In this document: positions 1 to 64,000 of the stretch, one piece after another | Layout of the letters: each line of letters opens with the position of its first letter | How positions within the stretch are numbered: position 1 is the stretch's first letter | Made by a program: the position numbers and the translations under genes | Notes under the pieces: model-generated | Database searches by the model: none | What the model was told of the DNA's origin: nothing | The model's input: the letters and a program-made list of their open reading frames with translations, nothing else | NCBI RefSeq assembly: GCF_030406905.1 | Contig: NZ_CP129137.1 | Span: forward strand, 3,802,001-3,866,000 | Source of the DNA: Streptomyces sp. HUAS CB01 | Lineage (GTDB): Bacteria; Actinomycetota; Actinomycetes; Streptomycetales; Streptomycetaceae | DNA: 64,000 nt | Direction: 5' to 3'

Positions 1-233
1 TGCGGGAGCGTCTGGCCGTACTGGACGGCACGCTGGACGCGGGCCCCGCCCCGGGCGCCCGCTTCCGCCTCACGGCACGGGTACCGGTCCCGGCGGGGGG
101 CACGGACCTGCCGAGGCGGGAGCCGCCCGCACCGGCCGGCGGCACGGACGACCCCTCGAGGGCCGGGGGCGCGGCGGACGAACGCGCGCCGGGCGCGGAA
201 CCCGGGGGAACGGAACGGGGCGCCGTGGTGTGA
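1..233 (+). CDS. Sensor histidine kinase, C-terminal end (partial)
   Basis: Only the last 76 codons are inside the window (frame 3, stop TGA at 231-233). The visible start, RERLAVLDGTL followed by GARFRL, is what I know as the end of the HATPase_c domain in NarL/DesK-type kinases. It is followed by a disordered Pro/Gly/Asp-rich tail of about 45 residues. The LuxR-type response regulator starting 37 bases downstream on the same strand is the expected partner, so the two form a two-component pair. The signal sensed cannot be told from this fragment. The family call is by context plus this short motif; the kinase itself is outside the window. Confidence 0.75.
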   Translation, partial: RERLAVLDGTLDAGPAPGARFRLTARVPVPAGGTDLPRREPPAPAGGTDDPSRAGGAADERAPGAEPGGTERGAVV

Positions 234-270
234 CGTACGGGACGAGCGGAACGAGAGGGAGGGACGGGGC

Positions 271-888
271 GTGACGCAGGATCGCGTGCGGGTGCTGCTG
301 GCCGACGACGAGCATCTGATCCGCGGCGCGCTCGCCGCGCTGCTCGCGCTCGAGGACGATCTGCTCGTCGTCGCCGAGGCCGCGTCCGGTTCGGAGGCGC
401 TGGCGATGGCCCGCGCGCACCGTCCGGACGTGGCCGTCCTGGATCTCCAGATGCCCGGCGGCGACGGTGTGAAGGTCGCCACATCGCTGATGGCCGAGCT
501 GCCCGGCTGCCGCACGATGATCGTGACCAGTCACGGCCGCCCCGGCCACCTCAAGCGCGCCCTCGCCGCCGGGGTGCGCGGCTTCGTGCCGAAGACGGTC
601 AGCGCCCGGCGGCTCGCCGAGATCATCCGTACCGTGCACGGGGGAAACCGCTACGTCGACCCCGAGTTGGCCGCCGACGCCATCTCCGCCGGGGACTCAC
701 CGCTCACCGCGCGTGAGGCCGAGGTGCTGGAGCTCGCCGGGGACGGGGCGCCGATCGCGGAGATCGCCGCACGGGCCTCGCTGTCGTCGGGCACGGTCCG
801 CAACTACCTGTCCTCGGCGGCGGCGAAACTGGGCGCGGAGAACCGGCACACCGCGGTGCGCCTCGCACGGGAGCGAGGTTGGGTATAG
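271..888 (+). CDS. LuxR/NarL-family response regulator
   Basis: A 205-residue two-domain regulator. The receiver domain (about residues 1-120) shows the acidic pair in LLADDEH, the phosphoacceptor Asp in VAVLDLQMPGGDG, the conserved Thr/Ser region (MIVTSHG) and the Lys in FVPKTV. A short linker leads to a C-terminal LuxR helix-turn-helix (about 145-200: LTAREAEVLELAGDG, then SLSSGTVRNYLSSAAAKLGA). The GTG start is preceded by GGAGGGACGGGGC. It follows the histidine-kinase gene by 37 bases, so the two are probably co-transcribed, and it resembles DesR-type regulators. The promoter of the downstream tRNA-Gly lies inside its last codons. Targets are unknown. Confidence 0.93.
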   Translation: MTQDRVRVLLADDEHLIRGALAALLALEDDLLVVAEAASGSEALAMARAHRPDVAVLDLQMPGGDGVKVATSLMAELPGCRTMIVTSHGRPGHLKRALAAGVRGFVPKTVSARRLAEIIRTVHGGNRYVDPELAADAISAGDSPLTAREAEVLELAGDGAPIAEIAARASLSSGTVRNYLSSAAAKLGAENRHTAVRLARERGWV

Positions 889-889
889 T
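884..889 (+). promoter_or_regulatory. -10 box of the tRNA-Gly promoter
   Basis: TATAGT sits 22 bases before the first base of tRNA-Gly and overlaps the TAG stop codon of the response regulator. No strong -35 is visible (weak match near 861-866). It is the only good -10 sequence between the two genes. Confidence 0.5.
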
Positions 890-910
890 GGGCTCCGCGC
901 CACGGCGCAT

Positions 911-983
911 GCGGACGTAGCTCAGTTGGTAGAGCGCAACCTTGCCAAGGTTGAGGTCGCGAGTTCGAGCCTCGTCGTCCGCT
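911..983 (+). tRNA. tRNA-Gly (anticodon GCC)
   Basis: A complete 73-base cloverleaf. The acceptor arms GCGGACG (911-917) and CGTCCGC (976-982) pair perfectly. The anticodon stem-loop AACCTTGCCAAGGTT presents GCC, and the T-arm contains GAGTTCGAGCCTC. No encoded CCA. A strong hairpin terminator follows directly. Confidence 0.97.
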
Positions 984-988
984 CCAGT

Positions 989-1026
989 CGAGAAAGCCCC
1001 CGGCCCGAAGGCCGGGGGCTTTCTCG
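989..1026. terminator. Bidirectional terminator between tRNA-Gly and purC
   Basis: A perfect 17-bp stem (left arm 989-1005, right arm 1010-1026) with a CGAA tetraloop. It lies between two convergent genes, the tRNA on + and purC on -, so it can serve both. Confidence 0.85.
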
Positions 1027-1028
1027 TG

Positions 1029-1928
1029 TCACGACCAGGCGGTGCCGGTCAGCAGTTCGTACGCCTCCAGGTACCGGGCGCGGGTCGACTCCACGACGTC
1101 CTGCGGAAGGGCCGGCGGGGGCTGCTCGCTCCTGCGGTCCCAGCCGGACGCCGGCGAGGTCAGCCAGTCGCGCACGTACTGCTTGTCGTACGACGGCTGG
1201 GCGCGGCCCGGCTGCCACTGGTCGGCGGGCCAGAAGCGCGAGGAGTCGGGGGTGAGCACCTCGTCCGCGACGATCAGCCGCTCGCCGTCGAAGCCGAACT
1301 CGAACTTCGTGTCGGCGAGGATGATGCCCCGCTCGCGGGCGATGTCCCGGGCCCGGGCGTAGACGTCGAGCGTCGTCCGGCGCAGCAGCGCGGCCGTCTC
1401 GGTGCCGACCTGACGGGCGACCTCCTCGAAGGACACGTTCTCGTCGTGGTCGCCGACGGCGGCCTTGGTGGCCGGGGTGAAGATCGGGGCGGGCAGCTCG
1501 GAACCGTCCACGAGCCCCTCGGGCAGGGCCAGCCCGCAGACCGTACGGCTCTCGTCGTACTCGGCGAGGCCGGAGCCGGTGAGGTAGCCGCGGGCGACGC
1601 ACTCGACCGGGACCATGTCGAGGGCCCTGCAGACGAGGGTGCGGCCGGCCCAGTCGGCCGGGGCGCCGGCCGGGAGGTCGGTGGAGACCACGTGGTTGGG
1701 GACGAGGTCGGCGAGGCGGTCGAACCACCAGAGGGAGAGCCTGGTGAGCACCCGGCCCTTGTCCGGGATCTCGGTGGGCAGCACCCAGTCGTACGCGGAG
1801 ATGCGGTCGCTCGCGACCATCACGAGGTCCCCGGCCTCGTTCTCGTAGAGATCGCGCACCTTGCCCGTGTGGAGATGGGTGAGGCCCGGGACCTGAAGCG
1901 GCTCGGGCTTTTCTACGAATCCGGACAC
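1029..1928 (-). CDS. purC: SAICAR synthetase (phosphoribosylaminoimidazole-succinocarboxamide synthase)
   Basis: A 299-residue cytosolic enzyme of purine biosynthesis: it joins CAIR and L-aspartate with ATP to give SAICAR. Diagnostic stretches are HTGKVRDLYE near the N-terminus (nucleotide loop), ASDRISAYDWVLPTEIPDKG, VECVARGYLTGSG and the late LIVADEVLTPDSSRFW with SYDKQYVRDW. Length fits the longer PurC form of actinobacteria. The GTG start has a GGAGG Shine-Dalgarno five bases upstream. purD lies 4.6 kb further on, on the same strand but not in the same operon. Confidence 0.97.
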   Translation of the reverse strand: MSGFVEKPEPLQVPGLTHLHTGKVRDLYENEAGDLVMVASDRISAYDWVLPTEIPDKGRVLTRLSLWWFDRLADLVPNHVVSTDLPAGAPADWAGRTLVCRALDMVPVECVARGYLTGSGLAEYDESRTVCGLALPEGLVDGSELPAPIFTPATKAAVGDHDENVSFEEVARQVGTETAALLRRTTLDVYARARDIARERGIILADTKFEFGFDGERLIVADEVLTPDSSRFWPADQWQPGRAQPSYDKQYVRDWLTSPASGWDRRSEQPPPALPQDVVESTRARYLEAYELLTGTAWS

Positions 1929-2046
1929 GGTTCCTCCGCGTAGGTTGATCCAGGAGCGCTACCGATTCTCTCGCACCCGGGGACCGCGGCGGGCCGGAGG
2001 GTCGGCCCGTGCCCCTCCGGAGGGGGCCTCCCCCCGCGGCGGGTAC

Positions 2047-3534
2047 TCAGTCGCGTTTGCAGATCCGGTCGAGGAGGTTGGCCGTGGCGCGCTGGATCCG
2101 CTCGTCCACATGGCCCGGACGGTCGAGCCCCGGGGACCAGGCGAACGTGCCGGACGCGAAGACGAGTGCGCCGGAGGGGGCCCGGTAGAGCGAGGTCTCC
2201 TGATGCCGGGTGGCCCCGTCGCCGTCGGTGTACGGCGAGTGGGCCAGCAGGATCCGGCCCTCGTGCTCGGGGAGCGGCGTCCGCGGGAAGTAGCGGTCGG
2301 CCTCGCCCGCGACGAGGCCGGGGATCTCGTCCCCGTCCCCGGCGCCGGTCGCCTCCCACAGCCAGTGGTCGGCGTTGCGCACCACCATCGGGTGGGGCTC
2401 GGGCACCCGGCCCGCGTACTGGATTCCGAGCAGCTGCTGCTCGGCACGGTCGATCTCGCGCCAGAGGGCGGAGCGTCCGGGCCCGCGCCGCTTGCGGCAG
2501 GTCAGCAGCCGGTCGGCGACGCCGGAGGGGGACGGGCCGAGCTCCACCTGCCAGTACATGGTGTTGGCCGAGAGGAACACGAGGGACGTGCCGTGCTCAC
2601 GGGCCAGCTCGGCGGTCCGGCGCATGGGCGCGGACCAGTACTCGTCGTGGCCGGGGAAGACCAGTCCGCGGTAGCGGGTCGGGTCGACCCGGCCGGCGTG
2701 CAGATCACGGGTGTCGGCGTACGCGAGGTCGTAGCCGTACCGCTCGGCCCAGCGGATGAAGTCGTAGGCGTGCCCCACGTGCAGCGGGAGGCCCGCCCCG
2801 GCGTACGGGCGGTCGAAGGAGACCGTGGTCGCGGCGTCGTTCTCACCGAGCAGCCGGCCCTGCTCGTCCCAGGCGTGGTAGAGGCTGGCGCCGGTCCGCC
2901 CGTCCTCCGGGTAGAGGTTGTACGCCTGCCACGTGATGTCGGGCATGAGCAGCAGCAGATCGGCGGGGCGGCCGTCGCGGACCGTGAAGGGGATGTGCGA
3001 CCGGTAGCCGTCCTCGGTGGTGAGGACGGCGACGTGGGCCCCGACGGACCAGTACGACGGCACCTGCAGCCGCCAGGAGAGCCACCAGTGGTGGCACGAG
3101 ACCGTGCGGTCGGCGGTGAGCGGCGGCGGCTGGACGATGCCGGCGAGGCGCGGGCTGGTGATGATCTTCGCGGCGCCGTCCCCGCCGTAGTGACCGATGC
3201 GGTACACGTCGACCGAGAACCGCTGCGGTGGGTCGACCGTGATGTGGAAGTCGATGGCCTCGCCGGGGGCGACCGCGCCGTTGGACGCGAAGCCCTTGAT
3301 CTGGCGGTGCACGTCGTCGGCGGTACGGAGGCCGCGGGAGCGTCCGCCGCGGCCCGCCGCCGCGTCCGGGTCCGCGTACCAGGGCACGACCTGGCCGGTG
3401 TCGTCGAAGTAGTGCTCACTGCCGCGCAGCCAGGGCAGCGGGCCCTGGCCGAACGGATCCGTGACGGCATGGGCGAGGGCGCCCGATTCCCAGCGCCGGA
3501 TCGGCTCCGTCCGACGGATCTCCTCCGCCCCCAT
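2047..3534 (-). CDS. N,N-dimethylformamidase large-subunit-like protein
   Basis: A 495-residue protein without an evident signal peptide. I recognise the family called N,N-dimethylformamidase beta subunit C-terminal-like: VDVYRIGHYGGDG, then SYWSVGAHVAVLTTEDGYRSHIPFTV as a beta-rich segment, then a glutamine-amidotransferase-like core containing RGLVFPGHDEYWSAPMR and SANTMYWQVE. True dimethylformamidase also needs a small subunit, and none is encoded nearby, so the real substrate is unknown and amidase activity is an inference. The ATG start at 3534 follows GAGGGAGGGGCGCA. The gene stands alone; 162 bases separate it from the next gene upstream. Confidence 0.75.
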   Translation of the reverse strand: MGAEEIRRTEPIRRWESGALAHAVTDPFGQGPLPWLRGSEHYFDDTGQVVPWYADPDAAAGRGGRSRGLRTADDVHRQIKGFASNGAVAPGEAIDFHITVDPPQRFSVDVYRIGHYGGDGAAKIITSPRLAGIVQPPPLTADRTVSCHHWWLSWRLQVPSYWSVGAHVAVLTTEDGYRSHIPFTVRDGRPADLLLLMPDITWQAYNLYPEDGRTGASLYHAWDEQGRLLGENDAATTVSFDRPYAGAGLPLHVGHAYDFIRWAERYGYDLAYADTRDLHAGRVDPTRYRGLVFPGHDEYWSAPMRRTAELAREHGTSLVFLSANTMYWQVELGPSPSGVADRLLTCRKRRGPGRSALWREIDRAEQQLLGIQYAGRVPEPHPMVVRNADHWLWEATGAGDGDEIPGLVAGEADRYFPRTPLPEHEGRILLAHSPYTDGDGATRHQETSLYRAPSGALVFASGTFAWSPGLDRPGHVDERIQRATANLLDRICKRD

Positions 3535-3696
3535 TGCGCCCCTCCCTCGTCCCCCGGCCCGGTCCTGGCGCGCTGACCGTCAGCGCCGGTCCCAGCACAT
3601 CACATAACGCACGCACTCCGTCACCGTTCGTCGTGAATTGACGTGAACGGAACGCAATATTCCGGCCTGGGATGGCGAAAACCGACCGGGGCCGCC

Positions 3697-5478
3697 TCAC
3701 ACCAGCCGGACGGGCTTCTCGGGGCGGATGCCGGCCGTGGCGAGCCAGGCCCGCAGCGGCCCCGGGTCCCCGTCCTCGACCAGGCTCAGCACTCGGGCGC
3801 CCAGGTCCCCTCGGCGCTCGCCGTTGATCAGCAGGGCCGGGCCGTCGAGCCAGTCCATGCCCGGGGTGGCGCCCGCCGTGTCCACGGCCGCGCAGCACAC
3901 CATGGCGGTCACGTGGTCGGCGAGCAGTTCCCGAGCGGTGCGCGGCGGCTGGAGGGGGACGAGCGGCAGCGGGTCGGTACCCCAGGGGTCCGGTTCGTCG
4001 CCCGCGCGGTCCGCGGTCCTGGGCGGGATGGCCGAGCGCTCGCGGGCGGCTTCCTCCCGGGCGACGTCGGCGCTGATCCCGGCGGCGAGCGCGGCGCCGG
4101 GGCCGTCGGTCCCGGGCGCCTCGGGCACGGGCGGGACCTGCACGGGCGGGACCTGCACGGGGGCGTCCGTCGGCGGCTCGGGCGACGAGCCGTCCGCCGC
4201 GGGCCCGTGCGCCGCCCCGGAGCCACCGGCCAGGTGCTCCATGACCCGGGCGAGCGTGGGGCCGGCGGGAACGCCCGCGGACGGCCGTACGCCCATCGCG
4301 TCCAGGACGCGGTGCAGTCGCGCGGCCTCCGTGCGCCACTTCCGGTCGACGACCTCTTCCGGGTACTGCTGCCAGTCCACCGGCGACCAGTCCGGGCCGA
4401 TCTCGGCGGGCCCTCCGTGGAACAGCCGGGCTGCCAGCAGCGACGCGGCCTCGTCCACCACCCCCGGCTCCTCCAGCAGATCGCAGGCCGGCCGCTCCCC
4501 GAGCCGGGAGGCGAAGCCCTCCGCCAGCCGGTCGCGGCGGGACAGCTCGGTGAGCGCCGAGACCACTCCCGCGTCGAGGCGGCTCGGCCACCGGCCCATG
4601 CGCCAGGCCGGCAGCGCCACCCGCGTCAGCAGGCGGTCCCATCCGGCGTAGGCGAGGCCGACCTGCTCCTGGGCCACGATCCGCAGCCCGTAGTCCACAG
4701 CCTGTGCACGCTCCGAGGCGGCGGCGGCGACCCCGCGCTCCATCTCGGCGGCATGACCCCGGCAGCTGCGCAGCAGGACCCGGGCGACCCGGCCCACGGC
4801 CCCGCACGCGAGCCTGCGCACCGGCCCGATCCCGGGACGGGAGGCGAGACCGGCCGCGGCGTCCAGACCGCGCACGAAACGACGGGCCGCGGCTATGTCG
4901 GGATGCGCCGAGGGCCCCGTACCGGCGACGACCGGTGCGAGCACGGCGCGCAGCTCGGCGACCCGCATCCACCACAGGAACGGGGAGCCGATGACCAGGA
5001 CGGGAGCGCCCTCCCCGGTGGTGGGTCGGGGGCTGCGGCGCGGGCCGTGCGCCCGGTGCGTACGGTCCTCCAGCCAGCTGTCGCAGTCCGGGGTGAGAGC
5101 TATGGCCGAGGGCGCCGGCACGTCCATCCGCTCGGCCAGGTCCTCCACCAGCCGGTACAGATCGGGGGCCGCGGCCGGGGCCAGCGGCACCGTCGGGCTG
5201 ACGGCGGGCCTGGCCCGGGCTATGACGGCGGCGACCACGGCGGCGACGACCAGCACGATCACGGCGGCCGGGGCCACCACCCAGCGTGCGACGTCCCAGG
5301 AGCCACCGCCGATCCGGCCGGTGGCCCCGCCGACGAGCAGCACGACGGCGACGGCCGCGGGCAGCAGCACCAGGGCCAGCGCCCTGCTGCGCACCCGCAG
5401 CACGGCGAGGGCACGGGAACGCGCGGTCAGCGCGCCCGCCTCCTCACCGACGACGGTTCCGGACACGGCCGGACTCAC
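3697..5478 (-). CDS. Large membrane-anchored hypothetical protein
   Basis: About 590 residues, no family recognised. Two hydrophobic helices lie near the N-terminus (ALALVLLPAAVAVVLLVGGA, then a second run rich in Val/Ala ending AAVVAAVIAR). They are followed by a long soluble region with a Trp-rich middle (DWSPVDWQQYPEEVVDRKW) and a Pro/Val linker containing the direct repeat VQVPPVQVPPV. The layout resembles membrane-bound M48-type peptidases (helical hairpin, then soluble domain), but I see no HExxH motif, so I do not assign that function. The start is uncertain: I chose GTG at 5478 because the protein then begins close to the first helix, but the GAGGGG just before it is too close to be ideal; in-frame alternatives lie at 5523 and 5541. 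Confidence 0.6.
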   Translation of the reverse strand: MSPAVSGTVVGEEAGALTARSRALAVLRVRSRALALVLLPAAVAVVLLVGGATGRIGGGSWDVARWVVAPAAVIVLVVAAVVAAVIARARPAVSPTVPLAPAAAPDLYRLVEDLAERMDVPAPSAIALTPDCDSWLEDRTHRAHGPRRSPRPTTGEGAPVLVIGSPFLWWMRVAELRAVLAPVVAGTGPSAHPDIAAARRFVRGLDAAAGLASRPGIGPVRRLACGAVGRVARVLLRSCRGHAAEMERGVAAAASERAQAVDYGLRIVAQEQVGLAYAGWDRLLTRVALPAWRMGRWPSRLDAGVVSALTELSRRDRLAEGFASRLGERPACDLLEEPGVVDEAASLLAARLFHGGPAEIGPDWSPVDWQQYPEEVVDRKWRTEAARLHRVLDAMGVRPSAGVPAGPTLARVMEHLAGGSGAAHGPAADGSSPEPPTDAPVQVPPVQVPPVPEAPGTDGPGAALAAGISADVAREEAARERSAIPPRTADRAGDEPDPWGTDPLPLVPLQPPRTARELLADHVTAMVCCAAVDTAGATPGMDWLDGPALLINGERRGDLGARVLSLVEDGDPGPLRAWLATAGIRPEKPVRLV

Positions 5479-5868
5479 CCCCTCTGCCCTGCGGCGGTGT
5501 TGCTCACTCCCCCACTGTGGCACCCGCCACGGACATCGCAATGTCGGTGGGCCAAGTGCCGGAACGCTTGCGCCGCACCCTAGTTGGGGCTTTCCCGGCC
5601 GTCATCCGGATGGGGCAGCGGTCACTCGATGGAATGCCTTTGGGCAAAGCTGCTGACATTGTGACCGGGCTCTTGCAGGCGCCCGGACCTCGCCGAACGC
5701 CGGGCCGCGACCCGACGCGGGCCAGGGCACCGCCCCCGGGGGGACGGCCGCGCGGCGGTCGGACGAACGGGCCGGGAGGGGGCAGTAGGCCGGACGGGTC
5801 CGGGCTCGTGCCGCGCACGGGCCGACGAGGCCGGCTGCCGGGCCCGGGAGACCGGGGCGCAGGCGCAG
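5479..5868. other. Intergenic region, probable promoter of the membrane protein
   Basis: No gene is supported here. About 5520-5680 is noticeably lower in GC than its surroundings and precedes the leftward gene starting near 5478, so it is the likely promoter region. I cannot fix the -35/-10 boxes. Open frames that cross it on both strands have the composition of GC-rich shadow frames. Confidence 0.4.
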
Positions 5869-5870
5869 GG

Positions 5871-6315
5871 CCGCAGGGCCGGGGGGCCACACGGCCGCGC
5901 GACCGCAGGGCCGGGGGGCCACACGGCCGCGCGACCGCAGGGCCGGGGGGCCACACGGCCGCGCGACCGCAGGGCTACAGACCCGCAGGACCGCCGTCGC
6001 AGGGCTACAGGCCGCAGGGCCGCACGCGCAGGGCTACAGGCCGCAGGGCCGCACGCGCAGGGCAGCCGGCGCAGGGCCACGGGTCCGCAGGCACACGGCC
6101 GCGCGTCCGCAGGCGCAGGGCCACGGGTCCGCAGGCACACGGCCGCGCGTCCGCAGGGCTACAGACCCGCAGGACCGCCGTCGCAGGGCAACAGGCCCGC
6201 AGGCCCACGGCCGCACGCGCAGGGCCACAGACCCGCAGGACCGCCGTCGCAGGGCAACAGGCCCGCAGGCCCACGGCCGCACGCGCAGGGCCACAGGGCC
6301 GCGGGTCCGCAAGGC
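5871..6315. repeat. Minisatellite: four families of tandem duplications
   Basis: About 440 bases built from a recurring CGCAGGGC core. A 32-bp unit occurs three times in tandem (GGGGGG marks at 5881, 5913, 5945). A 29-bp unit is duplicated (6001, 6030), a 44-bp unit is duplicated (about 6069, 6113) and a 66-bp unit is perfectly duplicated (6161-6226, 6227-6292). Units of 32, 29 and 44 bp are not multiples of three, which argues against a coding repeat. It lies between purD and the gene leftward of it. Repeated slippage is the simplest origin. Confidence 0.85.
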
Positions 6316-6500
6316 CACAGGGCGGCTTTCTCCGACAGGGCGGGAGCAGGGAGCGGCCGGGGAGCGGTTTCCGCCGACGGGACCGGGCCGGGGCACGGCC
6401 TCCGCCGGCGGGCACGAGCGGTACACCGGCCGGGCGGCGCGGCCCCGCCCGCTCGTGCCGAGGGGCACGGGCCGACGGGGTCGCGCGGGGTCCCGGTCCG

Positions 6501-7754
6501 TCAGGAGTGCGAAGCGGCCTTCGCGGCGATGTCCTTGCGGTGGTGCGAGCCGTCCAGGTGAATGCGCCCCACGGCGGTGTACGCGCGGTCCCGGGCCTCC
6601 GTCAGGTCCTCGCCGGTCGCGGTCACCGAGAGCACGCGGCCACCCGCGCTGACGATCGCGTCGCCCTCCCGCCTGGTCCCGGCGTGCAGGACGTACGCGT
6701 GCGGGGCGTCCTGCTCGGCGACCTCGTCGAGTCCCCCGATCGGATCGCCGGTGCGGGGCGTGCCCGGGTAGTTGTGGGAGGCGATGACGACGGTCACGGC
6801 GGACTCGCCGCGCCAGTTCAGCGGCGGCTCGTCGGCGAGGGTGCCCCGGGCCGCGTGCAGCAGCACGCCCGCGAGCGGGGTCTTGAGCCGGGCGAGCACC
6901 ACCTGGGTCTCGGGGTCGCCGAAACGGGCGTTGAACTCGATCACGCGCACACCGCGGCTGGTGATCGCGAGACCCGCGTACAGCAGGCCCGCGAACGGTG
7001 TGCCGCGCCGGCGGAGTTCGTCCACGGTGGGCTGGAGCACGCTCTCCATGACCTCGTCGACGAGCTTCGGGTCGGCCCACGGAAGCGGCGAGTACGCGCC
7101 CATGCCTCCCGTGTTCGGCCCCTCGTCGCCGTCCAGGGCGCGCTTGAAGTCCTGCGCGGGCTGGAGCGGCAGCACCGTCTCGCCGTCGGTGATGGCGAAG
7201 AGCGAGACCTCGGGCCCGTCCAGGTACTCCTCGATGACCACGCGACCGCAGGCCAGCGCGTGCTCCCGCGCCTGCTCCAGATCGGCCGTCACGACGACGC
7301 CCTTGCCCGCGGCGAGCCCGTCGTCCTTGACGACGTACGGCGCACCGAACGCGTCCAGGGCCTCGTCGACCTCCTCCGGGGTGGTGCAGACGTAGCTGCG
7401 CGCCGTGGGGACGTTCGCCGCGGCCATCACTTCCTTGGCGAAGGCCTTGGAGCCCTCGAGCTGGGCCGCCTCGCGGGACGGGCCGAAGCAGGCGATGCCC
7501 GCGGCCCGTACGGCGTCGGCGACGCCGGCGACGAGCGGCGCCTCGGGGCCGACGACGACCAGATCGGCCTCGAGCCTGCCGGCGAGCGCGGCCACGGCGT
7601 CGCCGTCGAGGGCGTCCACCGTGTGCAGCTCGGCGACGTCCGCGATCCCGGCGTTGCCGGGGGCGCAGTGCAGAGCGGAGACGTCGGGGTCGAGGGAGAG
7701 AGCGCGGCACAGGGCATGTTCGCGGGCGCCGCCGCCGATGACGAGGACCTTCAC
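6501..7754 (-). CDS. purD: Phosphoribosylamine-glycine ligase (GAR synthetase)
   Basis: A 417-residue ATP-grasp enzyme of purine biosynthesis joining phosphoribosylamine and glycine. The N-terminal Rossmann-like domain opens with [14 protein letters not shown]. The ATP-grasp part shows [16 protein letters not shown], the conserved [23 protein letters not shown] and the metal-binding [11 protein letters not shown]. The start is GTG at 7754, since the family begins exactly at this MKVLVIGGG; an in-frame upstream extension to 7841 has no family counterpart. Full family length. Ends 1.0 kb before the next leftward gene, across the minisatellite. Confidence 0.97.
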
Positions 7755-7815
7755 GGCAGCCAGGGTAGCCCGCTCGCCGCGGGTGACCTTGTGCGGGCCG
7801 CCGAAGCGGCCTCGC

Positions 7816-10182
7816 CTACTCGTTTGTGTATTCCTCCACAACGGTGGCGCCGAGTTCCCTCACGATCAGGTCGTGACCGGACAGAGCCGAGTCCACGAGG
7901 TCCGGATCGTCCTCCTCCGGGATGTCGTCCTCGAGCGCGACGGGCGGCGGCGGAGGCGGGGCCTGCGGGGCGGCGGCCCGTGCGGACTGCGCGGCGGACG
8001 ACCCCTGCTGCGGGGCCGGACCGCCCGTCCCGCCCGCCGGGGGCGGGGAGGAGGGCGCCGCCGGCTGCTGGGACGCCCGCGGAGCCTGCGACGGCTGGGG
8101 TGCGGGCGACGAGGCGGCGGGGGACTGGGCCGGCCGACCGGCCGGTGCCCCGTGACCACCGCCGTAGCCGCCCCCGGACGAACCGCCCGGGCCGGACGGG
8201 GGCTGCCCCCCGCCGCCCGACGGATCGATGATCGCCTCGATCTTCCACTGCACGTTGAACTGCTCGGCGAGCGCCTGCCGCAGCACGTCCTCGCTGCCGC
8301 TGCTCGCGAAGTTGTCACGCGCTCCGGCGTTGATGAAGCCGAGTTGGAGGGTGGTGCCGTCGAATCCCGCCACCTGGGCGTTCTGGCTGAGGAGGATCCA
8401 GGTGAAGCGGCGGCGGTTCTTCACCGCCTCCAGGATCTCCGGCCACATGTTGCGCACCTGGGCGGCTCCCTGGGCCGCGGCGGGGGCGACGCCCTGGGGC
8501 GGGGAGGCGGGAGCGGCGGCCGCCGGCGCGGGGGCAGGGGCGGCGGCGGGGGGCTCGGGTGCCACCGACGGGCGGGCGCCCTGGCCGGGCGCGGCGGCCG
8601 ACGGCCAGGCGCCGGGCCGGGTGGCGGAGCCTCCGGAGCCGGGTGCCGCGGCCCCCGGCCACGCGCCGGGCCGCGGTCCGGTGGGCTCCGGGGCGGGGGC
8701 CGGCGGCGGGCCGGCCGGCGCCTGCGGGGCCCCGGGCTCCGCGGACTCCGCCTCGACGGGCTGCTGGGGAGCCTGCGAGGGCTGGGGCTGCGGGGACTCG
8801 GCCGGTGCGGGCTGCCGGACCGGCTCCGGCCGAACGGGCTGCGACGGGGCCTGCTGTCCTTGGACGGACTGGGGCTGAGCCTGCTGGTCGGGGGCCGCTC
8901 CGCCGCCCCGTACCGCCGCACGCGCGGCGGCCGGCCCACCGCCCGGAACCATCGGCGCATGCGCCTCCGGCCCCGGCACGTAGCCCATCGTCGGCCCGGA
9001 CTGCTGCGCCGGGAACGCCGTGGCGGCGCCGCGCTCCAGCCGGTCGAGCCTGGCCTGCAGGGACCGCTCGTCCCCGAAGGCCGCGGGCAGCAGCACCCGG
9101 GCGCAGATCAGCTCCAGCTGGAGCCGGGGCGAGGTGGCGCCCCGCATCTCCGTCAGACCGGTGTTGACGAGGTCCGCGGCCCGGCTGAGCTCGGCGGCCC
9201 CGAACACCTGCGCCTGCGCCTGCATCCGCTCGACCACGTCCGCGGGACCGTCGATGAGCCCCTTCTCGGCCGCGTCCGGGACCGCAGCGAGAATCACCAG
9301 GTCCCGCAGCCGCTCCAGCAGGTCCGCGACGAAACGACGCGGGTCGTTGCCGCCCTCGATGACCCGGTCCACGACCTCGAACGCCGCGGCGCCGTCGCCG
9401 GAGGCGAAGGCGTCGACGACCGAGTCGAGCAGCGATCCCTCCGTGTACCCCAGGAGGGCCGTCGCCATGGCGTACGTCACACCGTCGTCCGCTGCGCCGG
9501 CCAGCAACTGGTCCATGACCGACATCGAGTCCCGCACCGAACCCGCGCCGGCGCGCACGACCAGCGGAAGGACCCCGTCCTCGACGGGAATCCGCTCCCT
9601 GCCGCACACCTCGCCCAGGTACTCCCGGAGGGTCCCGGGCGGCACGAGGCGGAACGGATAGTGGTGCGTACGCGAGCGGATCGTCCCGATGACCTTCTCC
9701 GGCTCGGTCGTCGCGAAGATGAACTTGAGGTGCTCCGGCGGCTCCTCGACCACCTTCAGCAGGGCGTTGAAGCCCGCCGGGGTGACCATGTGGGCCTCGT
9801 CGATGATGTAGATCTTGTAGCGGCTGGAGGCGGGCCCGAAGAACGCCTTCTCCCGAAGCTCACGGGCGTCGTCCACACCACCGTGCGATGCGGCGTCGAT
9901 CTCGATGACGTCGATCGACCCCGGCCCGTTGCGCGCGAGGTCCCGGCAGGACTGGCACTCCCCGCAGGGGGTGGGAGTGGGACCCTGCTCACAGTTCAGG
10001 CATCGCGCGAGGATGCGGGCACTGGTCGTCTTCCCGCATCCGCGCGGCCCGCTGAACAGGTACGCGTGATTGACCCGGTTGTTCCGCAGCGCCTGCTGCA
10101 GCGGGTCGGTGACATGCTCCTGCCCGATGACCTCGGCGAAGGACTCGGGTCGGTAGCGGCGGTACAGCGCAAGGGACGACAC
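7816..10182 (-). CDS. dnaX: DNA polymerase III subunits gamma and tau
   Basis: A 788-residue clamp-loader ATPase. The AAA+ module opens with [18 protein letters not shown]. Walker A is [10 protein letters not shown], the four-Cys zinc module is around CLNCEQ and CGECQSC, Walker B is IIDEAHMV, and SRTHHYPF is the sensor/arginine-finger region. Domain III follows. After it comes a long Pro/Ala/Gln-rich linker (about residues 400-560), a conserved tau block ([20 protein letters not shown]), and another Gly/Pro-rich tail ending in an acidic helix. The start is GTG at 10182; it lacks a clear Shine-Dalgarno and has a TAACCT-like box just upstream, so the mRNA may be nearly leaderless. SRP RNA lies upstream on the same strand. 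Confidence 0.96.
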
Positions 10183-10340
10183 GCATACGAGGTTATCGGG
10201 GCGCACCGACAATCACGGAGGCCGGCGGGGGACCGGACGTCCGGGAAGCCCCGCGGGCTCCGGACGAGGACGAGGCTGCGGCCGGGATCCCGCAGCCGGC
10301 CGCGACGGGCGACCGCGGCGACCGACGCCGAACGCAAAGG

Positions 10341-10432
10341 GCCCCCCACGCACCCGCCAGAGCCGACCTACCCTTGCTGCCTTCCGGCCCTGGGGGAGTT
10401 CAGTCAGATAGCGCCACGTGAGGGGCTGCGCA
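10341..10432 (-). ncRNA. ffs: Small signal recognition particle RNA (4.5S-like)
   Basis: On the minus strand the hallmark SRP apical loop CAGGGCCGGAAGGCAGCAAG is present (complement of about 10372-10391), flanked by the asymmetric internal loop. The terminal helix forms between the GCCCCTCACGTG arm at the 5' side and the complementary TGCGTGGGGGGC arm at the 3' side. The location just upstream of dnaX is usual for Streptomyces. Ends are estimated from helix pairing, plus or minus a few bases. Confidence 0.92.
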
Positions 10433-10502
10433 CAGACTACCTGATGGTGGGGGCGGGGAACGAGTTCGCGAGCACTCCTCCGCGTCATGTAATGTTTCCG
10501 GC

Positions 10503-10590
10503 GGAGGATTCGCCTAGAGGCCTAGGGCGCACGCTTGGAAAGCGTGTTGGGGGCAACCCCTCACGAGTTCGAATCTCGTATCCTCCGCCA
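10503..10590 (+). tRNA. tRNA-Ser (anticodon GGA)
   Basis: An 88-base type II tRNA with encoded CCA. Acceptor arms are GGAGGAT (10503-10509) and ATCCTCC (10580-10586). The anticodon stem-loop CACGCTTGGAAAGCGTG presents GGA, there is a long variable arm (TTGGGGGCAACCCCT), and the T-loop contains GTTCGAATC. A degraded integrase lies immediately downstream, so this gene was probably an attachment site. Confidence 0.97.
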
Positions 10591-10609
10591 GTGCCTCACC
10601 GGGCACGAA

Positions 10610-10647
10610 GTCGAAGGGCCCCACCGTTCGCGGTGGGGCCCTTCGAC
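10610..10647. terminator. Terminator after tRNA-Ser(GGA)
   Basis: A perfect 17-bp stem (10610-10626 with 10631-10647) closed by a TTCG tetraloop. It ends six bases before the stop of the convergent integrase relic. Confidence 0.85.
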
Positions 10648-10652
10648 GTGTC

Positions 10653-10925
10653 TCAGCTCTCGTTGTCCTGGTTCCCGTCCACAAGGGCCGTGCCCGGGTT
10701 TCCCCGGATCGCCGTTCCGATCTTCCGGGCCACCTCCTTGAGTAGCTGGTCCGGCACGTTGGGGTACCAGGTCCGCATCCGCGCGGCACAGCCCGGCTCC
10801 CATCCCATGATCCGGTCGATGACCCGGTCCGGGACTCCCAGCAGCACGAGCACCGTCCCGCGCTGTGCGGCGGGCCTGATCGCGGTGCCGGCGAGGGTCG
10901 CGAACCTGTGCCCCTTCGAGCCGCC
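10653..10925 (-). pseudogene. Truncated phage/ICE-type tyrosine integrase
   Basis: The last 60-odd codons read [18 protein letters not shown], then [17 protein letters not shown], the C-terminal helices that carry or flank the catalytic region in tyrosine recombinases of actinobacterial integrative elements. In the same frame just upstream is [14 protein letters not shown], which looks like the much earlier FATxxGTxIxP block. The intervening part, with the catalytic R/H motifs, has been lost by deletion. The catalytic Tyr position reads RTWYPNVPD, where RYxHVPD is usual. No start codon or N-terminal half remains. It lies 62 bases past tRNA-Ser and converges on it, the classical position of int beside an attachment site. 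Confidence 0.7.
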
Positions 10926-11131
10926 GCTCCCGGTCGTGGGAGTCGGCGCACGGGCTCAGCGGCACGCCCGGCAGCACGAGTCGGGAGGCGGACACCTCCC
11001 ATCGACCGTCCAGGCGCCGCGTCCTGACGGCTGCGCACCACGCGGCGCGCCTCAACACCCCCTCGGTGATACTGCTTTACGGGGCAGGCGCAACGGCCCG
11101 CCCCAGCAGGACACCACGGGGGAAGCACCAC

Positions 11132-12391
11132 ATGAGCACCGCCGGACCAGGCTCCGTTCCCACACCGAGGAGGACGCTCCGCGACACGTCCCGACGCACC
11201 GCCCTCACCGTCGACGTACTTCTCACTGCGGCGGCGGCACTGGAAGTACTCACCTGGTACGGGCACCACGACATGGCATCCGCCCTGGTGTGCCCACCCG
11301 CGCTGCTCGCCCTCCTGGTGCGGCGCAGGTTCCCCGTGCCGGTGCTCCTGGCCACCCTCCCGTCCATGGCCACGGGCGACCTGTGGCTCGCCCCCATGAT
11401 CGCCCTGTTCACGGTGGCGTCCGGAAGTGCCGGCCGCGCCGCCGTGATCGGTTCCACCGCGGCGGTGTTCGGGGCGGCGCTGTGGTCCGGCTACGCCGTC
11501 GACACCGGTTCCCTCGGCTGGGGCGACCACCTCTTCGCCGTCGAGGTGGCCCTCATGTTCAGTGTCGGCCCCGCCGGCCTGGGCCTCCTGGCCCGCACCC
11601 GCTCCCGGCTCCGGTCCCGCCTCGCCGACCTCACGGCCTCGCAGTCGCACGGCCGCCGGCTGGAAGCCGAACGGGCCGTCGCCCAGGAGCGCGCCCGTAT
11701 GGCGCGGGAGATGCACGACACGGTCTCGTACCACCTCGGCATCATCGCCGCCCAGTCCGGAGCCCTGTGGGCGACGGCGACCGACGAGGTGATCCGTGAG
11801 GACGCCGACACGATCCGCCGCCACAGTGCCGACGCGATGGCGGAACTCCGCACCATCGTCGGGGTGCTGCGCCGCTCCTCCGGACGGACCGACGACGACT
11901 CCCCGGGCCTGGAGCGTCTGCGGACCCTGGTCCACGAGGCGCGTCTGGACGCCGGGCTCGATCTCGTCCTTCCCCCGGCGCCCTGCTCACCGGCCGTGGA
12001 GCGCGCCGCCTACCGGACCGTCCAGGAAGCACTCACCAACGTCCGCAAGCACGCCCCCGGCGCACCGGTCACCGTCACCGTGCGCCCCACCCCCCGGGGC
12101 GACGCCCTGCTCGTCGAGATCCGCAACGGCCCCGTGCCCGACGCGGTGCGGCCCGTCGTGCCCGACACGACCACGGGCGGATACGGCCTCACCGGCCTCA
12201 AGGAACGCACTGCCCTGGTCAACGGCACGTTCAGAGCGGGCGGCACCCCGGAGGGCGGCTTCGTCGTACGCTCCGAGATCCCCTTGGTCCCGGCACCGGC
12301 GAGGGGTACGACTCCTCAGCGCGCCTCCGCCCCGGGGGCTTCCGACGCGCGCTCGTACACCGACACGTGCCGCAGGCTGGACGCGGTGTAG
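11132..12391 (+). CDS. NarL-type sensor histidine kinase of the lanthipeptide locus
   Basis: A 419-residue membrane kinase. About five hydrophobic segments fill residues 30-150, typical of DesK-like sensors with no large extracellular domain. They are followed by a HisKA_3 dimerisation helix with the phosphoacceptor in [16 protein letters not shown] and a HATPase_c domain ([30 protein letters not shown]). The ATG start follows GGGGGA by seven bases. Its likely partner is the LuxR regulator at 13150-13833 on the opposite strand, with a methyltransferase between them. The last 76 bases overlap the convergent methyltransferase gene, so the C-terminal tail after VVRSEIPL is probably an extension into the neighbour. 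Confidence 0.88.
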
Positions 12392-13077
12392 GGGTTCCCC
12401 GCCCAGTCCTCCGTGCGCTCCACGAGGCGCAGCCCCGACAGTTCGGCAAGCAGGTCGATCTCGAAAGGGAAGGCATAGCGCAGCACGTGCTCGCGGGTCT
12501 CCGGTGCGCCGCCGTCGATGATGGTGTGCGTCGACACCATCAGTTGAAGGGACCGGTCGACGGTCAGCGTGTCCAGCATGACGGCCCGCTCGTCGAGGTG
12601 CCGTACGGAGAAGTCGGGCTTCTCCATGGTGTGGTACGGCGCCGGATCGAAGGCCTCCAGCACGAACCGCCCCCCGGGTGAGAGCTGCCGGCGGACGAGC
12701 TCCAGGCAGCCGAGCTGCTGCTCCTTGGTGATCGCCACGAAGAACGTGTTCAGTATCAGGGTCACCGTGTCGAAGGTGCGGCCCGTGCCCTCCGCGGTGA
12801 AGTCGCCGAACTGCGTGGTCACCGCGCCCTGCGGGTCCCGCCTGGCGAGTTCGGCGAGCATCGCCTCGGACCCGTCGACGCCGTGCACCGCGAAGCCGCG
12901 CTCCGCCAGGGGGACGGCGATCCTGCCGGTGCCCACCCCGAGTTCGAGGACGCTCCCGCCCGGTGGGGTCAGCGCGGCCACGAATTCGACGGCCTGGTCC
13001 GTGTCGTGGCCGATCGGGTACATGCGGTCGTACACGCTGGCCAGCTTCTGGTCGTACAGGGCGTTTCCGAGGGCCAT
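12316..13077 (-). CDS. Class I SAM-dependent methyltransferase
   Basis: 253 residues with a Rossmann methyltransferase fold. Motif I is VLELGVGTGRIAVPL, followed by the acidic residue in VHGVDGSEAM (motif II) and FDTVTLILNTFF with LSPGGRFVLEAFDP as later strands. The N-terminus NALYDQKLASVYDRMYP is typical of small-molecule methyltransferases. It lies between the histidine kinase and the response regulator at the edge of the lanthipeptide operon. It could tailor the peptide or have an unrelated role; its substrate is unknown. It runs in the direction of the response-regulator gene, 72 bases downstream of it. Confidence 0.88.
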   Translation of the reverse strand: MALGNALYDQKLASVYDRMYPIGHDTDQAVEFVAALTPPGGSVLELGVGTGRIAVPLAERGFAVHGVDGSEAMLAELARRDPQGAVTTQFGDFTAEGTGRTFDTVTLILNTFFVAITKEQQLGCLELVRRQLSPGGRFVLEAFDPAPYHTMEKPDFSVRHLDERAVMLDTLTVDRSLQLMVSTHTIIDGGAPETREHVLRYAFPFEIDLLAELSGLRLVERTEDWAGNPYTASSLRHVSVYERASEAPGAEAR

Positions 13078-13149
13078 GCAGATGTCACTCCAAGCGGGTT
13101 GCCGTCAACGGCGGGGTGGGGGTCGGTTCCTGCGGTCCGGCGGGCGGAC

Positions 13150-13833
13150 TCAGCGGGTGCCGGCGAGCACGGGCCGGCGGTGCCGGCCCTCGGCCGACGC
13201 CGCCCGGTGCGCCAGCACGGCCGCCTGCACACGGTTGGCCAGCCTGAGCTTGGCCAGGATGGCGCTCACGTGCTCCTTGGTCGTGGACGCGCTCATCATC
13301 AGCCTGCGCCCGATGTCGGCGTTGGTGAGTCCTTCCGCCAGCAGATCCAGAACCTGGTGCTCCCGCGCGGTGAGGGTGTCCAGGCGGGGGTCCCGCGCGT
13401 CGTGCCCCGGGCCCCGGTCCAAGTAGCCGTCGACGACGACGCGCGCCGCTGCCGGCGACAGCACCGTCCCTCCCGAGGCCAGCACCCGGACCGCGTGGGC
13501 GAGTTCCTGCGGGGTCGCGTCCTTGAGCAGGAATCCCTTCGCGCCCGTTCGCAGGGCCGCCGCGATGTCCTCGTCGGCCAGGAACGTCGTGAGCACGGCC
13601 ACCGCCGGCGCGGACGTGCGCTCGCCGATCCCGGCCAGGACGGCGAGCCCGTCCACCTCCGGCATGCGCAGATCGAGCAGGACGACATCGGGCCGGTGCA
13701 CGTCGATCGCGGCGAGCGCCCCGCGGCCGTCGCAGGCGACCGGGACTTCGATGTCCGGCTCGCTCTCCAGAATGCGCTGCATACAGGTCCGGAGCAGCAT
13801 TTCGTCGTCGACAATCATCACGCGGATCATCAC
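13150..13833 (-). CDS. LuxR/NarL-family response regulator of the lanthipeptide locus
   Basis: 227 residues. The receiver domain has IRVMIVDDEMLLR, the phosphoacceptor Asp in VVLLDLRMPEVDG, the conserved Thr in VAVLTTF and the Lys in FLLKDA. The LuxR helix-turn-helix occupies about residues 150-210 (LTAREHQVLDLLAEGLTNADIGRRL is split here only for naming: AREHQVLDLLAEGLTNADI, then STTKEHVSAILAKL). ATG at 13833 follows GAGGGGGC. Its probable cognate kinase is at 11132-12391. A perfect 14-bp palindrome lies 33 bases upstream and may be its own operator. It probably controls the lanthipeptide operon starting with the gene at 22096, which is inference from proximity. Confidence 0.93.
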   Translation of the reverse strand: MMIRVMIVDDEMLLRTCMQRILESEPDIEVPVACDGRGALAAIDVHRPDVVLLDLRMPEVDGLAVLAGIGERTSAPAVAVLTTFLADEDIAAALRTGAKGFLLKDATPQELAHAVRVLASGGTVLSPAAARVVVDGYLDRGPGHDARDPRLDTLTAREHQVLDLLAEGLTNADIGRRLMMSASTTKEHVSAILAKLRLANRVQAAVLAHRAASAEGRHRRPVLAGTR

Positions 13834-13865
13834 GCCCCCTCAGCGCGGCCTCCCCGTTCGGCCGC

Positions 13866-13879
13866 ATCTTGATCAAGAT
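13866..13879. promoter_or_regulatory. 14-bp palindrome upstream of the response regulator
   Basis: ATCTTGATCAAGAT is perfectly self-complementary and sits in an AT-rich patch, 33 bases before the regulator start. It is a candidate operator; which protein binds it is unknown. Confidence 0.45.
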
Positions 13880-13921
13880 AGCAATCGGTGAAGGGACCCG
13901 AACGTCCGGGGTGGCGCCCCG

Positions 13922-13948
13922 AAGGGAATTGGGGAATTCAATTCCCTT
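13922..13948. terminator. Hairpin closing the lanthipeptide operon
   Basis: Perfect 10-bp arms (AAGGGAATTG and CAATTCCCTT) around a 7-base loop, 15 bases past the stop of the last leftward gene of the operon. There is no T-tract, as is common in Streptomyces. It could also act as an operator for the flanking promoter region. Confidence 0.55.
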
Positions 13949-13963
13949 GGCCGGCGGGGAATT

Positions 13964-14356
13964 TCAGGCTTCGGTGTCGATCGTCTCCCTGATCAGTGCC
14001 ACCATCTCGGAGTCCCAGGTGAGCACCAGCAGTTCGACCTTGTCCCCCGTGACAGTGGTGCAGCTCACGGCGGTTCCGCCGCGCCCGCCCCCGGTCGCCG
14101 CTTCCGCCGGGCCGGCCAGCCGGACGCGGTTCACGGCCGGCCCTTCCAGAACCGCGCCCGACCCGCTGAGGGTGATTTTCCCGGGCTGCATCGAAGGGGC
14201 TGACGGACCCGTCCGGTACTTGCACCGAATCGTGACCTGCTCCCCCCGCCTGAATGCGGCGACACGACGCGCGGACCGGGACCGGTCCACTCCCTTGCCG
14301 CCTGTCCAGAGAACCAGATCCATCAGGGAATGCAGCAGGAATTCCAGCAACAGCAT
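13964..14356 (-). CDS. Small membrane-anchored hypothetical protein of the lanthipeptide operon
   Basis: 130 residues, family not recognised. The first 18 residues (MLLLEFLLHSLMDLVLW) are hydrophobic and may be an uncleaved anchor. The rest is a basic, beta-rich soluble domain with RRGEQVTIRCKYRTG, GKITLSGSGAVLEGP and a C-terminal DKVELLVLTWDSEMV. The shape recalls the DUF2550-like actinobacterial proteins (one N-terminal helix, then a basic beta domain), but I cannot confirm that. It starts 72 bases after the LLM-type oxidoreductase stop on the same strand and is the last gene before the hairpin at 13922-13948. It may therefore be an accessory or immunity factor; that is inference from position only. 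Confidence 0.6.
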   Translation of the reverse strand: MLLLEFLLHSLMDLVLWTGGKGVDRSRSARRVAAFRRGEQVTIRCKYRTGPSAPSMQPGKITLSGSGAVLEGPAVNRVRLAGPAEAATGGGRGGTAVSCTTVTGDKVELLVLTWDSEMVALIRETIDTEA

Positions 14357-14428
14357 GCGATCGCTCGCTCCTCGGCTCGGACGACTCGTCGATGACGAGC
14401 CTCGTGTGTGTACGCGGACGCGGGGTCG

Positions 14429-15457
14429 TCATCGGACGCGGGCCGTCCGGTCCCGCATCGCCTCCGCGATGGCCCGTACGTCGGCCAGTGCCGCCTCGGG
14501 ACCCTCGGTCAACAGGACCCCGGCACAGCTCAGCGCGATCTCCGTCGCCCCCGCCTCACCGTAGCCGGTGAGGTGTTCCGCCACTTCCTCAGGTGTGCCG
14601 TGGACGAAGACCCCGGCGTCGACCAGAGCGCCCGCTCCCGCCCAGGGGTCCGACACGTCCGCGTCGACTCCGCTCGAGCGCAGCATGGCCGCGTAGTGCT
14701 CGCCGCCCAGGTGGAGTTCGTGCGCGGCGAAGGCCAGCTTCCTGGGGTCCCGTCCGGGCCTGCGCACCGCGCAGGGAACGATCGCGGTCACCGTCGGCGC
14801 GGCCCGTCCGCGTGAGGCGGCCCCCCGGGCGAGGGCGGGCACGATCTGCTCCCTCAGGTACCCCGCCGGCGTCAGCAGGGTGATCGCCACGTCGGCCACC
14901 TGCCCCGCCGTGTAGGCCATGCGCGGCCGCAGCACGCCGACGCCGAGGGAGACCGGTGGGTGCGGCACCTGGAGCAGACCGTCGTCGATGCGTACGTACC
15001 GTCCCTGGAAGTCCTCGACCACCTCGCCGTCGAGCAGTCGCCGCATCACGGTCAGGTACTCGGCGACGGCCGTGCGCGGGCTTTCGTAGGGCCGTCCGCG
15101 CACCGACGCCACGAATGCGGGGTCGCCGGTGCTGAATCCGGCCACGCACGGTTCCCCGGTCAGCAGCGCCAGTGATCTCGCCTGCACGGCGGCGTCCAGG
15201 GGATGCCGCAGCGCGGTGAGGGCGACGCTGGTACCCGCGGGCACCCGGATGCCCCGCCCGGCCAGGTGGGCGAACGCCTGGTGCGTGTCGACGACGAGCG
15301 ACTGCCCCATGTAGAGCCGGTGGAGGGCGTGTTCCCGCACCGCCTCGGCGAACGCGGCGACCTGGTCGAGGTCGTGGGCCATGAGCGGATACATGAGGGA
15401 GAGACGTGGCGGCCTACCGGCCATGGAGTCCTCCGTGTGCGTCGCGGTGGTGGTCAT
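14429..15457 (-). CDS. LLM-class flavin/F420-dependent oxidoreductase, candidate lanthipeptide reductase
   Basis: 342 residues with the luciferase-like (bacterial luciferase/F420 reductase) TIM-barrel pattern: LSLMYPLMAHDLDQVAAFA, HRLYMGQS, IRVPAGTSVALTALRHPLDA, CVAGFSTGD, the insertion block RPYESPRTAVAEYL, and ADVAITLLTPAGYL. The gene overlaps the exporter gene by ATGA, so it is translated as part of the operon. A second in-frame ATG at 15421 has a better Shine-Dalgarno (GGAGG) and may be the true start. In other lanthipeptide clusters, LLM-family F420 enzymes (LanJC type, e.g. in lexapeptide) reduce dehydro-residues to D-amino acids. I infer the same role here. It is not a LanD cysteine decarboxylase, which has a different fold. 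Confidence 0.85.
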   Translation of the reverse strand: MTTTATHTEDSMAGRPPRLSLMYPLMAHDLDQVAAFAEAVREHALHRLYMGQSLVVDTHQAFAHLAGRGIRVPAGTSVALTALRHPLDAAVQARSLALLTGEPCVAGFSTGDPAFVASVRGRPYESPRTAVAEYLTVMRRLLDGEVVEDFQGRYVRIDDGLLQVPHPPVSLGVGVLRPRMAYTAGQVADVAITLLTPAGYLREQIVPALARGAASRGRAAPTVTAIVPCAVRRPGRDPRKLAFAAHELHLGGEHYAAMLRSSGVDADVSDPWAGAGALVDAGVFVHGTPEEVAEHLTGYGEAGATEIALSCAGVLLTEGPEAALADVRAIAEAMRDRTARVR

Positions 15458-17352
15458 GGACGGACCTCGGCGTGGTCGTGGCCGCGGTCGGCGGCGTCGG
15501 TCAGATAGGCGTCGGCCTGGAGCCGGAACAGACGGGCGTAGGTCCCGTCGAGGGCCAGCAGTTCGGCATGGGTGCCTTCCTCGATGAGCGCGCCCCCCTG
15601 CATCACGAGGATCTTGTCCGCGAGACGGACCGTGGAGAACCGGTGGGAGACGATCAATGACGTGGCCCGTGCGCAGATGGTGCGCAGCCGGCCGAAGAGA
15701 TCGGCCTCCGCCTCCGGGTCGATCGCCGCGGTCGGCTCGTCGAGGACCGCGACCGGCGCGTCCCTCAGGAAGGCTCGTGCCAGGGCGATCTTCTGCCACT
15801 GGCCGCCGGACAGCTGGTGTCCGCCCTCGAAGTGCCGGCCCAGCACGGTGTCGTACGTGTCGCCGAGCCCCTCGACGAACTCGGCCGCGCCGCCGGCCTC
15901 GGCGGCCGCACGGATGCGCGCCGTGTCGTCGAGGAGTTCGAGCCGGCCGAAGCCGATGTTGTGGCGTACGGGCAGCTCGTACCGGATGAAGTCCTGGAAG
16001 ACGACTCCGATGTTCCGCTGCAGGTCGGTCGTGTCGTACTCCTCGATGGGCACACCGTCGACGAGGATGCGGCCGCTCGTGGGCTCGTACAGCCGGGTCA
16101 GCAGTTTGACGATGGTGCTCTTGCCCGCCCCGTTGGCGCCGACGAGGGCGCAGCAGGTGCCGGCCGGGAGGAAGCACGTGAAGCCGTCCAGAGCGGGTTC
16201 CGTGCTGCCGGGGTAGCGGAAGGTCACGTCCTGGAACTCGATGCCGTGGGTGAGGCGGCGCGGGAACGGGCGGGTGCCGCTCGCGATCCGGCCCTCGGGC
16301 AGTGACAGGTAGTCGAAGAGGTTCCCCGTGAAGAGCGTGTTCTGGTAGAGCGTCGCCACGCCCAGCAGCAGCCCCGTGGCCGCCGCGTGGACGGCGCCCA
16401 GGGCCTGGAGGTACCCCGCGAGCTCACCGAGGCGACCGGTCTCCACGGTCGACGTGAGGGCGAAGACCAGCGCGCCCGCCGAACAGGCGACGCTGACCAG
16501 CCCCAGTACCGCCGACCAGCCGTGCCGCCTGCGGGCCAGCGCGCGGTCGACGCGGAAGAACTCGCGCACCAGCGCCCCGTAGCGTTCCACGAAGTAGGGG
16601 CCGAGCTGGTAGAGCTTCACCTCCTTGTAGGAGGAGTCCGTCGTCGTCAGGTCCTGGTAGTAGAACGCACGCCGGCGGTCCTGCGCGCGGTGGTACTCGA
16701 CCGCGTAGCCCTCCTTGCTGAACACGATGTGCGCGGCGAGCGCGGGCAGCGGGGCCAGCAGGATGGCGAGCGCGATCCAGGCGTTCCACGAGAACAGCAC
16801 CGAACTGACCATGACGAGCGAGGCCAGCGAGGTGAGCGTGCGCAGCATCTCCTCGAAGACCTCGAACGCCGTGCCCCCGCCGCTCTCCCGCAGCGCCCGC
16901 TGCAGGCGGTCGTACGCCTCGGCGTCCTCGTAGGAACTGAGGTCCATGCGAGTCCCCTTGACCATGACCCGCTCGCCGATCTTCGCGGAGAACTCCAGTT
17001 GCAGCAGGGTGTTCAGGTACTGGGAGAAGGACGACAGGACGTGCTCGCCCAACGCCACCGCGACGAGTCCCGCGGCGGCACGGGCGAGCCGGTCCATGGC
17101 CCCCGGGACGTCCGCGAACGCGTCGGCGACGGCCTGTACGGCATCCGCGGTGAGCCAGATCCCGGCTGCCGGCACCGCGGCGGTCGACAGCGTGAGCAGC
17201 GCCAGCGCGGAGACCCGGGCGGGACTCAGTCCCCAGAAACTCCGCAGGACCAGCCACCAGTAGCGCAGGTCCCGGGAGAGTCTGCGGTGCTCGTCGGACG
17301 CGGTGCCGTCGGGTGCCGAGACGGCCGTGCCCCCGGTGTGCTCAGTGGTCAC
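15454..17352 (-). CDS. ABC exporter (fused permease and ATPase), lanthipeptide transporter
   Basis: 632 residues: a six-helix transmembrane domain (about residues 30-330) followed by a nucleotide-binding domain with Walker A GANGAGKST, Q-loop VFQDFIRY, signature LSGGQWQKIALARAF, Walker B VAVLDEPTAAIDPEAE and H-loop SHRFST. There is no N-terminal C39 peptidase domain, so it exports but does not cut the leader. The start lies inside the last codons of lanB (11-base overlap) and the stop overlaps the oxidoreductase start, so the operon is tightly coupled. Homodimeric export of the modified peptide is the expected role; no separate immunity transporter is present. Confidence 0.92.
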   Translation of the reverse strand: MTTEHTGGTAVSAPDGTASDEHRRLSRDLRYWWLVLRSFWGLSPARVSALALLTLSTAAVPAAGIWLTADAVQAVADAFADVPGAMDRLARAAAGLVAVALGEHVLSSFSQYLNTLLQLEFSAKIGERVMVKGTRMDLSSYEDAEAYDRLQRALRESGGGTAFEVFEEMLRTLTSLASLVMVSSVLFSWNAWIALAILLAPLPALAAHIVFSKEGYAVEYHRAQDRRRAFYYQDLTTTDSSYKEVKLYQLGPYFVERYGALVREFFRVDRALARRRHGWSAVLGLVSVACSAGALVFALTSTVETGRLGELAGYLQALGAVHAAATGLLLGVATLYQNTLFTGNLFDYLSLPEGRIASGTRPFPRRLTHGIEFQDVTFRYPGSTEPALDGFTCFLPAGTCCALVGANGAGKSTIVKLLTRLYEPTSGRILVDGVPIEEYDTTDLQRNIGVVFQDFIRYELPVRHNIGFGRLELLDDTARIRAAAEAGGAAEFVEGLGDTYDTVLGRHFEGGHQLSGGQWQKIALARAFLRDAPVAVLDEPTAAIDPEAEADLFGRLRTICARATSLIVSHRFSTVRLADKILVMQGGALIEEGTHAELLALDGTYARLFRLQADAYLTDAADRGHDHAEVRP

Positions 17353-20300
17353 CGGGCCTCCCCCGCAGACAGTTCAGCACGTGCCCCCAGAGCAGGTAGC
17401 ACCGGTTCTCGGCCGGCCGGTCCATGGGCAGCAGCCGGTTCACCTGCATGTGCGCGAGGCTCGCCAGGATGGCGTCGCGCGTGCCCCACAGGGTCCCGGC
17501 CTCCTCGGCCGCGGCTACCGCCGTCGCCGCGCGGCGCACCGCCTCGGCCTGCCCGTCGAGGGCATCCGCCAGCTTCTCGTGGTGGGCGCGGCCGAGCGGG
17601 TGCGGGCGACGGTCCCAGGGCTGGAGCAACTCGCACAGATAGTCGCGGTCCTTCCGGTACCGCTCGCGGGACTCCTTGTCCTCCGGCGGACGCGGCATGG
17701 CCGCCAGTCTCTGGTGGACGTCGAGCCCCCACTGCGTGTACAGCGCGTTCACGGCGGCGAGGGTGACGGCCTCGGGGTCCAGTCCGGGCTCCCTGTCCCA
17801 GAGGAGGCGCAGCAGCCGGCAGGAGACGGCGGAGTTCGCGGCGAAGAGGGCCTCGACGGAGTCGTACACGTCCGGGCCTCCGTAGCGGCTGATCTCCGGT
17901 CGGTACGTGGCGACTTCGAGGCGCTCGGCGGTTCCGTTCCGTACGAGTTCCCCGCCCCAGTCGAGCAGGAGCGGCAGCAGCCGGCCGTCGGCGCGGGCGG
18001 TGCGCACCCTGATGCGCAGGTGGGGGTCCGGGTCGGCGTAGCGGATGTAGAACCAACGGCCGATGTCGAGACCTGCGTCCCGTGTCCGCTCGAGCAGGGC
18101 GGGCAGCTCGACGGCCGCGATCTCGTCGTGGAGGTCCCTGGCCGCGTACAGCTTGAGGTACGACCAGTCGGATCCCGGCAGATGGCTCCGGTGCGCGGCC
18201 GGGTCCGTGCCGAGGGCCCTCCGTGCCTCGGAGGGGCGGGGCCGCCCGTCCGGCCGCGGCACGGCGTCGGGCACGGCGATGAGCGGGACGACGACCTCCG
18301 ACAGGTAGCCGCGGCCCGCGCGGTCCCGCAGCCACAACCGGTCGGGCCCGGGCAGGGCTTCCTGGAGGGTGACGCGTCCGTCGGCGGTGCGCAGTTCGGC
18401 GAGGAGTTCCTCGACGCACACGGGGTGGTCGAGGTCGAGGAGCAGCCGGTTGTCGTCGTCCGCCAGGTACACGTGGCGGGGCACGCCCCAGGTGCTGCGC
18501 CAGCGGCTCAGCTCGGCCGCGGAGCGCGGAAAGTGCGCTGCCCCGGCGGTGGCGGAGCCTCGCGCCCCCACCGGGTGGAGGTTCCATTCGGCGGCGCGCA
18601 CGACGACCCGGCCGCGTACGACGCGCGGGAGGTGCGGGGCGCCCTCGACGGGGCCCCAGGTGAAACCGGTGGGCACGGTGTACCGGGCGCGGGAGACCTC
18701 CAGCAGGAAACGGCAGACGTTGGGGGCGCCGAGCGGGCTGAGCATGTGGTTCTGGACGACGACCACCTCGCGCCCCAGGCGCGCCGAGTAGAGGCGGAAG
18801 CCGTCGTCGTCGGCGCCCACGTGGATGTCGGCCAGGCCGAGGACCCGGTCGGGAGCGACCGACGGGGCCACGTTCACGGGGATCTCGTACGCGTGGACGG
18901 CGGGCCGGATCGCCACGTTGGCGCCGCGGCCGTTGGGTGGCAGGTACGCCAGCTCGGCGACGACGACCTCCGGTTCCAGGGCCTCCCGGGCCCGGGCGTA
19001 GGCCCGGAGGTGTTCGCCGGCGGCCGGGCCGAGCAGAGGGAAGAACCGCCCGAAGGTGCGGCCTCCCTCGCCGAGACCGTCGGTGTTGAGGACGGCGGTC
19101 CAGTCCCCCCGGTCGATGCCGTCGGTGCTGTCCGCGGCGATCTGCACGTACGCGTCCACGCCGGGGCAGAGCGGACCGGCGGCGGCGCGCTCCGGGGGCA
19201 GCAGGCGTTCCAGCACGTCGTCGGTCAGCTTCACCTCTTCGGCACCGCGCCGCCACGCGTCGGCCGCGAGGGCGACCAACTCCCGTGCCGTGTGGGGCTC
19301 GCCCTCGTCCGCCGACTGGGTCATGGCCATGGCACGCGGCGGGTTCACATAGCCGTTGGGCGCGTCGAGGCCGTGCTCGGCGCCGAGGAGTTCGAGGACG
19401 GGGACGACGGCGTCGGTGCCGTACCGCTCCATGAACGCCTGGTGGTACGCGGCGAGATGGTCGTATCCCCCGGGCTGGGCCCGGCCGAGACGGGCCAGGC
19501 AGCCGACCGTGTCGGCGATCTCGTCGGCGACCCGGCGGTCGAGGGACCCGGCGTCGAGGCCGAGGGCGGAATCGACCTGGAACGGCTGGCCCTTGTGGTC
19601 GGGGACGAGGGCGCGCTGCACGGAGCGCAGCCGTCGGAGGGTGGTGGTGTGGCCGTGCGCGGTCCGGCCGGTCAGCTCGACGACCTCCCGCAGCGCGGCC
19701 GCGGAGGAAACGCCCGCCCCCGTGGCGTCGAGGCGGTCCAGGACGTACCGCTCGGGGTGGGGGTCGGTGACGGGAGGCCGGAGATCGGTGACGAGCAGAC
19801 CGAGGCCGACCAGTTCGGTGAGGAACGCGGTGATCCGTTCGCGCCCCGTCCCGGGAAAGCCCTCCGTCAGCTCGTCGGCCAGGGCCGCGAACGGAACGGG
19901 GGCGGCGGGCGGCGCGAGTCGCAGGACGTGCGCGAGGGGTTCGGTGTGGCGTACGCGTACCGAGCGGCGGTCGGAGGCGTCGCCGTGCACACCGGACGCG
20001 GGCAGGACGACCCGGTCGCCCACCTGCCGGGCCAGGGCATTGACGGAAACGCCGAGACGGGTCAGGACTCCCGGGTCCTCCTCCAGCCGCCGTACGAGGG
20101 CGAGCAGCCAGCCCATGTCGGCCCGTACACGGGCGGAGGCGAGCGCGGTGTCGCCGAGCGCCGCGGTGGTGCTGTCGCCGAAGGTGCCGAAGCCGACTCC
20201 GGAGAAGGCCCCGAAGGGGGTCGGCCGGGTGCTCATCCGCGTGAGGTAACGGAGCGTACGCGAGTGCACGCGCCGGTCCTCCTTGCCTCCCGCCCGTCCC

Positions 20301-20587
20301 TGGCGCGTCCGGGCCAGACCGTCGAGCAGTCCGCTCCCGGCCGCGACGAGCGCATGCTGCACCTGTGGGTCGTCGGCCAGGGACCGCAGCCGGTCGCGGG
20401 TGAGGTTCTCGTCGCTGTCGCCGCCACGGGTGCCGTCGCCGCCCACGGCGAGCGCGTCCCGCCAGACGTCGACGGGGAGGGCCGGCGCACGCAGCAGGTG
20501 GAAGTCGAGGGCTCGGTACAGCGGCGTGCGGCGGGTCGGGTCCTTGTGGGTCACGTTCTCGGTCTCGGTCCTGTCGTCACTGGTCAC
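17342..20587 (-). CDS. lanB: Class I lanthipeptide dehydratase LanB (full length)
   Basis: About 1,081 residues, carrying both the glutamylation and the elimination domains in one chain. It uses glutamyl-tRNA to dehydrate Ser/Thr of the precursor. The N-terminal domain shows TPLYRALDFHLLRAP and RTLRYLTRMSTRPTPFGAFSG, the hallmark of the glutamylation lobe. The C-terminal SpaB_C elimination domain has WSYLKLYAARDLHDEI and RWFYIRYADPDPHLRIRVR with the conserved His. The start is uncertain. I chose GTG at 20587, three bases after the lanC stop region, consistent with translational coupling. TTG at 20617 and GTG at 20554 are alternatives. Confidence 0.94.
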   Translation of the reverse strand: MTSDDRTETENVTHKDPTRRTPLYRALDFHLLRAPALPVDVWRDALAVGGDGTRGGDSDENLTRDRLRSLADDPQVQHALVAAGSGLLDGLARTRQGRAGGKEDRRVHSRTLRYLTRMSTRPTPFGAFSGVGFGTFGDSTTAALGDTALASARVRADMGWLLALVRRLEEDPGVLTRLGVSVNALARQVGDRVVLPASGVHGDASDRRSVRVRHTEPLAHVLRLAPPAAPVPFAALADELTEGFPGTGRERITAFLTELVGLGLLVTDLRPPVTDPHPERYVLDRLDATGAGVSSAAALREVVELTGRTAHGHTTTLRRLRSVQRALVPDHKGQPFQVDSALGLDAGSLDRRVADEIADTVGCLARLGRAQPGGYDHLAAYHQAFMERYGTDAVVPVLELLGAEHGLDAPNGYVNPPRAMAMTQSADEGEPHTARELVALAADAWRRGAEEVKLTDDVLERLLPPERAAAGPLCPGVDAYVQIAADSTDGIDRGDWTAVLNTDGLGEGGRTFGRFFPLLGPAAGEHLRAYARAREALEPEVVVAELAYLPPNGRGANVAIRPAVHAYEIPVNVAPSVAPDRVLGLADIHVGADDDGFRLYSARLGREVVVVQNHMLSPLGAPNVCRFLLEVSRARYTVPTGFTWGPVEGAPHLPRVVRGRVVVRAAEWNLHPVGARGSATAGAAHFPRSAAELSRWRSTWGVPRHVYLADDDNRLLLDLDHPVCVEELLAELRTADGRVTLQEALPGPDRLWLRDRAGRGYLSEVVVPLIAVPDAVPRPDGRPRPSEARRALGTDPAAHRSHLPGSDWSYLKLYAARDLHDEIAAVELPALLERTRDAGLDIGRWFYIRYADPDPHLRIRVRTARADGRLLPLLLDWGGELVRNGTAERLEVATYRPEISRYGGPDVYDSVEALFAANSAVSCRLLRLLWDREPGLDPEAVTLAAVNALYTQWGLDVHQRLAAMPRPPEDKESRERYRKDRDYLCELLQPWDRRPHPLGRAHHEKLADALDGQAEAVRRAATAVAAAEEAGTLWGTRDAILASLAHMQVNRLLPMDRPAENRCYLLWGHVLNCLRGRPGDH

Positions 20588-20589
20588 GG

Positions 20590-21831
20590 TCAACGGGGGA
20601 GGAGCACCTTCCACCAACTGGGGCGGTGGCCCGTGGCGAGGGCGCTGAGGGTGAGGGCCACGCCTGCCGCGCCGGTGAGGAGCCCGGGGTTGTCGACGAC
20701 GTGCCCGGTGGTCTCGTGGTCGCGGTAGACCAGAGGGAGGTCCGGGTCGGCAGCGTCGACCAGTCGCCGCGCCAGACCGGGGAGGGCGCGGGCGGCTCCG
20801 TCACTCCCCTTCGCCGCGAACTCCTGGGCGAGGGCGGCGATTCCGGCCAGCCCGTGACAGACGGTGGGCGAGCGCGGCACGTCGCCGCCGGCCACCCGGT
20901 CGAGCAGTCCGTCCAGCGCCGCGAACGCCTCGGTCTCCAGGGCCCGGTCGTCCAGCGCCTCGGCCACGGCCAGCAGTCCTGCGGCGACGCCCCCGGTGCC
21001 GTGGCACCAGGCCGGCCCGGCTTCGCCGGGCTCCGCCGCCGGTACGGACCGGGGCCACCTGAGCCTGCACCCACCGCCGTCACCGACCGCCAGCAGCCAC
21101 TCGGTCACCTCGTCGAGCGCGGCCCGCTGCCCGGGCACCCGGTGCCCTCGCCGCCACGCGGCGGCCAAGGCCGCCGCGATCCCGGCCGCACCGTGGGACA
21201 TGCCGGTGTCGAGACGTCCCTCCACGGCCCAGCGCCCGTCGGTCGCGACCCACACCAGGTACCGCAGGCTCTTCTCCAGAGCCCGCTCGACCAGCGGGGT
21301 CGTGGGGCGTACGGAGCACAGGTGGGCCACGACCCCGGCGCTGCCGTAGAGGAGGTCGTAGTGGTGATCGGCCACGGCGCCGGGACGACGCGGCCGGGGG
21401 GTGGCGAGCACCTGACGACCGAGTTGCTCGTGCAGTCCACCCAGGCTGCCGAGAAAGCGCGGTTCCTCCAGCGAAATGTCCTGGAGCACGAACGCGATCC
21501 CGGCGGTTCCCTCGAAGAGCCCGGGATGCGCGAGGGGCTTCTGCCGGGTGGCGGAAAAGGCCGCGCGCACAAAGGAAAAGCTCCGCTGGAGGGCGCGGTC
21601 CCGCTCTTCTCCGACGGCTGCACCACGGGCGGCGTGCACATGCAGGAGGGCGAGCCCCGCGTGCCCCTCGCTGAGAGAGGCGCCGTGCCAGAAGGGCGTG
21701 TCGGTCTGTTCGGCGGCACGAGCTGCGGCCGCGGCGGCCCGCTCGGGGGTGTCCAGACGTTCTCGGATCAATGCGGCCACCGCTCCGGCGCGGGCGGCCA
21801 CATCGGGCGGGAGGAAAGGGGCGACGGTCAT
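20590..21831 (-). CDS. lanC: Lanthipeptide cyclase LanC
   Basis: 413 residues with the alpha/alpha-barrel LanC pattern. Repeated Gly-containing turns occur at GHAGLALL, FEGTAGIAFVL, DLLYGSAGVVAHL (with the conserved Asp just before), MSHGAAGIAAAL, WCHGTGGVAAGL and VCHGLAGIAAL. The Cys of WCHG and the Cys-His of CHGL are the three zinc ligands, and the His in MSHG is the expected general acid/base. It catalyses addition of Cys thiols to dehydrated residues to form (methyl)lanthionine. ATG at 21831 is 82 bases after the precursor stop; a strong hairpin lies in that gap. Confidence 0.95.
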   Translation of the reverse strand: MTVAPFLPPDVAARAGAVAALIRERLDTPERAAAAAARAAEQTDTPFWHGASLSEGHAGLALLHVHAARGAAVGEERDRALQRSFSFVRAAFSATRQKPLAHPGLFEGTAGIAFVLQDISLEEPRFLGSLGGLHEQLGRQVLATPRPRRPGAVADHHYDLLYGSAGVVAHLCSVRPTTPLVERALEKSLRYLVWVATDGRWAVEGRLDTGMSHGAAGIAAALAAAWRRGHRVPGQRAALDEVTEWLLAVGDGGGCRLRWPRSVPAAEPGEAGPAWCHGTGGVAAGLLAVAEALDDRALETEAFAALDGLLDRVAGGDVPRSPTVCHGLAGIAALAQEFAAKGSDGAARALPGLARRLVDAADPDLPLVYRDHETTGHVVDNPGLLTGAAGVALTLSALATGHRPSWWKVLLPR

Positions 21832-21856
21832 GTACTTTTCCGCGGGAACTCAGGGC

Positions 21857-21886
21857 TGGGCCCTCCGACCTGCGCCGGAGGGCCCA
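21857..21886 (-). terminator. Intercistronic hairpin (attenuator) between precursor gene and lanC
   Basis: GGGCCCTCCG pairs perfectly with CGGAGGGCCC over a short loop, extended by one more pair. Placed between the precursor stop and the lanC start, it could partly stop transcription or stabilise the short upstream mRNA, giving more precursor than enzymes. Confidence 0.6.
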
Positions 21887-21913
21887 TGACTCAGACTCGA
21901 GCCGGAAGCGCTG

Positions 21914-22096
21914 TCAGCACTTGCCGTTCGTGCGCACCGCGGCGCAAGCGGCCGTCAGCTTGATCGTCTGCCGGATGGTCTGCTTCACGACCGCCTTGCT
22001 GACGACGCGCGAAGCGATGCTGGCGACCGGCGAGAGCGACGTCTCGGCCGGGTCGGCGGAGACGGTCACACGGGCGTCGAGGTTGAACTCGTCCAT
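21914..22096 (-). CDS. lanA: Class I lanthipeptide precursor peptide
   Basis: A 60-residue peptide. Residues 4-7 (FNLD) are the leader box recognised by LanB, as in nisin-type leaders. The leader ends plausibly at ASIASR (25-30), like the ASPR end of nisin. The predicted 30-residue core (31-60) begins VVSKAVVK and is strongly cationic. Thr occurs at 40, 44, 48 and 56, Ser at 33, and Cys at only 51 and 60. Likely rings are Thr48-Cys51 (TAAC) and Thr56-Cys60 (TNGKC, at the very C-terminus). Ser33, Thr40 and Thr44 have no Cys partner. ATG at 22096 follows GAAAGGTG. Too small to be noticed without the lanC/lanB genes directly downstream. Confidence 0.88.
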   Translation of the reverse strand: MDEFNLDARVTVSADPAETSLSPVASIASRVVSKAVVKQTIRQTIKLTAACAAVRTNGKC

Positions 22097-22269
22097 GGAA
22101 AAACTGCACCTTTCATTCCGGAGGGACGCCGCTCCGCGAAAAACCGGATGGAATTCCAGCGGCGACCCGGGAATGAAATTACCGATGGGCGGTACACGAG
22201 TGAACCCACCGATCTTCCTTTTCCTCCCCACCGTTCGTCGGGTGCGGGCACCCGACTTTCGGGGTGGGT

Positions 22270-22854
22270 TCACCGCCCTTGCAACGCATCGAGCGCGACG
22301 GCCATGCACAGGGCCAGAACCCGGTCGAGTTCCGGATCCTGGACGCGGATCACGTAGCGGTCGCGTATTCCCCACTTCCGTTCCACGGAAAGGACGGGCC
22401 GGCCGTCCCGCACGAAGTCGAAGTGGTAGAGGAACGGCACCGGCGGCACGGGGACGACCGGCACGAAGGCGTCGACCAGATCCCACGCCCGGCGCGCCAC
22501 CGCGACACCGAGCCGTCTCTCCCTCCCGACGGCGGCGGCCCGGTCCGCCTGGGTCAGATGCCACGTCGAGCGCACCAGCGAAGCCTTGAAGTCCTTGCGG
22601 AAGGAGCCGATCGGCTCGCCGTCCGGGCCGGTGACGTCGTAGGTGGCACCGAGGTCGAGGGCCTCCCTCGCCGTGAACCGGCCGATCACCCGGGCCCGGT
22701 CGTCCCCCGTCCAGAGCGTCAGGTCCTCCTTCAGGGCGAATCTCTTCTGCTCGCCGAACGCGACGACGTCCCCCCCGTCCGCAGCCGCGATCACATAGCG
22801 GTTGACCAGGGGAGTGACCTTCTGCGTCATCAGGAATTCGCTGAGTTGCTCCAT
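22270..22854 (-). CDS. LURP-one-related / tubby-like beta-barrel protein
   Basis: 194 residues. The sequence LMTQKVTPLVNRYVI, FALKEDLTLWTGDDRARVIGRF, YDVTGPDGEPIGSFRKDFKASL and VERKWGIRDRYVIRVQDPELD fits the LURP-one-related (DUF567, tubby/scramblase-like) 12-stranded barrel with a C-terminal hydrophobic helix (RVLALCMAVALDAL). Members are cytosolic or membrane-associated; their role in bacteria is not settled. It starts 143 bases after DUF899 on the same strand and ends 174 bases before the lanthipeptide precursor, so it is probably independent of that operon. Confidence 0.72.
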   Translation of the reverse strand: MEQLSEFLMTQKVTPLVNRYVIAAADGGDVVAFGEQKRFALKEDLTLWTGDDRARVIGRFTAREALDLGATYDVTGPDGEPIGSFRKDFKASLVRSTWHLTQADRAAAVGRERRLGVAVARRAWDLVDAFVPVVPVPPVPFLYHFDFVRDGRPVLSVERKWGIRDRYVIRVQDPELDRVLALCMAVALDALQGR

Positions 22855-22910
22855 GGGGGAACAGTAGGCAGCGGTGATCGCACCCCCCGTACGCCTGAGG
22901 TGGGATCACA

Positions 22911-22930
22911 CACCCCCCGATCGGGGGGTG
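22911..22930. promoter_or_regulatory. 20-bp perfect palindrome
   Basis: CACCCCCCGATCGGGGGGTG is perfectly self-complementary. It lies 57 bases upstream of the LURP-one gene start and 68 bases past the DUF899 stop. With no loop it is more like an operator than a terminator, though it could close the DUF899 transcript. Confidence 0.45.
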
Positions 22931-22997
22931 CTCCGCCCTCCGAAGGAGAGAGCAGGGCCGCGACGGCACCGTGGGGCGCCCCGTCCGGAGAGGGAGC

Positions 22998-23711
22998 TCA
23001 GCCGACCCCGCGGGGCTCGGAGGGCCCCTCCGTTGCCGGTTCGGCGTCGTCGCCGTACGCGTCGTGCCAGTTCCACCAGGCGTACGGCGGCGTCTGGGGA
23101 TAGCCCTCGGGCGAGCTCTCCCACGTCTCCTGCCGTCCGAGAGCGGTCATGTCGAGGTAGCTCCAGGTGCTCCCCAGCGCCTCGTCCCCGCGGTTGTTGA
23201 CGAAGTAGGTGCGGAACACCCGGTCGCCGTCACGGATGAACGCGTTCGTCCCGTGCCACTCGTCCACCCCGAAGTCGGCGTCGAAGTCGCCGGTGATCGT
23301 GTACCAGGGGATCGTCCAGCCCATCCGTGCCTTCACCCGCTCGACGTCCGGCTGCGGCGCACGCGAGACGAAGACGAGAGTGGTGTCGCGGGCGTTCAGA
23401 TGGGCGAGGTGACCGACGTGGTCGGCCACCATGGAGCAGCCGCGGCAGGCGTGGTCGGGCCAGCCGGACACACCGGGCTCGAAGAACGCGCGGTAGACGA
23501 TCAGCTGCCGACGGCCCTCGAAGAGGTCGAGCAGGCCCGCCTTGCCCTCGGGGCCCTCGAACTCGTACGCCTTCTCCACCGCCAGCCACGGCATCCGCCG
23601 ACGCCTGGCGGCCAGTTCGTCACGAGCGCGGGTCAGCCTCTTCTCCTCGACGAGCAGTTCCTGCCGCGCGGACTCCCACTCCTGCGGCGAGACGACCGGG
23701 GGTGTCTCCAT
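22998..23711 (-). CDS. DUF899 family thioredoxin-fold protein
   Basis: 237 residues of the DUF899 family, predicted thioredoxin-like and thought to be redox-active. Seen: the N-terminal coiled helix SPQEWESARQELLVEEKRL, YEFEGPEGKAGLLDLFEGRR, the CRGCSM site in WPDHACRGCSMVADHVGHL, LVFVSRAPQPDVER, and the late FRTYFVNNRGDEALGSTWSYLDMT. The CxxC-like CRGC is the presumed active site. I chose the ATG at 23711, where family members begin; GTG at 23723 is possible. Ends with an acidic tail. Substrate unknown. Confidence 0.88.
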   Translation of the reverse strand: METPPVVSPQEWESARQELLVEEKRLTRARDELAARRRRMPWLAVEKAYEFEGPEGKAGLLDLFEGRRQLIVYRAFFEPGVSGWPDHACRGCSMVADHVGHLAHLNARDTTLVFVSRAPQPDVERVKARMGWTIPWYTITGDFDADFGVDEWHGTNAFIRDGDRVFRTYFVNNRGDEALGSTWSYLDMTALGRQETWESSPEGYPQTPPYAWWNWHDAYGDDAEPATEGPSEPRGVG

Positions 23712-23754
23712 GGTGACGTTCACCTTCCCCTTCGGGTCCGGACTCGTTCCGGCA

Positions 23755-25413
23755 CTACGAGTGCTGGGGCTCCTGCTGAGGCTGTTCCTCGGCGGGCTGC
23801 TGCGGCTGCTCTGCCGGAGGCGACTCGGGGAGCTGCTGTTCCGGCTGCCGGGGCTCGGCCGGCTCCTCGGGCTCGGGGGGCTGTGGCTGCTCGGGCTCGG
23901 GGGGCTGTGGCTGCTCGGGCTCGGGGGGCTGTGGCTGCTCGGGCTCGGGCGCGACGGGCTGGTCCTCCTCCTGCTGGGGCTGCTGCTCCTGATCCGTCTC
24001 GGGGGCCACGGGCTTCTCCGGCTCGTCGGGCGACTGCGGCTCCTCCGGGTCCGGCGCCACGGGCTCCTCCTTCTCGTCCTTCTTCTGCTCCTCCTCCTTC
24101 TGCTCCTCCTTCTTCTTCTCGTCCTCCTTCTTCTCCTCGTCCTTCTTCTTCTCCTCGTCCTTCTTCTTCTCCTCGTCCTTCTTCTCCTCGTCCTTCTTCT
24201 CCTCCTCCTTCTGCTCCTCCTCCTTCTGCTCGTCCTTCTGCTCGTCCTTCTGCTCCTCCTCCTTCTGCTCCTCCTCCTTCTGCTCGTCCTTCTTCTCCTC
24301 CTTGCCCTTCTCCTTGTCCTCGTCCGTCCGGCCGTCCTGCGTGTCCTCGTCCTCCCCTTCGGGTTCGCTCTGCTCCTCGCCCTCCGGGAACAGGTCCGAG
24401 GACTCGGTCGGCTCAGGCAGGACCGGGAAGGACGCGTCCGGCGGCTGTCCCTTGGGAGCCGGGATCCGGTGATCGCTCCGGCCCTGGACGTCTCCGTTCG
24501 GACGCTCGAACCACGCCTTGGTCTCGGGGTCGTACATCGTGACGGCCTTCATCGGCTTGGGCGCCGGGACGACCGCGACGATGGCGGCCGAGCGGAAGGA
24601 GGCCCACTTCCTGCCGGTGTACGTCTGCTCGCCCTGGACCGCCACGGCGGGCGCGAGCGGGTTGCCGCAGGCGCAGCGCACCCGCGGGACGCCCCGGTCG
24701 TCGACGAGCACCGCCGTACCCGCCTGGAGGACGGCCTGGTACTCCGTCGCCCTGCCGTCCCGGTAACCGTGATTGGTGACGCGGGTGTCCCACGTCAGCC
24801 GGACCGGCGTCAGCGACCGCAGATACGCGGGGACTTCGGCGCGCGGGATGCGCAGGGCACCCGCGAACGCGCTCCCCTTGTTCTCGTTCTCCGCGAGATA
24901 CGCGATCTGCTTCTCGACGTCGCAGCTCGCGACGTTCTGCGTGCCTCCGTAGAGACCGGGATGCGCACCGCTGACGGCCACGGTGCGTGAGCCGATCCTC
25001 GATGTGCTGGGGCCGGAAGGGGTCCCGGCGCCCCGGGTGTCCGTGGCCACCGACGGGGTGAACGGGTCACGGCCGGCCGCCGAGGCGGTCTGGAGGAAGA
25101 TCTCCCCGCCTCCCTGGGATCCGCCTCCCATGAGCGAGAAGGCGAGGATCACCGCCATCGCCACCACGACGGCCATGCCGGCGCTCAGCAGGGTGAGCCG
25201 GCTGCGCCGCCAGAACGGCACATTTCCGTGGCCCCGGCCCGGTTCGTCGGGTCCGCCCGGCTCGGGCGGCCCGCTCGGGGGGCTGGGCGGGGGTGGAGGT
25301 CCGGGCGGCGGAGGGGGCTTTTCCCACTCGTCGGACGACCGGCCGGTCAGCGGACCGGACGGCGGGCCCGTGGGACGTGTGGGGCGCTCGGACGGAGGAA
25401 GCTCTGACGTCAC
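23755..25413 (-). CDS. DUF6777-like membrane-anchored protein with Lys/Glu and Pro/Glu repeat tail
   Basis: About 552 residues. A Pro-rich cytoplasmic head (PPPPPGPPPPPSPPSGPP) is followed by one transmembrane helix (LTLLSAGMAVVVAMAVILAF). Next comes an extracytoplasmic domain of about 250 residues (DPFTPSVATDT, ASCDVEKQIAYLAEN, VRLTWDTRVTNHGYRDG, VRCACGNPLAPAV, TYTGRKWASF) that I associate with DUF6777 of streptomycetes. The tail has a Lys/Glu/Gln repeat (KDEQKEEEQKEEE, about 90 residues), then acidic spacers, then EQPQPPEP repeated three to four times, ending PQQEPQHS. The Cys pair CAC and the CDV Cys may form a disulfide. GTG at 25413 is coupled to a tiny upstream frame; ATG at 25482 is an in-frame alternative. 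Function unknown; surface display is plausible. Confidence 0.75.
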   Translation of the reverse strand: MTSELPPSERPTRPTGPPSGPLTGRSSDEWEKPPPPPGPPPPPSPPSGPPEPGGPDEPGRGHGNVPFWRRSRLTLLSAGMAVVVAMAVILAFSLMGGGSQGGGEIFLQTASAAGRDPFTPSVATDTRGAGTPSGPSTSRIGSRTVAVSGAHPGLYGGTQNVASCDVEKQIAYLAENENKGSAFAGALRIPRAEVPAYLRSLTPVRLTWDTRVTNHGYRDGRATEYQAVLQAGTAVLVDDRGVPRVRCACGNPLAPAVAVQGEQTYTGRKWASFRSAAIVAVVPAPKPMKAVTMYDPETKAWFERPNGDVQGRSDHRIPAPKGQPPDASFPVLPEPTESSDLFPEGEEQSEPEGEDEDTQDGRTDEDKEKGKEEKKDEQKEEEQKEEEQKDEQKDEQKEEEQKEEEKKDEEKKDEEKKKDEEKKKDEEKKEDEKKKEEQKEEEQKKDEKEEPVAPDPEEPQSPDEPEKPVAPETDQEQQPQQEEDQPVAPEPEQPQPPEPEQPQPPEPEQPQPPEPEEPAEPRQPEQQLPESPPAEQPQQPAEEQPQQEPQHS

Positions 25414-25460
25414 GGCATGCTCCCCAGAATCGGGGACGTCGGGGAAATGATGCTCGTCAT
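25410..25460 (-). CDS. Possible 16-codon leader frame coupled to the DUF6777 gene
   Basis: The best Shine-Dalgarno of the region (AAGGAGGG, 25467-25474) is six bases before an ATG at 25460 in a different frame from the main gene. That frame reads MTSIISPTSPILGSMP and its TGA overlaps the GTG start of the main protein (GTGA). Either it is a translated leader that hands ribosomes to the main start, or the main protein begins further upstream and this frame is not used. Confidence 0.4.
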   Translation of the reverse strand: MTSIISPTSPILGSMP

Positions 25461-25628
25461 CATTTGCCCTCCTTATCGTCATTATGGGCTTCTGGTCCGG
25501 GAATCGTGGATCTTGGAAATCTGCCGCCGCCGCACCCGTCCGGGCACTGCCGACGACGCGGCGAATACGGAAGGGCGGTGCGTTTCCACCGGCCCAGGTC
25601 CCAGGAAAGCCCGGCCGCCACCCGCGCG

Positions 25629-26372
25629 TCATGACGCTGCATTTCGGGACTTGACAGGGAAGGCCGCCGAGGTGCCGGCGGTCCGTACACGACACATCGT
25701 GATCACGACCTTGCCGCGCGCCCCGTGCTCCCTGAGATACCGAGGGGCCCCGGCACTCGTCCAGCGGATAGGTCCTGTCGACGACCGGAGTGACGCTTCA
25801 CCGGTGTCTGCAGCACGACGAAGACGGACCTGGTCCGGTCCCTCGGCGCCGACGCCGTCATCGACTGCACGCGCGAGGACTACGCCGACCAGTACGCGCC
25901 GCCCCGCCCGTACCCGGCCCCCGTCCCGCAGCGCCTGGAGCGCGGTGACCGCGGAGAGGGGGACGGCCGCCGCCTGCACCGCCGTGAGGTTCGCTGGCCG
26001 CGCCGCGAACCGCTCCTCACCGGCGCTCACGTACTCGGCGAAGGCCCCCTCGCGGAAGCCGAACACCTCGTCGCCCGGCCGGAAGCGGCTGACCCCGGCG
26101 CCGACGGCCTCCGCCCGGCCCGCAACCTCCCGGCCGCACACGGGGACCCTGGGCGCGCGCAGGCCGTACCCCATGAGGCGAAGGAGGTACGGCAGCCCCG
26201 TCAGCAGGTGCCGGACGCCCGCGTCCACGCCGGCCGCGCGTACCCGTACGAGCACCTCACCGGCCCTTGCACCGCACCCGGCTCGCCCTCCGACTCGGCC
26301 ACCGGCCCACCACCCGATCGACGACCGGCCCGGGTCAGCGGCCCGGCCGGGGCGCCGCGGTTCCATGAACAC
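25629..26372 (-). pseudogene. Broken zinc-type alcohol dehydrogenase/quinone reductase (MDR family)
   Basis: The minus strand carries the N-terminal GroES-like half (AGEVLVRVRAAGVDAG, GREVAGRAEAVGAGVSRFRPGDEVFGF, LTAVQAAAVPLSAVTALQAL, RVRAGRRVLV) and the extreme C-terminus (VVDRTYPLDE in one frame, APRYLREHGARGKVVIT in another). Most of the NADP-binding domain is missing. A piece of it, GVCSTTKTDLVRSLGADAV followed by IDCTREDYAD, is present on the plus strand at about 25800-25892, so a short segment has been inverted. Deletion, inversion and a frameshift make it non-functional. Confidence 0.8.
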
Positions 26373-26784
26373 TCGGGTTATTTCGTGACATCCGTCACGC
26401 GGAATTCCGCACTAGGACGGCCGAATAGTAGAAAGCCCGGGACTGGACAAATGAGACTTGTCCGCTTTGAGAGAGACATGTCCTGCGGTGGTCATGGGGG
26501 TATTGGACCGGCTGGCCGGTTCCGCCCGTTTGTCCGGCACTCAGGGGTTCCTGACGGGTCAACAGAAGCGCGCGGCAATTCCGGAACCGGGGCCAGCACG
26601 CCTGTGGGCGCTTTTCAAGAGGTGTCCAGCCCTACGAACCGAGGTAGTAACGAGGCCCATTGCTCCGGCCGCTCGGCGCTTCTAAGAATGGCGGCCCGCA
26701 AGGCGTCTCCGCAGCTCAGCACAGGACCAGTGCCGGGTCGACCGTTCCCCGGGGGCGCTCCGCGAAAACCGAGTGAGGTCATGC
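26373..26784. other. Regulatory region upstream of the CAP-domain gene
   Basis: 412 bases without a gene. Compared with its surroundings it is AT-richer around 26380-26480, and it holds short inverted repeats: CGTGACATCCGTCACG near 26385 and GACAAATGAGACTTGTC near 26448. A long leader for the secreted CAP protein is likely. I looked for a c-di-AMP (ydaO-type) riboswitch pattern and could not recognise one. Confidence 0.35.
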
Positions 26785-27540
26785 ATGAGGAAGCACCGCA
26801 GGAAGACGCACTACCGGAAGATAACGATCGCCGCGGTCGCCCTGGGCGCCGTGGCTGTGCCTTCCGTAGCCATGGCCTGTATGGACCAGCAGGAGAGCCC
26901 GCAACGCCAGGCGAGCCGTGACGGACGGTCCTGGGCGGACTGGAAGAACGCCTCGGCCGAGAATCCGTGGCAGCGGGGCGGCTGGGACTGGAAGAAGAAG
27001 CACGGCGACGCCGAGCAGCCCGGCGCGGAGCCGGGTGCCGCCGAGCCCGGCGGTGCCGACCCGGCACCGCAGGCCCCCGCCCCCGCCAAGCCCGCGGCGC
27101 CCAAGCCGGCGGCCCCCAAGCCCTCGGCCTCGCCGAGCACGCCCGCCTCCTCCGCTCCCGCCTCCGGCGCCGTGGCGCGTGTCGTGCAGCTCGTCAACAG
27201 CGAGCGCAGCAAGGCCGGTTGCTCCCCGGTGACCGTCAACGCCAAGCTGACCAAGGCCGCCCAGGACCACAGCACGGACATGGCGTCCCACCGCAACATG
27301 TCCCACACGGGCTCCGACGGCTCGAACCCCGGCACCCGGATCACCCGCGCCGGATACGACTGGAGCACGTACGGCGAGAACGTCGCCTACGGCTACGAGA
27401 CCCCCGAGAAGGTCATGGCGGGCTGGATGTCCAGCCCCGGCCACAAGAAGAACATCCTGAACTGCGAGTTCAAGGAGATCGGCGTCGGCCTCGCACAGCC
27501 CGGGAACTACTGGACCCAGGACTTCGGCACCGCCCGCTGA
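26785..27540 (+). CDS. Secreted CAP-domain (SCP/PR1-like) protein
   Basis: 251 residues. A basic N-terminus and hydrophobic core (ITIAAVALGAVAVPSVAMA) form a Sec signal peptide ending around AMA-C. A Trp-rich stretch (SWADWKNASAENPWQRGGW) and a long Ala/Pro/Lys linker (repeated KPAAPKP) follow. The CAP domain occupies about residues 125-251: VVQLVNSERSKAGCSPV, AAQDHSTDMASHRNMSHTG with its conserved His, YGENVAYGYETPEKVM, GWMSSPGHKKNILN and YWTQDFG. Such proteins are extracellular and their activity in Streptomyces is poorly known. ATG at 26785 follows GAGG by seven bases. A strong terminator follows. Confidence 0.92.
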   Translation: MRKHRRKTHYRKITIAAVALGAVAVPSVAMACMDQQESPQRQASRDGRSWADWKNASAENPWQRGGWDWKKKHGDAEQPGAEPGAAEPGGADPAPQAPAPAKPAAPKPAAPKPSASPSTPASSAPASGAVARVVQLVNSERSKAGCSPVTVNAKLTKAAQDHSTDMASHRNMSHTGSDGSNPGTRITRAGYDWSTYGENVAYGYETPEKVMAGWMSSPGHKKNILNCEFKEIGVGLAQPGNYWTQDFGTAR

Positions 27541-27600
27541 CCACGCCCGCGGCCGTTCGACGCCCCCGAACGAACGGACCCCCACCGCGGCCTGCGAATG

Positions 27601-27626
27601 GGCCCCGACCGTGCTCGGTCGGGGCC
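27601..27626 (+). terminator. Terminator after the CAP-domain gene
   Basis: GGCCCCGACCG pairs with CGGTCGGGGCC across a TGCT loop, 60 bases past the stop codon. Confidence 0.8.
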
Positions 27627-27770
27627 TTCGCCGTGCCCGTGGACCGGGCGGACGAGTCGCGACGGTCGTCGACGGGAGCTCCCCGTCGACGCGCTGCCCG
27701 AGGCCGCGGAGAGGCGGGGCGTGGGCGGCAGCGGCAGAGGGGTGAGAGCCGGGAAGATTTCCGCGGAAGG

Positions 27771-27798
27771 TGTCGAGAAGCGCGCGACGGCTCCGACG
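27771..27798 (+). promoter_or_regulatory. Candidate ECF42-dependent promoter
   Basis: TGTCGA (27771-27776), a 15-base spacer, then CGACGTC (27792-27798), 55 bases before the YCII/DGPF gene. A TGTCGA -35 with a CG-rich -10 is what I recall for ECF42 targets, and an ECF42-type sigma gene lies just downstream, so self-directed expression of the partner gene is plausible. Confidence 0.5.
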
Positions 27799-27852
27799 TC
27801 CCCTGTGAGAGTTGCCCACGAGGGGCGACCACGCAGCCGAGGAGCTGAAGTC

Positions 27853-28269
27853 ATGAAGTATCTGGTGATGGTCCAGGGCTCGCAGGCCGACTACGAGGCG
27901 ATGACCGGGCAGGCGTCCTCCGACAGCCCCGCCTGGGGCGAGAAGGACCTGCAGGCGATGTTCTCCCACATGGAGGCCATCAACAACGACCTGGCCGAGT
28001 CGGGGGAGCTCGTGGACGCGCAGGGGCTGGTCGAGCCCGCCAGGACCCGGCTGGTGAGCCTGGACGACGAGGGCCGGCCGGTGGTCTCGGACGGCCCCTA
28101 CGGCGAGACGAAGGAAGTGCTCGCCGGCTACTGGGTGCTGGACTGCGCGAGCCTGGAGAGGGTCACGGAGATCGCCGTCCGGGTCGCCCGGTGCCCGGTC
28201 CCGGAGGGGGCGACCGACTACCCGGTCGTGATCCGGCCGATCCAGGAGGGCGGAGGCGATCTGTGCTGA
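27853..28269 (+). CDS. YCII/DGPF-domain protein, ECF42 partner
   Basis: 138 residues. MKYLVMVQGSQADYE starts the YCII-related ferredoxin-like fold. The domain signature is the DGPYGETKEVLAGYWVLD block (the DGPF-type motif, here DGPY), then a tail YPVVIRPIQEGGGDLC. DGPF proteins are the regular genomic partners of ECF42 sigma factors and are known targets of them; their biochemical role is unsettled. ATG at 27853 follows GAGGAG. The sigma gene begins 226 bases later on the same strand, after an intergenic stretch in which I see no gene. Confidence 0.92.
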   Translation: MKYLVMVQGSQADYEAMTGQASSDSPAWGEKDLQAMFSHMEAINNDLAESGELVDAQGLVEPARTRLVSLDDEGRPVVSDGPYGETKEVLAGYWVLDCASLERVTEIAVRVARCPVPEGATDYPVVIRPIQEGGGDLC

Positions 28270-28495
28270 GCGGGTCCGTGCCGAGGGGATCTGCGCCGAG
28301 GGGCTCTGCGCACGGGCGGTCGCGCCGGCCGGTCCTCGCGGGCCGGTCGCCGGGCCCCGGAGGACCAGGCCCGGAGAGCCGGCCGGCTGGAACGAGCCGG
28401 GCGGCTGCGAGACCGTGAGGCGGCGATCAGTGTCCCGCTTCCGTGACCGTGGGACGTCGATGCCGACCGTGGGACACCGGTGAACGTGAGGCGCG

Positions 28496-29758
28496 ATGAG
28501 CCGTACGACCCGGGTCGAGGACCTGCTGAGGCTGCACGCCCCGCAGGTCCTCGGCGCGCTGGTGCGCCGGTACGGGCACTTCGGGACCGCGGAGGACGCC
28601 GTGCAGGAGGCGCTGCTCGCCGCCGCGCAGCAGTGGCCGGAGGCCGGTGTGCCGGACAACCCGCGCGGCTGGCTGATCCGCGTGGCCTCCCGCCGCCTCA
28701 CCGACCGGTTGCGCGGCGACGAGGCGCGGCGGCGGCGCGAGGAGACCGCGGCCCGGCTCACCCCGCGCGACGCGCACACGGCGCCGCCGCCCGGGGAGGG
28801 CCGCGCCGCGTCCGAGGACGACACGCTCACCCTGCTGTTCCTCTGCTGCCACCCGGTGCTCACACCGGCCGCGCAGATCGCCCTGACGCTGCGCGCGGTC
28901 GGCGGGCTGACGACGGGGGAGATCGCGCGTGCGCTGCTGCTGCCAGAGGCGACGGCGGCGCAGCGGATCAGCCGTGCCAAGGCGAAGATCAAGGGTGTGC
29001 CGTTCCTCCGCCCGCCGGTGCCAGAGGACCGTGACGAGCGGCTGTCCGCCGTGCTCCAGGTGCTGTATCTGATCTTCAACGAGGGCTACACGGCGACCTC
29101 GGGCGCCGCGCTGCACCGCGCCGACCTCGCCCAGGAGGCGATCCGGCTGACCCGTGCGGTGCGCCGGCTGCTGCCGCGGGAGGGGCGGGTCGCCGGGCTG
29201 CTGGCGTTGATGCTGCTCACCGATGCCCGCAGCGCGGCGCGCACCGGCCCGCACGGCGAGCTGATCCCGCTCGACGAACAGGACCGGACACGGTGGGACC
29301 GGGACGAGATCGCCGAGGGCATCGCGCTGGTGGAGGAGGCGCTGTCGGAGGGGCCGGCCGGCCCGTACCAGCTGCAGGCGGCGATCGCGGCACTGCACGA
29401 CGAGGCGGCACGGGCGGAGGACACGGACTGGCCGCAGGTCCTCGCGCTGTACGACGTGCTGGTGCGGCGTGCGCCCGAGCCGATGGCCGAGCTGGGCAGG
29501 GCCGTCGCGGTCGCGATGGTGGAGGGACCGGAGGCGGGGCTGGCGGAACTGGACGCGCTGGAGGACCGGCTGGCGGGACATCACCGCCTCGACGCGGTGC
29601 GCGCGCATCTGCTGGAGCGGGCCGGGGACCCCGTCGCCGCCCGCGACGCCTACCGGCGAGCCGCCTCACGCACCCTCAGCACCCCGGAGGCGCACTACCT
29701 CCGGATGCGGGCGGCCCGATTGCGCGAGGACGGCGACAGGGGCCGCGGCACGCCCTGA
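28496..29758 (+). CDS. ECF sigma factor, ECF42 group, with C-terminal TPR-like extension
   Basis: 420 residues, much longer than a usual ECF factor. Sigma region 2 is VEDLLRLHAPQVLGALVRRYG with GTAEDAVQEALLAA and GWLIRVASRRLTDRLR. Region 4 is LTLRAVGGLTTGEIARALLL with AAQRISRAKAKIKG. From about residue 185 on comes the DUF6596-type extension (LSAVLQVLYLIFNEGYTATSG) and helical repeats (AIAALHDEAARAEDTDWPQVLALYDVLV and following), typical of ECF42, where the extension replaces an anti-sigma factor in control. ATG follows GTGAGG. Expected to act with the YCII/DGPF gene upstream. Confidence 0.93.
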   Translation: MSRTTRVEDLLRLHAPQVLGALVRRYGHFGTAEDAVQEALLAAAQQWPEAGVPDNPRGWLIRVASRRLTDRLRGDEARRRREETAARLTPRDAHTAPPPGEGRAASEDDTLTLLFLCCHPVLTPAAQIALTLRAVGGLTTGEIARALLLPEATAAQRISRAKAKIKGVPFLRPPVPEDRDERLSAVLQVLYLIFNEGYTATSGAALHRADLAQEAIRLTRAVRRLLPREGRVAGLLALMLLTDARSAARTGPHGELIPLDEQDRTRWDRDEIAEGIALVEEALSEGPAGPYQLQAAIAALHDEAARAEDTDWPQVLALYDVLVRRAPEPMAELGRAVAVAMVEGPEAGLAELDALEDRLAGHHRLDAVRAHLLERAGDPVAARDAYRRAASRTLSTPEAHYLRMRAARLREDGDRGRGTP

Positions 29759-30040
29759 CGCGTGACAGGACGAACCGCGACACGGCACGCGACGTGACGT
29801 GGCATGACGTGACGCGCCGCGGCGCACAACCGCCGTCGAGCGGCGTCATCACGTGCCGTCGGATGGCTGCGGCGAACGGACGGCGGCCACGGCAGGGGCG
29901 ACGGGCGTCGACGGGGAGACCGGCGACGGAGAGATCGGCGGCAGGTGTCGACGGGGGATCACGGAGTCGCCGCGGAGCCCCCGGCCACTGTCGCAGGAAG
30001 TCCGGTCGGACCTCTGGTCTTTCATGTGACCCACCAGTAC
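29759..30040. other. Intergenic region before the beta-propeller gene
   Basis: About 280 bases, no gene supported. Its first 60 bases are full of short ACGTGACGTG-like repeats. Two GTCGACGGGG-like copies lie near 29907 and 29948. The likely promoter of the next gene is at its right end, beside the palindrome at 30041. Confidence 0.35.
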
Positions 30041-30055
30041 CTTACCGCCGGTAAG
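30041..30055. promoter_or_regulatory. 15-bp palindromic operator candidate
   Basis: CTTACCGCCGGTAAG is a perfect inverted repeat around one central C, 40 bases before the GTG start of the secreted beta-propeller. Size and symmetry suit a TetR-type regulator; no such gene is adjacent. Confidence 0.5.
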
Positions 30056-30095
30056 CCCCTGTCTCCCTCCTGCCCCACGCCCTCAGGAGCGCGCC

Positions 30096-31394
30096 GTGAA
30101 GACAGCACTTCCCCCGACCCTGGCCGGTGTCGCCGTCGCCCTCGCGGTCACCGCCGCCCTCTCCGCCCCGGCATCAGCGGCCCCGGTGTCGCCGGCTGCG
30201 GCCGCGGCGGCCGCGACCACCGCCGCGCCCGCCCCCACCGGTCTGCGCGAGGTGCTGTTCGTCGGCAACAACTGGGACGGCACCGCCGACGTGCTCGAGC
30301 CCTCCGGGTCCCTCACCAGGATCGGCCGGATCAACGTGATCCCGGACAAGGACCAGCGGATGCTGGAGATCCACCTCAACCCGGTGAAGCTCGCCTACTT
30401 CCTCGGCATCCGGATGTCCGTCGGCGAGGGGCACGACCAGTTCGTCGACGACATGTACTCGACACCGGACGGCTCGGCCGTCGTCGTCTCCCGCCCGAGT
30501 TTCGCCGACGTCGTCTCGATCGACGTGGCCACCGGCACCCTCAACTGGCGTTTCCCCGTGTCGGGTTACCGATCCGACCACATGGCCGTCTCCCCGGACG
30601 GGACCCGTGTCGCGGTCTCCGCGTCGACGTCCAACACCGTGCACGTCCTGGACATCGGGACCGGCCGGCAGACCGGCTCGTTCGCCACCGGCGACAAGCC
30701 GCACGAGAACGTCTTCACCGACGGCGGCAAGCGGATCTGGAACAGCGCGATCGGCGAGGTCAACACCGCGCTGGACGACCCCTTCTGGGACTTCACCAAG
30801 GGCGACCGCAAGCTCACCGTCGTCGACGCGGAGACGTACCGCACCGTCAAGGTCATCGACATGCGGCAGCGGCTGGACACCTTCGGCCGGAAGGACCTCT
30901 CGGACGCGGTACGCCCCGTGGCCTTCACCCCCGACGAGTCGAAGCTCTACTTCCAGGTGTCGTTCTTCAACGGCTTCCTGGAGTACGACGTGGCCGCCGA
31001 CCGCATCACCCGCGAGAAGACGCTCCCGAAGAATCCGGCGACCGGCGAGGACCGCACGACCTGGGTCAACGACTCCCGCCACCACGGCATCTCGATGAGC
31101 CCCGCGGGCGACAAGATCTGCGTCGCCGGGACGATGGACGACTACGCGACCGTCGTCGACCGGGCCACCCTCGAGGAGGGTCCGCTGATCACGGCCTCGA
31201 AGCCGTACTGGGCCACGGTCAGCGGGGACGGGAAGTCCTGCGTGGTCTCGGAGAGCGGATCGGACTCGGTCACCGCGATCGACTTCGCCACCGGCCGGAA
31301 GGTGGCGAGCGTGCCGGTCGGTGACCATCCCCAGCGCGTACGGCTCGGCAGGGTGGCGGCGGACTGGACGGGCCCGTCGGCCGCACGGAAGTAG
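30096..31394 (+). CDS. Secreted YncE-like beta-propeller protein
   Basis: 432 residues. A signal peptide is visible (LAGVAVALAVTAALSAPASA, cleavage likely after ASAA). An Ala/Pro linker is followed by seven or so beta-propeller blades: LREVLFVGNNWDGTADVLEP, MYSTPDGSAVVVSRPSFADV, SPDGTRVAVSASTSNTVHVL, FTDGGKRIWNSAIGEV, FTPDESKLYFQVSFFNGFLE, SMSPAGDKICVAGTMDDYAT and SGDGKSCVVSESGSDSVTAI. Each blade carries the SPDG-type turn of the YVTN/YncE family. The ligand is unknown; such proteins are extracellular or periplasmic-side scaffolds. GTG start follows AGGAG. A palindromic site lies upstream. Confidence 0.88.
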   Translation: MKTALPPTLAGVAVALAVTAALSAPASAAPVSPAAAAAAATTAAPAPTGLREVLFVGNNWDGTADVLEPSGSLTRIGRINVIPDKDQRMLEIHLNPVKLAYFLGIRMSVGEGHDQFVDDMYSTPDGSAVVVSRPSFADVVSIDVATGTLNWRFPVSGYRSDHMAVSPDGTRVAVSASTSNTVHVLDIGTGRQTGSFATGDKPHENVFTDGGKRIWNSAIGEVNTALDDPFWDFTKGDRKLTVVDAETYRTVKVIDMRQRLDTFGRKDLSDAVRPVAFTPDESKLYFQVSFFNGFLEYDVAADRITREKTLPKNPATGEDRTTWVNDSRHHGISMSPAGDKICVAGTMDDYATVVDRATLEEGPLITASKPYWATVSGDGKSCVVSESGSDSVTAIDFATGRKVASVPVGDHPQRVRLGRVAADWTGPSAARK

Positions 31395-31635
31395 TCCCGG
31401 CCCCGGCCACCGGCGCCCACGAGGCACGGCCGGCTCCGGCAGCCGCACGCCCCCGGGGAAGGCACGGCGGACCTTCCCCGGACCGGAGGACGCCCGCCGA
31501 CGGCCGCACGACGGGCCCAGGCAGCAGGCCGACGCCCGACCGGTCCGACGGCGGGACGGCGGCCCCGGCGCGGAAGGGTCGCGGCACCCGGCCAAAGGGG
31601 TGGCGGCTCCCCGGGCAGGACGGCACCATCGGTTC

Positions 31636-32397
31636 ATGACCCGCACGTTCGACCATGTGGTGGCCGAGGCCGAATCCGTGTCCGTGGCGGGCTGGGACTT
31701 CTCCTGGCTCGACGGGCGGGCGACCGAGCAGCGCCCTTCCTGGGGTTACCAGCGGCTGATGAGCGAGCGGCTGGCGCAGGCGTCGGCCGCCCTCGACCTC
31801 CAGACCGGCGGCGGGGAGGTGCTCGCCGGCGCCCCGAAGCTGCCGCCGCTGACGGTCGCCACCGAGGGCTGGCCGCCGAACGTCGAGAAGGCCACCCGGC
31901 TGCTCCATCCGCTGGGCGCGGTGGTCGTGGTGGACCGCGACGAGCCCCCGCTGCCGTTCGGCGCCGAGGCCTTCGACCTGGTCGTCAGCCGGCATCCGGT
32001 GCGGGTCTGGTGGGACGAGATCGCGCGTGTCCTGCGGCCCGGCGGCACGTACCTCTCGCAGCAGGTCGGCCCGGCCAGCGTCTTCGAGCTGGTCGAGTAC
32101 TTCCTGGGGCCCCAGCCGGAGGAGACGCGCCGGTCGCGCCATCCCGACGACGCCCGCGAGGCGGCCGAGGCGGCCGGCCTGGAGGTCGTCGACCTGCGGT
32201 CGGAGACGCTGCGGACCGAGTTCTTCGACATCGGGGCGGTGATCTACTTCCTGCGGAAGGTGGTGTGGATGGTGCCCGGCTTCACCGTGGCCCGGTACCG
32301 CGACCGGCTTCGCGAGCTGCACGAGCGGATCGAGGCGGAAGGACCCTTCGTCGCCCGGACGACCCGCTTCCTGATCGAGGCCCGCAAGCCCGGCTGA
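31636..32397 (+). CDS. SAM-dependent methyltransferase-like protein
   Basis: 253 residues. VLAGAPKLPPLTVATEGWPPNV takes the place of the usual glycine-rich motif I region. LVVSRHPVRVWWDEIARVLRPGGTYLSQQVGP is the classic methyltransferase strand with post-motif RVLRPGG, and LEVVDLRSETLRTEFFDIGAV with IYFLRKVVW follows. Motif I is poor: GGGEVLAGAP lacks the DxGxGxG pattern, so SAM binding is likely but weakly supported. ATG at 31636. A HhH-GPD gene follows 92 bases later on the same strand. Substrate unknown. Confidence 0.78.
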   Translation: MTRTFDHVVAEAESVSVAGWDFSWLDGRATEQRPSWGYQRLMSERLAQASAALDLQTGGGEVLAGAPKLPPLTVATEGWPPNVEKATRLLHPLGAVVVVDRDEPPLPFGAEAFDLVVSRHPVRVWWDEIARVLRPGGTYLSQQVGPASVFELVEYFLGPQPEETRRSRHPDDAREAAEAAGLEVVDLRSETLRTEFFDIGAVIYFLRKVVWMVPGFTVARYRDRLRELHERIEAEGPFVARTTRFLIEARKPG

Positions 32398-32489
32398 CCC
32401 CCGCCGGACGCCCGGCCCCGGCACCCGTGAAAGGCCCGAAGGGCCGCCGCGGAGGTGCGGCACGCCCTGGCGGGAGAGATCATCGGGTA

Positions 32490-33071
32490 ATGAGTCCCGA
32501 GATCCACATCGCCCAGCAGCCCGAGGCCGACGAGCTGCTCGGGCGCAGTCCGCTTGCCCTGATGATCGGCATGCTGCTGGACCAGCAGGTCCCGATGGAG
32601 TGGGCCTTCACGGGCCCCCGCACGATCGCCGAGCGCCTCGGAAAGGACGATCTCGACGCCCACGAGATCGCCGCCCAGGACCCCGAGGCGTTCGCCGCGC
32701 TGCTCTCGCGGAAGCCCGCGGTGCACCGCTATCCGGGGTCGATGGCGAAACGGATCCACCAGCTGTGCCAGTACCTGGTGGACGAGTACGACGGCGACCC
32801 GACGGCGCTGTGGGAGAGCGCGTCGTCGGGGAAGGAGGTGCTCGGGCGGCTGCTCGCCCTGCCCGGTTTCGGCAAGCAGAAGGCCCAGATCTTCCTCGCC
32901 CTGCTGGGCAAGCAGTACGGGGTGCGGCCCGAGGGCTGGCGGGAGGCTGCGGGGCCGTACGGCGAGGAGCGCGCCTACCGTTCCGCCGCGGACATCACCG
33001 GTCCCGAGTCGCTGGCCAAGGTCCGTGCGCACAAGCAGGAGCTGAAGCGCGCGGCGAAGGCGGCCAAATGA
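32490..33071 (+). CDS. HhH-GPD-type base excision DNA glycosylase-like protein
   Basis: 193 residues. SPLALMIGMLLDQQVPMEWAF starts the helical core. LGRLLALPGFGKQKAQIFLAL is the helix-hairpin-helix element (LPGFGKQKA). The C-terminus ends in a Lys-rich helix (HKQELKRAAKAAK). In catalytic GPD enzymes an Asp follows about 20 residues after the hairpin; here the region reads EGWREAAGPYGEERA without an obvious Asp, so catalysis is uncertain. Members are annotated as HhH-GPD-type base excision repair proteins in actinobacteria. It stands alone or follows the methyltransferase gene. Confidence 0.85.
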   Translation: MSPEIHIAQQPEADELLGRSPLALMIGMLLDQQVPMEWAFTGPRTIAERLGKDDLDAHEIAAQDPEAFAALLSRKPAVHRYPGSMAKRIHQLCQYLVDEYDGDPTALWESASSGKEVLGRLLALPGFGKQKAQIFLALLGKQYGVRPEGWREAAGPYGEERAYRSAADITGPESLAKVRAHKQELKRAAKAAK

Positions 33072-33207
33072 CTCACAAGTACGCCCGAAGACGTACCAGT
33101 TGATGTCAATGGCGCTAAATAACGCGTGAGTTGCGGCACATGTGTTCACAGAACACTCAGAGATCGCTAGCTTCCCCTCAACCTCGTTCGCACCGGGAAG
33201 GACCTCT

Positions 33208-34773
33208 GTGAACGCAACCCATCGCAGAGCAGTGGCCACCGTGGCCGCAGCCGCACTCGCGACCCCGCTCCTGCTGGCATCCGCCTCGCCCGCCACCGCC
33301 CACCGGCACGACCCTGCCAAGGCGGCGGCGAAGGAAGCGGCCAAGCTCTCCAAGAAGCTGGTCCGCGAGTCGTCCGCCAAGGACGCCTTCAAGCACTTGC
33401 AGAAGTTCCAGCAGATAGCCGACAGCACCGGCGGCCACCGCGCCGCCGGTTCGCTGGGCTACGACGCCTCCGCGGCGTACGCCTACCAGCAGCTGAAGAA
33501 GGCCGGGTACGACGTCTCGTACCAGAACTTCGACTTCATCTACACCGAGACCCAGGCCGAGAAGCTGTCGGTGGTCTCCCCCGCACCGCGCGACATCGCG
33601 ATATCGGCGATGACCTACACCAAGTCGACGCCCGTGGGCGGCGTCAAGGCCGATCTGGCCGCCGTGCCCGTCGACGCCGACGGCACCACGGGCTGCGAGC
33701 CCGCGGACTTCGCCTCCGGAACGTTCACCGGCAAGGTGGCGCTGATCCAGCGCGGTGGCTGCACGTTCGCCGCCAAGCAGGAGAACGCGGCCGCGGCGGG
33801 CGCGATCGGCGCGGTCATCTACAACAACACCGAGGGAGCCCTGTCCGGCACCCTCGGCGGCCCCGAGGCCGGAAAGATCCCGACCGGCGGCATCACCCAG
33901 GCCGAGGGCACGAAGCTCGCCGGGGACCTGGCCAAGGGCCCGGTGAGCATCAACTTCGAGATCCGCCAGCTCCAGGAGAAGCGGACCACGCGCAACGTCA
34001 TCGCGGAGACGCGGCACGGAAACGCCGCCAACACCGTGATGCTCGGCGCCCACCTCGACTCCGTGACGGCCGGCCCCGGCATCAACGACAACGGCTCCGG
34101 CTCGGCCGGTCTGCTCGAGGTCGCGCTGGAGTTCGCCAAGGCCGAGAAGCGTCCCGCCAACAAGGTGCGGTTCGCCTGGTGGGGCGCCGAGGAGAACGGT
34201 CTGCTGGGCTCCGAGCACTACGTCGCGAACCTGAGCGACCTGGGCAAGAAGGAGATCAAGCTCTATCTGAACTTCGACATGATCGCGTCGCCGAACTACG
34301 GCCTGTTCGTGTACGACGGCGACAACTCCGACGGCGTCGGCGCGCCGGCCGGTCCGGCGGGCTCGGCCCAGCTGGAGCGCGACATCAACGAGTTCATGGA
34401 CCGTGTCGGCGCGCCCCACGAGGGCACGGACTTCACGGGCCGCTCCGACTACGGCCCGTTCGTGGAGGCCGGCATCCCGTCCGGCGGCACGTTCACCGGC
34501 GCCGAGGGCATCAAGTCCGCCGCACAGGCCAAGAAGTTCGGCGGCACGGCGGGCGTCGCGTACGACGCGTGCTACCACGCCAAGTGCGACGACCTCAAGA
34601 ACGTCAACATGAAGGCGTTCGACGTCAACATCGACATCATCGCCAACGCCGCCGGCACGTACGCGCACGACCTGAGCTCGCTGCGCAAGCCCGTCGCCAC
34701 CGTCCCCACGGACGGCGACACGGGCAGCGGCGGCGGTCTGCACGACGGCCACGACCACGAGGTCACCGAGTAG
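33208..34773 (+). CDS. Secreted M28-family zinc aminopeptidase with PA domain
   Basis: 521 residues. A signal peptide is present (VAAAALATPLLLASASPATA). The PA domain lies at about residues 140-260 (GKVALIQRGGCTFAAKQ, GAIGAVIYNNTEG). The M28 peptidase core has metal ligands in MLGAHLDSV (His, Asp), NDNGSGSAGLLE (Asp), WWGAEENGLLGSEHYV (catalytic Glu and ligand Glu), LNFDMIASPN (Asp) and ACYHAKCDDL (His). All expected zinc residues are present. It resembles the secreted S. griseus-type aminopeptidases and PA-M28 peptidases. GTG at 33208 follows GGGAAGGA. The 136-base upstream region is AT-rich and probably holds the promoter. Ends with a short His/Asp-rich tail. Confidence 0.95.
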   Translation: MNATHRRAVATVAAAALATPLLLASASPATAHRHDPAKAAAKEAAKLSKKLVRESSAKDAFKHLQKFQQIADSTGGHRAAGSLGYDASAAYAYQQLKKAGYDVSYQNFDFIYTETQAEKLSVVSPAPRDIAISAMTYTKSTPVGGVKADLAAVPVDADGTTGCEPADFASGTFTGKVALIQRGGCTFAAKQENAAAAGAIGAVIYNNTEGALSGTLGGPEAGKIPTGGITQAEGTKLAGDLAKGPVSINFEIRQLQEKRTTRNVIAETRHGNAANTVMLGAHLDSVTAGPGINDNGSGSAGLLEVALEFAKAEKRPANKVRFAWWGAEENGLLGSEHYVANLSDLGKKEIKLYLNFDMIASPNYGLFVYDGDNSDGVGAPAGPAGSAQLERDINEFMDRVGAPHEGTDFTGRSDYGPFVEAGIPSGGTFTGAEGIKSAAQAKKFGGTAGVAYDACYHAKCDDLKNVNMKAFDVNIDIIANAAGTYAHDLSSLRKPVATVPTDGDTGSGGGLHDGHDHEVTE

Positions 34774-34797
34774 CAGCGGGGACCTGCGTTCCCCGGA

Positions 34798-34823
34798 CCC
34801 GCCCCGCACGACCTGCGGGGCGG
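34798..34823 (+). terminator. Terminator after the M28 peptidase gene
   Basis: CCCGCCCCGCA pairs with TGCGGGGCGGG around a short loop, 24 bases past the stop. Confidence 0.75.
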
Positions 34824-34836
34824 GCCCCACTCCCGG

Positions 34837-34869
34837 CGCCGGCGGGGCTTCACCGAAGCCCCGCCGGCG
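34837..34869. terminator. Second hairpin between convergent genes
   Basis: CGCCGGCGGGGCTT pairs perfectly with AAGCCCCGCCGGCG across CACCG. It lies between the M28 gene and the decayed ATPase on the other strand and may serve either. Confidence 0.7.
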
Positions 34870-34918
34870 TCCGCCCGTCCGGTGCCCGCCGTGCCACCAC
34901 CGCGAGCCTCCGGCCGCC

Positions 34919-35782
34919 CTACCGGCGGCGTCGGCGGGCCGTGCCGAAGAGGGAGCGGGAGATCTCCCGGCCCAGCCGGGTGCCGACCGAGCGGGCGAGC
35001 GACGTCAACAGTCCGCTGCCCATCACCTGTCCGGCCAGGGACTCGTCCCTGCGCGGCGCGGGCCGCGCGCTCCTCCCGGCGGACGGCCTCCTCCACCTCC
35101 CGCGCGGCCTCCGCGCCGCACGCAACGCCACCTCCTCGGCCGCCTGCTGCTCCGCCGTCAGCCGCTCGTACGCCGACTCCCGGTCCACAGCCCGTGCACA
35201 GCGCGGGTACAGCACCGAGGACCTACCGCGGCGTCCAGCGCGGCGTCCAGCGCGGCGTCGCCGACCGGGCCCATCAGCGACCGCGGTGCCCGCAGCCGGG
35301 TCGCGGCGACGGGGGTCGGCGCGCCCGACTCGCCCAGCACCGTGACGACCGCCTCGCCCGTGCCCAGCCAGGTGCGGGACTCGGCGGGGAATCCCTCCGC
35401 CTGCCACTCCTGGCCCACCTGCGCGGCACGCTCCACGAGCTCCTCCCCGCCCTGGCCGGGCGCGGCGATGCCGGAGAGGTCCCCCCTTCATGTCGGCGAG
35501 GAAGACGGGAACGCCGTTCGCCGACAGCTGTTCCGCGACGAGCTGGAGCGTCTTGGTCTTGCCCGTGCCGGTCGCGCCGGCGACCAGACCGTGCCGGTTG
35601 AGCATGCCGAGCGGGATCCGGACGGGTGCCTCGGGCAGGCACCGGCCGCCGTGGAGCAGGGCGCCCAGTTCGAGGGCGGGCCCCGGAAAGGCCTAACCGG
35701 AGGCGATCTTCCGCGCCTCGGCGTCGAGATCCGCCGCCGCGGACGGGCCCGTGGACGAGGACGGCTGCTCGGGCTCAGTCAT
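34919..35782 (-). pseudogene. Decayed HerA-like (DUF853) ATPase
   Basis: The N-terminus (MTEPEQPSSSTGPSAAADLD, then ARKIASG) hits a TAG at 35693-35695 where family members have GYAF. The same frame then continues with [31 protein letters not shown] (Walker A intact) and [11 protein letters not shown] run of six C (plus strand, 35481-35486) shifts the frame into [20 protein letters not shown] and following up to [12 protein letters not shown] deletion near 35225 removes most of the ATPase core and joins the C-terminal [17 protein letters not shown] and [20 protein letters not shown] back in the first frame. Nonsense, frameshift and deletion together rule out function. Confidence 0.85.
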
Positions 35783-35890
35783 GACACGGCCCCTACTTCC
35801 GGGTTTGCGAGGCTTTTGCAGGGTTTTGTTCAGCATCCCACCGGCGTTGCCTGGCTGCGCCGACCGCCGCTTGCCCGGTAGGCTTTCCGT

Positions 35891-36187
35891 GTGATCTTCA
35901 AGCGCATCGGAAACGGGCGGCCGTATCCCGACCACGGCCGGGAAAGCACCCGGCAGTGGGCGGATGTCGCGCCGCGCCCGGTCCGCCTCGATCAGCTCGT
36001 GACCACCAAGGGCCAGCTGGACCTCGAGACCCTCCTCGCCGAGGACTCGACGTTCTACGGCGACCTCTTCGCCCACGTCGTGAAGTGGCAGGGCGACCTC
36101 TATCTCGAGGACGGTCTGCACCGCGCCGTGCGCGCGGCGCTCCAGCAGCGGCAGGTGCTGCACGCCCGCGTGCTGGAGCTGGACTGA
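35891..36187 (+). CDS. Conserved actinobacterial protein, usually labelled VapB-family antitoxin
   Basis: 98 residues: MIFKRIGNGRPYPDHGRES, VRLDQLVTTKGQLDLETLL, FAHVVKWQGDLYLEDGLHRA, then RQVLHARVLELD. I recognise it as a very conserved streptomycete protein next to the LytR_C gene and upp. Databases often call it a VapB-family antitoxin, but no VapC-type PIN toxin lies nearby, and the YLEDGLHRAVRA part resembles ParB/Srx-like domains. The antitoxin role should not be assumed. GTG start at 35891. The LytR_C gene follows 155 bases downstream. Confidence 0.85.
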   Translation: MIFKRIGNGRPYPDHGRESTRQWADVAPRPVRLDQLVTTKGQLDLETLLAEDSTFYGDLFAHVVKWQGDLYLEDGLHRAVRAALQQRQVLHARVLELD

Positions 36188-36342
36188 CCCGGACCGGCCG
36201 TCACGGGCGCCCCGTTCGGCCCCGCGCCGCGACCCCGTAAGGCGCAGTCCCGCGACCCGTTAGGCGCAGCTTCGCGCCCATACGGACGCAAGCAGATGAT
36301 CGTTAAGTAGGCATAGCCACCGGACCGCATTACGCTGCGCCC

Positions 36343-36966
36343 ATGAGCATGCTCACTCCCCCAGGCATGGGCGGAAAGTACCGCATTACGGGCAACGCCT
36401 ATCCGCGTATGCGCCGCCCTCGTCGCCGCCGCAAGGTCGTGCTCGCAGTCGTCGCAGCCGTGGCCGTCCTCGGCCTCGGCGGGTGGGGAACGCTGCAGCT
36501 CATCGATGTCTTCTCGGGCGATGCCGAGAAGGCCGGCGCCAAGAGCCGGGCCGCGGCCTGCAAGCCCCGGTCCGCGCCCTCCGCCGCGCCGGCACCGCCG
36601 AGGCCGGCCCAGATCACCGTCAACGTCTACAACGCCACCCCGCGCAGCGGGCTGGCCAAGGCCACCGCCGACGAGCTGCAGAAGCGCGGCTTCAACATCG
36701 GCAAGGTGGGCAACGCCCCGGCGGAGTACGACAAGAAGGTGCCCGGCGCCGGGCTGCTGCTGGGCGCGCCGGGCGCGTACGACGGGCCCTTCGGCGTGCT
36801 GGGCACCCAGCTCGCCGGCGCCCAGGTCAAAGCCGACGCCCGCACCTCCGCGGACGTCGACCTGATCATCGGCACGGCCTTCAGGACGCTGAACACCAAG
36901 CCGGTCGCGGACAAGGCACTGGCCGCACTGGCCAAGCCGTCGCCCGCGCCGGGCGAGTGCGGCTGA
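36343..36966 (+). CDS. LytR C-terminal-domain protein with one membrane anchor
   Basis: 207 residues. A cytoplasmic head rich in Arg (RMRRPRRRRK) precedes one transmembrane helix (VVLAVVAAVAVLGLGGWGTL). An Ala/Pro linker follows, and then a LytR_C domain (about residues 88-190): ITVNVYNATPRSGLAKATADE, LQKRGFNIGKVGNAP and the late ADVDLIIGTAFRTL. The domain is found alone or at the end of LytR-CpsA-Psr cell-wall ligases; here there is no ligase part, so an accessory cell-envelope role is inferred. Upstream, two near-copies of GACCCGTTAGGCGCAG lie near 36230 and 36257. Confidence 0.9.
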   Translation: MSMLTPPGMGGKYRITGNAYPRMRRPRRRRKVVLAVVAAVAVLGLGGWGTLQLIDVFSGDAEKAGAKSRAAACKPRSAPSAAPAPPRPAQITVNVYNATPRSGLAKATADELQKRGFNIGKVGNAPAEYDKKVPGAGLLLGAPGAYDGPFGVLGTQLAGAQVKADARTSADVDLIIGTAFRTLNTKPVADKALAALAKPSPAPGECG

Positions 36967-37089
36967 ACCCCGCACTCCCCGGGGGCCGTACGGCCCGGCA
37001 TGCCCCGCGCACCCGCTCCGGGGACGCGCGGCCCTGCCGGGCGTCTGACGGGCCGGTGGTTCCGGGCGGTCCGGGCCCGGCCTCGGGTC

Positions 37090-37725
37090 CTACTCGGCCG
37101 CGCCGTACATCCGGTCGCCCGCGTCGCCCAGGCCCGGAACGATGTAGCCCTGCTCGTTCAGCCGCTCGTCGACGGAGGCCGTCACGACCGTCACCGGCGT
37201 GCCCGCGAGCTCGCGTTCCATCACCTCGACGCCCTCCGGGGCCGCCAGCAGCACGACCGCCGTCACATCGTCGGCGCCGCGCTTGATCAGCTCCCGGATC
37301 GCCGCGACCAGAGTGCCGCCCGTGGCCAGCATGGGGTCGAGGACGTACACCTGGCGGCCCGAGAGGTCCTCCGGCATGCGCGTCGCGTACGTCGACGCCT
37401 CCAGGGTCTCCTCGTTGCGGATCATGCCGAGGAAGCCCACCTCGGCGGTCGGCAGCAGCCGCACCATGCCGTCGAGCATGCCGAGGCCGGCCCGCAGGAT
37501 CGGCACCACGAGGGGCCGCGGACGGGAGAGCTTCACGCCCGTGGTCGCCGACACCGGCGTCTCGATGTCGATCTGCTCGGTGCGCACGTCACGCGTGGCC
37601 TCGTACGCGAGCAGGGTCACCAGCTCGTCGGCGAGTCGCCGGAACGTGGGGGAGTCGGTGCGCCGGTCGCGCAGGGTGGTGAGCTTGTGCGCCACCAGGG
37701 GGTGGTCGACGACGTGGATCCGCAT
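37090..37725 (-). CDS. upp: Uracil phosphoribosyltransferase
   Basis: 211 residues. It converts uracil and PRPP to UMP in pyrimidine salvage. Key sequence: [48 protein letters not shown], the PRPP loop [18 protein letters not shown], and the uracil-binding tail ending [19 protein letters not shown]. Complete and full length. ATG at 37725. It converges on the LytR_C gene and diverges from the small basic gene at 37813; this neighbourhood matches the core chromosome of S. coelicolor. Confidence 0.98.
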
Positions 37726-37812
37726 GGCCCCCACAGTAGCCGGGGCTGGCGTGGACGCGGCCTCCGGAGGGAAGGTGGGACATAGCCTTCCAGCGCCGAG
37801 GTGGTGTGGCCG

Positions 37813-38019
37813 ATGCCGGAGCGGGATCAGCAGGACCGGGAGCAGCGGCGGGAACCGCGGCAGGAACAAGAGGAGAACGACGCCGAGCGCAGGCGCCGGC
37901 GTGCCCAGTTCCTCCGCGAACTGCACGAGGCGAAGGCCTTGCGTGACCGCGTCCAGCCCCGGCGAGCCCGCGCGGCGCGGATGCGCCAGGCCATGCGCAT
38001 GCGCTCCTTCCGCTGGTGA
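37813..38019 (+). CDS. Small charged conserved streptomycete protein
   Basis: 68 residues starting [17 protein letters not shown] and ending [14 protein letters not shown]. It is almost entirely charged helix with no membrane segment or cysteine. I recall similar proteins at the same place, upstream of the tRNA-deaminase-associated gene, in other streptomycetes, which is why I keep it despite its composition. A GTG at 37801 is an alternative start. Possible nucleic-acid binding is only suggested by the basic C-terminal half. Confidence 0.7.
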
Positions 38020-38201
38020 GCCTCGGTGTCCCCTGGACGGACCCGTACGACGCCGTTCGGTGGGCCCTCTCACTGAACGCGTGCACGACGCAACGCCGGA
38101 AGACCTCTCGCGAAGCCGCTGTTTCTGCCACGATTCCGAGTGGGCGGGGCACGAGCAGCGCTCCGCCGGTCGTCACAACTCTGATCAGTGGGAGAGTCAC
38201 G

Positions 38202-38717
38202 GTGTACTTCGCCGCACTGCTCGCGCGCACCGAAGACGGGTGGGTAGCGAGCGACACAGAGCTCGACGATGTGGAGACCCTGTCGGATCTGACCGACTTG
38301 GCCCGCGACGCCTCGGTGAACGAGGACACGGTGCTCGCCTTCATCGAGCAGGAAGACACATGGTTCGGCATCGTCCGGGTGGACGGCGAGGACGATCCTC
38401 GTGTCTTCGTCTCGGACGCCGCCTCGGCAGCACGCTCCTCCTACGGGGCGATGCTCACGGACGAGCTGCTCGGCAAGGACGAGGAGGATGACGAGCTGGA
38501 CTCGCTCGACCTCGACGGTACGGAGGACGGCGAGCCGGTGACCGAGGAGGACACGTCCGACGACTCCGACGCGGTCCCGGTCGGGCCGCTCGGCGACTTC
38601 GACCTGCTCGCCGACCTCGGGATGTCCGCGAAGGAGCTCTGCTCGCTCAGCCCGGACGCGCTGACCGAGATCGCCGACACGCTCGGGGCCTCCGAGATGC
38701 TGGAGGCCGTCCGCTAG
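38202..38717 (+). CDS. tRNA adenosine deaminase-associated protein
   Basis: 171 residues: VYFAALLARTEDGWVASDTE, ETLSDLTDLARDASVNEDTV, FIEQEDTWFGIVRVDGEDDP, then a strongly acidic middle (EEDDELDSLDLDGTEDGE) and a C-terminal helical part DFDLLADLGMSAKELCSLSP. The family is named for its fixed place before tadA in actinobacteria; a partner role in tRNA editing is inferred from that. GTG at 38202 follows GGGAGAG by six bases. Its TAG stop overlaps the GTG start of tadA (TAGTG), so the two are translationally coupled. Confidence 0.94.
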   Translation: MYFAALLARTEDGWVASDTELDDVETLSDLTDLARDASVNEDTVLAFIEQEDTWFGIVRVDGEDDPRVFVSDAASAARSSYGAMLTDELLGKDEEDDELDSLDLDGTEDGEPVTEEDTSDDSDAVPVGPLGDFDLLADLGMSAKELCSLSPDALTEIADTLGASEMLEAVR

Positions 38718-39238
38718 TGACGGACCCCGTACGGGCGCCGTGGGAGGCGCCCATGCGGCTCGCGCTGGACGAGGCCGCACGTGCGCCGCTGACCGGGGAC
38801 GTCCCGGTCGGCGCCGTCGTGCTGGCCGAGGACGGCACGGTCCTGGCCACCGGCCACAACGAGCGCGAGCTGACCGGCGACCCCACCGGGCACGCCGAGG
38901 TCCTCGCGCTCCGGCGCGCGGCCGCGGTGCGCGGGAGCTGGCGACTGACCGGCTGCACCCTCGTCGTCACGCTGGAGCCGTGCACGATGTGCGCGGGCGC
39001 GCTGGTGCTCTCCCGGGTGGACCGGGTCGTCTACGGCGCCCGCGACGACAAGGCGGGCGCGGCGGGCTCCCTGTGGGACGTCGTACGGGACCGGCGGCTC
39101 AACCACCGCCCGGAGGTGATCCACGGGGTGCTGGAGGCCGAGTGCGCCCAGCAGCTCACGGCGTTCTTCCGGGGCTCCCGCACAGGTGCCCCGGAGCCCC
39201 CCGGGGAACGGCCGGCGAACGGTCTTCCGGACCGCTGA
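38717..39238 (+). CDS. tadA: tRNA-specific adenosine deaminase
   Basis: 173 residues. It deaminates A34 to inosine in tRNA-Arg(ACG), which is itself encoded at 59.8 kb in this window. The zinc site is the HAE motif in TGHAEVLALRRAA (His ligand and catalytic Glu) and the two Cys of TLEPCTMCAGALVLSRV. Other family marks are VPVGAVVLAEDG, GHNERE and AGSLWDVV. The C-terminal tail after FFRGSRTG is disordered. It overlaps the preceding associated-protein gene by one base. Confidence 0.96.
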   Translation: MTDPVRAPWEAPMRLALDEAARAPLTGDVPVGAVVLAEDGTVLATGHNERELTGDPTGHAEVLALRRAAAVRGSWRLTGCTLVVTLEPCTMCAGALVLSRVDRVVYGARDDKAGAAGSLWDVVRDRRLNHRPEVIHGVLEAECAQQLTAFFRGSRTGAPEPPGERPANGLPDR

Positions 39239-39286
39239 CCGATACCGATTTCAGAGCACGCCCCACCTTGGGCTAAGCTCTCTCCC

Positions 39287-39371
39287 GGTAGCGTGTCCGA
39301 GCGGCCGAAGGAGCTCGCCTCGAAAGCGAGTGTGGCGCAAGTCACCGAGGGTTCAAATCCCTCCGCTACCG
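39287..39371 (+). tRNA. tRNA-Ser (anticodon CGA)
   Basis: 85-base type II tRNA: acceptor arms GGTAGCG (39287-39293) and CGCTACC (39364-39370), anticodon stem-loop CTCGCCTCGAAAGCGAG with CGA, and a variable arm TGTGGCGCAAGTCACC. No encoded CCA. TAAGCT, 8 bases upstream of the tRNA, may be part of its promoter -10. Confidence 0.97.
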
Positions 39372-39377
39372 CTCCTG

Positions 39378-39416
39378 TGAGGGGCCCCGTCGCTTGTTCT
39401 AGCCCGGGGCCCCTCA
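39378..39416 (+). terminator. Terminator after tRNA-Ser(CGA)
   Basis: TGAGGGGCCCCG pairs with CGGGGCCCCTCA around a 15-base loop. Confidence 0.75.
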
Positions 39417-39814
39417 TCATGTACGCGTGCGCCCCCGCGCACGGGCGCCCGGACGCGGGCGGTCGGCGGGCGCGGCGCACGCATGAGGGAGCCCCGGCCG
39501 TTCGGGGGATCGGGCCGGGGCTTCCGTTCGGTCGGGGGAAGCGGGGTCGGGGGACTCGCCGCTTCCCCCGATGGGAACGCACCCGCCGGCCCGAGCGCCG
39601 CTGCCCGGGGGGAGCGCGTGGCGCGGGCCCCGCAGTGGGGGCACGGTTCCGCACCCATCGGATTCCTGCCAGATCCTCCGGGTTCACCCCCAATACTGCT
39701 GGTCGGAAAGGTCTCCACGGCCGGACGAAGGACCCCGGCAGCAGGGTCCTTGGTCCCTAAACGCTCGGTTAGACTCACGCGTCCGCACAGGGGCCACAGG
39801 GGAGGCAGGGACTA
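39417..39814. other. Intergenic region with further hairpins
   Basis: No gene supported. Two more stem-loops are visible: AGCCCCGGCC with GGCCGGGGCT (39490-39522) and AAGGACCC with GGGTCCTT (about 39728-39752). The region 39750-39790 (TAAACGCTCGGTTAGACT) is lower in GC and is probably the promoter of the small gene at 39815. Confidence 0.4.
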
Positions 39815-39979
39815 GTGGTGCAAACGAAGAAGATCGCTCTCTACGTGGTCGTCGTCTTCGTGCTGTACACGATCATCAATTCCCCGGCCCGGGCGGCCGA
39901 CCTGGTCCAGGTGGGTTTCGAGGGCATATCGAGCGCCGCACAGGGCGTCGGCGAGTTCATGTCGGAGCTCGTCAACTAG
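39815..39979 (+). CDS. Small conserved membrane protein
   Basis: 54 residues: VVQTKKIALYVVVVFVLYTI carries one membrane-spanning or signal-like helix, then INSPARAADLVQVGFEGISS and AAQGVGEFMSELVN. PARAAD could be a signal-peptidase site. I recall short proteins of this kind upstream of sigF in streptomycetes; function unknown. GTG at 39815 has GGAGG ten bases upstream; the next codon is also GTG. Too short to stand out, but the codon bias and Shine-Dalgarno support it. Confidence 0.75.
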   Translation: MVQTKKIALYVVVVFVLYTIINSPARAADLVQVGFEGISSAAQGVGEFMSELVN

Positions 39980-40272
39980 GTCACCGCGGACGCCGTGCCC
40001 CACCCGGACGCCGCCGGTCGGCGGTGCGAGGCGTCACCACGCGGGTGATCACCGTCCGCGACGTCCGAGCCGCCCGCTCGTGCAGGCCCTCCAGCCCCCA
40101 CCGTAGAGGTGTGGGGCTTTCTTCACTTATGCACCAACTTGCCCCCAACACGGCACTACGGGGTGCTTGAACACAGTGGACCTGTGTTGTGATGCTATGA
40201 CCGCTTTTGATGGATGAGTTGACCCGGAGTTGACCCCTGGGGTTGACGTCGTTCGACCCGTGAAGGGGTGGC
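39980..40272. other. Region upstream of sigF
   Basis: 293 bases, no gene. A possible hairpin with GCCCCACC and GTGTGGGGC arms near 40090-40115 precedes an AT-richer section (40120-40220) that probably contains the sigF promoter. Boxes not assigned. Confidence 0.3.
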
Positions 40273-41106
40273 GTGACCGTGCCGGCCAGTACTGCGCCTC
40301 AAGTGCCGCCCCAGAACGAGAGCGAGGGCCGGACCAAGCAGAGCCGGGGCGCGGACACCAGGGCGCTGACCCAGGTGCTCTTCGCCCAGCTGAAGGACCT
40401 GGAGCCCGGCACGCCCGAGCACACCCGCGTCCGGGCCGCACTGATCGAGGCGAACCTGCCCCTGGTCCGGTACGCGGCGGCGCGTTTCCGCAGCCGCAAC
40501 GAACCGATGGAGGACGTGGTCCAGGTCGGCACGATCGGCCTGATCAACGCGATCGACAGGTTCGACCCCGAGCGGGGCGTGCAGTTCCCGACGTTCGCGA
40601 TGCCGACCGTCGTCGGCGAGATCAAGCGGTACTTCCGCGACAACGTGCGGACCGTGCACGTGCCGCGCCGGCTGCACGAGCTGTGGGTGCAGGTCAACGG
40701 CGCGACGGAGGACCTGACCACGACGCACGGGCGGTCCCCGACGACGGCCGAGATCGCGGAGCGGCTGAAGATCTCCGAGGACGAGGTCCTCGCCTGCATC
40801 GAGGCGGGCCGGTCGTACCACGCGACGTCGCTGGAGGCGGCCCAGGAGGGGGACGGACTGCCCGGACTGCTGGACCGCCTCGGTTACGAGGATCCCGCGC
40901 TCGCCGGGGTCGAACACCGCGACCTCGTACGCCATCTCCTCGTACAACTGCCCGAGCGCGAGCAGCGGATCCTCCTGCTGCGCTACTACAGCAATCTGAC
41001 GCAGTCCCAGATCAGCGCGGAGCTGGGGGTCTCCCAGATGCATGTGTCAAGGCTCCTCGCCCGTAGCTTCGCGCGATTGAGATCCGCAAACAGGATCGAG
41101 GCGTAA
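40273..41106 (+). CDS. sigF: SigB/SigF/SigG-family RNA polymerase sigma factor
   Basis: 277 residues. Sigma region 2 is [20 protein letters not shown] with [20 protein letters not shown]. Region 3 is [20 protein letters not shown]. Region 4 is [20 protein letters not shown] followed by the helix-turn-helix [20 protein letters not shown]. The family controls stress and late sporulation genes in Streptomyces. N-terminal [11 protein letters not shown] and the position between tadA and a second sigma gene match sigF of S. coelicolor, which is needed for late spore maturation. GTG at 40273 follows AAGGGG. No anti-sigma factor gene is adjacent. Confidence 0.9.
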
Positions 41107-41246
41107 CCGAATCGGGTAGACCCCTTTCGGCCCATTTCGAGCGACACGAAAGCCGCATACCCCCTTTTTCCTGCGCTGTTTTGACGCTCCGTTGTCGACA
41201 TGTCACTACAGCGTGTTGCCGACATGTGACATTCTGCGGGAACCGC

Positions 41247-41272
41247 GTTTGCCGCGGCCCCGCCTCCGGTAT
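41247..41272 (+). promoter_or_regulatory. Candidate SigB/F/N-type promoter of sigN
   Basis: GTTT (41247-41250), a 16-base spacer, then CGGTAT (41267-41272). This fits the GTTT-N16-GGGTAT pattern of SigB-family promoters, 69 bases before the sigN start. Upstream, CGACATGTCAC and CGACATGTGAC form a near-direct repeat at about 41198-41230. Autoregulation of sigN is a reasonable inference. Confidence 0.5.
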
Positions 41273-41340
41273 TCAGGTGGAGGCTGCGTTCCTCCGATGG
41301 TCGTGGCCGACGCGACCGTCCGCGACCTCCAGGGGGTGGC

Positions 41341-42243
41341 ATGTCCGCAGAACAGGGCAGCTCGAAGGTGCTCACGCTCACGCAGAGCACTCCCTCGCCC
41401 GACGCGCTCCCGGCGCCCGAACCGGTGTCCGCACCCATGTCCGTGGACGCGTCCATGGATCTGCCGGCCGAGGCCCCCGGGGCCCTCGACACCCGCACAC
41501 TCTCGCGCTCGCTCTTCCTGCGGCTGGCCGCCCTCGACGTGGACAGCCCCGAACGCACGTACGTACGCGACACCCTGATCGAGCTGAACCTGCCGCTGGT
41601 GCGCTACGCGGCGGCCCGCTTCCGCAGCCGCAACGAGCCGATGGAGGACATCGTCCAGGTCGGCACGATCGGCCTCATCAAGGCGATCGACCGCTTCGAC
41701 TGCGAACGGGGCGTGGAGTTCCCGACGTTCGCGATGCCGACCGTGGTCGGGGAGATCAAGCGCTTCTTCCGGGACACGAGTTGGTCGGTCCGCGTCCCGC
41801 GCCGGCTCCAGGAGCTGCGGCTCGCGCTGACGAAGGCGAGCGACGAGCTGGCCCAGAAGCTGGACCGCTCGCCGACGGTGCCCGAACTCGCCGCGGTGCT
41901 GGGCGTGTCGGAGGAGGACGTGGTCGACGGCCTCGCCGTGGGCAACGCGTACACGGCGTCCTCGCTGGACTCACCGTCGCCCGAGGACGACGGCGGCGAG
42001 GGCTCCCTGGCGGACCGCCTCGGCTACGAGGACGGCGCGCTGGAGGGCGTCGAGTACCGCGAGTCGCTGAAGCCGCTGCTGGCCAAACTCCCCCCGCGCG
42101 AGCGGCAGATCATCATGCTCCGCTTCTTCGCCAACATGACGCAGTCGCAGATCGGCGAGGAGGTCGGCATCTCCCAGATGCACGTCTCCCGGCTGCTCAC
42201 GCGGACGCTGGCGCAGCTGCGCGAGGGTCTGATCGCCGACTGA
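41341..42243 (+). CDS. sigN: SigB/SigF-family RNA polymerase sigma factor SigN
   Basis: 300 residues, closely related to the gene before it: [60 protein letters not shown], and region 4 LPPRERQIIMLRFFANMTQS with [20 protein letters not shown]. An extra low-complexity N-terminal part of about 60 residues (TPSPDALPAPEPVSAPMSV) precedes the core. The order sigF-sigN is that of S. coelicolor SCO4035-SCO4034, where SigN acts in aerial hyphae. ATG at 41341 follows GGGGGTGGC. The pair probably arose by tandem duplication. Confidence 0.9.
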   Translation: MSAEQGSSKVLTLTQSTPSPDALPAPEPVSAPMSVDASMDLPAEAPGALDTRTLSRSLFLRLAALDVDSPERTYVRDTLIELNLPLVRYAAARFRSRNEPMEDIVQVGTIGLIKAIDRFDCERGVEFPTFAMPTVVGEIKRFFRDTSWSVRVPRRLQELRLALTKASDELAQKLDRSPTVPELAAVLGVSEEDVVDGLAVGNAYTASSLDSPSPEDDGGEGSLADRLGYEDGALEGVEYRESLKPLLAKLPPRERQIIMLRFFANMTQSQIGEEVGISQMHVSRLLTRTLAQLREGLIAD

Positions 42244-42318
42244 CGCCGACCGGCCGGGCGCGCGCCTCCACGGCCGGCGCCCGGCTCCCCCACCGCTTCC
42301 CGCCGCGGGGTTTCTCTT

Positions 42319-42331
42319 TGACGGACCGTCA
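42319..42331. promoter_or_regulatory. 13-bp palindrome before the secreted protein gene
   Basis: TGACGGACCGTCA is a perfect inverted repeat and contains a TTGACG-like -35, 15 bases before the start codon at 42346. It is a candidate operator overlapping the promoter. Confidence 0.45.
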
Positions 42332-42345
42332 GACAAACTGGTCCG

Positions 42346-43095
42346 ATGCGACGGCGACGGGTCGGATACGGGCTGGCGGGGGTCGCGCTCTGCCTCGGCG
42401 GGGTGCTCGCGGCCTCCGGGGCCGACGGGCGGGCCGGCGGATACGCGGCGGTCGGTGCCGGCGGACACGGACCGGAGGACGCGGTGCCGCCGTCCGGCGA
42501 CGTCGTGCTGGTCCCCCTCGACGAGGGTTCTCCCGCCGGTTCGTCCCGGGCGGGACCGGGTGACGGGCCGGACGGGAGGGCGGACACGCGTGCGGGCGCG
42601 CCGGGCACGGCACCGGATGCGCCGGGGCACCCCACGGCGCCCGGGGCCCCGGGCGGGCAGCCCGCAGGAGGAGGAGCGGACGCCGGATCCGGTCCGGGGT
42701 CGTCGGGACCGGGGAGCACGCCCCCGGCGCCGCGCCCGAGCCGGCCGGCTCCCCCGCCGCCGGCACCGTCGCCCTCGCCGCCCGGGCCCGCCGTACTGGC
42801 GGTCGCGGAGGTGCGGAGGACGCCCGCGGACGAGCGGTGGTGCGAGAACGTCACCGTGGAGTTCCGCAACACCGGTGGATCGGCGGTGCGTTCGGGCACC
42901 GTCCTGTTCGGCACGCACATCATCGGTGCGCTCGGCGTCGACTGGGCGACGATCGATTCCACCCAGCCGCTGCCGGCGCCCATCGCCGCGGGCGCGGCGA
43001 GGACGACGACGTACCGGGTGTGCGTGGACGCCTGGCGCGTACCGCTGGGCATGCGCGTCGAGACGCAGGACGTGCGCGCGGAGCATCCGTCCTGA
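42346..43095 (+). CDS. Exported protein with disordered linker and C-terminal beta domain
   Basis: 249 residues, family not firmly recognised. The N-terminal MRRRRVGYGLAGVALCLGGV is a signal or anchor segment. Residues 40-145 are a Gly/Pro/Ala-rich disordered linker ending in PSRPAPPPPAPSPSPPGPAV. The last 100 residues form a small beta domain: AVAEVRRTPADERWCENVTV, EFRNTGGSAVRSGTVLFGTH, AARTTTYRVCVDAWRVPLG with two Cys that could pair. The fold resembles extracellular Ig-like or CARDB-type domains. A gene of this kind follows sigN in related genomes. ATG at 42346, possibly near-leaderless given the promoter position. Confidence 0.8.
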   Translation: MRRRRVGYGLAGVALCLGGVLAASGADGRAGGYAAVGAGGHGPEDAVPPSGDVVLVPLDEGSPAGSSRAGPGDGPDGRADTRAGAPGTAPDAPGHPTAPGAPGGQPAGGGADAGSGPGSSGPGSTPPAPRPSRPAPPPPAPSPSPPGPAVLAVAEVRRTPADERWCENVTVEFRNTGGSAVRSGTVLFGTHIIGALGVDWATIDSTQPLPAPIAAGAARTTTYRVCVDAWRVPLGMRVETQDVRAEHPS

Positions 43096-43129
43096 GCGGA
43101 CGGGCCTCGGGAGGTCCGGTTCCGGCGGG

Positions 43130-43345
43130 TCAGCCGAGGGCGAGCCAGACGACCGCGCCGACGATCGCGACGGCCGCCACGATCCCGACGATCAGCCCGA
43201 TCCGCGGACCGGCCGGCGCGGGCGCCGCCGCGGCGCGGCCGCTCTGCTGCGGGCCACCCTCGTCGACGAAGGCGCGGAACATCTGCGTGCTGCCCGCGGG
43301 GTCGTAGCCCTCGGGACCCTGGGGCGCTTGGGGGTTGTGTGCCAT
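43130..43345 (-). CDS. Small tail-anchored membrane protein
   Basis: 71 residues. A Pro/Gln/Gly-rich cytoplasmic part (MAHNPQAPQGPEGYDPAGS, then QMFRAFVDEGGPQ) ends in one transmembrane helix (IGLIVGIVAAVAIVGAVVWL). It has no signal peptide, so it would be inserted by its C-terminus. It converges with the exported protein gene. I have seen similar streptomycete proteins but know no function. Confidence 0.75.
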   Translation of the reverse strand: MAHNPQAPQGPEGYDPAGSTQMFRAFVDEGGPQQSGRAAAAPAPAGPRIGLIVGIVAAVAIVGAVVWLALG

Positions 43346-43509
43346 GGGTCAGGACCCTAGCGAACACGGGTGACCCGCCCAACCCCCGGTCGGCCGCCCT
43401 CGCGACATGCGCGCACGTCGTCCGCACCTTCCCCGCCGACATGGCCGGATCGTGACGTCGCACAGGCAAAGCCTTTGGGGTTCCTTTACCCCGAAGGGCC
43501 CCTTTTCGT

Positions 43510-43551
43510 TTGCCTGCAGCAACCAACCGCTTTTATGGTTGCCCTAAGCAA
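43510..43551. promoter_or_regulatory. Two MarR-type operators upstream of the efflux operon
   Basis: Two copies of TTGC-N5-GCAA: 43510-43522 (spacer CTGCA) and 43539-43551 (spacer CCTAA; extends to GTTGC/GCAAC). Their centres are 29 bases, about three helical turns, apart, and they lie just before the marR start at 43570. A MarR dimer pair binding here would repress its own operon. Confidence 0.7.
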
Positions 43552-43569
43552 CAAGATGGGGGTGTGTCC

Positions 43570-44019
43570 GTGGCAGAACGGAGTCAGTACGAGGAGCTGG
43601 GCCGCCAGATCAGCGCCATGGGCGCCGTCAAGAGGGGCATCGCCCGCCTGCTTCCCGCGGAGTGCCCGTCCGGATCCGCTGCCGTGCTGGCCCTCCTCGA
43701 CCGGTACGGGGAGATGCGGATGAGCCGGCTCGCGGAGCTCCTCGCCGTCGACATGTCCGTCACCAGCCGCCATGTGGCGCACGTCGCCGGGCGCGGCTGG
43801 ATCGAACGGTCACCCGACCCGGACGACGGGCGCTCGCGCATCCTGCGGCTCACCCCCGCGGGGGAGGCGCAGCTCGACGACCTCGGCCGGCGCACCACCG
43901 ACCTGTTCGCCCACTACCTCGAGGACTGGTCCGACGACGACGTCGGACGGCTGAACGCGCTGCTGGCCCGCCTCCGCGAATCCGTCGGGGACTGCCGGAC
44001 CGCCCGCACACCTACGTAA
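43570..44019 (+). CDS. MarR-family transcriptional regulator
   Basis: 149 residues. Winged helix: AAVLALLDRYGEMRMSRLAE, LLAVDMSVTSRHVAHVAGRG (recognition helix), WIERSPDPDDGRSRILRLTP (wing). Flanking helices form the dimer interface (EELGRQISAMGAVKRGIARL). GTG at 43570 is preferred over in-frame upstream starts because GGGGG lies eight bases before it. The MFS pump begins 15 bases after its stop, so it is the local repressor of this efflux operon, released by some substrate of the pump (inference). Confidence 0.92.
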   Translation: MAERSQYEELGRQISAMGAVKRGIARLLPAECPSGSAAVLALLDRYGEMRMSRLAELLAVDMSVTSRHVAHVAGRGWIERSPDPDDGRSRILRLTPAGEAQLDDLGRRTTDLFAHYLEDWSDDDVGRLNALLARLRESVGDCRTARTPT

Positions 44020-44034
44020 GAGACAAGGAAGTAC

Positions 44035-46473
44035 ATGGCTACGACCACACCGACCGGTGTGCGGGGCGGCCACGCCAGGCACGGGGGGACCTCCGCCTCC
44101 GAGGGCGGCGCGCCGATGACGCACCGGCAGATCATGGAGGCGCTGTCCGGGCTGCTGCTCGGCATGTTCGTCGCCATCCTGTCCTCGACCATCGTCTCCA
44201 ACGCCCTGCCCGAGATCATCTCCGACCTGGGCGGCGGCCAGTCCGCCTACACGTGGGTGGTCACGGCGGCCCTGCTGGCGATGACCGCGACCACCCCGCT
44301 CTGGGGCAAGCTCGCCGACCTCTTCAGCAAGAAGCTGCTGGTCCAGATGGCCTTGATCATCTACGTGGCGGGTTCGGTGGTCGCCGGGCTCGCGCAGAAC
44401 ACGGGCACACTCATCGCCTGCCGCGTGGTGCAGGGCGTCGGTGTCGGCGGCCTCACCGCCCTGGCACAGGTCATCATGGCCGCGATGATCTCCCCGCGGG
44501 AGCGCGGCCGCTACAGCGGCTACCTCGGCGCGACGTTCGCCGTCGCCACGGTCGGCGGCCCGCTGCTCGGTGGCGTCATCACCGACACCGAGTGGCTCGG
44601 CTGGCGCTGGTGCTTCTACGTCGGCGTGCCGTTCGCGCTCATCGCGCTGCTCGTGCTGCAGAAGACCCTGAAGCTCCCCGTGGTGAAGCGGGAGGTCGAG
44701 GTCGACTGGGCGGGCGCCTTCTTCATCAGCGCCGCGGTCTCGCTGCTGCTGGTCTGGGTCACCTTCGCGGGTGACAAGTACGCGTGGCAGTCCTGGCAGA
44801 CGTACGCCATGACCGGCGGTGCCGCGGCCCTGGGCGTGATCTTCCTGATCGTCGAGTCCCGGGCGAGCGAGCCGATCATCCCGCTGCGGCTGTTCCGCAA
44901 CCGGACCATCACGCTGGCCTCCCTGGCGTCGCTCTTCGTCGGTGTCGCGATGTTCGCCGGCACGGTCTTCTTCGGCCAGTACTTCCAGCTGGCCCGGGGC
45001 GAGTCGCCGACGATGTCCGGCGTCATGACCATCCCGATGATCGCCGGTCTGTTCGTCTCCTCGACCGTCAGCGGACTGATCATCACCAAGACCGGCAAGT
45101 GGAAGGCGTGGCTGGTCGCCGGCGGTGTCCTGGTGACGGGCGGCCTCGGACTGCTGGGCATGATCCGCTACGACACGGAGTACTGGCGCATCGCCGTCTT
45201 CATGGCCGTCATGGGCCTCGGGCTCGGCATGATGATGCAGAACCTGGTGCTGTGCACCCAGAACCAGGTGGCCCCGCGGGACCTGGGCGCGGCGTCGTCG
45301 GTCGTCACGTTCTTCCGGTCGCTGGGCGGTGCCGTCGGTGTCTCCGCGCTCGGCGCCGTGCTCGGCAACCGCGTCACCCGCTACGTCGAGGACGGCCTCG
45401 CCGAGCTGGGTCCGCGCGGGGCGGCACCGGGTCACGGCGGCACCGGAGGCGGGGGCATCCCCGACCTGGCAGCGCTGCCCGCCCCGGTCCGCACCGTGGT
45501 CGAGAGCGCCTACGGGCACGGTGTCGCGGATGTGTTCCTGTACTCGGCCCCGTTCGCGCTGCTGGCGTTCCTGGTGACCCTGTTCATCAGGGGAGTGGCG
45601 CTGAAGGGCGCCTCGGCCACCGCTCCGGACGCGGCGTCCGAGCACACCGCGGTCACCGCGGTCACCGCGGACACCGTCTCCGTCGAGGCGTCCGCGGCCG
45701 TCGCCGGAGGGACCGCCGTGCACGGTGTGGTGCGCGGCTCCGAGGGCGCGCCCGTCGGACGGGCCGCCGTCACACTGATCTCGCCGGCCGGGCGTCAGCT
45801 GGGCCGCGCGGTGGCGCAGGGGGACGGCGCGTACGCCCTGGACGCGCCGGGCTCCGGCTCGTACGTCCTGATCGCCTCGGCCGACGGTTTCCAGCCGCAG
45901 GCCGCCACGGTGGTCGTCGGGGACGAGCCCCTGGCCCACGACATCCTCCTCGCCGGGACCAGCGGGCTGACCGGCGCCGTCGTCGCGGCCGAGGGCGGTG
46001 CGGCGGTCGAGGGCGCGATGGTGGTCGTCACCGACGTGCGCGGCGGCGTGCTGGCCACCGGCACGTCGGGCCCGGACGGGGGCTTCGCCTTCGCCGAGCT
46101 GGTGCCGGGCGGGGTGACCGTCGCCGTCAACGCCCCCGGCTTCCGGCCGCTGGCCCTGCCCGTGGAGATCGGCGGCCAGGGTGTGACCCGGCTCGAGGTG
46201 GCGCTGCACGCGGGCGCCGTGGTCCGCGGCACCGTCCGGGCCGGGGACGGCGGGAGCCCGCTGACCGACGCCCGGGTGACGCTCGTCGACGCGGCGGGGA
46301 ACGTGGTCGCGACCGCGACCACCGGCGACGACGGCGCGTACGCCTTCGCCGACCTCGACCCGGGCGAGTACACCGTCATCGCGACCGGCTACCCGCCGGT
46401 GGCGAGCACGCTCACCGTGACCGGCGGCGGCGTGGACGGCCACGACCTCGCACTCGCCCACGCGGGCGAGTGA
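44035..46473 (+). CDS. DHA2-type MFS efflux pump fused to three carboxypeptidase-regulatory-like domains
   Basis: 812 residues. Residues 35-545 are a 14-helix DHA2 transporter: LSGLLLGMFVAILSSTIVSN, the motif A-like LWGKLADLFSKK, motif C GATFAVATVGGPLLGGVITD, and VAPRDLGAASSVVTFFRSLG late. After a last helix (FALLAFLVTLFIRGVAL), residues 580-812 contain three beta-sandwich repeats of the CarboxypepD_reg type: HGVVRGSEGAPVGRAAVTLI, GAVVAAEGGAAVEGAMVVVT and GTVRAGDGGSPLTDARVTLV, each followed by DGAYAL/DGGFAF/DGAYAF and a closing strand. This tail is outside the known DHA2 plan. ATG follows AAGGAAG. Regulated by the MarR gene. Confidence 0.92.
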   Translation: MATTTPTGVRGGHARHGGTSASEGGAPMTHRQIMEALSGLLLGMFVAILSSTIVSNALPEIISDLGGGQSAYTWVVTAALLAMTATTPLWGKLADLFSKKLLVQMALIIYVAGSVVAGLAQNTGTLIACRVVQGVGVGGLTALAQVIMAAMISPRERGRYSGYLGATFAVATVGGPLLGGVITDTEWLGWRWCFYVGVPFALIALLVLQKTLKLPVVKREVEVDWAGAFFISAAVSLLLVWVTFAGDKYAWQSWQTYAMTGGAAALGVIFLIVESRASEPIIPLRLFRNRTITLASLASLFVGVAMFAGTVFFGQYFQLARGESPTMSGVMTIPMIAGLFVSSTVSGLIITKTGKWKAWLVAGGVLVTGGLGLLGMIRYDTEYWRIAVFMAVMGLGLGMMMQNLVLCTQNQVAPRDLGAASSVVTFFRSLGGAVGVSALGAVLGNRVTRYVEDGLAELGPRGAAPGHGGTGGGGIPDLAALPAPVRTVVESAYGHGVADVFLYSAPFALLAFLVTLFIRGVALKGASATAPDAASEHTAVTAVTADTVSVEASAAVAGGTAVHGVVRGSEGAPVGRAAVTLISPAGRQLGRAVAQGDGAYALDAPGSGSYVLIASADGFQPQAATVVVGDEPLAHDILLAGTSGLTGAVVAAEGGAAVEGAMVVVTDVRGGVLATGTSGPDGGFAFAELVPGGVTVAVNAPGFRPLALPVEIGGQGVTRLEVALHAGAVVRGTVRAGDGGSPLTDARVTLVDAAGNVVATATTGDDGAYAFADLDPGEYTVIATGYPPVASTLTVTGGGVDGHDLALAHAGE

Positions 46474-46590
46474 CCAGACCCCCGGGCGGCGCTCCCAGCG
46501 GAGGCACCGCCCGGGGCCGGGGCGGCGGGCAGGGGACGGCCGGCCGCCCCGGCGACTTGTCCGGACGTCCGGCAAGGAGACGAGAACGGG

Positions 46591-47436
46591 ACGGGACTGC
46601 ACGCACGGATCAGGACACAGGACGGCTGGGCCGTCCGGGACGCGGTGGTGGCGGTGACGGACACGGCCGGTACCCAGGTGCTCCGGGCCGAGGCGGACGC
46701 CGAGGGCGGTGTGCGCACGGACACGGCGCTGCCCGCCGGCCCGTACACGGTGATCGTGACCGCGCCGGGCCACGCCCCCCCCCCACGCCTCGACCGCGCT
46801 GGTCACGGCGAGCGGCCGGGCGGAGGTCGGCACGGTGGTGCTCGCCCGGCAGGGCGGCGGCGAACCTCCCTCGGCCGGCGTCTGGTCGGTGGACCCCGCC
46901 CGCTCCTCGGTCGGCACGGTGGCCCGGCACCTGGGCATCTCCAGCGTCCACGGGCGGTTCACGGAGTTCGCCGGCCGAATCGAGATCGCCCCGGACGTGT
47001 CCCGCTCCCGGGTCGAGGCGGTGATCGCCGCGGCGTCGGTCGACACCGGCAACGCGATGCGGGACGGGCACCTGAGGTCCCCGGACTTCCTCGACGTGGA
47101 GCGCTTCCCCGAGATCACGTACCGCAGCCACGGGCTGTCCCGGGCGCCCGGCCGGGACCGCTGGACGGTGCACGGGGTGCTGTCGCTGCACGGCGTGGAG
47201 CGCGAGGTGGACCTCGCTCTGGAGTACATCGGTACGGGCCCCGACCCGTGGGGCGGGGCCGTGCCGCCTTCCGCGCCACCGCCGAACTGCGCCGCGAGGA
47301 CGTCGCGATGACCTGCAACCAGGTCGTCCGGGCGGGGATGACCGCCGTCGGGACGACGCTGAAGGTGAATCTCGACATCCAGGCGGTACGGGACGCGGGC
47401 CCGGCGCAGGCCCCGATCCCGGGACGGAACACCTAG
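46591..47436 (+). pseudogene. YceI-family protein with two frameshifts
   Basis: The frame HARIRTQDGWAVRDAVVAVT (a carboxypeptidase-regulatory-like N-terminal domain, as in the pump next door) lacks an ATG/GTG/TTG where one is expected (ACG at 46591). It is broken at a run of ten C (46775-46784). The next frame holds most of a YceI domain: VWSVDPARSSVGTVARHLGI, GRFTEFAGRIEIAPDVSRSR, RSPDFLDVERFPEITYRSHG, WTVHGVLSLHGVEREVDLAL. It is then broken again near 47250-47260, and the final strands (AAFRATAELRREDVAM, TTLKVNLDIQ) are in the first frame. A sequencing error at the homopolymers cannot be excluded. The intact version would be the third gene of the efflux operon. Confidence 0.75.
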
Positions 47437-47445
47437 GGTGCGGTC

Positions 47446-47916
47446 ATGGCAGCGAACATCGCGAGCAACACCCCCGTGGACCTGGACCGGTTGCTGGAGT
47501 TCGTGCGGCCCCGCCACCGCGCGGTCCTGCTGACCCGCCGCTCCGACGGCTCCCCGCAGGGCTCCCCCGTGACGTGCGGCGTCGACGACGCGGGCCGGAT
47601 CGTCGTCTCGACGTACCCCGAGCGAGCGAAGACGCGCAACGCCAAGCGCGACGACCGGGTCACGGTCATCGTCCTGAGCGACGACTGGAACGGCCCGTGG
47701 GTGCAGGTCGACGGCACGGCGGAGGTCATCGACGCACCCGCGTCGGTGGAGCCGCTGGTGGAGTACTTCCGCAACATCAGCGGTGAGCACCCCGACTGGG
47801 ACGAGTACCGCGAGGCGATGGTCGAGCAGGGCAAGTCCCTCATCCGCGTCACCCCGGACCGGTGGGGGCCGGTGGCCACGGGCGGCTTCCCGGCACGGTC
47901 CGCACCGGAGGCATGA
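47446..47916 (+). CDS. PPOX-class F420-dependent oxidoreductase
   Basis: 156 residues with the split beta-barrel FMN/F420-binding fold: RPRHRAVLLTRRSDGSPQGS, VTCGVDDAGRIVVSTYPERA, KTRNAKRDDRVTVIVLSDDW, WVQVDGTAEVIDAP and the C-terminal GKSLIRVTPDRWGPVATGGF. The KTRN motif is typical of F420-dependent members. Reaction unknown; such enzymes reduce activated double bonds. ATG at 47446, nine bases past the YceI remnant, so it may be read from the same transcript. It is one of two possible F420 users in the window, along with the LLM enzyme. Confidence 0.93.
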   Translation: MAANIASNTPVDLDRLLEFVRPRHRAVLLTRRSDGSPQGSPVTCGVDDAGRIVVSTYPERAKTRNAKRDDRVTVIVLSDDWNGPWVQVDGTAEVIDAPASVEPLVEYFRNISGEHPDWDEYREAMVEQGKSLIRVTPDRWGPVATGGFPARSAPEA

Positions 47917-48009
47917 GGCACGTCCGCGGCCGTGCGGCACGGCGGTGGTACCGGTGCGGCCGCGGTCGGGACGTCCGGCGGCCGGCGCGGAAGGGCATGG
48001 GGCCGGCCC

Positions 48010-48807
48010 TCAACGGGGCCCGGCCTCGCCGGTGTCCCGGGTGCGCTCCACCATCGTCTCGATGCCCGCGACGACCAGCTCCAGGGCGTAGTCGAAGTCC
48101 CGCTCCAGCATGTCCTCCACCGTGTCCCCGCCGCGGGCCGCCATCACCTTCTCGGCTTCCTCGAACAACTCGGTGAGCTCCGGCACCTGCCGGGTCGCAC
48201 CCATCGCTTCGGCGTAGTAGTCGTCGAGGGTCATCCCGGCGTCGGCGCAGCGCTTCCTGAAGTTGCCCTCGATCGTCCCCACGCCGTAGACGAACTGGAA
48301 GACGGCGGACGTGCCGGCCGACTGCCGGCTCAGCGGCAGACCGGTGCTGCGGATGACCCTCTGCACGGTGCTCGCGAAGGCCAGCGCGTTCGGGCCGATG
48401 TTGAGGTACCTGCCGATCAGCGAGGGCACCCAGGGGTGGGCGACCAGCAGCCTCCGGTAGCCGACGGCGAGTTCGCGCAACCGGTCGCGCCAGTCCGCCC
48501 CCTCCTCCGCCCGGTCCGGCACCGGGAACTCGCCGAAGACCGCGTCGAGGGCGAGCTCCAGCAGATCGTCCTTCGTGTCGACGTACCAGTACACGGACAT
48601 CGCGGTGACGCCCATCTCCGCGGCCAGCCGGCGCATCGAGAACCCGGCCAGCCCCTCGGCGTCGAGCATCCGCACCGTCACCGCGGTGATCCTGTCCCGG
48701 TCGAGCCCGGTGGGCTGTTCGGCCCTGCGTCCCCTCGGCGGCGCCTTGGACTCCAGCCACACACTCGTCCGCGCCGGTCGCTTCGCGCGGTCGGCTGACG
48801 ACACCAT
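48010..48807 (-). CDS. TetR-family transcriptional regulator with TetR_C_1-type domain
   Basis: 265 residues. The helix-turn-helix is at about residues 50-95 (MLDAEGLAGFSMRRLAAEMG, VTAMSVYWYVDTKDDLLELA), the pattern close to Tn10 TetR. The C-terminal helical domain has WRDRLRELAVGYRRLLVAHP, FQFVYGVGTIEGNFRKRC and ALELVVAGIETMVERTR. It follows the MFS gene by 45 bases on the same strand, so both are transcribed from the promoter at 50.4 kb, which carries a large inverted repeat. The drug-responsive repressor role is inferred. Confidence 0.92.
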   Translation of the reverse strand: MVSSADRAKRPARTSVWLESKAPPRGRRAEQPTGLDRDRITAVTVRMLDAEGLAGFSMRRLAAEMGVTAMSVYWYVDTKDDLLELALDAVFGEFPVPDRAEEGADWRDRLRELAVGYRRLLVAHPWVPSLIGRYLNIGPNALAFASTVQRVIRSTGLPLSRQSAGTSAVFQFVYGVGTIEGNFRKRCADAGMTLDDYYAEAMGATRQVPELTELFEEAEKVMAARGGDTVEDMLERDFDYALELVVAGIETMVERTRDTGEAGPR

Positions 48808-48852
48808 GGCGCACCCTCCTCGTTCCTGCCGGGCGGTCGCCCGGTTCAGATG

Positions 48853-50388
48853 CTATGCCGCGGGCCCGGCGGACTCGGTCCTCCCTCGCTTCCCGTCCGG
48901 GGCCGCCCCCTCGGCCCGGCGCAGCAGCAGCGCGGCGACCAGGCCGCCCGCCAGCACCGCCACCGCTCCGACGAGCTGACCGGTCTGCAGGCTCGAGGCG
49001 AAGGCGTCCTCGATGCGCGCCCGGTCGGCGGGGCCCTCGGCGGCGGCCAGCGCCGCCGGGAGGGAGGCCGCCGGGACGGCGACAAGGGAGGCGAAACGGG
49101 AGTTGAGGACGGCACCGAGGACGGCGACGCCGAGTCCGTTGCCGAACTCCGCCAGGGTGCCGTTGATGCCCGCGCCCACGCCCGCCTTCTCCGCCGGGAT
49201 CGCGCTCATCACCGCGTTGGCCATGGCGGGCATGGACAGCGCCACCCCGGCGCCCATCACGACCAGGCCGAGGAGCGTCCCGCCGTACCCGTGCCGGCCT
49301 CCGAGCACGGCGATCGCCGCGAGCCCGGCCGCCACCAGCCCCATGCCGAGGGCGATGGTGGCGGGTGTGCCGATCCTGGACAGCAGCCGCGCGCCGAGAC
49401 CGGTGAGGTTCAGCACGACGACGGTCAGGGCGAGCGGGGCCGTCCGCAGTCCGGCCTCCAGGGGCCCGTGGCCGAGCACGAACTGCAGGTGCTGGGTGAG
49501 CAGGAACAGCGAGCCGGTCATGCCGAACGCGACGAGGACCGCACCGGCGACCGCACCCACGAACCTCCGGTTCCGGAAGAAGTGCATGTCGAGCATGGGG
49601 TGTTCGGTGTGCAGCTCCCAGAGGGCGAACGCACCGAGGACGACCGCCCCGGCCAGGGACGGGACCACCACCTGCGCGGAGGTCCAGCCGTGTTCGGGGC
49701 CGGTGATGACGGCGTAGACGAGCGCCGTCATACCGACCGTCGACAGGAGCGCACCGAGCAGGTCGGGCCGGGCGCCGGCCTTGTGCCTGGACTCCGGGAC
49801 GAGGGCGACCACCGCGACCAGGCCGATCACCGCGACCGGGATGTTGACGAGGAAGATCGCACCCCACCAGAAGTGGTCGAGCATCACCCCGCCGATCAGC
49901 GGCCCCGCGGCGAAGCCGAGCGAACTGACCGTGGACCAGAGGGCGATGGCCCTCACCCGCTCGCCGTCGTCGAAGATCTGCACCACGACGGCGAGGGTGG
50001 TGGTCATCAGCAGGGCGCCGCCGATGCCCATGCCCGCCCGGGCGGCGATCAGCTGACCCGAGGTCTGGGCGAGCCCGGCCGCCAGCGAGCCGACACCGAA
50101 GACCACCAGCCCGGAGACCAGCATCAGCCTGCGGCCGTAGCGGTCCGCGGCGTTGCCCGCGGTGAGCAGCAGGCCCGACTGGACCAGGGAGTAGGCGTTG
50201 ATCATCCACTGGATGTCGGCGGTGGAGGCGTCGAGCTCCCTGGTGAGGGAGGGGATCGCGACGCCGAGGACGGTGTTGTCGAGCAGCACGGTCAGCTGGG
50301 CGAGACAGATGACGCCCAGGATCAGCCAGCGCTGCGGGTGTCCGCCCGGGGCGGTGGGTGCTTGCGATTCCGTGGTCGGGGCGGTCAC
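48853..50388 (-). CDS. DHA2-type MFS efflux pump
   Basis: 511 residues, 14 predicted helices: LILGVICLAQLTVLLDNTVL, motif A GNAADRYGRRLM, GALLMTTTLAVVVQIFDDGE, motif C WSTVSSLGFAAGPLIGGVML, then the central pair of extra helices and a C-terminal AVLAGGLVAALLLRRAEG. The MFS plan is complete, unlike the fused pump at 44 kb. GTG at 50388 follows AAGGAG. The upstream inverted repeat (50395-50437) overlaps the ribosome-binding region, so the TetR protein encoded next would block transcription there. Substrate unknown; quinolone/antiseptic-type pumps are relatives. Confidence 0.94.
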   Translation of the reverse strand: MTAPTTESQAPTAPGGHPQRWLILGVICLAQLTVLLDNTVLGVAIPSLTRELDASTADIQWMINAYSLVQSGLLLTAGNAADRYGRRLMLVSGLVVFGVGSLAAGLAQTSGQLIAARAGMGIGGALLMTTTLAVVVQIFDDGERVRAIALWSTVSSLGFAAGPLIGGVMLDHFWWGAIFLVNIPVAVIGLVAVVALVPESRHKAGARPDLLGALLSTVGMTALVYAVITGPEHGWTSAQVVVPSLAGAVVLGAFALWELHTEHPMLDMHFFRNRRFVGAVAGAVLVAFGMTGSLFLLTQHLQFVLGHGPLEAGLRTAPLALTVVVLNLTGLGARLLSRIGTPATIALGMGLVAAGLAAIAVLGGRHGYGGTLLGLVVMGAGVALSMPAMANAVMSAIPAEKAGVGAGINGTLAEFGNGLGVAVLGAVLNSRFASLVAVPAASLPAALAAAEGPADRARIEDAFASSLQTGQLVGAVAVLAGGLVAALLLRRAEGAAPDGKRGRTESAGPAA

Positions 50389-50394
50389 ACGACT

Positions 50395-50437
50395 CCTTGT
50401 ACGGTGTACGGAACGGATTCCCGTACACCGTACAAGG
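50395..50437. promoter_or_regulatory. Large TetR-type operator of the MFS-tetR unit
   Basis: 17-bp perfect arms (CCTTGTACGGTGTACGG and its complement at 50421-50437) separated by nine bases. Each arm itself holds GTAC-N3-GTAC. A further related half (CTTACGCCGTACAG) lies just outside, near 50443. Placed directly before the MFS start. Confidence 0.8.
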
Positions 50438-50459
50438 GTTTCCCTTACGCCGTACAGCG

Positions 50460-52589
50460 TCAATGCGCCGAGGTGAGGTCGTAGAGCGTGGTGCCCCCCA
50501 CGGTGACCTGGGTGAAGTTCGCCCGGACCCACGCCCGGATCTCGGCGCTGCCCCCGCCACCGGGCCCACCCGGCCGGCCGCCGCCGCCCGCGCCGCCGTC
50601 GATGAACCAGTGGATCCGCCCCTCGGCGACGTACTGCTGGAACCGGGCGAGCGTCGGCGACGGATCGCTGCCGTTGAACCCGCCGATCGCCATGACGGGC
50701 TTCCCGGTGGCCAGTTGGTACGCGGCCGCGTTCTGGGAGCCGATCGCGGCGGCCACCCAGGTGTGGTCGGAGGCGTTCTCCGTCAGCCTGGCCGCGACGG
50801 CGGAACCGACGTCCGGCCCGTCGAGCAGACCGCCCGCCCGGCCGGCCCCGCCCGGCCTTTCGCCCCACGCCCGGCCGCCGTGGCCCTGGCCCTGACCCGT
50901 GCCGGGCGAGAGCCCCGCGCCCTGACCGGTGCCGGGCGGCACGCCCGGCCCCCGGCCGGCCCCGCCTTGTCCCGGACCCTGCCCCGGACCCCGGCCGGCC
51001 CCCGCGCCCGGCGGGGTCATCGCGGGACCGCCGTCGCCCCGGCCTCCTGGCCCGCCGCGCGGGGACTCCGGTCCCGCCGTCACGATCGAACCCCGGTGCG
51101 CGCTCCCCAGCGTGGACAGCGTGTACGCCACGGGCCCGGCCAGCGACGCCGCGAGACCGAGGCCCGCCGCCCCCAGCGCGAGCCCGCGCCCGAGCCGCCC
51201 GGCGCACAGCAGTCCCGCCGCGGCCACGAGCCCGGCCACCGGCACCGCCGGACGCAGCCACGGCGCGAAGTCCGCGGTTCGGCCGAGCAGGACGTGGGCC
51301 CAGAGCGCCGTCAACGCCACCGCTCCGGCGAGCGCCGCACGGGCCGCGGGGTGCGCGCGCTCCTCCCAGAGCACGGTCGTGCCCATGCCGATCAGCGCCG
51401 CGAGGTACGGGGCGAGCGCCACGGTGTAGTACTCGTGGAAGATGCCGGCCATGAAGCTGAAGACCAGGAGCGTCGTCAGCAGCGCCCCGCCCCAGACGAG
51501 GAAGGCCGCGCGCGCGGTGTCGGTCCGGCCGCTCCGCCGGGTCACGACGAGGCCCGCGACGAGCAGGACCAGTGCGGCGGGCAGCAGCCAGGAGATCTGG
51601 CCTCCGACGCTCTCGCCGAACATCCGCCCGATGCCGGTCTCCCCCCAGCCGCCGCCCTGCCGGCCGCCGCCCCCCTCGCCTCCCACGCTCCCCGTCTCGT
51701 TGCCGCTGATGCGACCGAGGCCGTTGTAGCCGAAGGTGAGCTCGAGAAAGCTGTTGTTCCGGGAGCCGCCGATGTACGGGCGCGAGGACGCCGGCCACAG
51801 CTCGACGATCGCCACCCACCAGCCGCCGGACACGATCAGCGCCAGTCCCGCGAGGGCGAGTTGGCCGAACCTCCGCCGCACGGGCGCCGGCGCGCACACC
51901 GCGTACACGAGCGCGAGCGGCGGCAGCACGAGGAACGCCTGCAGGGTTTTGGTGAGGAACGCGAACCCGACCGCGACGCCCGCCCACACCAGCCAGCCGG
52001 TGCGGGCCGCTTCCAGCGCGCGCAGCACGCAGTACACGGCCACCGTCATCAGCAGCGCCAGCAGCGCGTCCGGGTTGTTGAAGCGGAACATCAGCGCGGC
52101 GACCGGAGTCAGCGCCAGCACGGCACCCGCGATCAGCCCCGCCGCCGCGCTGAAGCGCCTGCGGACCGCCGCGTGCACGACGGCCACCGCCGCCACGCCC
52201 ATCAGTACCTCGGGCACCAGGATCTGCCAGGACCCGAGCCCGAACAGCCGTACCGACAACGCCATCGGCCAGAGCGCGGCGGGCGGTTTGTCGACGGTGA
52301 TCGAGCTCGCGGCGTCGGACGAACCGAAGAGGAACGCCTTCCAGCTCTCACCGCCCGCCTGCACGGCGGCGGAGTAGAAGGAGTTGGCCCATCCGGAGGC
52401 GCTCAGGTCGTACAGGTACAGCGCTCCCGTCAGCGCCAGCAGGGCGATCAGGGCGGGTCGCGCCCAGACCGGGTCCTCGGCCCGGCCACGCCACAGCCGG
52501 GCGGCCCCGCCGGGCCGCGACGGCGGTCCCGGCGGTCCGGGCTCCGGGCTCCCGGCGGACGTGTGGAGATCGTGCGGTGCGGTCGTCAT
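50460..52589 (-). CDS. GT39-type (ArnT/PMT-like) membrane glycosyltransferase
   Basis: 709 residues. It uses a polyprenyl-phosphate sugar to glycosylate a target on the outer face of the membrane. The first extracellular loop has the conserved acidic region (LYDLSASGWANSFYSAAV, SITVDKPPAALWPMALSVRL), followed by about ten further helices and VFSFMAGIFHEYYTVALAPY. A long Gly/Pro/Gln-rich insert (about residues 500-580, e.g. GQGPGQGGAGRGPGVPPGTG) precedes an extracytoplasmic C-terminal domain (TWVAAAIGSQNAAAYQLATG, PVMAIGGFNGSDPSPTLARF) as in YkcB-type proteins. The start overlaps the stop of the GT2-GtrA gene (ATGA). Target unknown. Confidence 0.93.
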   Translation of the reverse strand: MTTAPHDLHTSAGSPEPGPPGPPSRPGGAARLWRGRAEDPVWARPALIALLALTGALYLYDLSASGWANSFYSAAVQAGGESWKAFLFGSSDAASSITVDKPPAALWPMALSVRLFGLGSWQILVPEVLMGVAAVAVVHAAVRRRFSAAAGLIAGAVLALTPVAALMFRFNNPDALLALLMTVAVYCVLRALEAARTGWLVWAGVAVGFAFLTKTLQAFLVLPPLALVYAVCAPAPVRRRFGQLALAGLALIVSGGWWVAIVELWPASSRPYIGGSRNNSFLELTFGYNGLGRISGNETGSVGGEGGGGRQGGGWGETGIGRMFGESVGGQISWLLPAALVLLVAGLVVTRRSGRTDTARAAFLVWGGALLTTLLVFSFMAGIFHEYYTVALAPYLAALIGMGTTVLWEERAHPAARAALAGAVALTALWAHVLLGRTADFAPWLRPAVPVAGLVAAAGLLCAGRLGRGLALGAAGLGLAASLAGPVAYTLSTLGSAHRGSIVTAGPESPRGGPGGRGDGGPAMTPPGAGAGRGPGQGPGQGGAGRGPGVPPGTGQGAGLSPGTGQGQGHGGRAWGERPGGAGRAGGLLDGPDVGSAVAARLTENASDHTWVAAAIGSQNAAAYQLATGKPVMAIGGFNGSDPSPTLARFQQYVAEGRIHWFIDGGAGGGGRPGGPGGGGSAEIRAWVRANFTQVTVGGTTLYDLTSAH

Positions 52590-53914
52590 CGTCGGACCCC
52601 CGTGGTCGTGCCGGTCGTACGGACGTGCGGTGCCACCCCGTCCGCGGGGCGCGGGAGGTCGCGGCGGTCGGGAAAGACCCAGGCGCGGAAGAGCAGGAAG
52701 CGCAGCACGGTGGCGGCAAGGTTCGCCACGACCAGCACGGCCAGCTCGGTGCCGTGGGAGGGGCTGCCCGCGGCCGCGTCCAGCGCGGCGAGGGAACCGC
52801 TGGTGAGGGCGAGGCCGATACCGAGGACCACCAGCCCCTGCGCCTGGTGCAGCACCGCGCGCTCCCGCCCGCGCACCCCGAAGGTCAGCCTCCGGTTCGC
52901 GGCCGTGTTGGCGACGGCCGAGAGCAGCAGCGCGGCGGCGTTCGCGGTCTGCGGCCCCGCACCGGCCCGGAACACGGAGTACAGGAGCAGGTAGCAGAGC
53001 GTCGAGAGCACGCCGACGGCGCAGAAGCCGACCAGCTGCCGGGCCAGTCCGCCGGGGACGCCGCCGATCCGGCGGTCCCTCGGGTCGTCGCCGAACGGCC
53101 GAGCGAGCCGGTCCAGCGGCAGCGTCCCGACCGCCAGCGCCCGCCCGACCCGCAGCACGCCCTTCAGGTCGTCGACGGCCGTGCGCACGATGCGCACGGT
53201 GGATTCCGGGTCGTCGACCCAGTCCACGGGCACCTCGTGGATCCGCAGCCCCGCCCGCTCGGCAAGCACCAGCAGCTCGGTGTCGAAGAACCAGCCGGTG
53301 TCCTCGACCATCGGCAGCAGGAGCTCGGCCACGTCACGCCGTATCGCCTTGAACCCGCACTGCGCGTCGGAGAAGCGCGCGGCGAGCGAGCCGCGCAGGA
53401 TCAGGTTGTACGTACGGGAGAGGAACTCCCGCTTCGCCCCGCGCACCACCCGCGACGACCGGGTGAGCCGGGAGCCGATCGCCAGGTCCGAGTGCCCCGA
53501 GATCAGCGGGGCGACCAGGGGCAGCAGCGCGTTGAGGTCGGTGGACAGATCGACGTCCATGTACGCCAGCACGGGCGCGTCGGACGCCGCCCACACGGCC
53601 CGCAGCGCACGGCCGCGGCCCTTCTGCTCCAGCCGGCGGACCCGGACCCCCGGCACCGAGGCCGCGAGTGCCGCCGCCACCCGGGGCGTCCGGTCGGTGC
53701 TCGCGTTGTCCGCGACGGTGATCCGGAAGCCGTACGGGAAGGTGCGGGCGAGATGGGCGTGGAGCCGGCGCACGCACGGCTCCAGGTCCTTCTCCTCGTT
53801 GAAGACGGGGATGACCACGTCGAGCACGGGCGTGCCAGCCGGGACCACGGGCAGATGTTCCCGTGCCGGCAGGGTGCCCGTGGCGGTGGTGTCCGCCGGG
53901 GTGTCGGTTCGCAT
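52586..53914 (-). CDS. GT2 family glycosyltransferase fused to GtrA-like membrane domain
   Basis: 442 residues. The GT2 domain (about residues 30-260) is of the dolichyl/polyprenyl-phosphate sugar synthase type: VLDVVIPVFNEEKDLEPCVR, ITVADNASTDRTPRVA, YMDVDLSTDLNALLPLVAPL (DxD), AQCGFKAIRRDVAELLLPM and FFDTELLVLAERAGLRIHEV. The GtrA domain (about 300-425) has four helices (LVGFCAVGVLSTLCYLLLYS, NAAALLLSAVANTAANRRLT, LVVLGIGLALTSGSLAALDA, LAVLVVANLAATVLRFLLFR) and would flip the lipid-linked sugar. It hands the donor to the GT39 enzyme encoded next. ATG at 53914, 25 bases after the histidine kinase stop. Confidence 0.94.
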   Translation of the reverse strand: MRTDTPADTTATGTLPAREHLPVVPAGTPVLDVVIPVFNEEKDLEPCVRRLHAHLARTFPYGFRITVADNASTDRTPRVAAALAASVPGVRVRRLEQKGRGRALRAVWAASDAPVLAYMDVDLSTDLNALLPLVAPLISGHSDLAIGSRLTRSSRVVRGAKREFLSRTYNLILRGSLAARFSDAQCGFKAIRRDVAELLLPMVEDTGWFFDTELLVLAERAGLRIHEVPVDWVDDPESTVRIVRTAVDDLKGVLRVGRALAVGTLPLDRLARPFGDDPRDRRIGGVPGGLARQLVGFCAVGVLSTLCYLLLYSVFRAGAGPQTANAAALLLSAVANTAANRRLTFGVRGRERAVLHQAQGLVVLGIGLALTSGSLAALDAAAGSPSHGTELAVLVVANLAATVLRFLLFRAWVFPDRRDLPRPADGVAPHVRTTGTTTGVRR

Positions 53915-53939
53915 GGTCCGACTCTCGACGGGTCGGCTG

Positions 53940-55469
53940 TCACCCTCGTGTGCCGAGGCTGTGCGCCGTCTGTGAGTCCACGGGCTCATGGGCGAGCGGG
54001 AGCCGCACGGCGAAGACCGTGCGGCCCGGCACGCTCCGCACGTGCACCGTCCCGCCGTGCGCGGTGACCACGGCGTGCACGATCGCCAGCCCGAGGCCGG
54101 TGCTGCCGGCGTGCCGGGAGCGTGAGGCGTCGCCGCGCGCGAAGCGCTCGAACACATGCGGAAGCAGGGCGGGCGGAATGCCGGGGCCGTCGTCGCGGAT
54201 CTCCAGCGCGACCGCCGTCCCGCACTCCAGCGGCCGCACGGCCGCGGTCACGGTGGTGCCCGGCGGGGTGTGCGTACGGGCGTTGGCCAGCAGATTGACC
54301 AGCACCTGCTGCAACCGCTCCGGATCGGCCCGCACCACGGCCGGGTCCTCCGGCAGGTCCAGGCGCCAGACGTGCTCGGGTCCCGCGGCCCGGGCATCGC
54401 TCACCGCGTCGACGACCAGCGGGGACACATCGGTGCCGCGGTACGCCAGCGGCCGTCCGGCGTCGAGCCGTGCCAGCAGGAGCAGATCCTCCACCAGCCC
54501 CGTCATCCGGGTGGCCTCCGACTCGATCCGGGCGAGCGCGTGCCGGGTGTCGGGACCGGGCCGCTCCCGGCCGCGCCGGGTCAGCTCGGCGTAGCCGCGG
54601 ATGGACGCCAGCGGGGTGCGCAGCTCATGGCCGGCGTCCGCCACGAACTGCCGCACCCTCGTCTCGCTCTCCTGCCGCGCGTGCAGGGCGGAGTGGACGT
54701 GGTCGAGCATCCGGTTGAGCGCGGCGCCCACCCGGCCGACCTCGGTCGCGGGGTCGGCCTCCGCCTCGGGCACCCGCTCGTGCAGGGCCACCTCACCGCT
54801 GTGCAGGGGCAGTTGGGAGACACGGGTGGCGGTCGCCGCGACCCTCCGCAGCGGCCGCAGCGCGACCCCGACGAGAGTGCCGCCCGCCAGTCCGGCGGCA
54901 GCCAGTCCGGCGGCGGTCACGCAGACCTCGACGACCACGAGGGTGCCCAGGGTGCTGTGGACCTCGGTGAGGGGGACACCGACGAGGAACGCGCCGTTGC
55001 CGCCCGCCCGGTACTCGACGCGGTAGCCGCCGAGTCCCGGCAGCTCCACGGTGTGCGGCTGTCCGTCGCGCGGCACGGCCGCGAGTTCGGCCTTCTCCGC
55101 ACCGGTCAGGGCCCGGTCCGTTATCCACGGACCCAGTTCGTCCGAGTCCTGCTGGGTGGAGACGAGGCCGTCGCCGAGGCCACCGTCCGGGGTGACCTGG
55201 ACGCCGACCGTCCCGAGCGGCGCGCCGCCGCCGGTGACGAAGCGCAGCGGCTCCGGGGGCCGCGGCCCGGCGGCCGGTGCGCCCGGAGGGGGACCGGCCG
55301 CCCGCAGCGCGACACCGTGCAGTTGCTCGTCCTTCTGCCCGTAGAGGTAGGTGCGCAGCGCGAGCGTCGTCACGGTGCCGATGACCGCCGCGACCACCGC
55401 GATGAGCACCACGGCGGACACCACGAGCCGTGTCCGCAGCGACCATCCGCCGCCCGTGCCGCCGCTCAC
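53940..55469 (-). CDS. Sensor histidine kinase (HAMP/HisKA type)
   Basis: 509 residues. Transmembrane helix 1 is LVVSAVVLIAVVAAVIGTVT. An extracytoplasmic sensor of about 130 residues and helix 2 (VVVEVCVTAAGLAAAGLAGG) follow. Then come HAMP (LRPLRRVAATATRVSQLPL), HisKA with GHELRTPLASIRGYAELTRR (phosphoacceptor His), and HATPase_c with NLLANARTHTPPGTTV, IRDDGPGIP, ERFARGDASRS and GSTGLGLAIV. Complete. GTG at 55469 follows directly after the TAG of the response regulator. Sensor loop rich in Pro/Gly, ligand unknown. Operon with RR, GT2-GtrA and GT39. Confidence 0.95.
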   Translation of the reverse strand: MSGGTGGGWSLRTRLVVSAVVLIAVVAAVIGTVTTLALRTYLYGQKDEQLHGVALRAAGPPPGAPAAGPRPPEPLRFVTGGGAPLGTVGVQVTPDGGLGDGLVSTQQDSDELGPWITDRALTGAEKAELAAVPRDGQPHTVELPGLGGYRVEYRAGGNGAFLVGVPLTEVHSTLGTLVVVEVCVTAAGLAAAGLAGGTLVGVALRPLRRVAATATRVSQLPLHSGEVALHERVPEAEADPATEVGRVGAALNRMLDHVHSALHARQESETRVRQFVADAGHELRTPLASIRGYAELTRRGRERPGPDTRHALARIESEATRMTGLVEDLLLLARLDAGRPLAYRGTDVSPLVVDAVSDARAAGPEHVWRLDLPEDPAVVRADPERLQQVLVNLLANARTHTPPGTTVTAAVRPLECGTAVALEIRDDGPGIPPALLPHVFERFARGDASRSRHAGSTGLGLAIVHAVVTAHGGTVHVRSVPGRTVFAVRLPLAHEPVDSQTAHSLGTRG

Positions 55470-56210
55470 CTAGTCACCGGGCTTGATCAGGTATCCCGCC
55501 CCGCGCCGGGTGTGGATCATCGGGGTGCGCCCCGCGTCGATCTTGCGCCGGAGATAGGAGATGTAGAGCTCGACCACATTGGCCTGGCCGCCGAAGTCGT
55601 ACGACCAGACCCGGTCCAGGATCTGCGCCTTGCTGAGCACCCGCCGGGGGTTGCGCATCAGATAGCGCAGCAGCTCGAACTCGGTCGCCGTGAGGTGGAT
55701 CGACGTGCCGGCCCGGGTGACCTCGTGACTGTCCTCGTCGAGCTTCAGGTCGCCGACGACGAGCAGGGACCCGTCGCGCGCGGCCGCCGCGGTGCCCGAG
55801 CGCCGGATCAGCCCGCGCAGTCGCGCCACGACCTCCTCCAGGCTGAACGGCTTGGTCACGTAGTCGTCACCGCCCGCCGTCAGACCGGCGATCCGGTCCT
55901 CGACGGCGTCCCTGGCCGTCAGGAACAGCACCGGCACGTCCGGGAGTTCGCGCCGCAGCCTGCCGAGGACGGTCAGCCCGTCCATGTCGGGCAGCATCAC
56001 GTCGAGGATCACCGCGTCGGGCCGGAAATCGCGCGCCGCGCGTACGGCACCCGCTCCGTCGCCCGCGCTGCGCACCTCCCACCCCTCGTAGCGCAGGGCC
56101 ATCGAGAGCAGCTCGGTGAGGGAGGACTCGTCGTCCACGACGAGCACCCGTACGGGGCCGCCGTCGGTCCTGCGCAGTCCGGTCCGTCCCCGGGCGGTGG
56201 TCGTCGTCAT
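55470..56210 (-). CDS. OmpR/PhoB-family response regulator
   Basis: 246 residues. Receiver domain: VRVLVVDDESSLTELLSMAL, the phosphoacceptor Asp in AVILDVMLPDMDGLTVL, FLTARD and the Lys in DDYVTKPFSLEE. The C-terminal winged-helix domain has LTATEFELLRYLMRNPRRVL, AQILDRVWSYDFGGQANVVE and RRKIDAGRTPMIHTRRGAGY. First gene of a four-gene leftward operon (RR, HK, GT2-GtrA, GT39), so the system likely adjusts envelope glycosylation to an external signal. ATG at 56210. Confidence 0.95.
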   Translation of the reverse strand: MTTTTARGRTGLRRTDGGPVRVLVVDDESSLTELLSMALRYEGWEVRSAGDGAGAVRAARDFRPDAVILDVMLPDMDGLTVLGRLRRELPDVPVLFLTARDAVEDRIAGLTAGGDDYVTKPFSLEEVVARLRGLIRRSGTAAAARDGSLLVVGDLKLDEDSHEVTRAGTSIHLTATEFELLRYLMRNPRRVLSKAQILDRVWSYDFGGQANVVELYISYLRRKIDAGRTPMIHTRRGAGYLIKPGD

Positions 56211-56387
56211 ACCGCCCACTCTGCGAGGCAGCGCTGAGAGGGGCCTTGCCCTTCCCTGTGAATTCCCTGAGAACCGTCCGGGCCGCCTCCGGAGCACGGG
56301 GTCACGGGCCGGCGGGCCTCACCGGTTCACGCGACCCGCCGGCCGGAGGCGGTGGCGGCGGACCGGGTAGGGGCAGGGGGTAGGGCA

Positions 56388-57383
56388 TCACGGCTCGACG
56401 CGGAACAGCGCGGCCGCGTTCCCGTGGCAGACGGCGCGCAGCCAGTCGTCGCCGAGGTCCAGCCGCTCCAGCGCCCGGAGCTGGTGCAGATAGGGGTACG
56501 GGATGTTGGGGAAGTCCGTCCCGAGCAGCACGCGGTCCCCCAGGTCCGCCAGCCGTGCCCGCTCGGCCGCGGGAAACGGGCTGAGACGCTCGCTGAAGTC
56601 GGTGAACGCCATCGTCGTGTCCAGGCGCACCTCCTCGTGGCGCTCGGCGAGGTCCAGGAAGTCCGTGTACTCCGGCATCCCCATGTGGGCGACGATCAGC
56701 GGCAGTCGGGGATGGCGCGCGAGGAGACGCCCCACCGGCTCGGGCCCCGTGTGCTTGCCGGGCGCCGGCCCGGACCCGCAGTGCATCACCACCGGCACGC
56801 CCGCCTCGGCGAGCAGCCCCCACACCGGGTCGAGGAGGGTGTCGCCGGGGTCGTACGCCCCGACCTGGACGTGCGACTTGAACACCCGGGCCCCGCTCTC
56901 GACTGCCGCGCGGACATAGCGCTCGACACCCTCCTCGGGGTACAGCGTCGCCGTGCGCAGACAGTCGGGCGTCCGGGCGGCGAAGTCCGCGGCCCATCCG
57001 TTGAGCCACTCCGCCATGCCCGGTTTGTGGGGGTACAGCATGGAGGTGAATTTCTTCACCCCGAACTCCCGCAGCAGCGCGAGCCGTCGGCCCTCCTCCT
57101 CGCGGTAGGTGATGGGCCACGCCACGCCCGTCAGCGGCCCGGCGGAGTCGAAGTACGCCCACACCTTGTCCAGGACCCGCTCGGGCATGAAGTGGGTGTG
57201 CACGTCGATGAGTCCGGGCAGCCCCAGCCTCGTCCAGAACGCCCGTACCGCCAGGGCCTCGGTCCCGTCCGCGGCCGGGCTACCGCCGGGCCCCGCCACC
57301 GCTTCGCGGGCCGCTCCCGCCGTCTCCGGCGAACAGCACGGGGAGGTGGGGAGGTTCGGTTCCGGCACGGGGTGATCGCTCAT
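56388..57383 (-). CDS. Amidohydrolase family protein (amidohydrolase 2 type)
   Basis: 331 residues, TIM-barrel metal hydrolase. DVHTHFMPERVLDKVWAYFD carries the HxH metal ligands near residue 60. VFKSHVQVGAYDPGDTLLDP and PVVMHCGSGPAPGKHTGPEP (His) follow, then LIVAHMGMPEYTDFLDLAER (His) and VLLGTDFPNIPYPYLHQLRA with the catalytic Asp. It resembles decarboxylase/hydrolase members of the ACMSD-like superfamily; substrate unknown. An N-terminal stretch of about 50 residues (CCSPETAGAAREAVAGPGGS) is unrelated to the fold. ATG at 57383 follows GGAGGGTGGGGTC. Stands alone. Confidence 0.92.
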   Translation of the reverse strand: MSDHPVPEPNLPTSPCCSPETAGAAREAVAGPGGSPAADGTEALAVRAFWTRLGLPGLIDVHTHFMPERVLDKVWAYFDSAGPLTGVAWPITYREEEGRRLALLREFGVKKFTSMLYPHKPGMAEWLNGWAADFAARTPDCLRTATLYPEEGVERYVRAAVESGARVFKSHVQVGAYDPGDTLLDPVWGLLAEAGVPVVMHCGSGPAPGKHTGPEPVGRLLARHPRLPLIVAHMGMPEYTDFLDLAERHEEVRLDTTMAFTDFSERLSPFPAAERARLADLGDRVLLGTDFPNIPYPYLHQLRALERLDLGDDWLRAVCHGNAAALFRVEP

Positions 57384-57609
57384 GACCCCACCCTCCGACG
57401 TACGCCGACGGGCTGTCCAGGCCCGGCTCCGGTCGCGGGCGGTGCCGGGCGGATGTCCGCGTACCGGGGCCTGGTCCGGCAGCGGCGACCGCACCGGGCC
57501 CGCGCACCGGGGCAGGACCTGCCGGTGGCCGGGCCGGACCGGCCCCGTCGACCCCGGCCGGATCCCGTCGGACCCGTCCCGGACCGGGACCCGACCGGGA
57601 CCCGACCGG

Positions 57610-58500
57610 TCAGAAGAGCCCGTCCTGGACGCCCGTCGGCAGCTCGTCCACCGGCACGGCCGGCACGGAGCGGGGATCGGCCGCGACGAGCTCCCAGCCC
57701 GACATCAAGCGGGTGTCGAGGACCGTCACCCGGCCGTCGTCGGTGCCCAGATGCAGATCGGGGCCCGCGGCGGCGACGAGCCGCCCGGCCACGCCTCCGC
57801 CGTCCACCAGCTCCCGCACCACCCGCAGGACCGCCGGGCCCCCGGCCGCCGCGCCGGGCCGCACCGTGCGCTCCAGCCCGAACACCCGTGCGTGGTCCAC
57901 CACCTCGAACCCGGTCCGCTCCAGCGCCTCGGGCCACCCCGGGAGCGCCACGGCCCGCGCGTACAGCTCCACGACCTCGGCGGCCCGCTCGTCCGCACCG
58001 GCCGGAAGCACCGGTCGCACCGCCCGCTTCCGCGCGTAGGGGACCCGGTCCGGCACGCCGAGCGCGGCACGCAGCAGTTCCTCCGTGCGGCGCGCGGCCA
58101 TCAGCGGTCCGCGGCCCAGCCAGCAGAACACCACCGCGCCCTGCTCCAGCAGACGCGCCGTGCCCCGCTCCTCGGCGGTGATCCCGACCTTCACCATCCC
58201 GGGCCCGAACCAGGCCAGATACACCCGGAACGTCCGCGGGTCGTCGGCCACGGTGTCGGCCGCCACGGAGTGCGCCCGGTCCAGTCGCGCGCACTCCGGG
58301 CACTGCCCGCCGGTGCTCCTGCCGGGCACCACGGCCCCGAGCGGGCAGACATGCCCCCGCGCCCCGGCACAGTGCCTCACCCCGACCGCCCGGAAGGCGA
58401 TCTCCTGTCCGGCAGCGAGCGGGCTCGGCCGCGTCTGCGTACCGCGCGCCCACCTCAGCTCAGGAGCACCCCGCCCCCAGCTCAGCCCCGGCACCGCCAC
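57610..58500 (-). CDS. DUF2797 domain protein, start region possibly frameshifted
   Basis: About 296 residues. A zinc-ribbon-like N-terminus (two CxxC-type pairs: RHCAGARGHVCPLG and GQCPECARLDRAHS) is followed by the DUF2797 core, which has GIY-YIG-like features: RVYLAWFGPGMVKVGITAEE, ARLLEQGAVVFCWLGRGPLM and AARRTEELLRAALGVPDRVP. Function unknown. GTG at 58500 is the first start in frame. However, an ATG at 58514 with a strong GGAGGAG encodes MGGERWRCRG in another frame, the expected family start, and it joins the main frame only if one base is added near 58485. The gene may thus be frameshifted at its head or this may be a sequence error. Confidence 0.78.
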   Translation of the reverse strand: MAVPGLSWGRGAPELRWARGTQTRPSPLAAGQEIAFRAVGVRHCAGARGHVCPLGAVVPGRSTGGQCPECARLDRAHSVAADTVADDPRTFRVYLAWFGPGMVKVGITAEERGTARLLEQGAVVFCWLGRGPLMAARRTEELLRAALGVPDRVPYARKRAVRPVLPAGADERAAEVVELYARAVALPGWPEALERTGFEVVDHARVFGLERTVRPGAAAGGPAVLRVVRELVDGGGVAGRLVAAAGPDLHLGTDDGRVTVLDTRLMSGWELVAADPRSVPAVPVDELPTGVQDGLF

Positions 58501-58544
58501 CGCTCGCCGCCCATGCCCGCACTCCTCCAGCAGGTCCCGCGCAT

Positions 58545-58572
58545 GAGGCCCCCGGATCTCCCCGGGGGCCTC
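58545..58572. terminator. Hairpin beside the left tRNA-Arg repeat
   Basis: GAGGCCCCC pairs with GGGGGCCTC (58545-58553 with 58564-58572). It sits next to the partial tRNA copy, just as the hairpin at 59751-59786 sits next to the real tRNA 3' end. Confidence 0.65.
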
Positions 58573-58580
58573 TCGGCTCT

Positions 58581-58623
58581 GTGCACTCGGCAGGATTCGA
58601 ACCCGCAACCTTCTGATCCGCAG
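58581..58623 (-). repeat. Partial tRNA-Arg copy (left attachment-site repeat)
   Basis: 43 bases identical at 41 positions to 59793-59835, the 3' half of tRNA-Arg(ACG) (T-arm and acceptor). The 5' half of the tRNA is absent here. This is the signature left by site-specific integration into a tRNA 3' end. Confidence 0.8.
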
Positions 58624-58925
58624 CTCCGGCCCGGTCGGTCGTCGACGTCCGTACCGGTCGCTTCGAGGGCCCCACGAGGACGCTACCGGACGGGGTCGGG
58701 TGCCGGCCCGGGCATGGTCGGCTTCCCCCGGCGGGCACCGCCGACCCACCGCGTCCGTGCGGGTGGCGGCCGAAGGAGTGCTTCCGGCGAGCCGGCACAC
58801 CACCGTGACCTGCGGAAGGACCCCGACAGCGGGTGCGGGTCCCCGGGCCCGCGGGAGCGGGCCGGACGGGAGTGTGACTTTCTGGGGGAGACAGCCGCGT
58901 CCCTCGCCCAGGAGACAGCCGAGCC

Positions 58926-59705
58926 ATGTTCGAGTTCCGCCCGTTTGAGGACGACCGGCCGAAGACGGCTCCTGCCGGGTGCTCCGGCCGACGCCGCGCC
59001 GGTACCCGGTCGCTGACCGCACTCGCCGTCCTCGTCATCGGAGGACTGCTCGTCTTCTCCGCCTCCACCACGTCCGCCGCACCCGGACCATCGCGGCGAG
59101 GGATGGAGTCGACCGCCTCGACCACGTCCCAGGTGTCGAGGACGTCGGGCGGCTCGACCTGTGAGGACGCCAGACCCACCAAAGTGGGCACCGAGCGGAA
59201 CGACGTCATCTTCGGGACCCCCGGCAACGACGTGATCTTCGCACTCGGAGGCAATGACACGGTCCACGCGTTCGGGGGGAACGACCTCATCTGCGGGGGC
59301 CCGGGCAACGACACCCTCAACGGTGACAGGGACAACGACCAGCTCTTCGGCGGCAAGGGCGACGACCAGCTCTTCGGCGGCTGGGAGAACGACGAACTCC
59401 ACGGTGACTCGGGCAACGACGAGCTCCGCGGCGAAACAGGCAACGACGAGCTTTCCGGCGGCTCGGGCAACGACCGGCTCTCCGGGTTCCTGGGCAACGA
59501 CGCCCTGTTCGGCGGAAGGGGCAACGACGAGCTCCGCGGCGGAAGGGACAACGACGAGCTCTACGGGGACGCGGGCAACGACCAGCTCTTCGGGGAGGCC
59601 GACGACGACGCCCTGGACGGCGGATCGGGCACGAACCGCAACAACGGCGGATCCGGAGTCAACAGCTGCGTCGACCCGAGCCGTGGCCCCGGCTGCAACG
59701 ACTGA
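58926..59705 (+). CDS. Secreted RTX-type calcium-binding repeat protein
   Basis: 259 residues. The N-terminus carries an internal signal/anchor helix ([20 protein letters not shown]). From about residue 88 come 16 consecutive nonapeptides of the GGxGxDxLx type with Asn-Asp cores: [45 protein letters not shown] and so on to ADDDALDGG. Such repeats wind into a beta-roll binding Ca2+ outside the cell. There is no catalytic domain; it may be a structural, adhesive or inhibitory surface protein. Four Cys (three in ICGG, SCVD and GCND contexts, one STCEDA) could form disulfides. ATG at 58926. It is the cargo of the tRNA-Arg cassette. Confidence 0.9.
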
Positions 59706-59750
59706 GCCCGGAACGGGCGCGGTTGCTGTATTCGCTGCCGTACCGCACGA

Positions 59751-59786
59751 CAAAGCCCCCTCCGGGATGATCCCGAGGGGGCTTTG
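59751..59786. terminator. Terminator between RTX gene and tRNA-Arg
   Basis: CAAAGCCCCCTC pairs with GAGGGGGCTTTG around a 12-base loop. It lies 45 bases past the RTX stop and just beyond the tRNA-Arg 3' end on the other strand. Confidence 0.8.
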
Positions 59787-59793
59787 GTCTGTG

Positions 59794-59866
59794 TGCACTC
59801 GGCAGGATTCGAACCTGCAACCTTCTGATCCGTAGTCAGATGCTCTATCCGTTAAGCTACGAGTGC
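59794..59866 (-). tRNA. tRNA-Arg (anticodon ACG)
   Basis: 73 bases on the minus strand. Acceptor arms GCACTCG and CGAGTGC, anticodon stem-loop ATCTGACTACGGATCAGA with ACG, T-arm CAGGTTCGAATCCTG. A34 of this tRNA is the substrate of TadA (gene at 38717). Its 3' half is duplicated at 58581-58623. Confidence 0.97.
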
Positions 59867-60180
59867 TTGTCTGCCCGGGCTTTTCGGCCCGGTCGGCGTT
59901 GCGGGAACAACATTACATGACCTGCGCCGCCAGGCGAAATCCATTAGCCGCACCCCATCTGACCTGCATAAATGCCCGGACGGCCGTACGGGCGCCCATC
60001 GCTGGGGCCGCGGCCCCCGGCGGTGCGGAAGCGCGCGGAGCGCCGGAGACGGACCCCCGGGCGCCGGGAGAGGGCCGCGGCGCCCGCCGGGTGCGGCACC
60101 GGCGAGGAGCAGGCGTCACCGCGGGCAGCCGCCACGGCCGGAGGCGGCCGGCGGAACGGCCGGACGCGCACCGGGAACGG
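59867..60180. other. Intergenic region between two tRNA genes
   Basis: About 310 bases, no gene supported on either strand. The first 100 bases (59900-59970) are lower in GC and probably hold the tRNA-Arg promoter; the rest is GC-rich and featureless. Confidence 0.35.
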
Positions 60181-60212
60181 CCGAAGCCCCGGCCGTCGGG
60201 CCGGGGCTTCGG
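60181..60212 (-). terminator. Terminator after tRNA-Ser(GCT)
   Basis: CCGAAGCCCCGGCC pairs perfectly with GGCCGGGGCTTCGG around GTCG, just beyond the tRNA 3' end. Confidence 0.85.
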
Positions 60213-60220
60213 TGAGGGTG

Positions 60221-60311
60221 CGGAGGCGGAGGGATTTGAACCCTCGATGGGCTTTAAGACCCAAACCGCATTAGCAGTGCGGCGCCATAGACCGGACTAG
60301 GCGACGCCTCC
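60221..60311 (-). tRNA. tRNA-Ser (anticodon GCT)
   Basis: 91 bases, type II. Acceptor arms GGAGGCG and CGCCTCC, anticodon stem-loop CCGCACTGCTAATGCGG with GCT, a long variable arm (TTTGGGTCTTAAAGCCCAT), and T-arm GAGGGTTCAAATCCCTC. No encoded CCA. Confidence 0.97.
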
Positions 60312-60546
60312 AGCCCACCCGCGCGGACGCGGGTGGTGCGTGCAGATGATGACACAGCCGGGTGGGGTGTCACCAATCGCTCCCCACGGTACTAGGCGCC
60401 CGGGCTCCTGGGCAAAGACGCGCACACCCCCCGATCGGCCCACCCAGGGTTGCGCAACGCCCCGGCACGCGGAGCGTTAGAGATGCCGGGACGCCGTCCC
60501 CCGAAGCGGGGCCCCGCCCCCAAGACCTTCGCTTCCAGGAGAACGC

Positions 60547-61071
60547 ATGCTGCGCCGCCTCGTCCTCACCGTCGCCGCGACGGCCACGGCCTCCCTCGCC
60601 GCGCTGACCGCGGCCGTGCCGACCGCGGGTGCCGCCCCGCACACGCCGATCCCGCTGCCGCTGCTCGAACCCGGCCAGCCGGAACGTACGGACCGTTCCG
60701 CGCCCGGGGACCGGCTCACCGTGACCACCTCGGAGACCGGGAACCCCCAGGCCGACGGCACGTACGAGCTGACGTGCGGCTCGGCGGGCGGTCCGGCAGG
60801 CGGCTCGCACCCCGAGGCGCAGGCCGCCTGCGAGCGGCTGTCCGAGTTCGCGACGGACCAGCGGGACCCGTTCAGCCCCGTCGGCGAGGACACCATGTGC
60901 ACGATGCAGCACGGCGGCCCCGCCACCGCGCGGATCACCGGGACCTGGCGCGGCCAGACCGTCGACGCGACGTTCGACCGCACGAACGGTTGCGAGATCC
61001 GCCGCTGGGAGACCCTGGAGCCGGTCCTCCCGACCGCACGCCAGGACGACGCCCCGGCGCCCCGGACGTGA
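60547..61071 (+). CDS. SSI-family (Streptomyces subtilisin inhibitor) protease inhibitor
   Basis: 174 residues. The signal peptide is LVLTVAATATASLAALTAAV with cleavage near AGAA. The SSI domain starts around residue 57 (DRLTVTTSETGNPQADGTYE) with the expected Cys spacing: LTCGSAGG, EAQAACERL, TMCTMQHGG and NGCEIRRW. The reactive loop is in MCTMQH; by comparison with SSI (MCPMVY) the P1 residue would be the Met after CT. GTWRGQTVDATFDRTNGCEI is the C-terminal strand set. SSI proteins are secreted inhibitors of subtilisin-like or trypsin-like proteases that are active at colony development. ATG follows AGGAGAACGC. An extra-long linker (LPLLEPGQPERTDRSAPG) precedes the domain. Confidence 0.93.
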   Translation: MLRRLVLTVAATATASLAALTAAVPTAGAAPHTPIPLPLLEPGQPERTDRSAPGDRLTVTTSETGNPQADGTYELTCGSAGGPAGGSHPEAQAACERLSEFATDQRDPFSPVGEDTMCTMQHGGPATARITGTWRGQTVDATFDRTNGCEIRRWETLEPVLPTARQDDAPAPRT

Positions 61072-61087
61072 CCCACCGCTGAGGGAG

Positions 61088-61110
61088 TCCCGCCGGGCGC
61101 CCCGGCGGGA
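61088..61110 (+). terminator. Terminator after the SSI gene
   Basis: TCCCGCCGGG pairs with CCCGGCGGGA around CGC, 17 bases past the stop codon. Confidence 0.75.
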
Positions 61111-61646
61111 GCCCGGCCCTCCGCCCCCGCTGAGGCTGCCCGGGCCCCTTCCCGGCCCGGCGCTTGCCGGCCTCTTCCCGGCCCGGCTCCTTCCCTTCCC
61201 GCCCGACGCTTCCGGCCTTCCGGACGGTGCCTCCGGGCCGGCGCCCGCCGGTCCTTCCCGGATGCTGCTCCGGGCGCGGAGGCGCCCTTGAGCGCCGGCG
61301 CGGGGACCGCCGGTCCCGGGCCGGCCCCACCCGGACGGCCCCCTGTCGGGAGCCGCGCGTCATCCGTCCCGGGGGTTTCCGCCAACGCCCCGGCCCACGC
61401 CCGCTTGACGTCCCACAGCGGAACCCAGCACTCCGGGCGGCCCGGCCCCGCCCAGGTCAGAGGGCCTGCCGGGGGCCCCGGGGCGACTGTGTGTACACAG
61501 AACCTTGGTGAGAGCTCCCCCTCATCCACCGCCGCGGCCGCCTCCCCAGCCCTTAGACTCCCTCCAGTGACAGGCTGCGGCCGCGAGGGCAAGATGGCCC
61601 CGGCCGTCCGCCGCAAGATGCTGTAGGTCAGGGAGGAAGCGTCGTC
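61111..61646. other. Long intergenic region before the PAS protein
   Basis: About 540 bases in which I support no gene. The first 150 bases are imperfect GGCCGG/CTTCCCG repeats. Around 61490-61560 it becomes less GC-rich (GTGTGTACACAGAACCTTGG) and is the best place for the promoter of the gene at 61647. Confidence 0.35.
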
Positions 61647-64000
61647 GTGAGCAGCAGGCCATCCCGAGGCGCTGCTCGCCTCGCCGCCATACTCGACGCC
61701 CTCCCGGACGGGCTCGTCCTCGTCAACTGCAACGGCACGGTCGTCAACGCCAACACCATCGCCCTCGAAATGTTCGAGGCCCCCGGTACCGCGCTCGTCG
61801 GGCGCGGGCTCCTCGACCTGCTGCCGGCGTTCGACTCCAGGCTGATCCCCGGCTCGATGCGCCGCCCCGACTCCGCCGACGAACGCGGCCGCACGAAGCC
61901 GACCCGGATGGTCGCGCGCCGCACCGACGGCAGCGAGTTCCCCGTGGAGGTGACCAGCGCCAGCCTCGAGGACGGCCGTGAGGCGTACGACTCCCCCGGC
62001 GTCGGGAGCGGCTACACCGGCGACGAACTGCTGATGCTCGTCGTGCGCGACCTCTCCGGCACCGTCGACACCGAGGCCGAACTCGCGCGCTCCCAGCGGC
62101 AGACCGAGATGATCCTGCGCGCCGCCGCCGAAGGTGTCGTCGGCACGGACACGGACGGCCGCGTCGTCCTCGTCAATCCGGCGGCCGCCCAGATCCTCGG
62201 CTTCCGCGCCAGCGACCTCGGCGGCAAGGATCTGCACCCGCTGATCCTGCACTCCCGCCCGGACGGCGAACCCTTCCCGTACGAGGAGTCGCCGCTCGCC
62301 GACACGCTCAAGTCCGGGCGCAAGCACCGCGTCCGCGGGCAGGTGCTGTGGGCCAAGGACGGCAAGCCGGTGCCCGTCGACCTGACGACCGCTCCGGTGC
62401 GGGACGGGGAGCAGCTGGTCGGCGCGGTCATGACGTTCACCGACCGTCGGCCCTACGAGGAGCAGGCGGAGCGGCACGCCGCGGAGCTCGCCGAACGGGA
62501 CGAGAAGTACAGCAGGGACATCGCGGAGCGCGACGAGAAGTACGCGACCGACATGGCCGAGCGGGACGAGCAGCACGCGGCCGAACTGGCGGAGCTGACC
62601 GAGAAGCACACCGCCGAGATCGCGGACAGGACCGAGCAGTACGCCGCGGAGATCGAGACCCGGGACGAGCGGGAGGCCTCGCTGGCCGCCCGGCACACCC
62701 AGCTGGCCGCGGTGCTCGGCGACGCCCTGCGCGGGCCCCTGGAGGAGCTGCGCGGCGAGCTCGGGAAGCTGGCCGCCGATCCGGCAGGGCAGCTCTGGCC
62801 GGAGGCCAACCAGGTCCTGCACCACCTGGCCGCGGGCTACGCCCGGATGACGACGCTGGTGGACAACGTCCTGGGCTTCCAGCGGCTGGACGCCGGCGCG
62901 GAGCAGCTGCACAAGGACGTCGTCCTCCTCGACGCGGTCGTGGCGGCCGGTGTCGAGGGCGCGGTCGAGCTGATCGGCCCCGGGCGGGCGCAGTTCGCGG
63001 TGCACGCCCCGCCGATCGAGGCCGAGGTGGACGGCGCTCGGCTGGCGACGGCGCTGGCCCATCTGGTCGCCGACGTCGCCGGCGTCGACTCGACGGGCAA
63101 GGCCAGGGTGGTACCCGGCGCCGGGTACGTCGACTCGACCATCGTGGTCGCGGCGGCGCAGCGCGGCGACGTCGTACGGATCGAGGTGCGCGGTCCGCAC
63201 TCCGGCGGCGATCCGGTGCACGAGCCCATCGTCCGCGGCATCGTGACCGCGCACGGCGGCGTGCTGCAGACGCACGAGGTACCGGGCATGAGCGGCAGCG
63301 CCTACGTCCTGGAGTTGCCGCTCGGCAGCGGCGCCGGCACGGTGGCGCCCCCGGCGGCGGCCCCCGAGCAGCAGGGACCGACGGCCCTCCCGGCGCAGGC
63401 CACGACCGGCGGCGGGCGGCGGCGCGCGCGGCGGGCCTCGACCGACGCGTTCCTGGAGAGCCCGACGGGTCCCGACGGCGCATCGCCGTCCGCCGAGCCC
63501 TCCGGGCGGCGCCGGGCGCGCACGGACGCCGACTCGGGCGAGGGCACGAGCGGCGCAGGCGTGGCCGGCCCCGGCGGCGCCGAGCAGGCGGGGACGCCGA
63601 CCAGCGGCGGAGGCACGGGGCGGCGGCGCGGCCGGCCGAGCCCCGCCGAGGCCGAGCTGGCAGCCCTCCCGGCCGCGCAGGGCGGTTCGGTCGTGACCGC
63701 GGCGGAGGCCGGAGCGGGCCGCCCGGCGCTGGGCGACACCGTCCCGCCCCAGGGCGTGGGCCCGGAAGCCGCGGCGCAGGGCACCGGGCGGCGGGCCCGG
63801 CGCGCCCAGCCGGCGCTTCCCGCTCTGCCGCCGGCCGGCCCGGCCCCGGACGCCCCCGCGGCCACGGCGCAGGGCACCGTTCAGCACGGCGGTCAGGGCA
63901 TGGCCGCGCTGGAGCCCGCAAGCACGGGAGCGGGGTCCGGCACGGGTGCCGGGACCGGTGGGCAGCAGGGCGGTCGGCGGGCCCGGCGCGCGCTCGCGAC
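61647..64000 (+). CDS. PAS-domain sensor protein with degenerate kinase core (partial at right end)
   Basis: 784 residues are visible; the gene continues past the window. PAS 1 (about 10-120) has LDALPDGLVLVNCNGTVVNA and TRMVARRTDGSEFPVEVTSA. PAS 2 (about 150-260) has AAAEGVVGTDTDGRVVLVNP and GAVMTFTDRR. A charged coiled coil (AAELAERDEKYSRDIAERDE and four further similar heptad runs) leads into a HisKA-like helix. There, LGDALRGPLEELRGELGKLA stands where active kinases have the phosphoacceptor His (SHELRTPL). The HATPase-like part (RIEVRGPHSGG, IVRGIVTAHGG) lacks clear N and G boxes. A disordered tail has five basic GRRRAR-like motifs, one an AT-hook core (RRRGRPSP). GTG at 61647 follows GGGAGGA. 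Confidence 0.85.
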   Translation, partial: MSSRPSRGAARLAAILDALPDGLVLVNCNGTVVNANTIALEMFEAPGTALVGRGLLDLLPAFDSRLIPGSMRRPDSADERGRTKPTRMVARRTDGSEFPVEVTSASLEDGREAYDSPGVGSGYTGDELLMLVVRDLSGTVDTEAELARSQRQTEMILRAAAEGVVGTDTDGRVVLVNPAAAQILGFRASDLGGKDLHPLILHSRPDGEPFPYEESPLADTLKSGRKHRVRGQVLWAKDGKPVPVDLTTAPVRDGEQLVGAVMTFTDRRPYEEQAERHAAELAERDEKYSRDIAERDEKYATDMAERDEQHAAELAELTEKHTAEIADRTEQYAAEIETRDEREASLAARHTQLAAVLGDALRGPLEELRGELGKLAADPAGQLWPEANQVLHHLAAGYARMTTLVDNVLGFQRLDAGAEQLHKDVVLLDAVVAAGVEGAVELIGPGRAQFAVHAPPIEAEVDGARLATALAHLVADVAGVDSTGKARVVPGAGYVDSTIVVAAAQRGDVVRIEVRGPHSGGDPVHEPIVRGIVTAHGGVLQTHEVPGMSGSAYVLELPLGSGAGTVAPPAAAPEQQGPTALPAQATTGGGRRRARRASTDAFLESPTGPDGASPSAEPSGRRRARTDADSGEGTSGAGVAGPGGAEQAGTPTSGGGTGRRRGRPSPAEAELAALPAAQGGSVVTAAEAGAGRPALGDTVPPQGVGPEAAAQGTGRRARRAQPALPALPPAGPAPDAPAATAQGTVQHGGQGMAALEPASTGAGSGTGAGTGGQQGGRRARRALA

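Follow-up and report, generated by a model that had tools for sequence, protein, structure and literature searches.

LanJC reductases are recognised tailoring enzymes of lanthipeptides, exemplified by LxmJ and the birimositide enzyme and also proposed for cacaoidin. That LanB-family enzymes dehydrate and LanC-family enzymes cyclise is established. MibB of microbisporicin and NisB of nisin are full-length class I dehydratases, like the LanB described below, and to our knowledge the microbisporicin and nisin clusters hold no LanJC gene. In the excerpts available, LanJC was named from birimositide, a class II lanthipeptide (PMC7268733), and LanJC appears also in PMC10373908. LxmJ turns dehydroalanine into D-Ala and was unable to reduce dehydrobutyrine in an S28T mutant, and lexapeptide and cacaoidin are known to contain D-Ala and dimethylated (N,N-dimethyl) N-termini (PMC8068269, in part). 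LanKC/LanJC pairs are reported for daptide clusters in the accessible part of PMC10036551. As of 2020, class II was the only lanthipeptide class in which D-amino acids had been seen, and reductase genes hinted at them in classes I, III, and IV, according to the excerpt of PMC7268733; cases in class V came later. A target of the kind described here had been outlined by earlier genome mining.

Here, we analyzed a lanthipeptide cluster in the 8.1-Mb genome of Streptomyces sp. HUAS CB01, within a window (the whole stretch of DNA that was analysed) of 64,000 nucleotides. Gene content, family kinship, operon order, and the conserved block were read from the sequence. A first-pass annotation had described a precursor, LanC, full-length LanB, ABC exporter, LLM-class oxidoreductase, and small membrane protein running in one direction, and we observed all six genes on the minus strand (Table 1). 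Its assignment to class I was also right, as judged from the Pfam domains of LanB and LanC: both the glutamylation and the elimination halves of LanB were present, and LanC is a stand-alone protein. Among solved structures, LanB matched 5ehk (E 5.9e-86), which we take to be MibB of microbisporicin, and NisB (4wd9, E 1.3e-36). The motif RMSTRPT, presumably a catalytic one, is found at residue 127 when the longest reading of LanB is taken. LanC aligned with the cyclase 8byk and showed Trp275-Cys276-His277-Gly (WCHG) and Cys325-His326-Gly (CHG), whose residues are presumably the zinc ligands. Elsewhere in the genome, the LanB N-terminal domain matched a second time, more weakly (67.7 bits, plus two flanking pieces), at G000:C1:7390135-7392345 (+).

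The overlapping starts and stops announced from lanC through the LLM gene were observed at two junctions, namely 11 nt between lanB and the exporter gene and 4 nt (ATGA) between the exporter and LLM genes. The lanC/lanB junction is either an overlap or a 2-nt gap, since the lanB start is ambiguous among TTG 20617, TTG 20593, and GTG 20587. The precursor gene is separated from lanC by 82 nt. The small membrane protein stood as a gene but less so as a membrane protein; it had a single hydrophobic segment, N-terminal and of modest strength (a Kyte-Doolittle value of 1.48 over 19 residues), and no Pfam match, and was predicted to form a long N-terminal helix plus a PH-like barrel. The first-pass annotation had seen neither a leader protease nor a LanFEG immunity transporter, and scanning the ten proteins of the block described below likewise revealed no protease and no LanFEG domain; no C39 peptidase domain was found in the exporter. 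A host protease encoded outside the cluster would then remove the leader; paenilan, also of class I, is a reported example of a peptide with an unclustered protease, according to the available part of PMC8960859.

Table 1. Features of the cluster, in window coordinates, with supporting matches where available.
Feature	Position	Strand	Support or remark
194-aa protein	22270..22854	-	upstream of lanA in 5/5 group-1 relatives
lanA, precursor, 60 aa, FNLD leader motif, ends TAACAAVRTNGKC	21914..22096	-	
G+C-rich hairpin between lanA and lanC	21838..21912	-	in 6/6 group-1 sequences
lanC, cyclase, 413 aa	20590..21831	-	LANC_like 127.9 bits (Pfam)
lanB, full-length glutamyl-tRNA-type dehydratase, start ambiguous	17342..20617	-	Lant_dehydr_N 531.8, Lant_dehydr_C 160.2 bits (Pfam)
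ABC exporter, membrane and ATPase parts	15454..17352	-	ABC_tran 106.9 bits (Pfam)
lanJC, putative LLM-class F420-type dehydroalanine reductase, LxmJ relative	14429..15457	-	Bac_luciferase 96.6 bits (Pfam)
130-aa protein, predicted N-terminal helix and PH-like barrel, no family	13964..14356	-	
NarL/LuxR-type response regulator	13150..13833	-	block member
SAM methyltransferase related to CypM and YunM	12316..13077	-	beyond the borders first proposed
Sensor histidine kinase	11066..12391	+	block member; convergent with the methyltransferase gene, which it overlaps

The extent of the cluster was analyzed by searching the loci of five close relatives (group 1) for the genes of at least 55 aa that were called in the 0-36 kb part of the window. 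As a result, ten genes at 11066-22854 were found in 5/5 loci with 48-93% identity and sharp ends on both sides, and the genes directly outside, on either side, in 0/5. Therefore, the cluster gains the response regulator, the methyltransferase, the histidine kinase, and the 194-aa gene, and the borders first given (13964..22096) were too tight. Beyond the block, the regulator at 271-888 gave 29-34% matches in all five loci, at the position of the block's own regulator, and the gene at 26785-27540 had a match in L016 (30% over 120 residues). The different genomic surroundings of the block in different genomes suggest horizontal movement. The 194-aa protein matched no Pfam or NCBIfam family; it is not cluster-specific, because homologs occur in 50/392 genus-sample genomes (E 1e-25), and they were also found without the precursor. 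Directly left of the block lies a small SRP RNA gene (10334-10430, minus strand) and directly right a DUF899 gene (22998-23723, minus strand). An inverted repeat, AAGGGAATTGAATTCCCCAATTCCCTT, was observed in 13834-13963, ahead of the response regulator gene; in relatives, this interval is conserved mainly in the part closer to that gene. Taken together, the operon is real and conserved, larger than first described, and, as far as its genes tell, probably a working class I lanthipeptide cluster.

Next, we analyzed the precursor, MDEFNLDARVTVSADPAETSLSPVASIASRVVSKAVVKQTIRQTIKLTAACAAVRTNGKC. It combines an FxLD-type leader motif (FNLD) with a conserved Ser/Thr/Cys core, as found in class I precursors. 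A search of 5.8 billion proteins yielded seven candidates, six of which were homologs; all six are from Streptomyces and carry only hypothetical or uncharacterized protein names. Within the genus sample, the precursor was present in 2/392 genomes, its own included. The seven-sequence alignment contained 29 invariant columns, including Ser26, Ser29, Thr40, Thr44, Cys51, Thr56, and Cys60. Moreover, every Ser, Thr, and Cys of residues 22-60 was kept in the window precursor and its eight relatives of 60 aa, a check from which P0007 (four residues shorter, without Ser33, and with Thr48 replaced by Ser) and P0008 (leader start absent, Ser22 replaced by Thr) were left out. Compared with each of five relatives, lanA showed 9-16 silent codon differences against 4-10 residue-changing ones, indicating that the precursor looks coding. 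The FDLD family model NF038155 of NCBIfam gave 17.3 bits, under its cut-off of 20, and none of the five relatives P0003-P0007 exceeded this cut-off either (best, 19.6). The first-pass annotation had been unable to match this core to a described compound; consistent with that, the four peptide strings tried had no match in the open-access papers searched. The hairpin downstream of lanA folded better than shuffled sequences in 4/6 group-1 sequences (z -2.84 to -3.51) and no better than shuffles in L003 and L016, and 3/11 of its pairs were changed on both sides across five sequences (L016 was left out for length). It is possibly an attenuator or an mRNA stabiliser.

The LLM protein was 50% identical to a protein named LxmJ by NCBI, and its 15 best structural matches were all F420 enzymes. 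It is the sole LanJC-type gene in the genome and lies in a lanthipeptide operon. From its sequence, we assign the protein to the LanJC-type F420-dependent dehydroalanine reductases, where it would belong as an LLM-class relative of LxmJ. None of the 18 NCBIfam models listed reached its cut-off with this protein; the three LxmJ-named proteins scanned were also below the cut-off of TIGR03564, the best NCBIfam model for the LLM protein. Another redox step, such as hydroxylation or sulfoxide formation instead of the reduction of dehydro residues, would be a further function for such an enzyme. We regard it as improbable: among the closest matches in sequence and fold, those whose cofactor is known use F420, and the near relatives include proteins named LxmJ. 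With respect to a LanJC-type reductase, D-Ala is the more likely outcome than D-aminobutyrate (D-Abu), because LxmJ failed on dehydrobutyrine in the S28T mutant (PMC8068269, in part).

We then surveyed the best 80 of 181 relatives from a genome-collection scan. The locus classes came from our own gene calls, with gene clusters named by reading and single representatives scanned afterwards. In group 1 (L003, L004, L005, L006, and L016; 5/80), tblastn of the window proteins found every member of the set, ordered as in the window. In group 2 (L015, L022, L025, L026, L031, L032, L041, L045, and L061; 9/80), it found LanC, LanB, exporter, and LLM in the order of the window, with a different precursor. 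In each of these 14 LanB loci, the exporter gene is immediately followed by the LLM gene, with a 4-nt ATGA or GTGA overlap in nine and an approximately 10-base gap in four; L006 has no 4-nt overlap, its called LLM start lying 138 nt on. The remaining loci were classified by gene clusters as 32 class V-type, 16 daptide-type, 11 LanD/M16 (with LanD or M16 genes but lacking the class V pair), and 7 other. The last number includes L021, likely a tenth group-2-like locus, in which the exporter was seen as a 233-residue end only and no LanB was seen. Five of the loci (L007, L008, L009, L010, and L012) combined an LLM gene and short precursors with leaders like MNTQSLISGY with LanD and M16 gene clusters. 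Four of the five additionally carried a CypM-like methyltransferase, as defined by gene cluster, and the DNA examined showed no gene belonging to the kinase or HopA1 clusters of class V. These five are possibly another RiPP type using LanJC.

The representatives confirmed that the model libraries recognise the other classes. On the class V side, LxmK scored 403.8 bits (cut-off 315), and HopA1, flavoprotein, and M16 were also recognised; on the daptide side, RRE, aminotransferase, and dehydrogenase were all above cut-offs, and a LanKC representative scored 599.8 bits (cut-off 575). The same libraries gave no match to LxmK, HopA1, or the LanD flavoprotein in the ten block proteins, and the cluster was rejected as a class V lanthipeptide. 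Likewise, it was rejected as a daptide, with no RRE protein, dehydrogenase, or aminotransferase match in these ten proteins.

In the LLM tree, group 1 formed a single clade with a support of 100. The group-2 sequences were scattered over several places among weak deep branches, and the class I rows of group 2 need at least two label changes. This distribution is what would be expected if LanB-LanC-exporter sets had acquired LanJC repeatedly, the reductase of the window family being separate from that of the FDLD family. Such an origin would be compatible with the cluster assignment preferred here, and we hold it only tentatively, somewhat short of an even chance; an AU test did not reject a single clade of all class I rows, with L021 included (p 0.379), and the gene order is identical in 14/14 LanB loci.

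The methyltransferase was then compared with solved structures. CcbJ, which we take to be a small-molecule N-methyltransferase of celesticetin synthesis, was the best match (E 2.3e-39), followed by CypM, the N-terminal methyltransferase of cypemycin (4.4e-24, over residues 6-243), and YunM (4.1e-21). With CcbJ scoring highest, a small-molecule substrate is possible, and an N-terminal dimethyltransferase fits as well. One alternative for the whole locus is a reductase-bearing class I lanthipeptide whose methyltransferase and two-component system are travelling neighbours that do not act on the peptide. The CcbJ match agrees with this, and so does the layout, since the methyltransferase gene starts 72 nt past the regulator gene and is not translationally coupled to the operon; in addition, no methyltransferase homolog was found in the DNA examined of the nine group-2 loci. 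We consider this alternative unlikely, as the methyltransferase is kept in the block of 5/5 group-1 relatives with 81-88% identity and has homologs at E 1e-60 or better in 9/392 genus-sample genomes.

Further evidence against mere neighbours came from those homologs. After the own genome (G000) and G251, whose contig is the same as that of L006, the next ones were in G104 and G252, both 74% identical. The G104 copy, on a 3.7-kb piece (L085), lies beside a 62-aa RiPP precursor with an LxmA leader (49 bits, cut-off 25), a flavoprotein gene (PF02441), a 347-aa gene of no family, and an M16-like gene that scores 52 bits against PqqF (cut-off 320); the G252 copy shows a mirror-image gene layout. 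A tree built from 47 relatives placed the methyltransferases of the window and of the five group-1 loci together with the G104/G252 copies (support 100), in the half that does not hold the daptide enzymes; the branches between the two halves are long. The NCBIfam daptide methyltransferase model gave 77.9 bits for the window enzyme and 71.5 for the LxmA-side copy, both below the cut-off of 175. By single linkage, the same methyltransferase cluster was found in 5/5 group-1, 0/9 group-2, 19/32 class V-type, and 15/16 daptide-type LLM loci. The methyltransferase points to a lexapeptide-type source.

Hence, the reading that we prefer, and consider likely, is that these ten genes form a class I lanthipeptide cluster whose product is finished in the manner of lexapeptide. 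We infer its product, chemistry, cofactor, modified positions, order of steps, protease, and control as follows. LanB would dehydrate Ser and Thr of the LanA core with glutamyl-tRNA, and LanC would close two thioether rings near the C-terminus, most simply Thr48-Cys51 and Thr56-Cys60; two rings are proposed because the core holds two Cys, of which Thr48 and Thr56 are the nearest upstream partners. LanJC with F420H2 would reduce the spare dehydroalanines (Ser26, Ser29, and Ser33) to D-Ala and perhaps also the dehydrobutyrines (Thr40 and Thr44) to D-aminobutyrate. The ABC protein would export the peptide, and once a protease encoded outside the cluster had exposed the N-terminus, the CypM-like enzyme would dimethylate it. 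The two-component pair would control the cluster.

The presence of an LLM gene among lanthipeptide genes is no novelty by itself, because LanJC is a recognised tailoring enzyme, and nine further LanB loci among the 80 surveyed carry one; to that extent, the first-pass annotation was incomplete. The combination of LanJC and a CypM-like methyltransferase in a class I lanthipeptide was not found in the open-access papers searched, and the accessible portions of PMC8358304, PMC10676316, PMC12328550, PMC11672506, PMC11855644, and PMC9576775 describe no class I peptide with LanJC. The genes suggest that the cluster probably makes a class I lanthipeptide with D-amino acids and a doubly methylated N-terminus, touches known mainly from other classes. 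We give an even chance to its being the founding member of a class I family whose peptides carry an N,N-dimethylated N-terminus together with D-alanines made by an F420 reductase, in which class I rings meet finishing enzymes otherwise of the lexapeptide type (class V) in a two-ring, mostly linear, cationic product. The family offers a compact, conserved system for testing D-amino acids in class I; a reductase and methyltransferase acting on LanB/LanC products would be useful peptide-stabilising tools. The locus further suggests that genes for tailoring enzymes pass from one lanthipeptide class to another.

Compared with known systems, the FDLD family (NF038155; the group-2 loci) shares the order LanC-LanB-exporter-LLM, with 46-49% identity in LanB, 54-60% in the exporter, and 47-53% in LLM. 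Its precursors have F(D/A)LD leaders, 3/4 of those tested being above the NF038155 cut-off, and the four tested contain five or six Cys, whereas the window precursor contains two and a long Cys-free stretch. By tblastn, group-2 loci lack homologs of the window methyltransferase, small protein, and lanA. When the window core was aligned with two group-2 cores, 9/1000 shuffles scored as high for one and 581/1000 for the other; against three class V-type or LanD/M16-type tails (two of them class V-type), it was no better than shuffles (447-624/1000). These outcomes indicate that the core may be a Cys-poor FDLD relative and not a class V core. Birimositide resembles the present system in a luciferase-like enzyme proposed to make D-Ala (PMC7268733, in part), although it is a two-component class II system. 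Lexapeptide and cacaoidin of class V use LxmK, a HopA1-domain protein, and a LanD flavoprotein, none of which has a counterpart among the ten block proteins; in contrast, their LxmJ/Cao12 reductase and LxmM methyltransferase form the same pairing of LanJC with a CypM-sort methyltransferase as in the window.
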